35,317 nucleotides of DNA from Novosphingobium sp. (lineage in GTDB: Bacteria; Pseudomonadota; Alphaproteobacteria; Sphingomonadales; Sphingomonadaceae), in NCBI GenBank assembly GCA_020853995.1, contig JADYXV010000352.1, forward strand, positions 1-35,317, given 5' to 3'. Shown in pieces: positions 1 through 35,317 of this stretch. The translations under genes were made by a program, and so were the position numbers. The first letter of the stretch is position 1; each line of letters opens with the position of its first letter. The notes beneath the pieces were generated by a model. That model was not told the origin of the DNA, ran no database searches, and saw nothing but the letters and a program-made list of their open reading frames with translations.

Positions 1-498
1 GGTTCGTTCAACGTGACCGACAGCGAAATCAAGCGCAACGCATCACGGCCTTACACGGTGGGCAACAAATCGCCCTATACCGCCGATTGGACGATCAACC
101 TTGGCAGCGAAATCACCGCGCCGCTTTCAGACAGCACCAAGCTGCTGTTCCGCGCCGATTATCGCATTACCGGCCCGACGTGGTTCCACTCGGTGCAGGA
201 TCAGGAGCGCCCGACGCTGTTCTCCGGCCTACTGCCGATATCGGCACTCAATAATGGTGCGGGCCTTCCCGCCGTTGTCGGCAACGCCCGCTATGATGTG
301 GCCAAGCGCGATGCCTTCGGCGTGCTCAACGTGCGCGCAGGCATCACCACAGAAAACTTCCGCATCGCTGTGTTTGCGGAAAATCTGCTGGATCGCAAGT
401 TCGTGGCCGAGGCTATTCCGGCGATCGAATTTGGCGGATCGTTCATCACGCCGGGCGCGCGCCGCCTGATCGGGATCGAAGTGGGCGCGTCGTTCTAA
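1..498 (+). CDS. TonB-dependent receptor, C-terminal fragment (5' truncated by window edge)
   Basis: Beta-barrel-like C-terminus (FGVLNVRAGITTENFRIAVFAENLLDRKFVAEA...GARRLIGIEVGASF) ending in an aromatic residue, typical of TonB receptors; the frame is open upstream to the window edge. Confidence 0.85.
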   Translation, partial: GSFNVTDSEIKRNASRPYTVGNKSPYTADWTINLGSEITAPLSDSTKLLFRADYRITGPTWFHSVQDQERPTLFSGLLPISALNNGAGLPAVVGNARYDVAKRDAFGVLNVRAGITTENFRIAVFAENLLDRKFVAEAIPAIEFGGSFITPGARRLIGIEVGASF

Positions 499-512
499 AG
501 TGAAAAAAGGCA

Positions 513-544
513 TGGGAAGAGTGGTGATTGCATCGCTCTTCCCA
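513..544. promoter_or_regulatory. 9-bp inverted repeat TGGGAAGAG-N14-CTCTTCCCA between the receptor and the GntR gene (terminator stem or operator)
   Basis: Perfect 9/9 inverted repeat at 513-521 / 536-544; no following T tract. Confidence 0.5.
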
Positions 545-561
545 CGGCTTCAGGGGGTGAC

Positions 562-1206
562 GTGTCAAAGGCCTCGCAAGAAGCGTACCGCAAGATCAGG
601 GCCGGGGTCTTGTCCGGCCATTTTCCCGCCGGGCAGTTCGTGCCCGAAGATGAATTTGCCCAGTTCTGCGGGCTTTCGCGCACACCGGTGCGCGAAGCGA
701 TTGCCGAACTTGTGGCGGAAATGCTGCTTCAGCGCTCAGACACCAATCGCGTTTTCGTGCCCGTCTGGTCGGATGAGGACGAGGAGGAGATGTTCACCCT
801 GCGCGCCATGCTGGAAAGCCATTGCGCACAGCGCGCGGCGCGGCTGATCACGGATGAACAGATCGCAGCGCTGCAATCCCATTGCGACTTCATCGATGCT
901 GCAATCCGGCAATCGGGGGAGCCTGACGTATCGGGCTTTGTCGAAGGTAACCGCCGGTTCCATGCCGGTATTCTGGCGGCGGCCCAGTCCGAACGGCTGG
1001 CACAATTGCTACGCTTTGTGGTCAGCCAGGTGGTGGTTCACCGCACGGCAGAGCAATATTCGCGTGCCGATATGGAGCAGAGCCAGCGCGATCACCGCGA
1101 TCTGGTCAACGCCTTTGCCGTACGTGATGGCGTGTGGGCAAGTGCGATTACCAATACCCACATCCGCCGCGCGGCCAATGCGTACAAAACGCATCGCGCG
1201 ACGTAA
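562..1206 (+). CDS. GntR-family transcriptional regulator with FCD-type ligand domain
   Basis: N-terminal wHTH (YRKIRAGVLSGHFPAGQFVPEDEFAQFCGLSRTPVREAIAEL) plus helical FCD-like C-terminus; GTG start preceded by a GGGGG-type SD. Confidence 0.9.
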   Translation: MSKASQEAYRKIRAGVLSGHFPAGQFVPEDEFAQFCGLSRTPVREAIAELVAEMLLQRSDTNRVFVPVWSDEDEEEMFTLRAMLESHCAQRAARLITDEQIAALQSHCDFIDAAIRQSGEPDVSGFVEGNRRFHAGILAAAQSERLAQLLRFVVSQVVVHRTAEQYSRADMEQSQRDHRDLVNAFAVRDGVWASAITNTHIRRAANAYKTHRAT

Positions 1207-1226
1207 CGTCCAAACCGCTTTTCGCC

Positions 1227-1616
1227 TCAGGCGGGCGCGGCCTCATCGGTAGGAGGGTTCAGGCGGAATTCCTCGACAGGAACACCGCCGATCACGTGTT
1301 CCTGGATGATCCGCTCCAGCACGGGCGGATGGCACGAATGATACCAGACATTGTCGGGGTAAACGACGGCGACCGGCCCGACCAGGCACACCCGCAGGCA
1401 GCCTACCTTGTTGCGCAGAATGCCTTGATTGCCGCCAAGGCCCAGTTCGGACAGGCGTTTTTTAAGGAAATTCCACGCTTCTTCGGTTTCATCGCGGGGC
1501 GCGCATTTGTGCTTGTCTGCGCCTGCACAGATCAGGATGTGGCGCTTCATCGCAAAGCCGCCAAGCTTTTTGAGCGCCTGCTCTGCCAGAGCCAGCATTT
1601 TTGCAGGGTTGGTCAT
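1227..1616 (-). CDS. (2Fe-2S) ferredoxin domain protein, thioredoxin-like fold
   Basis: [16 protein letters not shown]...[24 protein letters not shown] pattern with four cysteines. Confidence 0.85.
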
Positions 1617-1628
1617 TTAGAGCAAAAA

Positions 1629-2078
1629 TCAGCCGCGCTTGCCTGCGATCCGGGCGATTTCTGCTGACACCATCTTTTCGACCATGGCCGGAAGGTTGGC
1701 CTCCAACCAGTCGGACAGCATCGGACGCAGCATTTCGCGGACCAGACCTTCAAGCGAGGTTTCGCCCGAGCGCACGATTTGCGGGGCGACACCGGGCTGC
1801 GACAGCATCGACAAAGCGGCGAGCGATTCGCGCATGGATGCGGCGGTCGTATCTGCGATCAGGCCCTGATCTTCATCGTGGCCTTCTGTGTCACCGGCAG
1901 CTTCCGTCAATTCAAGGACTTCGACAGGAGACGGTGGAGCTGGCTCTACCGGTTCAGCGCGTGAACGCTCTTGCACGGTTTCGCTACGGGTCAGTGCTTC
2001 GGCACGGCTATCGCGCGCGATGACTTTCTTGATCGATTCGAGGATTTCCTCGACGGATGGTTCGCCAACCTGGCGCAT
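1629..2078 (-). CDS. popZ: PopZ/DUF2497 polar-organising protein, possible independent internal translation start within the tolC ORF
   Basis: ATG at 2078 (MRQVGEPSVEEIL) with GGGGAG 8 nt upstream on the minus strand; same frame as tolC. Confidence 0.65.
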   Translation of the reverse strand: MRQVGEPSVEEILESIKKVIARDSRAEALTRSETVQERSRAEPVEPAPPSPVEVLELTEAAGDTEGHDEDQGLIADTTAASMRESLAALSMLSQPGVAPQIVRSGETSLEGLVREMLRPMLSDWLEANLPAMVEKMVSAEIARIAGKRG

Positions 2079-3575
2079 TGAAGCTGCTCCCCGAAAGTCC
2101 CTGACACCGATTCTGTTCGACGGAACCTGTGCTGGTGCGATTGTCGCATTCTGCGCTGGTGTGTCAACGGTACGTGTTGATACGGCGACCGGATCGGGGT
2201 CGCGGTCCCAATCGAACACGCGACGCCGCACCCGGTCATAATTGGTCTGCGGATCATACAATGCGCCGCCATCCAGCCCAAGGTCCTGTGCCTGTGCGCG
2301 GCCCATTGCCGCCAGCAGGTTGAACCCGGCCACATAGGCATTGCGCCGCGCCGTGACGAGTTGCACTTGCGCGCGCAGCAGTTCCTGCTCGGCATCAAGA
2401 ATGTTCAGGATCGTACGGTTGCCCACCGTATTTTCCGCGCGCACGCCTTCAAGGCTGAGCGCGGCGGCTTCTACGGCGGTCTGGTTCATTGCGATGATTT
2501 CGTTCGCCGCGCTCCACGAGGCAAAGGACGAGCGCACCGATGCGATGACTTCGCGTTCCACGGCGATTTCCTGTTCCAGCGTGGCAGATTCGCGTGCCTG
2601 CGCCTGACGAACTTGTGCAGCCGGAGCGCCGCCCTGGAACAGCGGGATCGAAACGCTGACGCCTGCCTGGGCCGTCGTCGCGCGCTGCTTGAAAGATCCC
2701 CCTCCGGCCCCGGCCAACGTGCCCGCCGTGTCCTGATAACTTCCCTGAGAGCTTAACGATACCGTTGGCAGTTTTGCTGCATCGGCAATTTTCACATCAT
2801 AACCCGCCGCTTTGCTGCGCTCGCGCGCGGCAAGCAGATCGGGGTTGTTCTCCAGTGCGAAGTTCACAGCTTCGTCCGGCGTTGCGGGAAGGCCGGGCAA
2901 AGGTGGTGGCGGTGCAAGATCAACCGGCGCTTTGCCGACGATCTGGATATAGCGTTCACGGCTGGCGATCAGGTTGACTTCGGCATTGCGCAAATCACCA
3001 CGCGCCAGCGCCAGACGGGAATCCGATTGGGCAACGTCGGTGCGGGTAAGATCGCCAATTTCGTACCGGTCACCCGTCGCCTTGAAGTTGACGTCGAGAA
3101 CTTCGACGTTGTTGCGGCTGAGGCCGACAATCGCGCTATCGCGGATCACGTCCATATAGGCACCGACAACTTGGGCGAACACGCCCGATTCCGTGGCCCG
3201 CAAATCTTCCTGGCCCGCTTCGACGCGGGTCTTGGCTGCACGGATCGAATTTTTTACAGCGCCGCCTGAGTAAACCGGAATGCCCAGGCTGACGTCGACG
3301 CTCTTCGAGCTGTCAAGCAGCACGAACGATAGCGGGTTTTGCCGCAGAAATCGTGTGTAGTTCGCCTGCCCCGAAAGGCTGGGCAAAGCCCGCGCACGTG
3401 CCAGCGGCACGCCTTCATCCGTCGCCCGCTGCGTGGCCCGCGCGCCTTGCAGAGTCGGGTTTGTGTTGTAGGCACTGACGAGAGCCTCGCGCAGATCATC
3501 TGCCAAGGCAGGTGTCGACACCGCGAGGGCGGCGCTGGTCGTCAGTAAAAGGCACAGAGCCTTCAAGGGCGGCAT
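1629..3575 (-). CDS. TolC-family outer membrane efflux protein, in-frame with a C-terminal PopZ/DUF2497 domain
   Basis: Signal peptide and TolC repeats (DLREALVSAYNTNPTLQGARA..., VGNRTILNILDAEQELLRAQVQLVTARRNAYVAGFNLLAAMG) followed without a stop by MRQVGEPSVEEILESIKKVIARD...LVREMLRPMLSDWLEANLPAMVEKMVSAEIARIAGKRG. Confidence 0.85.
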   Translation of the reverse strand: MPPLKALCLLLTTSAALAVSTPALADDLREALVSAYNTNPTLQGARATQRATDEGVPLARARALPSLSGQANYTRFLRQNPLSFVLLDSSKSVDVSLGIPVYSGGAVKNSIRAAKTRVEAGQEDLRATESGVFAQVVGAYMDVIRDSAIVGLSRNNVEVLDVNFKATGDRYEIGDLTRTDVAQSDSRLALARGDLRNAEVNLIASRERYIQIVGKAPVDLAPPPPLPGLPATPDEAVNFALENNPDLLAARERSKAAGYDVKIADAAKLPTVSLSSQGSYQDTAGTLAGAGGGSFKQRATTAQAGVSVSIPLFQGGAPAAQVRQAQARESATLEQEIAVEREVIASVRSSFASWSAANEIIAMNQTAVEAAALSLEGVRAENTVGNRTILNILDAEQELLRAQVQLVTARRNAYVAGFNLLAAMGRAQAQDLGLDGGALYDPQTNYDRVRRRVFDWDRDPDPVAVSTRTVDTPAQNATIAPAQVPSNRIGVRDFRGAASMRQVGEPSVEEILESIKKVIARDSRAEALTRSETVQERSRAEPVEPAPPSPVEVLELTEAAGDTEGHDEDQGLIADTTAASMRESLAALSMLSQPGVAPQIVRSGETSLEGLVREMLRPMLSDWLEANLPAMVEKMVSAEIARIAGKRG

Positions 3576-3580
3576 AAGCC

Positions 3581-4204
3581 TTAGAAACTCCAGCTCTTGG
3601 GAGCTGCAAATTCGGGCAGGACCGCAAAGTCAGCTTCGCCCAAGGCAGTCGGGACGACACGTCCGGCAGCTTTGCGGGCCAAGGCGAGCCGCGTCACATT
3701 ACGCTCAACCAGACCGGTCACCACGCGGCCATCATCGGCCAGAAAAGCGCAAAGCTGATCGGGCAAAACTTCGGCAGCGCCATCAATCAGGATGAGCGTG
3801 AACGGACCGCCCTCTGCAGCGGCTAAATTGGCGGCGCGGGTAACGTTGCCGGAAAGCTGTGCGGCGAGTGCAGCCAAATATCCGTTGCCCGAAATTACCA
3901 GCACGCTGTCGGCCTTTGCCGGTTCAGCGGCTTCGAGCATTTGTCCGTACGTCAGCGCGGGCGACAGCACTGTGCCATCGCCCAAGGGCAAGGCGCGATC
4001 GGCATAGGCCACCGCGCGGCGTTCTGCGGGGACAAAGTCTTCGCGCGGCACTTTGGCAAATGCGGCAAGAATTGCGGGCGAATTCACGCCGGTTACGCGA
4101 AGCTGGCTATCGATCATTGCGCGGCGGGCAGTCAGCATCTCAGCCGATGCCGGGCGATCTTCAACCACGGTCATTTCAACCCTCATCTTCCGATAAACTG
4201 GCAC
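3581..4204 (-). CDS. Protein-L-isoaspartate O-methyltransferase family protein, apparently shortened or degenerate
   Basis: MIDSQLRVTGVNSPAILAAFAKVPREDFVPAERRAVAYADRALPLGDGTVLSPALTYGQMLEA is PCMT-like; SAM motif I region altered (VLVISGNGYLAALAAQL). True start is probably one of the in-frame downstream Met codons. Confidence 0.8.
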   Translation of the reverse strand: MPVYRKMRVEMTVVEDRPASAEMLTARRAMIDSQLRVTGVNSPAILAAFAKVPREDFVPAERRAVAYADRALPLGDGTVLSPALTYGQMLEAAEPAKADSVLVISGNGYLAALAAQLSGNVTRAANLAAAEGGPFTLILIDGAAEVLPDQLCAFLADDGRVVTGLVERNVTRLALARKAAGRVVPTALGEADFAVLPEFAAPKSWSF

Positions 4205-4335
4205 GGCGTGTAGGCGCGGCCATCAACATCGCCAACGCCTTAGAATATCGACTTGTGCTTTCCAAGGGATTTGCATGTCGATTATCGAAGCGTAAGGGGC
4301 GTTGGCAGTTTCTCTAGGACTTGGAGCGAAGACCG

Positions 4336-5859
4336 ATGGCGGAAATGGTGACGATCAGGCAGGAAGATCTGATCGAAAGCGTGGCTGATGCCCTTCAGTA
4401 CATCAGCTATTTCCATCCGATGGATTACATCCGCGCGCTGGGCGATGCCTATGAGGCCGAACAGGGCCCGGCCGCCAAGGACGCGATTGCGCAGATTTTG
4501 ACCAACAGTCGGATGTGCGCCGAAGGCCACCGCCCGATCTGTCAGGACACCGGCATCGTCAACGTGTTCATCGAATGGGGGCAGAATTGCCGCCTCGAAT
4601 CAGACCTTTCCTTGCAGGACGTGGTCGATGAAGGCGTGCGCCGCGCCTATCTGAACGCTGATAACAAGTTGCGCGCATCGGTGCTGGCCGACCCTGCGTT
4701 CACCCGTCGCAATACGAAAGACAATACGCCCTGCGTGCTTCACGTAGAGATGGTCAAAGGCAACAAGGTTTCGGTCGATGTGGCTGCCAAGGGCGGCGGA
4801 TCGGAAAATAAATCCAAGTTCAAGATGATGAACCCCAGCGATTCGATTGTCGATTGGGTGGTGGAAATGCTGCCGCAAATGGGCGCTGGCTGGTGCCCGC
4901 CGGGCATGTTGGGCATCGGCATTGGCGGCACGGCGGAACATTGCGTGCTGCTGGCCAAAAAGGCGCTGATGGAGCCGATCGACATGGCGCAGTTGAAACT
5001 GCGCGGGCCACAGACCGACATTGAGCGCATGCGCATCGAAATCTTCGACAAGGTCAATGCACTCGGCATCGGTGCGCAAGGGCTGGGGGGGCTTTCCACC
5101 ATCCTCGACGTCAAGATCATGGACGCGCCCTGCCATGCTGCGGGCAAGCCTGTGGGCATGATCCCGAATTGCGCCGCCACGCGCCACGCGCACTTCACGC
5201 TGGATGGTTCGGGGCCAACCTATCTGGAACGGCCCAAGCTGGATGAATGGCCGCAAGTGCACTGGGCGCCCGATTCTGCGGCCAAGCGCGTGAATCTCGA
5301 TACGCTGACGCCAGAAGAGGTGCAGGGCTGGAAGCAGGGTGACCGCTTGCTGCTCAACGGCAAGATGTTGACGGGCCGCGATGCCGCGCACAAGCGTATC
5401 AAGGACATGCTGGCAAAAGGCGAGGAGCTCCCCGTCGATTTCAAGGGCCGCGTGATTTACTATGTCGGCCCGGTCGATCCGGTGCGTGAAGAAGTGGTTG
5501 GGCCGGCTGGTCCCACCACCGCCACGCGGATGGACAGCTTCTCTGATCTGATGCTCGACCTTGGCCTGCTGGCCAGCGTCGGCAAGGCGGAACGCGGCCC
5601 AGCGGCCACGCAGTCCATTGCCAAGCACAAATCGGCCTATCTGATGGCGGTTGGCGGGGCGGCCTATCTGGTCGCGCGCGCGATCAAGGAATCCAAAGTC
5701 GTCGGCTTTGAAGACCTTGGCATGGAAGCGATCTATGAATTCACGGTCGAGGATATGCCGGTGACCGTGGCCGTCGATAGCGAAGGCAACAACGTCCACC
5801 AGTTGGCCCCGCTGGTGTGGAAAAAGAAGATTGCGGACGAGGGCTTGTTGCCCGCGTGA
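4336..5859 (+). CDS. Class I fumarate hydratase (Fe-S)
   Basis: RPICQDTGIVNVFIEWG, GGGSENKSKFKMMNPSDSIVDWVVEMLPQMGAGWCPPGMLGIGIGGTAE; ATG start inside the longer TTG-initiated ORF. Confidence 0.95.
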   Translation: MAEMVTIRQEDLIESVADALQYISYFHPMDYIRALGDAYEAEQGPAAKDAIAQILTNSRMCAEGHRPICQDTGIVNVFIEWGQNCRLESDLSLQDVVDEGVRRAYLNADNKLRASVLADPAFTRRNTKDNTPCVLHVEMVKGNKVSVDVAAKGGGSENKSKFKMMNPSDSIVDWVVEMLPQMGAGWCPPGMLGIGIGGTAEHCVLLAKKALMEPIDMAQLKLRGPQTDIERMRIEIFDKVNALGIGAQGLGGLSTILDVKIMDAPCHAAGKPVGMIPNCAATRHAHFTLDGSGPTYLERPKLDEWPQVHWAPDSAAKRVNLDTLTPEEVQGWKQGDRLLLNGKMLTGRDAAHKRIKDMLAKGEELPVDFKGRVIYYVGPVDPVREEVVGPAGPTTATRMDSFSDLMLDLGLLASVGKAERGPAATQSIAKHKSAYLMAVGGAAYLVARAIKESKVVGFEDLGMEAIYEFTVEDMPVTVAVDSEGNNVHQLAPLVWKKKIADEGLLPA

Positions 5860-5943
5860 TGGCTGCGGCCTGATTGCAATCGATAAACCGCATATCCGGC
5901 CCGACCACCGTTCTGGTGCGTCGGGCCGTTCGCGTTTAGGCGT

Positions 5944-7821
5944 GTGCAGATGACATTGGCCAATTCCACTGCCGGCATTGATCCCGGCATAGCGCGCGTG
6001 CCTGCGCGACAAGTCGTGCTGTCAGCGGTGGCGCTGTGGTTGTGCTATTTCCTGCTGATTACCGTGCGCGGGCTGGTGGTGGAACTGGGCGACTTTTCCG
6101 ATCTGTTGTGGCGGCGCGCGGCGGTAACGGTGGCAGGGATCGTGGTCACGGTTGCCTGTTGGCCGCTGCTGCGCCGGTTCGATGGACGGTCGTTGCCTAT
6201 GCGCGGCGGCGCTGCGCTGGTGATCATGCTGCCCGCCGCACTTGCACTGGCCGTGGTCAACCAGTGGGCCTTTGCCCCCGTTGAGCAGCGCATGATCGAG
6301 CGCATCTCTCGCGAACAGGCTGACGGGCAAACCGCAAAGCAAGTGACGGTGCGCAATGCCGATGGCAGTCCCGGCGTGCAGATCCGGCACGATATGGCAG
6401 GCAATGTGCTGGTCGATGTGCTGGACGAAGGCCTCATGCCTCCGATGCCCCCTGTTCCGCCTGAACCCGTTGAACCGCCGAAAGCCAAGGCTGATTCGGG
6501 TGCAGCAGCATCGCCGAACGTCGTGCTTGATGATGAAGCGCTGGCGGAACTGGAGGCGATGGTCGAGGACACCGTTGCCGAAACGATGAAGAACACCAAA
6601 GTCGTCCAGAACGAGGATGGCAGCATGGTGATAACGCAGCCAGGGGTGGTGGTGCGCAAATTTGCCGATGGCCGTTCTGAAGTGCGAACCGGCGGTTATA
6701 TCATTCGCAGCGATGCTGATGATGAGGTGGAATCGGTGGAACCGGTGGCAGATGCGGTCGCGCCCGAACCGCCACAGCCGCCTGAAGCCCCCGCAACCCC
6801 GGCGTCGTCAATCGTGGCGCAAAAGGCGCGTGCAGCAGCAGAGCGCGCCCGCGCCATGGCCGAAAAGCAGCGCGTTGCTGCCCGGCAAACCGCCGAAAAG
6901 GCGCTGCGCAGCGCGCAGGCTTTGGAGGTTGCCAAGCGGCAGGTTATCGAACGCGTCAACCGTGCCAAGGCCGCACAGGCAACTGAGCCCGATGTTCCTG
7001 CAATATCGCCGTCTGATGTGATCGGCGAAGAAGTGCGCGGGCCTGAAAGTGTGACGATCATCCGCAAGTCGGTGGAAAGCGAAGGCTTGTGGCGGCAGCT
7101 TACCGATGTGGCATTGGGCCGCTATTTCCTGTTGATCGCATGGGCTGCGCTCTATCTGGCGTTGGGCAATGGTGAACAATTGCGCGCGGCGGAATATCGC
7201 GAAGGGCAATATGCGCGTGCGGCCAAGGCGGCAGAATTGCGCAGCTTGCGCTATCAGGTGAACCCGCATTTCCTGTTCAACACGCTCAATTCGCTGTCAG
7301 CGCTGGTCATGGTCGGGCGGGCCGAACAGGCAGAGCGGATGATCCAGTCGATCTCGCGGTTCTATCGTCACAGTCTGGCGGGTGACCCCACGCAGGACAT
7401 GCCGCTGGAGGATGAACTGGCCTTGCAGCGCCACTATCTCGATATCGAAGCGGTGCGTTTCCCGGATCGGTTGAAGTGCGAATTTGACGTGCCCGATGAT
7501 CTGTTGAGCGCCTGTGTGCCGGGGATGATCCTGCAACCGCTGGTCGAAAACTCGATCAAATATGCCGTTTCCACCACGATCCGTCCGGTCACCATCCGCA
7601 TTTCCGCGCGCGAGGCAGGCGGGTTCCTGATCCTGACGGTGGCCGATGACGGGCCGGGCGAAGGGTTCGTCAAAGGCAGCACCGGGATCGGCCTTGCCAA
7701 TGTGCGCAGCCGCCTGGCCGCACGGTTTGGCGAAGATGTGGCCAAAGTGGAAAGCGGTTCCCTGCCGGCGGGCGGATATGCCACCGTGCTGACCGTGCCG
7801 ATTGTGCGGAACGAATGTTGA
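5944..7821 (+). CDS. LytS-type sensor histidine kinase (His_kinase + HATPase) with long extracytoplasmic insertion
   Basis: LRSLRYQVNPHFLFNTLNSLSALV, ILQPLVENSIKYAV, VADDGPG...STGIGLANVRSRL; three N-terminal TM segments, ~275 aa insertion, then a fourth TM. Confidence 0.92.
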   Translation: MQMTLANSTAGIDPGIARVPARQVVLSAVALWLCYFLLITVRGLVVELGDFSDLLWRRAAVTVAGIVVTVACWPLLRRFDGRSLPMRGGAALVIMLPAALALAVVNQWAFAPVEQRMIERISREQADGQTAKQVTVRNADGSPGVQIRHDMAGNVLVDVLDEGLMPPMPPVPPEPVEPPKAKADSGAAASPNVVLDDEALAELEAMVEDTVAETMKNTKVVQNEDGSMVITQPGVVVRKFADGRSEVRTGGYIIRSDADDEVESVEPVADAVAPEPPQPPEAPATPASSIVAQKARAAAERARAMAEKQRVAARQTAEKALRSAQALEVAKRQVIERVNRAKAAQATEPDVPAISPSDVIGEEVRGPESVTIIRKSVESEGLWRQLTDVALGRYFLLIAWAALYLALGNGEQLRAAEYREGQYARAAKAAELRSLRYQVNPHFLFNTLNSLSALVMVGRAEQAERMIQSISRFYRHSLAGDPTQDMPLEDELALQRHYLDIEAVRFPDRLKCEFDVPDDLLSACVPGMILQPLVENSIKYAVSTTIRPVTIRISAREAGGFLILTVADDGPGEGFVKGSTGIGLANVRSRLAARFGEDVAKVESGSLPAGGYATVLTVPIVRNEC

Positions 7822-7831
7822 GGGAAATGGA

Positions 7832-8566
7832 ATGCGCACGCTGATCGTCGATGATGAACCTTTGGCGGTGGAGCGCATGCAGATCCTGTGTTCGCGTATT
7901 CCCGCCTTGCAAGTGGTCGGCACTGCCAGCGATGGCGCGGCGGCGCTGCGATTGATCGAAGCGCTGACGCCCGATCTGGTGCTGCTGGATATGACCATGC
8001 CCGAAGTCGACGGCCTTGGCGTGGCGCGGGCGCTGGCGGGGCAGGCCGGCCGTCCGGCGGTGGTGTTTGTAACCGCGCACGATGATTTCGCGGTTGAGGC
8101 GTTTGATTGCGACGCTGTGGATTATGTGCTGAAACCCGTGGCGCAAGAACGGTTGGAGCGCGCGGTAGAGCGGGCGCAGGCGCGGAAAAGTGCGCTGGTT
8201 GAAACGCCGCTTGTGCCGGAAAAACCGGCGACCGAGTGGATCGATGAATTCTGGGTGCCGCACCGTTCGGAATTGATCCGCGTGGCCGCTGCCGATCTTG
8301 AGCGCATTGATGCCGAACGCGATTACGTGCGGCTACATGTGGGCCAGCGCAGTTACATGATGCTGCACACCATCGCCGGACTGGAAGCGCGGCTTGATCC
8401 TGATTGCTTCATCCGCCTGCACCGATCAACCATCGTCAGGAAAGACCGTATCGCGGGCCTGAAGCATGACGGCTTGGGCGTGTGGTCAGTAGAACTGGCG
8501 GATGGTTCGGTGCAGCGGATCGGCCGCACATATCTGGCACGGGTCAAGGCCATGGCCGGACGATAA
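7832..8566 (+). CDS. LytTR-family response regulator
   Basis: MRTLIVDDEPLAVERMQ...DLVLLDMTMPEVDGLGVARAL receiver plus LytTR C-terminus (IDAERDYVRLHVGQRSYMMLHTIAGLE...FIRLHRSTIVRKDRI). Confidence 0.95.
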   Translation: MRTLIVDDEPLAVERMQILCSRIPALQVVGTASDGAAALRLIEALTPDLVLLDMTMPEVDGLGVARALAGQAGRPAVVFVTAHDDFAVEAFDCDAVDYVLKPVAQERLERAVERAQARKSALVETPLVPEKPATEWIDEFWVPHRSELIRVAAADLERIDAERDYVRLHVGQRSYMMLHTIAGLEARLDPDCFIRLHRSTIVRKDRIAGLKHDGLGVWSVELADGSVQRIGRTYLARVKAMAGR

Positions 8567-8568
8567 CC

Positions 8569-8602
8569 ACCCCGCTTGCCCCTTGCGCAGGCCAAGCGGG
8601 GT
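8569..8602. terminator. 10-bp stem hairpin between convergent genes (possible bidirectional terminator, no clear T tract)
   Basis: ACCCCGCTTG...CAAGCGGGGT perfect inverted repeat between the LytTR gene (+) and malic enzyme gene (-). Confidence 0.5.
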
Positions 8603-8615
8603 GAGCATCAACAGA

Positions 8616-10880
8616 TCAGCCGACAATCCCTGCAGCGGCCAGCACGGCCAGCGTCAGGATATCGGGGGCGATCGATGTCATCGCGGCGATCTGTACGGGC
8701 TTTTCCATGCCGATCAGCATCGGGCCGATCACGGCATTGCCTGCCAGTTCGCGCAGCAGCTTGGCCGAGATATTGGCCGATTGCAGGCCCGGCATGATCA
8801 GTACGTTGGCAGGGCCTGACAGGCGGCTGAACGGGTAGTTCGCCATGACTTTGGGGTTGAGTGCGGCATCCGGTGCCATTTCGCCTTCGTATTCGAAGCC
8901 GGGGTTTTCCTCGTCCAGAATGGCCACCGCACCGCGAACCGAATCAAGCCAGCGGCCGTAAGGGTTGCCGAAGGTGGAGTAGGACAGGAACGCAACGCGC
9001 GGTTCGTGGCCCATGCGGCGGGCAACGGCTGCGGTTTCCTTGGCAATGTGCGCAAGCTCTTCTGCCGAAGGCCGCTCGTTCACGGTCGTATCGGCCAGGA
9101 ACACGGTGTAATTCTTGGCCACCATCAGGTGGACACCGAAGGGCAGATGGCCGGGCTTGGGTTCCAGCACGCGCCGCACGTCTTTCATCGACTGTGCAAA
9201 AGTGCGTGTCATGCCCGTTATCAACGCATCGCCATGGCCCAGCGCCACCAGCAAGGATGCAAAGACGTTCCGGTCATGATTGACCATGCGCTTGACGTCA
9301 CGTTCCATATAGCCGCGACGCTTGAGCTTTTCATAAAGGTACGTGACCATTTCGGGCACCAGCGGCGAAACCGACGAGTTGTGGATTTCGTAGGATTCCG
9401 GATTGCTGACGCCCAGTTCGGTCAGCAGATCGAGCACGGCTGGCGTCCGGCCCACCAGAACCGGTGTGCCATAGCCGAAATCCTTGAACTGGATCGCGGC
9501 ACGCAGCACCACTTCGTTCTCGGCCTCGGCAAAGACCACCCGCTTGGGGTTGTTCTTGGCCGTGGCAAAGACATTGGTCAGCACCGAGGTCGTGGGGTTG
9601 AGACGTGCCTTGAGGCTGTTGCGATAAGCGTCAAAATCCTCGATCGGCTTTTGCGCTACGCCTGAATCCATAGCCGCTTTGGCAACAGCGGACGATACGA
9701 CTTCCATCAGGCGCGGATCGAACGGCGCGGGGATGATGTAATCAAGCCCGAAAGTGTGGTTGATGCCATAAGCGGCGGCAACTTCCTCAGGCACCGGTTC
9801 GCGCGCCAGTTCGGCAATTGCGCGCGCGGCTGCAATCTTCATTTCCTCGTTGATCGCCGTGGCGCGCACATCGAGTGCGCCGCGGAAGATGAACGGGAAG
9901 CCCAGCACGTTATTGACCTGGTTGGGGTAATCCGACCGGCCCGTAGCGACGATGCAATCGGGACGGATCGCTTTGGCTTCGGGCGGGGTGATTTCAGGAT
10001 CAGGGTTGGCCATCGCAAAGATGATTGGCTGCGGGGCCATTTTCGTTACCCAGTCAGGCTTTAACGCCCCTGCGGCAGACAGGCCGAGGAAGATGTCTGC
10101 ACCATCCAAGGCGTCTTCCAGGCTGCGCGCAGGCGTATCAACCGCGTGCGCGCTTTTCCACTGGTCCATGCCGCCTTCACGGCCGCGATAGATCACGCCC
10201 GAACGGTCACACATGATGACGTTGTCGTGGCGCACGCCCATCGCCTTGATCAGCGCGGTGCAGGCAATGGCAGCCGCGCCCGCGCCATTGACCACGACTT
10301 TGACCTCGTTCAGCTGGCGTCCGGTCAGGAAGCAGGCGTTCAGCAGTCCGGCGGCAGAAATGATCGCGGTTCCATGCTGGTCATCGTGCATGATCGGGAT
10401 TTTCAGGCGTTCTTTCAGCGCCTGTTCGATGATGAAGCATTCGGGCGCCTTGATATCTTCAAGGTTGATGCCGCCAAAACTCGGCTCCATCAGCGCAACC
10501 GCTTCGATGAACTTGTCTGCGTCTTCGGTATCAAGCTCGATGTCGATGGAATCCACATCGGCAAAGCGTTTGAACAGGACCGCCTTGCCCTCCATCACCG
10601 GCTTGGATGCCAACGCGCCCAGATTGCCAAGGCCAAGGATGGCTGTGCCGTTGGAAATCACCGCCACAAGGTTGCCCTTGGCGGTATATTCATAGGCATC
10701 GGAAGGGTTTTCCGCGATTGCGCGTACCGGCACGGCAACGCCGGGGGAATAGGCGAGCGACAAATCGCGCTGGGTTGCCATCGGCTTGGAGGCGATGATT
10801 TCGATCTTACCGGGGCGGATCGTGTTGTGATAGAAAAGCGCCTCGCGCTCGGTGAAGCGGACGTTGCTTTCCTCGGACAT
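8616..10880 (-). CDS. maeB: NADP-dependent malic enzyme with C-terminal phosphate acetyltransferase-like domain
   Basis: KPMATQRDLSLAYSPGVAVP, MHDDQHGTAIISAAGLLNA, C-terminal PTA-like RVVFAEAENEVVLRAA...LIMPGLQSANISAKLL. Confidence 0.95.
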   Translation of the reverse strand: MSEESNVRFTEREALFYHNTIRPGKIEIIASKPMATQRDLSLAYSPGVAVPVRAIAENPSDAYEYTAKGNLVAVISNGTAILGLGNLGALASKPVMEGKAVLFKRFADVDSIDIELDTEDADKFIEAVALMEPSFGGINLEDIKAPECFIIEQALKERLKIPIMHDDQHGTAIISAAGLLNACFLTGRQLNEVKVVVNGAGAAAIACTALIKAMGVRHDNVIMCDRSGVIYRGREGGMDQWKSAHAVDTPARSLEDALDGADIFLGLSAAGALKPDWVTKMAPQPIIFAMANPDPEITPPEAKAIRPDCIVATGRSDYPNQVNNVLGFPFIFRGALDVRATAINEEMKIAAARAIAELAREPVPEEVAAAYGINHTFGLDYIIPAPFDPRLMEVVSSAVAKAAMDSGVAQKPIEDFDAYRNSLKARLNPTTSVLTNVFATAKNNPKRVVFAEAENEVVLRAAIQFKDFGYGTPVLVGRTPAVLDLLTELGVSNPESYEIHNSSVSPLVPEMVTYLYEKLKRRGYMERDVKRMVNHDRNVFASLLVALGHGDALITGMTRTFAQSMKDVRRVLEPKPGHLPFGVHLMVAKNYTVFLADTTVNERPSAEELAHIAKETAAVARRMGHEPRVAFLSYSTFGNPYGRWLDSVRGAVAILDEENPGFEYEGEMAPDAALNPKVMANYPFSRLSGPANVLIMPGLQSANISAKLLRELAGNAVIGPMLIGMEKPVQIAAMTSIAPDILTLAVLAAAGIVG

Positions 10881-11010
10881 GATGTTCCCCGTCTATCTGG
10901 CGATAAGATTATGCCACTGTCGGACCTTGGCCGCTACGTCAAGGCGCGTAATACCCTTGGTTAATGTGCAAATCTGCCGTTTTTGCGACAGCGACTGGCT
11001 GTCGGGCTTT

Positions 11011-12657
11011 TTACAAATCTTTTGGCTGCAAGGCGGGCATGCCAAGGCGGCGCACTTTGAACAGCATGCTGCGGTTTTCCTGCCATACCAATTGCAAGCG
11101 CGGGTCGCCCGTGCGCGGCAAGCCGGTATCGATCAGCCAGACATAATCGACGCGTTCAATCGGCGCGAACTTCAGCGCGTTATCGACTGTACGACGCCAG
11201 CCACCGGCGCAGCGGCGCGACCATACGAATTCCGATGGATCGGCGGTGAAATTGCGACCGGGGCGGAAACGCGGCACCACCATGTGCAGGCCGGGAACTG
11301 CCCAGTTATCAGTCACCCACGCCTGCCGGTACAGGCTGGCAAGGCTGGCCAGATGATCGCGGCGGGTATTGCGCCATGATTCGTTAAGGCACGAATGTTC
11401 GACAAAGGCCAGCACGCGGCTGCCGGGTTCAACGTGCGTCAGCGCCGAAAGCTGTTTCTTGTAATCGTCCTCATATCCGGCAAAGCTCCACGCCGTGACC
11501 GAAAGGCGCAGCGCCAGCAGGCCCATTCCGCTGTAGGCCACCCACTTTGCCCATTCAGGCTTGCGCGCGCGGCTCCAGTCCTGAAGGCCAAGGCCCAGCA
11601 TTGCCGCAACCGGCAGCAGGCGGATATCGACGAACGATGATCCGTTGATATCGCTCGGGATCGCAAGAAACAGCACGAACACCATGAGCGCAGGCAAGCC
11701 CTGACGCCAGCGCCACCGCGCGCCAAGGAACGGCCCGACCAGCACCAGCAGGCCCGCAATGATCGAAGTGCCGAAATCCAGCAGCTTGGACTGATCGCGC
11801 AACGTCAGGACAAAGGACCATGCCTTCTGGTCCCAGCGCCAGATGTTGACCGATTTGGTTTCGGGCGAAAACGCCTTCCACAGCGCGATGGTGATTACCG
11901 TGGCCAGCAGCGGCCAGCAGGCCTGCCACAACCGCAGGCCGATGGCCTTCCAGTCCAGCGATTTCAGCCATTCACGGTTGGCCAGATCACGCCAGCGCCA
12001 GCCTTCGGGCAGTTCGTCCATCGCGCGGCCAAAGGCATGTGCGCCAACCAGCAAGGCCAGCAGCAAGCCGCCGATGGCGTGGCACAGCATGGCCACCGGT
12101 TGCGCCATCACCAGCATCACGGCGCGCGCACGCGGGTTGCGCTTTTCCAGCCAGAGAGACGCACCAAACGCGGTGAGCGCAAGGCCGGTGGCAAGGATGT
12201 AATTGAGGAAGCCCGTCAGCAGCGGGAAGCTGAACACGAACATCAAGGACCATGCCGCAGCGTGTCCGCCCTTGGGGTTCAGCATGCGGATGGTCCACAG
12301 GCAACCGCCTGCAAACAGGCCCGTGGCCAGCACCGTGCTCCACCAGCCCGCCGCCAGAATGCCGAATTGCGCGCCCAGCACTTTCATCAGCACGCCGCCA
12401 CCGATGTTCAGCGTGAACACCCATTTCCACGTGAAATACTTTTCCAGCGGATTGCCGGGGCCGGCCGCTTCAATCGCGGCGGCACCCATGTGGCCGGGAA
12501 TATCGATCAGGGGCGGCACTTCGACCAGCGCGAAAGGCAGGCAGATCAACAGCACACCAAGCGCAATGCCGGGGCCGGACAGCCACGGCAACGCTCCGGC
12601 GCGCGCCAGCAAGTGTTTGACACCTGCCAACCAATCTTTTTCGCGGACTTGCGTCAA
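11011..12657 (-). CDS. Polytopic membrane protein, uncharacterised (possibly GT-C glycosyltransferase-like)
   Basis: Multiple TM segments, PPLIDIPGHMGAA near the first extracytoplasmic loop, soluble C-terminus. TTG start proposed at 12657 because the rest of the 990-aa ORF is antisense to mutS. Confidence 0.65.
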   Translation of the reverse strand: MTQVREKDWLAGVKHLLARAGALPWLSGPGIALGVLLICLPFALVEVPPLIDIPGHMGAAAIEAAGPGNPLEKYFTWKWVFTLNIGGGVLMKVLGAQFGILAAGWWSTVLATGLFAGGCLWTIRMLNPKGGHAAAWSLMFVFSFPLLTGFLNYILATGLALTAFGASLWLEKRNPRARAVMLVMAQPVAMLCHAIGGLLLALLVGAHAFGRAMDELPEGWRWRDLANREWLKSLDWKAIGLRLWQACWPLLATVITIALWKAFSPETKSVNIWRWDQKAWSFVLTLRDQSKLLDFGTSIIAGLLVLVGPFLGARWRWRQGLPALMVFVLFLAIPSDINGSSFVDIRLLPVAAMLGLGLQDWSRARKPEWAKWVAYSGMGLLALRLSVTAWSFAGYEDDYKKQLSALTHVEPGSRVLAFVEHSCLNESWRNTRRDHLASLASLYRQAWVTDNWAVPGLHMVVPRFRPGRNFTADPSEFVWSRRCAGGWRRTVDNALKFAPIERVDYVWLIDTGLPRTGDPRLQLVWQENRSMLFKVRRLGMPALQPKDL

Positions 12658-12783
12658 AACCCTGTTTACTCCACACCCGCAACCCGCAAGACCGGTACCG
12701 GCTCTAGCCCGTTTGGTGCAGAGTTGCGGATATCCGGCTTTGACAGTTTGAGAAACACGCGCGGCTGGTCTAGCCACCTCCGC

Positions 12784-15384
12784 GTGACGCCTAATGCCCC
12801 AACTCCGATGATGGCGCAATATCTTGCTCTGAAAGAGCAGGCGAGCGACTGCCTGTTGTTCTACCGCATGGGCGACTTTTTCGAGCTGTTCTTCGACGAT
12901 GCGAAGACCGCTGCGCAAGTGCTCGACATTGCGCTGACCAGCCGGGGTGAACATGGCGGAGCGCCCATCCCGATGTGCGGGGTGCCGGTCCATGCCGCAG
13001 AAGGCTACCTTGCCCGCCTGATCCGTGCAGGGTGCCGCGTGGCCATTGCCGAACAGGTTGAAACGCCCGAAGAAGCCAGGAAACGCGGGGGTTCCAAGGC
13101 TTTGGTCGCGCGTGACATCGTGCGCTTTGTCACCGCCGGAACGCTGACCGAAGAAGCCCTGCTCGAACCGCGCCGCGCCAATGTGCTGGCGGCGGTGTGC
13201 GATGTGCGCGGGGTGATCGGCATTGCCGCATGCGATATTTCCACCGGACGGATGGAGCTGGAAGAATGCTCTGCTGATCAGATGGGTGCCGCATTGGCGC
13301 GGCTGGGCGCAACCGAAATAGTTGCGCCTGAAACATGGGATGATGCCCCGTCCGGATGCGTGGCAAGGCCGAATCGGTCGTTCGGCAGTGATGAGGGCGA
13401 AGCGCGGCTTAAGGCGGTGCACGGTGTCACCACGCTGGATGGCTTTGGCCAGTTCACCCGCGCGATGCTGGCAGCGGCAGGCGGGTTGATCGGCTACCTT
13501 GACCATGTGGGCCGTGGCGCTTTGCCATTGCTGTTGCCACCTGTCGCGCGTGAAGCGGGCACACACATGGCGATGGACGAAGCCACGCGGGCCAGCCTTG
13601 AAATCCTGACCAGCACCGGCGGCGGGCGCAAGGGCAGTCTGGTGGAAGCCATTGACCGTTGCGTGACGGGCGCAGGCGCAAGGCTGCTGGCCGACGATCT
13701 TTCGGCACCGCTGACGGATTCGCGCGCCATTTACCGGCGGCTTGAACTGGTAAGCTGGCTGCATGACGATCCGCTGTTGCGCGGCGACATTCGCACCGTC
13801 TTGCGCGCTTTGCCCGATGTGGGCCGCGCGCTGGGGCGGGTGGTTGCAGGGCGCGGTGCTCCGCGTGATCTGGGGCAATTGCGCGATGGTTTGGCCGAGG
13901 CGCGGCGGTTGCATGATATGCTGCGCGCGCGTAGCGACCGGCCTGCGCCGCTGGATGACCTTCTGCCATCGCTGGCAGGGCACGGCGCGCTGGTTGATCT
14001 TTATGCCCGCGCGTTGGTGCCTGCGCCGCCGACCGAGCGATCACAGGGCGGCTTCATTGCCGAGGGTTATGATGCGGCGCTGGACGAATTGCGCCGCGTT
14101 TCGGGCAATTCGCGCCGCGCGATTGCCGCGCTTGAGGCAAAGTACCGCGATGACACCGGCGTTTCGGCGCTGAAAATCCGCCACAACGGCGTGCTGGGCT
14201 ATTTCATCGAAGTGCCCGCGCGCCATGCCGACCGGCTGATGGCGCCCGAATCCGGCTTTACCCATCGCCAGACGATGGCGGGTGCGGTGCGCTTCAACGC
14301 GCTGGCCCTGCACGAAGAGGCCAGCCGAATTGCCGAAAGTGGCGGGCATTCGCTGGCCGCCGAAGAAGCGCATTTTGAGGAATTGGTGAGCCAGGCGGTG
14401 CTGGCCAAGGCTGCCATTGCCCAGACCGCCGCCGCGCTTGCGCGCATCGACGTGGCAGCGGGCCAGGCCGAACGCGCGGCTGAAGGCGGCTGGGCCCTGC
14501 CGCGCGTGGTGGACGAACCAAGCCTTGAAATCACGGGCGGGCGGCATCCGGTGGTCGAGGCCGCGCTAGCCGCCAAGGGCGAACGGTTTGTCGCCAACGA
14601 TTGCCGCCTTGCCCCGACCGACCGCCTCTGGCTGATCGGCGGGCCGAACATGGGCGGTAAATCCACGTTCCTGCGCCAGAACGCGCTGATCGTGCTGCTG
14701 GCGCAAGCGGGCGGGTTCGTGCCAGCACAAGCCGCTACCATCGGCATGGTTGACCGCCTGTTCAGCCGCGTTGGCGCGTCTGACAATCTGGCGCGCGGGC
14801 GCTCCACCTTCATGGTCGAGATGGTCGAAACCGCCGCGATCCTGGCGCAGGCGACCGAGCGCAGCTTTGTGATTCTCGACGAAGTCGGGCGCGGCACATC
14901 GACGTATGATGGCCTTGCGCTGGCATGGGCGGTGGTCGAGGCGGTGCATTCGATCAACCGCAGCCGCTGCCTGTTCGCCACGCATTACCACGAACTCGCC
15001 CGGTTGGCCGAATCGTGCGATTCGCTATCGCTCCACCACGTTCGCGCGCGTGAATGGAAGGGTGATCTGGTGCTGCTGCACGAACTGGCTGAAGGCCCTG
15101 CGGACAAGTCCTATGGCCTTGCCGTGGCGCGGCTGGCAGGTGTGCCTGCACCCGTCGTCAAACGTGCCAAGTCCGTGCTGGAAAAGCTGGAAAAGGGCCG
15201 CGCGGCAACCGGAGGCCTTGCCGCAGGGCTCGATGACTTGCCTCTGTTCGCAGCCGCCATCGAAGCGGCAGAAGAAAAGGTCGACGCCCTGCGCGAGCGG
15301 CTGAACGGTCTGGACATCGACGCCCTGTCCCCGCGCGAGGCGCTGGACTTGCTCTATCAGCTAAAGGCGCAGGCCAACGGGTAG
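12784..15384 (+). CDS. mutS: DNA mismatch repair protein MutS
   Basis: TPMMAQYLALKEQASDCLLFYRMGDFFELFFDDA; Walker A GGPNMGGKSTFLRQ; FVILDEVGRGTSTYDGLALAWAVVE; FATHYHEL. GTG 12784 or ATG 12808 start. Confidence 0.95.
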   Translation: MTPNAPTPMMAQYLALKEQASDCLLFYRMGDFFELFFDDAKTAAQVLDIALTSRGEHGGAPIPMCGVPVHAAEGYLARLIRAGCRVAIAEQVETPEEARKRGGSKALVARDIVRFVTAGTLTEEALLEPRRANVLAAVCDVRGVIGIAACDISTGRMELEECSADQMGAALARLGATEIVAPETWDDAPSGCVARPNRSFGSDEGEARLKAVHGVTTLDGFGQFTRAMLAAAGGLIGYLDHVGRGALPLLLPPVAREAGTHMAMDEATRASLEILTSTGGGRKGSLVEAIDRCVTGAGARLLADDLSAPLTDSRAIYRRLELVSWLHDDPLLRGDIRTVLRALPDVGRALGRVVAGRGAPRDLGQLRDGLAEARRLHDMLRARSDRPAPLDDLLPSLAGHGALVDLYARALVPAPPTERSQGGFIAEGYDAALDELRRVSGNSRRAIAALEAKYRDDTGVSALKIRHNGVLGYFIEVPARHADRLMAPESGFTHRQTMAGAVRFNALALHEEASRIAESGGHSLAAEEAHFEELVSQAVLAKAAIAQTAAALARIDVAAGQAERAAEGGWALPRVVDEPSLEITGGRHPVVEAALAAKGERFVANDCRLAPTDRLWLIGGPNMGGKSTFLRQNALIVLLAQAGGFVPAQAATIGMVDRLFSRVGASDNLARGRSTFMVEMVETAAILAQATERSFVILDEVGRGTSTYDGLALAWAVVEAVHSINRSRCLFATHYHELARLAESCDSLSLHHVRAREWKGDLVLLHELAEGPADKSYGLAVARLAGVPAPVVKRAKSVLEKLEKGRAATGGLAAGLDDLPLFAAAIEAAEEKVDALRERLNGLDIDALSPREALDLLYQLKAQANG

Positions 15385-15453
15385 TCGCCAGTGCGATATG
15401 CCGGAAAGCCCACCCCGCTGCGACTAACTCCGCCTAGGGCTGCGTAAGTCTCG

Positions 15454-15490
15454 CTCCCCTCTCATTTACGGGAGGGGTCAGGGGTGGCCC
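15454..15490. repeat. Solo copy of the G-rich palindromic intergenic repeat (CTCCCCTCTCATTTACGGGAGGGGTCAGGGGTGGCCC)
   Basis: Resembles copies at 23293-23330, 23691-23726, 26915-26963, 26995-27047. Confidence 0.7.
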
Positions 15491-15533
15491 TGCAAAGGTT
15501 GCGCGAGAAGCCCTCTCACGCCCTTAGGCCATT

Positions 15534-15666
15534 ATCTTCTTCGGCAACGTAAGCTCCAACTCCGTCATGCTGAACTTGTTTCAGCATCCATTTCTCCCCA
15601 CAAACAGCAGTGTGTGTTGATGGATGGATCCTGAAACAAGTTCAGGATGACGAAAGTGCGAGAACC
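15534..15666. repeat. Dispersed double-hairpin intergenic repeat, copy 1
   Basis: CTTCGGCAACGTAA...ATGCTGAACTTGTTTCAGCAT...ATCCTGAAACAAGTTCAGGAT...AGAACC; matches 28546-28679. Confidence 0.9.
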
Positions 15667-15702
15667 TTAAGCGAGGGGGATAATTACCAGGCCTTTTTAC
15701 CC

Positions 15703-17565
15703 TCACGCCTTATACAGCGCGTCCACCCGCGCGCCGTAGCGCTCCTTGATCTTGTGGCGCCGGATTTTCAGGCTCGGGGTCATTTCCTCGTTGTCGATCG
15801 AAAACGCTTCGTCCGCGAAAGTGAACTGGCGGACCTTTTCGATCACCGATACGTCTTTGTTTACCCGGTCCACCGCGTTGCGGATGGCGTTGCGGAAGGC
15901 GGGCAGGTTTTGCAGTTCCTTGAAATCGAAGTGTTCGCCCTGGGCGCGGGCCCACTCCAGCGCCCATTCGGGATCGGGCACGATCAGGCCGACGATGTAG
16001 GGCCGCTTGTCGCCGCTCACCATGGCTTGGGCGATTTCCGGCTGGAGCGTCAGCATGCCTTCGATCTTCTGGGGGGATACATTGTCGCCCTTGTCGTTGA
16101 CGATCATGTCCTTCTTGCGATCAGTGATGACGATACGGCCCCTCTTGTCGATGTGGCCGATGTCGCCGGTATGCAGCCAGCCTGCGTTGGGGCCGTCTTG
16201 CGGAATGGCGCGCGCGGTTTCAGCTTCGTTGCGCCAATAGCCGTGCATGACCAGTTCGCCGCGCGTCAGGATTTCGCCATCCTCGGCGATTTTCACCTCG
16301 ACGCCCTTCATCGGCGGGCCAACGGTGTTCATGCCGATGCCGACACGCGGGCGATTGCACGATATCACAGGGCCCGCCTCGGTCTGGCCATAGCCTTGCA
16401 GCATGGTCAGGCCCATCGCATCGAAAAACACGCCGACATCGGGGTTCAGCGGCGCGCCGCCTGAAACCATCGCCTTCAATCGGCCGCCAAAGCGGGCGCG
16501 GATCTTGGGCCGCAACGTGCGTTCAAGGATCGCGCTCATCGGCAGGTCCAGCAGGCGGCGCTTGCCCGCCGCCTTGCGCGTTCCAATGCCCAGCGCGCGG
16601 TCCATCAGGTAATTGGCGACTTTGCCCTGTTTTTCCACTTGCTTCATGATGCGCGCGCGCAGCACTTCAAACAGGCGCGGCACCACGACCATCATCGTCG
16701 GGCGCACTTCCTCGATGTTCGACGCCAGCTTTTCCAAACCTTCGGAATAGTAAATCTGCGCGCCCATGCCGATAGGCAGATACTGCCCGCCGGTGTGTTC
16801 ATAAGCGTGTGACAGCGGCAGGAAGGACAGGAACACTTCCTCGTCCCAGCCGAAATCCTCGGCCAGAATGTGTGCCGCGCCATCCACGTTGCACAGGATC
16901 GATCCGTGGTGCAGCCGCACCCCGCGCGGGGAACCGCCCGTGCCGCTGGTATAGATCAGGCAAGCCAGATCGTCGCGGCGCATGGTGGAAAGCCGCGCAT
17001 CCACCGCGCGCCGTGCGGCATCGGCATCGCCTGTCGTCATTGCGGCCCAATCGTGGAACGCGAGCTTGCCCGCCTGCATCTGGCGCAGCGGTTCCATGCC
17101 GATCACGTGTTCGACACACGGCGCGGCAAGGGCTGCGGGCAGCACGGCGTTGGACAGTTTGGACGTGGACACGATCACCGCCCGCGCGCCTGAATTTTCC
17201 AGAATGTGCAAATGATCGCGTTCGGTATTGGTGGTGTAGGTCGGCACGGTAACCAACCCCGCTGCCATGATCGCAAGGTCTGCAATCGCCCATTCCGGAC
17301 GGTTTTCCGATACCAGCGCCACACGGTCGCCCGCGCTCAATCCCAAAGCGCGCAAGTTCTCCGCCAGCAGACAAACCTTGCGCGCAGCTTCGGCCCAGCT
17401 TTGCGATTGCCATTTGCCTTCGCGCTTGGCCCACAGGAACGGGCCTTCGCCACGGGCCTTTGCCCGGTCAAGGAACATGGCGACAAGATTGGGATAGCCT
17501 GCGAAATCGGTAAGCTGCACGTTCGGAATCCTCGCCCCGGAGCCGGTTGGAGCTCCGGCTTCCAC
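15703..17565 (-). CDS. AMP-dependent long-chain acyl-CoA synthetase
   Basis: CLIYTSGTGGSPRGVRLHH, MLQGYGQTEAGPVISCN, WLHTGDIGHIDKRGRIVITDRKKDMIVNDKGDNVSPQKIE. GTG at 17520 (VQLTDFAGYPNL) may be the true start. Confidence 0.93.
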   Translation of the reverse strand: MEAGAPTGSGARIPNVQLTDFAGYPNLVAMFLDRAKARGEGPFLWAKREGKWQSQSWAEAARKVCLLAENLRALGLSAGDRVALVSENRPEWAIADLAIMAAGLVTVPTYTTNTERDHLHILENSGARAVIVSTSKLSNAVLPAALAAPCVEHVIGMEPLRQMQAGKLAFHDWAAMTTGDADAARRAVDARLSTMRRDDLACLIYTSGTGGSPRGVRLHHGSILCNVDGAAHILAEDFGWDEEVFLSFLPLSHAYEHTGGQYLPIGMGAQIYYSEGLEKLASNIEEVRPTMMVVVPRLFEVLRARIMKQVEKQGKVANYLMDRALGIGTRKAAGKRRLLDLPMSAILERTLRPKIRARFGGRLKAMVSGGAPLNPDVGVFFDAMGLTMLQGYGQTEAGPVISCNRPRVGIGMNTVGPPMKGVEVKIAEDGEILTRGELVMHGYWRNEAETARAIPQDGPNAGWLHTGDIGHIDKRGRIVITDRKKDMIVNDKGDNVSPQKIEGMLTLQPEIAQAMVSGDKRPYIVGLIVPDPEWALEWARAQGEHFDFKELQNLPAFRNAIRNAVDRVNKDVSVIEKVRQFTFADEAFSIDNEEMTPSLKIRRHKIKERYGARVDALYKA

Positions 17566-17611
17566 TTGGTCGGACGTGAACCTAGTGCCGCAGTTTCATT
17601 ACGGCAACAGT

Positions 17612-19363
17612 TCAGGGAGCCACTGCGGCCCCTTCACTGCGCGGATCAGCCGCGCCGCGCCACACACCGTCCAGATGTTCGATGGCATTGGCTTTGAACG
17701 AGGGGTTGCGCGCCATGATCTTGGCATGGCCCAACGCCTGCAAGGCCGGGATCATGGTTTCCAATGCCGTACCTTTTTCCACAAACACCGTTTCGCCACC
17801 CGGCGCAAAGACCGTGGGCAGGGCAATGGCATCGCGCGCTGACAGGTTCCAGTCGAGCACGCCGATGATTGCCTTGGCTACTTGCGCGGGGATGGTCGTG
17901 CCGCCAGCCGCGCCGACCGCCAGCCGCAGTTTGCCATCGGGGCCATAGACCAGCGTCGGTGCCATTGAACTGCGCGGACGCTTGCCGCCTTCAACGCGGT
18001 TCGCGGTGGGCTTGCCGTCCTTTTCGGGCACGATGTTGAAATCGGTCAGCTCGTTGTTCAGATAATAGCCGCCCACCATCAGGCCCGATCCGAACGGCCC
18101 TTCGATGGTCGAGGTATAGCTGGTGGAATTGCCCCAGCGGTCCACGGTGACAAAATGCGTTGTGCCATGCTCTTCCTGGCGGGCAGGCCGTGCAAAAGCC
18201 AGCGTTGCCCCCGGCGGTGTGCCGGGAAGGGCGCTTGGCATTGTCGCACTTGGCGAAATCAGCGCCGAACGTGCCGCAAGGTAGGCGGGATCGATCAGCC
18301 CCTTGATCGGCACCGATACGAAATCGGCATCGGCAGCATATTGCTCCCGGTCAGCATAAGCGAGGCGTTGCGATTCAGCGATCAGGTGCCATGCCGTCGG
18401 GTCAGCCGGGCCAAGCGCTTTCATGTCGAAGCGTTCAAGCTGCTTGAGAATGGCGTAAACCGTTGTCGCGCCCGATGACGGCGGCCCCATGCCGCAAATG
18501 CGGTATTGGCGGTATTGCCCGCACACCGCAGGGCGCTCAACGGCTTTGTAAGCGGCAAGGTCTGCCGAGGTCATCGGCGCAGGATTGCGGGGCGCGGTGC
18601 CCACTTTGGTGGCCAGCAAAGTGGCGTTATCGCCGGTATAGAAACTGTCGGCCCCGCGCGCGGCGATGGTTTCCAGCGTAGCGGCCAGCGCCGGATTGCG
18701 CACCAATGTGCCTTCGGGCAGCGGCTGGCCATCAGCGCCATAGAACAGCGCACGGGCATCAGGATCAAGCGCGCCGGTGCGGATCGCGTTGGTCAGCGAT
18801 GCCCGCATGCGCGGAGTTATCTGGTACCCCTCGCGCGCCAGCCTGATCGCGGGCTGAAACAGGGTGCGCCATGAAAGCTTGCCATGTTTGTTGTGCACCA
18901 GGGCGGCAAGGCGAAGATTGCCGGGCACCCCCACACTGCGCCCGCCGGGAACCGCATCGCCATAGGACATCGGCTTGCCATCGACAAAGAACCATTCCGG
19001 CGTGGCGGCTTTGGGTGCGGTTTCGCGCCCGTCTATGGTTGAGACGTTGCCGCCTGCATCGCCCAGAACCAGAAACCCGCCCCCGCCAATGCCCGAACTT
19101 TGCGGCTCGACCACCGTCAGCGCCAGCATCGTGGCGATGGAGGCGTCTACCGCGCTTCCGCCCAGGCGGAGCATTTGCGCGCCTGCCTCTGCGGCGCGCG
19201 GATCGGCTGCCGAGACGAGGCCGGCGCTATCATCGGGAACGCCGCTGGTGGCGGCGGCAGGCGGAGTGCGCGGCGGCACCGAAGCGTTCGGCGGCGGGAC
19301 GCAAGCACTGGCCAGAAGGGCGGCGCTGAGGGGCAGAAAGCGAAGCGTGCGCATGAAGTTCAT
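17612..19363 (-). CDS. ggt: Gamma-glutamyltransferase, lipoprotein-like signal
   Basis: LLASAC lipobox, GGSAVDASIATMLALTVVEPQSSGIGGGGFLV, catalytic region EEHGTTHFVTVDRWGNSTSYTSTIEGPFGSGLMV; start at MNFMRTLRF. Confidence 0.92.
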   Translation of the reverse strand: MNFMRTLRFLPLSAALLASACVPPPNASVPPRTPPAAATSGVPDDSAGLVSAADPRAAEAGAQMLRLGGSAVDASIATMLALTVVEPQSSGIGGGGFLVLGDAGGNVSTIDGRETAPKAATPEWFFVDGKPMSYGDAVPGGRSVGVPGNLRLAALVHNKHGKLSWRTLFQPAIRLAREGYQITPRMRASLTNAIRTGALDPDARALFYGADGQPLPEGTLVRNPALAATLETIAARGADSFYTGDNATLLATKVGTAPRNPAPMTSADLAAYKAVERPAVCGQYRQYRICGMGPPSSGATTVYAILKQLERFDMKALGPADPTAWHLIAESQRLAYADREQYAADADFVSVPIKGLIDPAYLAARSALISPSATMPSALPGTPPGATLAFARPARQEEHGTTHFVTVDRWGNSTSYTSTIEGPFGSGLMVGGYYLNNELTDFNIVPEKDGKPTANRVEGGKRPRSSMAPTLVYGPDGKLRLAVGAAGGTTIPAQVAKAIIGVLDWNLSARDAIALPTVFAPGGETVFVEKGTALETMIPALQALGHAKIMARNPSFKANAIEHLDGVWRGAADPRSEGAAVAP

Positions 19364-19373
19364 GGCCCACACG

Positions 19374-20423
19374 CTATTCGCTGCCGACCGCCTCTGCAAT
19401 GGATGTCAGCCCTGCTTCGCGCACCTTTGTTTCAAGCCCTTTGACAAGGCGGCGGGCAAGCCCCGGCCCTTCATAGACCAGCGCGCTGTAAAGCTGGATC
19501 AGGCTGGCCCCTGCGCGGATGCGGTCCCAGGCATCGTCCACAGTTGAAATGCCGCCAACGCCGACCAGAGGGATCGCCCCGCCGCTGGCCTTGCGGAAAT
19601 CGCGCAGCCGTTGCAGCGCAAGATCGCGCAAGGGTTTGCCCGAAAGCCCGCCTGCCTCGCCCGCATGGGCCGAACGCAGCGCCGGACGCGTAATCGTGGT
19701 GTTCGATATGATGAGCGCAGCCAGCTTCTTTTCCAGCGCGATGCGGCAGATGCTGTCAATATCGGCAGGTTCAAGATCGGGTGCCAGTTTCAGGAATACC
19801 GGCACATGGCTGTTGCCGCGCGCTTCCAGCACACCGTCAAGCAATGCGGATAGCGCGCCTTCATCCTGCAAGGCGCGCAGGCCCGGTGTGTTGGGCGAGG
19901 AGATGTTCACCGTGAGATAGGACGCCAGCGGCGCCATAAGCCGGGTCATCTGCGCGTAATCGGCAATGCGATCAGGCGAATCCTTGTTCGCACCGATATT
20001 TACGCCAACGATACCCGGAAGACCGTGCGCGCCGGTTTCGCGCCGCCGCATCAACCGGTTGGTCACTGCTTGCGCACCTTCGTTGTTAAACCCCATGCGA
20101 TTGATCACAGCGAGGTCTTCAACCAGCCGGAACAGGCGCGGCTTGGGGTTGCCCTCTTGGGGAAGGGGTGTGACCGTGCCGACCTCGACCGAACCGAATC
20201 CGAATCCCAGCATGGCATCGGGCACTTCGGCGTTCTTGTCGAAGCCGGGGGCCATGCCGACCGGATTGGGAAAGACTATCCCGCCAATCCGTTGCGCAAG
20301 GGTGGGGGTGGGCGCAGCCCGCGAACCATTTTGCATTAATCCCAATGCCTTGATCGTCAGGCGATGGGCTGGTTCGGCAGGGATGCGGAAAATCAGGGGG
20401 CGCAACAAGGAAAAAGGCGTCAC
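19374..20423 (-). CDS. pyrD: Dihydroorotate dehydrogenase (quinone), class 2
   Basis: NPVGMAPGFDKNAEVPDAMLGFGFGSVEVGTVTPLPQEGNPKPRLFRL, INRMGFNNEG, VNISSPNTPGLRALQ. GTG start at 20423 inferred. Confidence 0.95.
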   Translation of the reverse strand: MTPFSLLRPLIFRIPAEPAHRLTIKALGLMQNGSRAAPTPTLAQRIGGIVFPNPVGMAPGFDKNAEVPDAMLGFGFGSVEVGTVTPLPQEGNPKPRLFRLVEDLAVINRMGFNNEGAQAVTNRLMRRRETGAHGLPGIVGVNIGANKDSPDRIADYAQMTRLMAPLASYLTVNISSPNTPGLRALQDEGALSALLDGVLEARGNSHVPVFLKLAPDLEPADIDSICRIALEKKLAALIISNTTITRPALRSAHAGEAGGLSGKPLRDLALQRLRDFRKASGGAIPLVGVGGISTVDDAWDRIRAGASLIQLYSALVYEGPGLARRLVKGLETKVREAGLTSIAEAVGSE

Positions 20424-20639
20424 AGGTATCGGTCCAATTGGGCGTCCATTACTGCAAGGGCGGAAACGCGCTTGCACCACGGCGCTTTGTTTTTTGTCCT
20501 ATTGCGCCTGCATACAGCAACGGCCAAGTCCTTACTTTGCGGAACTAACAGCAATTGTCATCGAATGATCGGGGTATGTTGCTTCAATGCAACCGATTTT
20601 GTCGAATTCATACAATTCATAACAGGCCCGACTGCGTAG

Positions 20640-20737
20640 CTAGTCCTTGCGACCCGAAGGGCTCGGTGCACTTTAGTGCTGAGTTCTCGACTTTAAGGCG
20701 GCCGAACACCCTCAAAGGTTTCGGCCGCCCTTTTTTT
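20640..20737 (+). ncRNA. Candidate small RNA ending at an orphan intrinsic terminator (5' end undefined)
   Basis: No plausible + strand CDS upstream; small hairpins CCC-GAA-GGG (20653-20661) and GCAC-TTTA-GTGC (20668-20679), then a strong terminator. Confidence 0.55.
20697..20737 (+). terminator. Rho-independent terminator
   Basis: GGCGGCCGAA (20697-20706) / TTCGGCCGCC (20720-20729) perfect 10-bp stem, followed by C and T7. Confidence 0.9.
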
Positions 20738-20863
20738 GCCCCCGGTTGATATGCCCGGCACATTGGTCCGCGAACCCCGCCTTGTATCTTGTGAATCGAG
20801 CGTCTAGATAACCGGAGTGAGTCGGTCTGATTTCATTTCGGACCCTCCGGGACCAACCAGACG

Positions 20864-21304
20864 ATGCGCCTTTCCAGCATGGCCGATTATGCCGTCGTAA
20901 CGATGAGCGCCGCCGCGCGCCATTGCGGGCATGCGCGTGTTTCGGCCCAGCAACTGGCTGACGAAACGGGCCTGCCTGCGCCCACGGTGCAAAAACTGGT
21001 CAGCAAATTGTCGGCAGCAGGGCTGTTGAAATCGGTGCGCGGCGCAGGTGGCGGGCTAAAATTGGCACGCCCTGCCGCTGCGATTACGCTGGCTGATATT
21101 GTTGAGGCGGTGGAAGGCCCGATTGCGATGGCACCTTGCAGCGATCATGGTCGCCACGATTGCACGCTCGAAGCCGCCTGTTCAATCCGTCCGCACTGGC
21201 CCGCTGTTGATGCCGCATTGCGCGGCGCGCTGGCCGGAATTTCGCTCACCCAATTGTCCCGTCCCGCTGGAATTGCGGCCCCGGTGGCGGAGGTTATGGC
21301 ATGA
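20864..21304 (+). CDS. Rrf2-family SUF system Fe-S cluster assembly regulator
   Basis: [20 protein letters not shown]...[45 protein letters not shown]; cysteines [15 protein letters not shown]; directly coupled to sufB. Confidence 0.93.
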
Positions 21305-22782
21305 CAGACGACGTTTACATCAAAGATCAGGCAGCGCACGATGCGGCTGCCAAAGTGGCCGATTATGAACATGGCTGGTCATCCGACATTGAACAGGAAT
21401 ATGGCCCCAAAGGCCTGTCCGAAGATACCGTCCGCTATATCTCGGCCAAAAAGGACGAGCCGGAGTGGATGCTCGAATGGCGGCTCAAGGCCTATCGCCA
21501 CTGGCTGACGATGCCCACGCCCGATTGGGCCAAGCTGAACGTCCCGCCGATTGATTATCAGGACGCCTATTACTGGGCCGCGCCCAAAACCAAGCCCAAG
21601 CTCGGCAGTCTGGACGAGGTTGATCCCGAAATCCTGCGCATTTACGAAAAGCTGGGCATTCCGCTGGCTGAACAGGAAGTGCTCGCCGGTGTTGAAGGCG
21701 CGCGCCGTGTGGCCGTGGATGCGGTGTTTGACAGCGTTTCGGTCGCCACCACCTTCCGCAAGGAACTGGAAGCCGCAGGCGTCATCTTCCGCTCTATCAG
21801 TGAAGCGATCCGCGAATATCCTGAGCATGTGAAGAAGTGGCTGGGCAAGGTCGTGCCGATGCACGACAACTACTTTGCCGCGCTGAACTGCGCGGTCTTT
21901 TCCGACGGCACTTTCGTCTACATCCCCGAAGGCGTGCGCTGCCCGATGGAGCTTTCCACCTATTTCCGCATCAATGCTGAAAACACCGGACAGTTCGAAC
22001 GCACGCTGATCGTGGCCGACAAGGGCAGCTATGTCAGTTACCTCGAAGGCTGCACCGCGCCGATGCGCGATGAAAACCAGCTTCACGCCGCCGTGGTCGA
22101 ACTCGTCGCGATGGACGATGCCGAGATCAAGTATTCCACCGTGCAGAACTGGTATCCCGGCAATGCCGAGGGCCTTGGTGGCATCTACAATTTCGTCACC
22201 AAGCGCGCGCTGTGCCAAGGCAAACGCTCAAAGGTTTCGTGGACGCAGGTTGAAACCGGCTCTGCGATCACGTGGAAGTATCCAAGCTGCGTTCTCAATG
22301 GTGATGATTCGGTGGGCGAGTTCTACTCGGTCGCGGTCACCAACAATTACCAGCAGGCCGATACCGGCACCAAGATGATCCACAACGGCAAGCGCACCCG
22401 CTCGACCATCGTGTCGAAGGGCATTTCTGCGGGCAAGTCGAACAACACCTATCGCGGCCTTGTTCGCGTCGCGCCGGGTGCCGATGGCGTGCGCAATTTC
22501 ACCCAGTGCGACAGCCTGCTGCTGGGCGCTGATTGCGGCGCGCATACCGTGCCCTACATCGAAGTGCGCAACCCCACCGCCACCATCGAACATGAAGCCA
22601 CCACCAGCAAGATCAGCGACGATCAGCTCTACTACGCCATGCAGCGTGGCCTCGATCAGGAAAGCGCCGTCGCCCTGATCGTCAACGGCTTCGCCCGCGA
22701 AGTGCTCAAGCAATTGCCGATGGAATTTGCAGTCGAAGCGCAAAAGCTGCTGGGCATCAGCCTTGAAGGATCAGTCGGTTGA
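21301..22782 (+). CDS. sufB: Fe-S cluster assembly protein SufB
   Basis: [27 protein letters not shown]...[36 protein letters not shown]...; [24 protein letters not shown]. Confidence 0.97.
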
Positions 22783-23258
22783 AGAAAACCCTTACCCTGC
22801 GCCCCGCCAGTGAACGCGAAGATGCGCCCAAGCTTCAGCGCAAGGGGCGCGGCTGGAACATTGCCGAATCGCGGCTGGATGCGATCCACGAACTGGCGCG
22901 CGAACGCAAACGCAACCCCACGCCTGCCCAAGTGGCATTGGCCGATGAACTGGCGAAGGAAGATCTGGGCCAATACAAGCCCAAGAGCTTCACCGTCATC
23001 GGCTCGGCCATCGCCAACTTCGCCTGTCTGCCGCTGAAGCTGGTCGTGCTGATCGATGAAGGCGATGTTCCCGCCGAAATCGAACACCGCCGCGACAAGA
23101 GCCTGACCGAAGTCGGCATCAAAGTGGTGCGCTATACCGCCGAAGACGTGCTGGCCGATCCCGAAGGCATCTCACGCGACACAGTTGCCGCGATGAAGGC
23201 GCGTTATGAAGAATTGCGCGCCAATTCACGCCCCCGCACGGGTGGTTACCGCCGGTGA
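22779..23258 (+). CDS. DUF559-family-like protein with apparently lost nuclease residues
   Basis: Gapless 50-residue alignment by eye with the following ORF ([10 protein letters not shown]...VIGSAIANF vs RLDELNTHAR...VIGSAIADF); D-to-N and E-to-L at the presumed catalytic positions; TTG start overlapping the sufB stop. Confidence 0.7.
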
Positions 23259-23737
23259 CGCTCACTTCGCGCGATACATCTGCACGCACCAACTCCCCTC
23301 CCCTTCAGGGGAGGGGCCGGGGGTGGGGGCTATCGGCCGCGCGCCTCGATGAGTTGAATACCCACGCCCGCACCATGCGCAACCAACCTACCGAGCCCGA
23401 AAAGCGGCTGTGGCAGGTGCTCAAAGGCGCGCAACTGGGCGGATACAAGTTTCTCAGGCAAGCCGTGATTGGCAGTGCCATTGCGGATTTCCTTTGCCCG
23501 CAAAAGGGTCTGATCGTCGAAGTTGATGGCAGCACACACACTGATCCCGCAGCCGATGCTCGGCGCACCGAGCGTCTTGAATCACTCGGGTTTCAGGTTG
23601 TGAGGGTGACAAACGGCGATGTGATGCAGAACCTCGAAGGCGTCCAGCGGATGGTTCTGGATGCTCTTGATAGCTTGCCTGATCGGCGAAGCCCCCACCC
23701 CAACCCCTCCCCTGAAGGGGAGGGGCTTGAAGGATGA
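23255..23737 (+). CDS. DUF559 domain protein (Vsr-like PD-(D/E)XK endonuclease superfamily)
   Basis: QPTEPEKRLWQVLKGAQLGGYKFLRQAVIGSAIADFLCPQKGLIVEVDGSTHTDPAADARRTERLESLGFQVVRVTNGDVMQNLEGV. Confidence 0.88.
   Translation: MTLTSRDTSARTNSPPLQGRGRGWGLSAARLDELNTHARTMRNQPTEPEKRLWQVLKGAQLGGYKFLRQAVIGSAIADFLCPQKGLIVEVDGSTHTDPAADARRTERLESLGFQVVRVTNGDVMQNLEGVQRMVLDALDSLPDRRSPHPNPSPEGEGLEG
23293..23330 (+). repeat. G-rich palindromic repeat, left copy flanking the DUF559 gene
   Basis: CTCCCCTCCCCTTCAGGGGAGGGGCCGGGGGTGGGGGC; encodes SPPLQGRGRGWG. Confidence 0.9.
23691..23726 (-). repeat. G-rich palindromic repeat, right inverted copy flanking the DUF559 gene
   Basis: GCCCCCACCCCAACCCCTCCCCTGAAGGGGAGGGGC, near-perfect reverse complement of 23293-23330; encodes PHPNPSPEGEG. 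Confidence 0.9.
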
Positions 23738-24483
23738 TCATGCTCAACATTGAAAACCTCTCCGCCACTGTTGCTGACAAGCAGATCCTCAAGGGCCTGT
23801 CGCTCACCATCAATCCGGGCGAAATCCATGCGATCATGGGGCCGAACGGTGCGGGCAAATCGACGCTGGGCTATACGCTGGGCGGACGTCCCGGCTATGA
23901 AGTGACCGGCGGCAGCGTCAGCTTTGCAGGCGAAGACCTTTTCGCGCTTGAACCGCATGAGCGAGCGGCGGCGGGCCTGTTCCTCGGCTTCCAGTATCCG
24001 GTTGAAATTCCCGGCGTTTCCTTTGTGCAATTCCTGCGTGAAGCGGCCAACGCGCAGCGCAAGGTGCGCGGGGAAGCGCCGCTTTCGGGCGGGGAGTTCC
24101 TCAAGCTCGCCAAGGAAAAGGCAGGGCTTTTGCGCATGGACATGGACATGCTCAAGCGTCCGGTAAACGTCGGCTTTTCGGGCGGTGAAAAGAAGCGCGC
24201 CGAGATGGTGCAAATGGGCATCCTCGATCCCAAGCTGGCGATCCTCGACGAAACCGATTCCGGCCTTGATATCGATGCGCTGCGCATCTGCGGCGAAGGC
24301 ATCAACGCGATCATGCGCAAACCCGATAAAGCCGTGCTGCTGATCACGCACTACCAGCGCCTGCTTGATTACGTGAAGCCCGATTTCGTCCACGTGCTGG
24401 CCGGTGGCCGCATCGTGCGCACTGGCGGCCCTGAACTGGCGCTGGAACTCGAAGAGCAAGGCTACGAGGCGGTGGCCGCGTGA
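23734..24483 (+). CDS. sufC: Fe-S cluster assembly ATPase SufC
   Basis: IMGPNGAGKSTLGYTLGGRPGYEVTGGSVSFAGEDL, GFSGGEKKRAEMVQMGILDPKLAILDETDSGLDIDAL. Confidence 0.97.
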   Translation: MIMLNIENLSATVADKQILKGLSLTINPGEIHAIMGPNGAGKSTLGYTLGGRPGYEVTGGSVSFAGEDLFALEPHERAAAGLFLGFQYPVEIPGVSFVQFLREAANAQRKVRGEAPLSGGEFLKLAKEKAGLLRMDMDMLKRPVNVGFSGGEKKRAEMVQMGILDPKLAILDETDSGLDIDALRICGEGINAIMRKPDKAVLLITHYQRLLDYVKPDFVHVLAGGRIVRTGGPELALELEEQGYEAVAA

Positions 24484-25217
24484 GCGATACGTTGACCCTG
24501 CCCACCCGCCGGGACGAGGCGTTCCGCTATGCGGATCTGGCCGCGCTCGCGCCGCTGTGGCCCTTGGCAACGCAGGAAATCCGCGTCAGCGCGGGCGAAG
24601 AAGGTGCGCTTGCATTGGTGCTTGATGGCACCAGTGCCGATGCGCGTGAACTTTCCATCGTGCTGGAAGACGGCGCTTCGTTCGATCTGCGCGTGCTGAA
24701 CGCCGGTTCTGCCTATGGCCGCATCGCGGTGTCGGTAACGCTGGGTAAAGCGGCCAAGTTCCACCTTGGCGCGGCGCAAATCGCAGGCGGCGATCAGACC
24801 GCCGAGATCGTCACGCAAGTCACGCATGCCGAGCCTGATGCGGTATCTACGCAAATCGTACGCTCAGTGCTGGCGGGCCACGCCACCGGCACGTACCTTG
24901 GCAAAGTGGCCGTGGCGCGCGGGGCCATTGGCACAGACGGTTCGCAATCGATCCGCGCCATGCTGCTGGACCGCACCGCGACCGCCAATGCCCGGCCCGA
25001 GCTGGAAATCTATGCCGACGACGTGAAATGCGCGCATGGCTGTGCCGTGGGCGAACTCGATCCGCAAAGCCTGTTCTACCTCGCCCAGCGCGGGCTGCCA
25101 CCGGCGCAGGCCAAGAAGCTGATGTTGCAGGCCTTCATTGCCGAAGCCTTTGTTGGCGCGGCTGATGAAGACGCACTGACCGAAACGGCGCTCGCTGCGT
25201 TGGAGGCCATGCTGTGA
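24480..25217 (+). CDS. sufD: Fe-S cluster assembly protein SufD
   Basis: RPELEIYADDVKCAHGCAVGELDPQSLFYLAQRGLPPAQAKKLMLQAFIAEAF. Confidence 0.95.
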   Translation: MSDTLTLPTRRDEAFRYADLAALAPLWPLATQEIRVSAGEEGALALVLDGTSADARELSIVLEDGASFDLRVLNAGSAYGRIAVSVTLGKAAKFHLGAAQIAGGDQTAEIVTQVTHAEPDAVSTQIVRSVLAGHATGTYLGKVAVARGAIGTDGSQSIRAMLLDRTATANARPELEIYADDVKCAHGCAVGELDPQSLFYLAQRGLPPAQAKKLMLQAFIAEAFVGAADEDALTETALAALEAML

Positions 25218-26425
25218 ACACCGCAACGCTTACGCGCGAAGCGCAATGGCCCGGCCTCGTCAACCCGGACGGCAGCCGCTGGCACTACCTGGACACCGCC
25301 GCCACCGCGCAAAAACCGCAAGCCGTTATCGATGCGATGATGCGCGCCTTGGGCAGCGATTATGCCACCGTCCATCGCGGCGTCTATGCCCGCTCGGCCG
25401 ATATGACGCTGGCCTTCGAAGCCGCGCGCCGCAAAGTGGCCGCGCTGATCGGTGCGCAGGAAAGCGAACTCGTGTTCACACGCGGCGCGACCGAGGCAAT
25501 CAACCTTGTTGCGCAGACATGGGGTATGGCTAATCTCAAGGCTGGTGACCGCATCCTGCTCTCGCAGCTTGAGCATCATTCCAACATCGTGCCCTGGCAA
25601 TTGCTGCGTGATCGGACCGGCGTTGAAATTGACGTCTGTCCGATCACCGAAGACGGCCAGATCGATCTTGCCGCCGCTGAACGGATGTTGACGCCCGCGC
25701 ACAAACTGGTGTCGTTCGCGCATGTGTCCAACGTGCTGGGCTCCGTGCTTCACGTGGAACATGCGGTGAAGCTGGCGCGCAATGTCGGCGCGAAAATCCT
25801 GCTCGATGGCTGCCAGTCGGTTGCGCGGATCGCGGTGGATGTCCATGCGATTGATGCTGATTTCTACGTGTTTTCAGCGCACAAGCTCTATGGCCCCACC
25901 GGCATCGGCGCGCTTTGGGCAAAGCCTGAAATCCTTGACGCCATGCCGCCATGGCAGGGCGGCGGCGCGATGATTGATCGCGTAACCTTTGAAAAGACGA
26001 CATATGCCCCCGCGCCCCAGCGTTTCGAGGCCGGAACGCCCGCAATCGTCGAGGCCATCGGTTTTGGCGCGGCAGCAGATTACGTCACCGGCGTCGGCCT
26101 CGATGTGATCCATGCCCATGAAACCGCGCTGGTGGCCAAGGCGCGTGAGGCTTTGCAGGCGATGAACTCGATCCGCCTGTTCGGGCCGGACGACAGCGCC
26201 GGGATCGTCAGCTTTGCGATGGAGGGGGTACACCCCCATGATCTGGGCACGATCCTTGACGAGGAAGGCGTGGCAATCCGCGCCGGGCACCATTGCGCGC
26301 AGCCCTTGATGGATCACCTTGGCGTTCCTGCCACGGCCCGCGCCAGTTTTGGCATTTATAGCGATGAAAGCGATATCGCCGCATTGGTGCGCGGTATCGA
26401 AAGGACCAAGAGGATTTTCGGATGA
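25214..26425 (+). CDS. sufS: Cysteine desulfurase SufS
   Basis: YLDTAATAQKPQAVIDAM, SELVFTRGATEAINLVAQTWG, DFYVFSAHKLYGPTGIGALWAK, IRAGHHCAQPLM. Confidence 0.97.
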   Translation: MNTATLTREAQWPGLVNPDGSRWHYLDTAATAQKPQAVIDAMMRALGSDYATVHRGVYARSADMTLAFEAARRKVAALIGAQESELVFTRGATEAINLVAQTWGMANLKAGDRILLSQLEHHSNIVPWQLLRDRTGVEIDVCPITEDGQIDLAAAERMLTPAHKLVSFAHVSNVLGSVLHVEHAVKLARNVGAKILLDGCQSVARIAVDVHAIDADFYVFSAHKLYGPTGIGALWAKPEILDAMPPWQGGGAMIDRVTFEKTTYAPAPQRFEAGTPAIVEAIGFGAAADYVTGVGLDVIHAHETALVAKAREALQAMNSIRLFGPDDSAGIVSFAMEGVHPHDLGTILDEEGVAIRAGHHCAQPLMDHLGVPATARASFGIYSDESDIAALVRGIERTKRIFG

Positions 26426-26910
26426 GCGTAGAGGATCCCAAATTCGCCGTCGAAGAAGTGGAAGCGGTCAGCATGCCGCGCCGTGCGCGCGTGGACGACA
26501 TTCCCGAACCTGTAGAAACGCCCGCTGAAAAGCTGGATCGCAAGCGCGATTACCTCGAAGGCTTCCTTGCGGCCAAGCCCGAAGGCGTTGCGCCCAGTGA
26601 ACCCGGTGGGGACATCTACGAAGGCGTGATCAGCGCGCTGAAAGAGATTTTCGATCCGGAAATCCCGGTCAACATCTACGACCTTGGCCTGATTTATGGC
26701 GTCGAAGTTGATGATGAAGCGCACGTGATCGTCAATATGACGCTGACCACGCCCCATTGCCCGGTGGCCGAATCAATGCCCGCCGAGGTGGAACTGCGCG
26801 TCTGTGCGGTGCCCGGTGTGCGCGATGCCGAGGTTAATCTGGTGTGGGACCCCGCATGGGACCCGCAGAAGATGAGCGATGAAGCCAAGCTAGAGCTTGG
26901 GATGTTGTAA
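26422..26910 (+). CDS. sufT: SUF system Fe-S assembly protein SufT (MIP18/DUF59 family)
   Basis: VISALKEIFDPEIPVNIYDLGLIYGVEVDDEAHVIVNMTLTTPHCPVAESMPAEVE. Confidence 0.93.
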   Translation: MSVEDPKFAVEEVEAVSMPRRARVDDIPEPVETPAEKLDRKRDYLEGFLAAKPEGVAPSEPGGDIYEGVISALKEIFDPEIPVNIYDLGLIYGVEVDDEAHVIVNMTLTTPHCPVAESMPAEVELRVCAVPGVRDAEVNLVWDPAWDPQKMSDEAKLELGML

Positions 26911-26914
26911 GATA

Positions 26915-26963
26915 CTCCCCTCCCGGCCTGAATCGGATTTTGGCGGGAGGGGTTGGGGGTGGG
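26915..26963 (+). repeat. G-rich palindromic repeat, left copy of sufT-sufA intergenic pair
   Basis: CTCCCCTCCCGGCCTGAATCGGATTTTGGCGGGAGGGGTTGGGGGTGGGC. Confidence 0.85.
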
Positions 26964-26994
26964 CAGAGGCCAAGCGCATCCCTATGTAAAGAAG

Positions 26995-27047
26995 GCCCAC
27001 CCCCGTCCCCTCCCGCCCACATTTGTTTTGGCTTGGGAGGGGGGAGA
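26995..27047 (-). repeat. G-rich palindromic repeat, right inverted copy of sufT-sufA intergenic pair
   Basis: GCCCACCCCCGTCCCCTCCCGCCCACATTTGTTTTGGCTTGGGAGGGGGGAG; inverted relative to 26915-26963. Confidence 0.85.
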
Positions 27048-27054
27048 TAGTGCG

Positions 27055-27417
27055 ATGACCGAAGTTAGCACCAAGACCCGCCAGCGCCCCGCCGCTGTCA
27101 TCCTCACGCCATCTGCCGAGGCGCGGATTGCGCACCTGATGGAAACCGCCCCCGCAGGCGCGATTGGCGTAAAGCTGTCCACCCCACGCCGGGGCTGTTC
27201 GGGTCTTGCCTATTCGGTTGATTACGTGACGCAAGCAAACCCGATGGACGAGCGGATCGAGACGCCCGGCGGCTTGTTCTTCATCGACGGCGGATCGGTG
27301 CTGTACCTGATCGGCTGCACGATGGAGTGGCAGGAAGACGATTTCACCGCCGGATTCGTGTTCCAGAACCCCAACGCCAAAGGCAGTTGCGGCTGCGGTG
27401 AAAGCTTTACGGTCTAA
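27055..27417 (+). CDS. sufA: A-type Fe-S cluster carrier/scaffold (SufA/IscA/ErpA family)
   Basis: GAIGVKLSTPRRGCSGLAYSVDYV...GSCGCGESF: the three conserved cysteines. Confidence 0.95.
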   Translation: MTEVSTKTRQRPAAVILTPSAEARIAHLMETAPAGAIGVKLSTPRRGCSGLAYSVDYVTQANPMDERIETPGGLFFIDGGSVLYLIGCTMEWQEDDFTAGFVFQNPNAKGSCGCGESFTV

Positions 27418-28355
27418 CCTTCTTTCAGGAACCGCAGCAGCGCTTCTTCCAGCGCGTCAACCTTGTCGTCGGCGTCAATCCGGGCATTCAGCCACAGGTT
27501 TTCCGCATCGGTAACGGCATGTTCGCGCGACGCTTCGCCCGCAATGTCGCGCTCGGGCTGGCGGCGGCCAAAGCCGACAGCCCGCACGGCCTGGGTAAAG
27601 CCTCTGGCATCGGTTGTGGCCATCCGCCCGAAGAACCGGCCAAGATGGCTCGACCGGTCGTTCATGAACGCCTCAAGCTCGCCCGCGCGTTCACGCGTCA
27701 GGCCCTTGGCTCCTTGCCAGCCCTGAAGATAATTGCCCACGCCCTGTACAAACAGGCGTTCCCATTCCGGAGCGTTGTCGGCGTCCAGCGTAGCATCCTT
27801 GATGCGGAACAGCATTTCCGCTTCGCGCTGGCTGACGGCGGCGGGCCGGTCACTGCCCGCGGCAAAAATGGTACGGCGGATCAGCGCGCATTCCGCCGCG
27901 TTGATGCTGCCCGGATCAAGCGCGCCTCCGCTGCGGGTGGGGCCTTCGCCCGTCAAAACCGCCTGTTCCAGCAAGTCGAGCGCGAACTGCCGCAAGGCAT
28001 CAGGTGTTGATTGGGCTTTTTCCAGAACACGCACGACCAGTTCCAGTTCGGTCAGACTGCTCACTTTGCCGTCATGCCTGACCCGCTCGATAAGCCATGC
28101 GGCGTTTTCATCCGAAACATAGCCGCGCGGCTCGGTGGTATTGACGATGAACTCGACCAGCGCCTCGACAAAGAAGTCGCTCCATTCCGCGGTTGGCGTG
28201 GCGATCTGGTCATTCAGGATGAAGATCGCCTCTGCCTCTTCGGGATCGATCCTGCCATCGGGCCACGCCGCACGGCGCAGGGCGAGGATTTCCTCGGCTG
28301 AAATGGCGTTGTCTTCAGCGGCTTGCGCAGCGATGGCGCGGAAATGCAGGGTCAT
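27414..28355 (-). CDS. Uncharacterised protein with internally repeated TerB/EF-hand-like helical units
   Basis: Repeats IDPEEAEAIF...EWSDFFVEAL and VSQREAEMLF...EWERLFVQGV; start inferred at MTLHFRAIAAQ (ORF extends to 28385). Confidence 0.7.
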   Translation of the reverse strand: MTLHFRAIAAQAAEDNAISAEEILALRRAAWPDGRIDPEEAEAIFILNDQIATPTAEWSDFFVEALVEFIVNTTEPRGYVSDENAAWLIERVRHDGKVSSLTELELVVRVLEKAQSTPDALRQFALDLLEQAVLTGEGPTRSGGALDPGSINAAECALIRRTIFAAGSDRPAAVSQREAEMLFRIKDATLDADNAPEWERLFVQGVGNYLQGWQGAKGLTRERAGELEAFMNDRSSHLGRFFGRMATTDARGFTQAVRAVGFGRRQPERDIAGEASREHAVTDAENLWLNARIDADDKVDALEEALLRFLKEG

Positions 28356-28545
28356 CAGGTCAAGTCCCTCGGGCGTGCTTGCCAAAGGGACTTACGCGAC
28401 AGCGCTTAATTTGGCGTTATCAGGTGCCGATGCTTTGAATGGCTCGGGGAGGGGCTGGATTGGTACGGGCAGCCACCCCCTCCGTAAACGCTATCCCTGC
28501 TTCGTCACCATGCCTATTCCGTCACCCTGAAACAAGTTGGCGCCC

Positions 28546-28679
28546 ATCTCCTTCGGCAACGTAAATCCCGGATCCCGTCATGCTGAACTTGTTTCAGCAT
28601 CCATTCCTCCCCACAAACCGCAGTGCGCCTTGATAGATGGATCCTGAAACAAGTTCAGGATGACGATAATTCAAGAACC
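28546..28679. repeat. Dispersed double-hairpin intergenic repeat, copy 2
   Basis: CTTCGGCAACGTAA...ATGCTGAACTTGTTTCAGCAT...ATCCTGAAACAAGTTCAGGAT...AGAACC; matches 15534-15666. Confidence 0.9.
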
Positions 28680-28732
28680 GTGTCGTATCAGACCCCGCTC
28701 ATGCCGTGCTTGTCGAAGCACTCGCACCAGCA

Positions 28733-30724
28733 TCAGCGCAAATCGGGTGCAGTCGCCTCCGTCACAAGCATCGCGATGGCCTCGTCCAGCGGCATCACCT
28801 TCTGGTGCTGTTCGCCCAGAATGCGGATCGCCACGGTGCCTTCTTCGGCCTCGCGCTTGCCCACCACCAGCAGGTACGGGACTTTCGCCACCGAATGTTC
28901 GCGCACCTTGTAATTGATCTTTTCGTTGCGCAGGTCGCTTTCGGTACGGATGCCCGCAGCTTTCAGCTTCGCCAGCGCTTCGGTGGCATAGCCATCAGCT
29001 TCCGAAACGATGGTCGCCAACACGGCCTGCACCGGCGCCATCCACACCGGCAGACGGCCTGCAAAATGTTCGATCAGAATGCCGATGAAGCGTTCGTACG
29101 AACCGAAGATCGCGCGGTGCAGCATGACCGGGCGGTGCTTGTCGCCATCTTCGCCAACATATGTTGCATCAAGCCGTTCTGGCAGGACGCGGTCAGACTG
29201 GATCGTGCCGACCTGCCAAGGGCGGCCGATCGCATCGGTCAGGTGCCATTCCAGCTTGGGCGCATAGAACGCGCCTTCGCCGGGCAATTCTTCCCAGCCG
29301 TACTGTTCTGTCGCAAGCCCTGCGCGGACCACGGCGGCGCGCAGCTCGCTTTCGGCCATGTCCCACATTTCTTCGGTGCCGAAACGCTTTTCGGGGCGCA
29401 GCGCCAGCTTGATCGAATAAGTGAAGCCGAAGTGCTTGTAGATGCGGTCTGCCAGTTCGCAGAACGCCTGCACTTCATCCACGATCTGGTCTTCGCGGCA
29501 GAAGATGTGCGCATCGTCCTGCGTGAACTGGCGCACGCGCATGAGGCCATGCAGCGCGCCGTGCGGTTCGTTGCGGTGGCAGCAGCCGTTTTCATACAGA
29601 CGCAGCGGCAGATCACGGTAGGATTTCAGGCCCTGCCGGAAGATCAGGACGTGCGCGGGGCAGTTCATCGGCTTCAGGGCCATCCAGTCGGCCTCGCCGC
29701 TGATCACCGGGCCTTCGTCATCCACGTTGGGCACTTCGTCGGGGATGACGAACATGTTTTCGCGGTATTTGCCCCAGTGGCCCGATTGCTCCCACTGGCG
29801 CGCGTCCATCACTTGCGGGGTTTTCACCTCGCGATAGCCCGCGCCATCAATCGCGCGGCGCATGTATGCCTCCAGCTCGCGCCAGATCATATAGCCCTTG
29901 GGATGCCAGAACACGCTGCCATGCGCTTCGGCTTGCAGATGGAACAAGTCCATCTCGCTGCCCAGCTTGCGGTGATCGCGCTTGGCGGCCTCTTCCAGCC
30001 GCGTCATGTGGGCATCAAGCTGCTTCTTGTTGAGCCAGCCGGTGCCGTAAATGCGGCTGAGCATCGCGTTGTTCTGGTCGCCACGCCAATAAGCGCCCGA
30101 AACGCGCGTCAGCTTGAACGCGGTAGGATCCAGCTTGCCGGTCGATGGCAAATGCGGGCCACGGCACATATCCAGCCAATCATCGCCTGACCAATAGACC
30201 GTCAGCGGCTCATCGCCGGGAAGCTCGGCGGCCCATTGCGCCTTGAAGCTCTCGCCCTGCTGCTTCCACCGGCTGATAAGCTGTTCGCGGCTCCACTCCT
30301 CGCGGCGCAGCGGCTTGTTTGCCCCGATGATCTTGCGCATCTGCGCCTCGATCGCGGGCAAGTCTTCATCCGTGAACGGGCGTTCGGCGGGCGCGAAATC
30401 GTAATAGAAGCCATCGTCGGTGCTGGGCCCGAACGTGATCTGCGTGCCCGGAAACAGCGCCTGCACGGCCTCTGCCAGAATGTGGGCGAAGTCATGGCGG
30501 GCAAGGTCTAGCGCATCAGCCTCGTCCTTGGCCGTCACCAGCGCCAGTTGCGCATCGGCGGTAAAGGGGCGCGAAAGATCAACCAGTTCGCCATCCACCC
30601 GCGCCGCCAGCGCCGCTTTGGCAAGGCCGGGGCCGATGGCGGCGGCGATGTCCGCAGGGGTGCTGCCGGGCGCAACTTCGCGTGACGAACCATCGGGCAG
30701 GGTGATTTTCAGCAACTCGGACAT
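28733..30724 (-). CDS. thrS: Threonyl-tRNA synthetase
   Basis: TGS domain N-terminus, ARHDFAHILAEAVQALFP, MNCPAHVLIF, RNEPHGALHGLMRVRQFTQDDAHIFC. Confidence 0.97.
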   Translation of the reverse strand: MSELLKITLPDGSSREVAPGSTPADIAAAIGPGLAKAALAARVDGELVDLSRPFTADAQLALVTAKDEADALDLARHDFAHILAEAVQALFPGTQITFGPSTDDGFYYDFAPAERPFTDEDLPAIEAQMRKIIGANKPLRREEWSREQLISRWKQQGESFKAQWAAELPGDEPLTVYWSGDDWLDMCRGPHLPSTGKLDPTAFKLTRVSGAYWRGDQNNAMLSRIYGTGWLNKKQLDAHMTRLEEAAKRDHRKLGSEMDLFHLQAEAHGSVFWHPKGYMIWRELEAYMRRAIDGAGYREVKTPQVMDARQWEQSGHWGKYRENMFVIPDEVPNVDDEGPVISGEADWMALKPMNCPAHVLIFRQGLKSYRDLPLRLYENGCCHRNEPHGALHGLMRVRQFTQDDAHIFCREDQIVDEVQAFCELADRIYKHFGFTYSIKLALRPEKRFGTEEMWDMAESELRAAVVRAGLATEQYGWEELPGEGAFYAPKLEWHLTDAIGRPWQVGTIQSDRVLPERLDATYVGEDGDKHRPVMLHRAIFGSYERFIGILIEHFAGRLPVWMAPVQAVLATIVSEADGYATEALAKLKAAGIRTESDLRNEKINYKVREHSVAKVPYLLVVGKREAEEGTVAIRILGEQHQKVMPLDEAIAMLVTEATAPDLR

Positions 30725-30867
30725 CGGGTTCTCTCAAGCCTTAAAGCGTTGATCCGCGCTTTGGCACAGGAGCGCCGCCGCCGCAATTCCTGCCCTGCCG
30801 ATCCCATTGGCTGCTTGGCTGTCATGATGGGCTTGCCCGCGGCAAAGGTGCGGGCCATGATCGTGCA

Positions 30868-31611
30868 ATGACCGATCTTTCCCGCTTCACCCTGCCATCG
30901 GGCCAGCAGATGGCCTATCGTTTCACCGCAGGCCGCGCGCCCGCCATCGTGTTCCTGCCCGGTTACAAATCGGACATGAGCGGGGGCAAAGCGCAGGCGG
31001 TGCTGCAATGGGCCCAAGACCGGGGCCGCGCCTGCCTGTTGCTTGACTATACCGGCTGCGGACAAAGCGATGGCAACTTTGCCGATGGCAGCTTGTCACA
31101 ATGGCGCGATGAAGTGGTGGCGCTGGTCGATCACCTTGGGCTGGATGCAGTACAAATCGTCGGATCGAGCATGGGCGGCTGGCTGATGCTGCTGGTGGCC
31201 GAAGCCCTGGGCGGCCGGGCTAAGGCGCTGGTCGGCATCGCCCCCGCGCCCGATTTCACCGAATGGGGTTTTTCGCAAAGCCAACGGATCGCGCTCGCGG
31301 CGGGGCAGACGATCCTTGAGGACAATCCGTACGGGACCGAGCCTACCCCTACGCATGCGCTGTTCTGGTCCGATGGTGAACGCAACAAGCGGCTGAAGGC
31401 GGGCGTTGCATTCGATGGTCCGGTTCGGCTCTTGCACGGGCAGAACGATGCCGATGTGCCGTGGGATGTGTCACTGCGGCTGGCCAGCGCGCTGCGTTCA
31501 GCCGATGTGCAGGTGCATCTGATCAAGGACGGCGATCACCGGCTTTCGCGGGATAGCGACATTGCCCTGCTGCTGCGCGAGCTAGCCAATCTCGAAGCTT
31601 TGGCGCCTTGA
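30868..31611 (+). CDS. Alpha/beta hydrolase
   Basis: IVFLPGYKSDMSGGKA, LLDYTGCGQSDG, QIVGSSMGGWLMLLVAEAL, LLHGQNDADVPWDVSLRL, KDGDHRLS. Confidence 0.93.
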   Translation: MTDLSRFTLPSGQQMAYRFTAGRAPAIVFLPGYKSDMSGGKAQAVLQWAQDRGRACLLLDYTGCGQSDGNFADGSLSQWRDEVVALVDHLGLDAVQIVGSSMGGWLMLLVAEALGGRAKALVGIAPAPDFTEWGFSQSQRIALAAGQTILEDNPYGTEPTPTHALFWSDGERNKRLKAGVAFDGPVRLLHGQNDADVPWDVSLRLASALRSADVQVHLIKDGDHRLSRDSDIALLLRELANLEALAP

Positions 31612-31622
31612 AGGATAAACCG

Positions 31623-32540
31623 ATGATCGATCTTCCCGCGCCGCTCTATGCAACCGAGATGGCGCAAGAGGCTGGGCTGATGCAGATCGGCCCGATCCAG
31701 TCGCGCGGGGGGCAGCTTTCGCCCTTGCCCATTCCGCGCCGCCGCAAACAGGCCGAGGTCGAGGCAGAAGCGGGGATGGAGCGGCCCGATCTGCCCGATC
31801 AGGACCGGCTGACCGCCTGCATCGCCAAAGCTGCGCGTGATCCGCAGGCCGCCTTGGTTGACGCACGCAACTGGGCGTCCGAAGGCCGCGATGCCGGACA
31901 GAATGTGCGGGCAAACCAGTGCCTTGGCCTGATCCTGTCCAATGCAGGCGATTTTGACGGCGCGCTGGCCGCCTTTGCGCAAGGCGTGGCGGGCATTCCA
32001 AAACCGCTGGAAGTGGCCGCCGTGCCGCTGATGGTGATGGCGGGCAATGCGGCGCTGGCTGGCGGCAAGCCTGAAGATGCGCTCGGCTGGTTTGACCGTG
32101 CGCTGGCAGTGAAGGATTACACCGACAACGCCGCGCTGGGCGCGTTGCAGGCTGACCGTTCGCGCGCTCTGGTGGCGCTGGGGCGTTTGGCCGAGGCAGG
32201 CGGCGCGCTGGACGAGGTCCACCGGCTTGCGCCCGAAGATGCCGAGGGCTGGCTGCTTTCGGCCACGCTGGCGCGGCGCAACAATGATCTGCCGCGCGCG
32301 CAACGCGACATCGAGATCGCCGCCAAATATGCCCCGCGCGATCCCCGCATCGGTCTTGAAGCTGGCGTGATTGCGATTCTGGATGGGCGTGAAGAGGCCG
32401 CGCGCAAGTCATGGGATTCCGTGCTGGCCGCCGATCCGGATGGTGATGCGGGAAAGGTTGCAAAAGGCTACCTTGAACAGTTGGGGCCGGTTCCTACATC
32501 TGTGGTGTCCCCCGCAACAGAAAAGCCATTAGCCCCATGA
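31623..32540 (+). CDS. Tetratricopeptide-repeat protein
   Basis: TPR-like repeats (NQCLGLILSNAGDFDGALAAFAQGVAG; AGNAALAGGKPEDALGWFDRALAV; GWLLSATLARRNNDLPRAQRDIEIAAKYAP). Confidence 0.85.
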   Translation: MIDLPAPLYATEMAQEAGLMQIGPIQSRGGQLSPLPIPRRRKQAEVEAEAGMERPDLPDQDRLTACIAKAARDPQAALVDARNWASEGRDAGQNVRANQCLGLILSNAGDFDGALAAFAQGVAGIPKPLEVAAVPLMVMAGNAALAGGKPEDALGWFDRALAVKDYTDNAALGALQADRSRALVALGRLAEAGGALDEVHRLAPEDAEGWLLSATLARRNNDLPRAQRDIEIAAKYAPRDPRIGLEAGVIAILDGREEAARKSWDSVLAADPDGDAGKVAKGYLEQLGPVPTSVVSPATEKPLAP

Positions 32541-33529
32541 AGTTATCCGTCCTCGATCTGGTCAGCGTGGTTGAGGGCGGAACGGTCCGTCAGGCGCTCG
32601 ACAATGCCGCCGCTGCGGCCAAAGTCGCCGAAGACTGCGGCTATCAGCGCTATTGGGTGGCCGAACATCACGGAATGGATGGCATTGCCAGCGCAGCGGT
32701 TTCCGTCGCGCTCGCCCATATCGGCCACGCCACCTCCACCATCCGCATCGGTTCGGGCGGGATCATGCTGCCCAATCACAACCCGTTGGTGATTGCCGAA
32801 CAGTTCGGCACGCTGGATGCGCTGTTTCCGGGCCGGATCGACCTTGGCCTCGGTCGCGCGCCGGGGGCAGACCAGCGCATTGTCCGCGCGCTGCGCAAAG
32901 ATACCAACCGCGCGGCAGAGGATTTCCCTGCTGATGTTGTCGAATTACAGGCACAGTTTGCGGGTGATCCGCGCGTGCCGCTGCAAGCCGTACCGGGCAA
33001 GGGCGCCAAGCCGCAAATCTGGATTTTGGGATCAAGCCTGTTCGGCGCGCAATTGGCGGCCATGCTCGGCCTGCCCTATGCCTTCGCCTCGCACTTCGCG
33101 CCCGATCATCTCGATGCCGCGCTGAAGCTCTATCGCGAACGCTTCGAACCGTCCGATACGCTGGCCGCGCCCTATTGCGCCGCTGCGATCAACGTGGTGG
33201 CTGCCGATACGGATGAGGAGGCGGAATTGCTCGCTTCTTCAATGGATCAGTCATTCGTGGCGTTGCGCACGGGCAATCCGGGCAAGCTGAAACCGCCGGT
33301 TCCGGGTTATCGCGAGTCACTGCCGCCCCAGGCCCTGGCCATGCTCGCCCATGTGCGGCAGGTCAGCGCCACCGGCAGCGTAGCCACCGTCCGCAAAGGC
33401 CTTGCCGCCTTTGCCGATCGCACCGGCGTGGACGAAGTGGTGGTGGCCGCCTCGATCTTTGATCAGGCCGCGCGGCGGCGTTCGCTGCAATTGACGATGG
33501 AAGCCGCAAACGAGCTGGTCCCGGCCTGA
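32537..33529 (+). CDS. LLM-class (luciferase-like) flavin-dependent oxidoreductase
   Basis: YQRYWVAEHHGMDGIASAAVSVALAHIGHATSTIRIGSGGIMLPNHNPLVIAEQFGTLDALFPGRIDLGLGRAPG. Confidence 0.95.
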   Translation: MKLSVLDLVSVVEGGTVRQALDNAAAAAKVAEDCGYQRYWVAEHHGMDGIASAAVSVALAHIGHATSTIRIGSGGIMLPNHNPLVIAEQFGTLDALFPGRIDLGLGRAPGADQRIVRALRKDTNRAAEDFPADVVELQAQFAGDPRVPLQAVPGKGAKPQIWILGSSLFGAQLAAMLGLPYAFASHFAPDHLDAALKLYRERFEPSDTLAAPYCAAAINVVAADTDEEAELLASSMDQSFVALRTGNPGKLKPPVPGYRESLPPQALAMLAHVRQVSATGSVATVRKGLAAFADRTGVDEVVVAASIFDQAARRRSLQLTMEAANELVPA

Positions 33530-33749
33530 CGATCATCGATTCAGCCACCAAAATTCACAATTCTGAGATGGTTCGGCACGTAATGTCGTCCAAGGCATTT
33601 ACGACGGCAAAGTTAACCATGCCGCGCCAATGAACCGGACTTGTCCGCTTGCAACGGCTGGATTAGCATCGGCATAATTGATACAAAACCGAATCATAAA
33701 ATAACAAGAGAGAGTAATATTCTCTCGCAGGAGAGCCGGGAACCCACGC

Positions 33750-35317
33750 ATGGCGTCGAAGTCCGCAATTCAATCGTCTTCCACCGTTGTCCATGATGTG
33801 GACGCACAGGACCTTGCCAATCCCCATGCTGCCGCGTTGATGACGCGCTTCATGGCGGCGCTTCTTCCGGATGAGGCGCGCGATTTCGATGCCGGACGTC
33901 TGGCCGAAGCCGCCCTGTTCACCGCGACCGTGGCCACGCTGCGCAAAGGTAGCGAACCTGCCATCGCCATCGAAAGCGTCAGCGGATCAACCACCGGTAC
34001 GCGCCATTTGCGCATCGCGGTCATCAATGATGACATGCCGTTTCTGGTTGATTCGATTGCCTCGACCATCACCGCGCAAGGGCTTGCGATTGACCGCATG
34101 GTCCATCCCGTCGTCGCCGTCCGCCGCGATGGTGATGGCACCCTGATCGATTTTCCCGAAGGCGATGCCGCTGGCGAACGCCGCGAATCCATCGTCTATC
34201 TCGAAACCGTCCGCGCCGATGCGCGCCAGCGTCGTGCCTTGATCGGAGCGCTTGAGGCAACGCTGGACGATGTGCGCGCCGCCGTTGCCGATTGGCCGCT
34301 GATGCAGGCCGCCATGCGCGATGATGCCGCCAACCTGGCCGATCCCGAAGGCGCGGCGCTGCTGCGCTGGCTGGCCGATGGCATGTTGACGCAATTGGGC
34401 TGCGTCACGCGGTTCCGCGACGGACGACAGGAAAACCCGCGCGGCATTTGCCGTGCCAGCGCCGAAGAACTGCTGGCAGATGCGTCCTATGATCGCGCTT
34501 TCCGCTGGTTTGATGAGGCCGGGATTGACGGGCAGGGCCGTGTGCCGCTGATCGTCAAGGCCAACCGCATCGCCAATGTCCATCGCCGCGTTCCGCTTGA
34601 TCTGTTTATCGTGCCGCGTCTGGAACAGGGCAAAGTCACCGCCCTTTGCGTCCACGCAGGCGTATGGACCAGCGCGGCGCTGGCCGCGGCACCTGATCGC
34701 ATACCGCGCCTGCGCAGCCAGTTGACCGGACTGATGGACAAGTTCGGCTTTTCGCCCAACGGCCACGCCGGAAAAGCGCTGGTCCACGCGATGACCGCGC
34801 TGCCGCATGATCTGCTGGCCAGCTTTGCCGATGCCGATCTGGAACGCGTCGCCACCGCGATGATGAGCCTGGTGGACCGGCCCCGCCCGCGCCTTGCGCT
34901 GGTGCAGGCCCCGCTGGCGCGGCACTTGTTTGCCTTTGTGTGGCTGCCGCGCGATGCCTTGTCGACCGACGTGCGCCTTGCCATCCAGCAGATGCTGGAA
35001 GCCAATGCAGGCGCGCAAGTGCTGGATTGGGCCTTGCAAGTCGAAGGCAGCACGCTGGCCATGTTGCGTTTTGTGCTGGATGTGCGCGAACAGGCCGCAA
35101 AGCCCGATGAAGCAGCGCTCGATGCACAATTGCAGGCTATGGTGCGTGGCTGGGCAGGAGCAGTCGAAGCCGAATTGGCCAGTATCGAAGACCCATCGCG
35201 CGCCGCCGCCATCGCTGCGCGCTATGCCGATGCCTTCCCGCTATCCTACCGCACTGCATCAGGCCCTGCCGAGGCGGCGCGCGACATCCGCGTGTTGCGC
35301 ACCCTGTCAGGCAGCAA
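33750..35317 (+). CDS. Large NAD-dependent glutamate dehydrogenase, N-terminal part (3' truncated by window edge)
   Basis: Manual translation from ATG 33750: MASKSAIQSSSTVVHDVDAQDLANPHAAALMTRFMAALLP...TRHLRIAVINDDMPFLVDSIASTITAQGLAIDRMVHPVVAVRRDGDG. Absent from the supplied ORF track because there is no stop before the window end. Confidence 0.9.
   Translation, partial: MASKSAIQSSSTVVHDVDAQDLANPHAAALMTRFMAALLPDEARDFDAGRLAEAALFTATVATLRKGSEPAIAIESVSGSTTGTRHLRIAVINDDMPFLVDSIASTITAQGLAIDRMVHPVVAVRRDGDGTLIDFPEGDAAGERRESIVYLETVRADARQRRALIGALEATLDDVRAAVADWPLMQAAMRDDAANLADPEGAALLRWLADGMLTQLGCVTRFRDGRQENPRGICRASAEELLADASYDRAFRWFDEAGIDGQGRVPLIVKANRIANVHRRVPLDLFIVPRLEQGKVTALCVHAGVWTSAALAAAPDRIPRLRSQLTGLMDKFGFSPNGHAGKALVHAMTALPHDLLASFADADLERVATAMMSLVDRPRPRLALVQAPLARHLFAFVWLPRDALSTDVRLAIQQMLEANAGAQVLDWALQVEGSTLAMLRFVLDVREQAAKPDEAALDAQLQAMVRGWAGAVEAELASIEDPSRAAAIAARYADAFPLSYRTASGPAEAARDIRVLRTLSGS

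Follow-up and report, generated by a model that had tools for sequence, protein, structure and literature searches.

TolC-type proteins are generally understood to have a C-terminus that is part of their periplasmic equatorial region (PMC8277102), and PopZ works with cytoplasmic partners that include ParAB and the ZitP zinc finger (PMC5182065). A described parallel to the predicted product studied here is Bucl8 of Burkholderia, a TolC-like protein whose C-terminal region is collagen-like and which has been studied as a fibrinogen binder; it shows that long C-terminal additions are possible on TolC-like proteins (PMC8277102). The locus lies in a stretch of 35,317 nucleotides (hereafter the window; contig C352) of a Novosphingobium draft assembly of 2.93 Mb, comprising 402 contigs and 78.8% complete. 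Like Bucl8, its open frame joins a TolC-family protein to a long C-terminal addition, but the addition in Bucl8 is collagen-like and unrelated to PopZ. The window shares gene order, TolC C-terminal tail and popZ start context with the tolC-popZ (OEP-DUF2497) gene pair of Sphingomonadaceae, whereas in the window alone the tolC stop has become a sense codon and the frame has shifted into that of popZ. A literature search returned no report of a TolC-PopZ fusion and nothing on the tolC-popZ pair or on stop loss.

The minus-strand ORF at 1629..3575 starts with ATG, has zero internal stops and encodes 648 aa, laid out as a TolC-family protein of 485 aa, a 14-codon linker and a PopZ/DUF2497 protein of 149 aa. 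Re-reading thus upheld the 648-aa TolC-then-PopZ frame of the preliminary description and added its strand. The tolC gene proper (2121..3575, minus strand) runs for 485 codons to the normal stop position, as judged from the protein family matches and from the end codon of relatives. Two stretches of the ORF match OEP of Pfam (PF02321, E = 3.7e-63), TIGR01844 type_I_sec_TolC of NCBIfam scores above its cut-off (291.5 bits against 225), and the N-terminus, MPPLKALCLLLTTSAALAVSTPALA-DD, resembles by eye a Sec signal peptide. The linker (2079..2120, minus strand) includes the former stop and corresponds to intergenic DNA in relatives, as seen from their stop-to-ATG gaps. The popZ gene (1629..2078, minus strand) has its own ATG, and residues 571-644 of the ORF match DUF2497 of Pfam (PF10691, E = 5e-24, 85-90 bits against a cut-off of 27). 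Its score for PopZ_fam of NCBIfam, 98.7 bits, lies below the cut-off of 125, so the product is best called a DUF2497/PopZ-like protein, and PopZ is used here only as a short name. The omega values of 0.057 for TolC and 0.24 for PopZ indicate that both are under purifying selection. Among close relatives, the middle of PopZ (window 1880-1960) varies by in-frame indels; both ends do not.

Upstream, ending 5 nt before the tolC ATG, lies a gene of the protein-L-isoaspartate O-methyltransferase family (PCMT; 3581..4204, minus strand; PF01135, E = 9.5e-16), and a PCMT-like gene also precedes tolC in L063. The downstream neighbor (1227..1616, minus strand) begins 12 nt past the popZ stop and encodes 129 aa with no significant Pfam match; in L031 and L063, popZ is followed by a similar protein.

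Among the junctions read and the matches listed, the fusion is peculiar to this genome within its genus. The tail of the ORF was matched in 193 of 196 genus genomes, and every relative with both parts aligned carried, among the matches listed, at least one stop between tolC and popZ; the fusion was absent from all other genus genomes read at the junction or among the matches listed. Junctions were read directly, first in the relatives' loci and then in 124 non-redundant loci from Sphingomonadaceae and near kin, and the two genes are separate in all but one of the latter. In relatives, a median of 48 nt separates the tolC stop from the popZ ATG. In close relatives the position of the tolC stop is constant, unlike the frame relation of the two genes, which takes all three values across the 124 loci (56, 42 and 26, in a sample biased toward frame 0 by the ranking of full-length matches at the top). 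Replacing the stop by a sense codon would yield an in-frame fusion in 31 of 123 relatives, so that a small lesion suffices, and the occurrence of all three frame relations means that read-through is not conserved. A programmed stop read-through pair was therefore ruled out by the frame offsets and by the minority of loci open in frame. The preliminary description had suggested that the locus might make two products, TolC-PopZ and PopZ; with one fused genome in the genus and the genes kept apart in relatives, a meaningful two-product locus was not borne out.

A wider scan of about 400 family and 400 order genomes uncovered, among the matches listed, one further unbroken TolC-PopZ frame, G455:C287 (L158:1-2655), which runs through TolC and PopZ for 885 codons without a stop. 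It comes from a draft of another Sphingomonadaceae genus (77% complete, roughly 390 contigs). As in the window, TolC and PopZ share one open frame, but the cause is a frameshift inside the TolC tail rather than a lesion at the stop: the normal tail and its TAG are still legible in the +1 frame, which makes the event independent of that in the window. Judging from this reading of its frames, the G455:C287 fusion is an independent accident or error. Constant separation of the genes in relatives, which the preliminary description had named as a finding that would tell against its proposal, thus holds in the genus comparison, and the exception is this one frameshifted draft. No closed genome in the family and order scans had a TolC-PopZ fusion among the matches listed. 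Taken across genus, family and order, the matches listed, with their single independent frameshift case, rule out a conserved family of TolC-PopZ fusions.

Three other candidates were rejected. Listed open-frame lengths may run through stops, and direct reading of the junction was decisive for G017 and G175, which appeared fused from those lengths and have stops between the genes; in G484, a TGA separates them. A search of viral contigs for the junction pattern of the window gave no match.

The nearest relative, Novosphingobium sp. 32-60-15 (L075/G109), is ~94% identical in nucleotide sequence over most of the window and 92.5% over the first 5.9 kb, and its best protein segment is 97% identical to that of the window. 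G109 also has ~570 nt that the window lacks, in the interval that separates the ORF at 4321-5859 from the gene after it (window 5850-5880). Alignment with L075 placed the lesion at 2115..2120 (minus strand), where the window has TCGAAC and L075 has TAAAA. The window junction reads TCGAACAG, and the stop codon site is CCG TAA in L075 and CCG TCG in the window (ACACAGCTTCCG TAA AAAGAATCGG against GCACAGGTTCCG TCG AACAGAATCGG), a difference of one additional nucleotide, placed at 2119, and two substitutions. L074 (strain AAP83) likewise reads CCGTAAAAAGAATCGG, which makes TAA the probable ancestral state, and the TolC of close relatives stops at the same codon after the tail TVDTPAQ(N/D)ATI...P*. 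Loss of one stop codon, as first proposed, was therefore nearly right: the stop is indeed lost, but the frame has shifted as well. The accompanying observation that the other two frames have no close stop near the junction proved accurate, the nearest upstream stops lying at -103 and -344 nt relative to the EPSVEEIL motif of PopZ. The 8-mer TCCGTCGA is repeated, with one copy at the lesion (2124) and another within popZ (2057); template switching via this repeat could be involved, a hint for which 8 nt is too short to support a claim.

The start signals of popZ are intact. Direct reading agreed with the preliminary description in placing an internal ATG at 2078..2076 and GGGGAG at 2092..2087 (feature 2087..2092, minus strand), with a spacer of exactly 8 nt. 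Both the ATG and this Shine-Dalgarno-like site are identical in the window and L075, and a purine-rich core occupies the Shine-Dalgarno position in 109 of 112 relatives. Given this conservation, separate synthesis of PopZ is expected, and the earlier suggestion that it is made from the internal start appears probable. In addition, the source assembly (79% complete) contains one DUF2497 gene, the popZ of the window, which leaves the internal start as the necessary source of PopZ. The 89 nt past the lesion (window 2026-2114), which span the popZ Shine-Dalgarno site, start and first codons, match L075 exactly, against a synonymous divergence of ~0.31 in tolC; this identity may reflect either strong constraint or local exchange.

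In our view, the fusion most likely reflects a single mutational event or a mistake in the draft assembly, and not a new kind of protein. Our preferred reading, to which we assign a probability of about 0.68, is that an ordinary Sphingomonadaceae tolC-popZ pair underwent a small complex mutation in this lineage that fused the frames, with PopZ still produced from its own start and the TolC extension incidental. One added base and two substitutions would have overwritten the tolC stop and brought tolC in frame with popZ. Initiation at tolC would then give TolC with a 163-residue C-terminal extension, which would be exported to the periplasm along with TolC and would probably be harmless or trimmed, and initiation at the intact popZ Shine-Dalgarno site and ATG would give normal cytoplasmic PopZ. 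Since the clients of PopZ are cytoplasmic (PMC5182065), a copy sent to the periplasm would be misplaced, and PopZ is not known to have a role there. This reading is favored by the separate genes of relatives, the intact popZ start, the purifying selection on both genes and the precedent of Bucl8.

The main alternative is that the draft is locally wrong in its assembly or consensus, and that the organism carries tolC with its usual stop, apart from popZ. The lesion is known from a single draft assembly, and that assembly is fragmentary; three differences within six bases, exactly at the stop that close relatives keep, would be unusual for a single mutation; the sole other listed fusion, G455:C287, also lies in a fragmentary draft, stems from a frameshift and likewise fits error; and no closed genome is fused among the matches listed. 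Against this, the same alignment extends through both flanks of the lesion, where nothing suggests a chimera, and ~35 kb compared with the 94%-identical relative contain no other frame-breaking indel clearly within coding sequence. The other coding-sequence indels relative to G109 are net multiples of three (249-268, 1930-1953 and 21318), and those remaining are intergenic or at the extreme ends of called ORFs (11013, 20479 and 26988), where the gene boundary is uncertain. A generally poor consensus is thus unlikely, although a local error may have occurred at one site of the fragmentary draft. Judging from these alignments, we rank a consensus error below a real mutation in likelihood, with odds at the junction of about three to one for a real change.

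It is improbable that the fusion has been selected, with TolC-PopZ anchoring or regulating something in the periplasm, or acting as a dual-topology protein, and with the internal start supplying PopZ as well. The frame is open, both domains look intact and constrained, and the window and L075 agree at all 89 nt round the PopZ start despite the divergence of tolC; but the fusion is found in one genome only, the frame relation is not conserved in relatives, the known partners of PopZ are cytoplasmic (PMC5182065), and the lone DUF2497 gene of the assembly still obliges PopZ to use the internal start. Less probable still is a stop-loss allele fixed in the species that yields cytoplasmic PopZ together with a TolC trimer whose three exported PopZ tails assemble with one another in the periplasm and gather TolC into clusters.

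The window data demand no new mechanism, and the locus illustrates that a striking domain fusion in one genome can amount to a single stop-codon lesion between neighboring genes. If the allele is real and fixed, it would offer a natural test both of how well TolC tolerates a sizeable addition at its C-terminus and of translation from internal starts.
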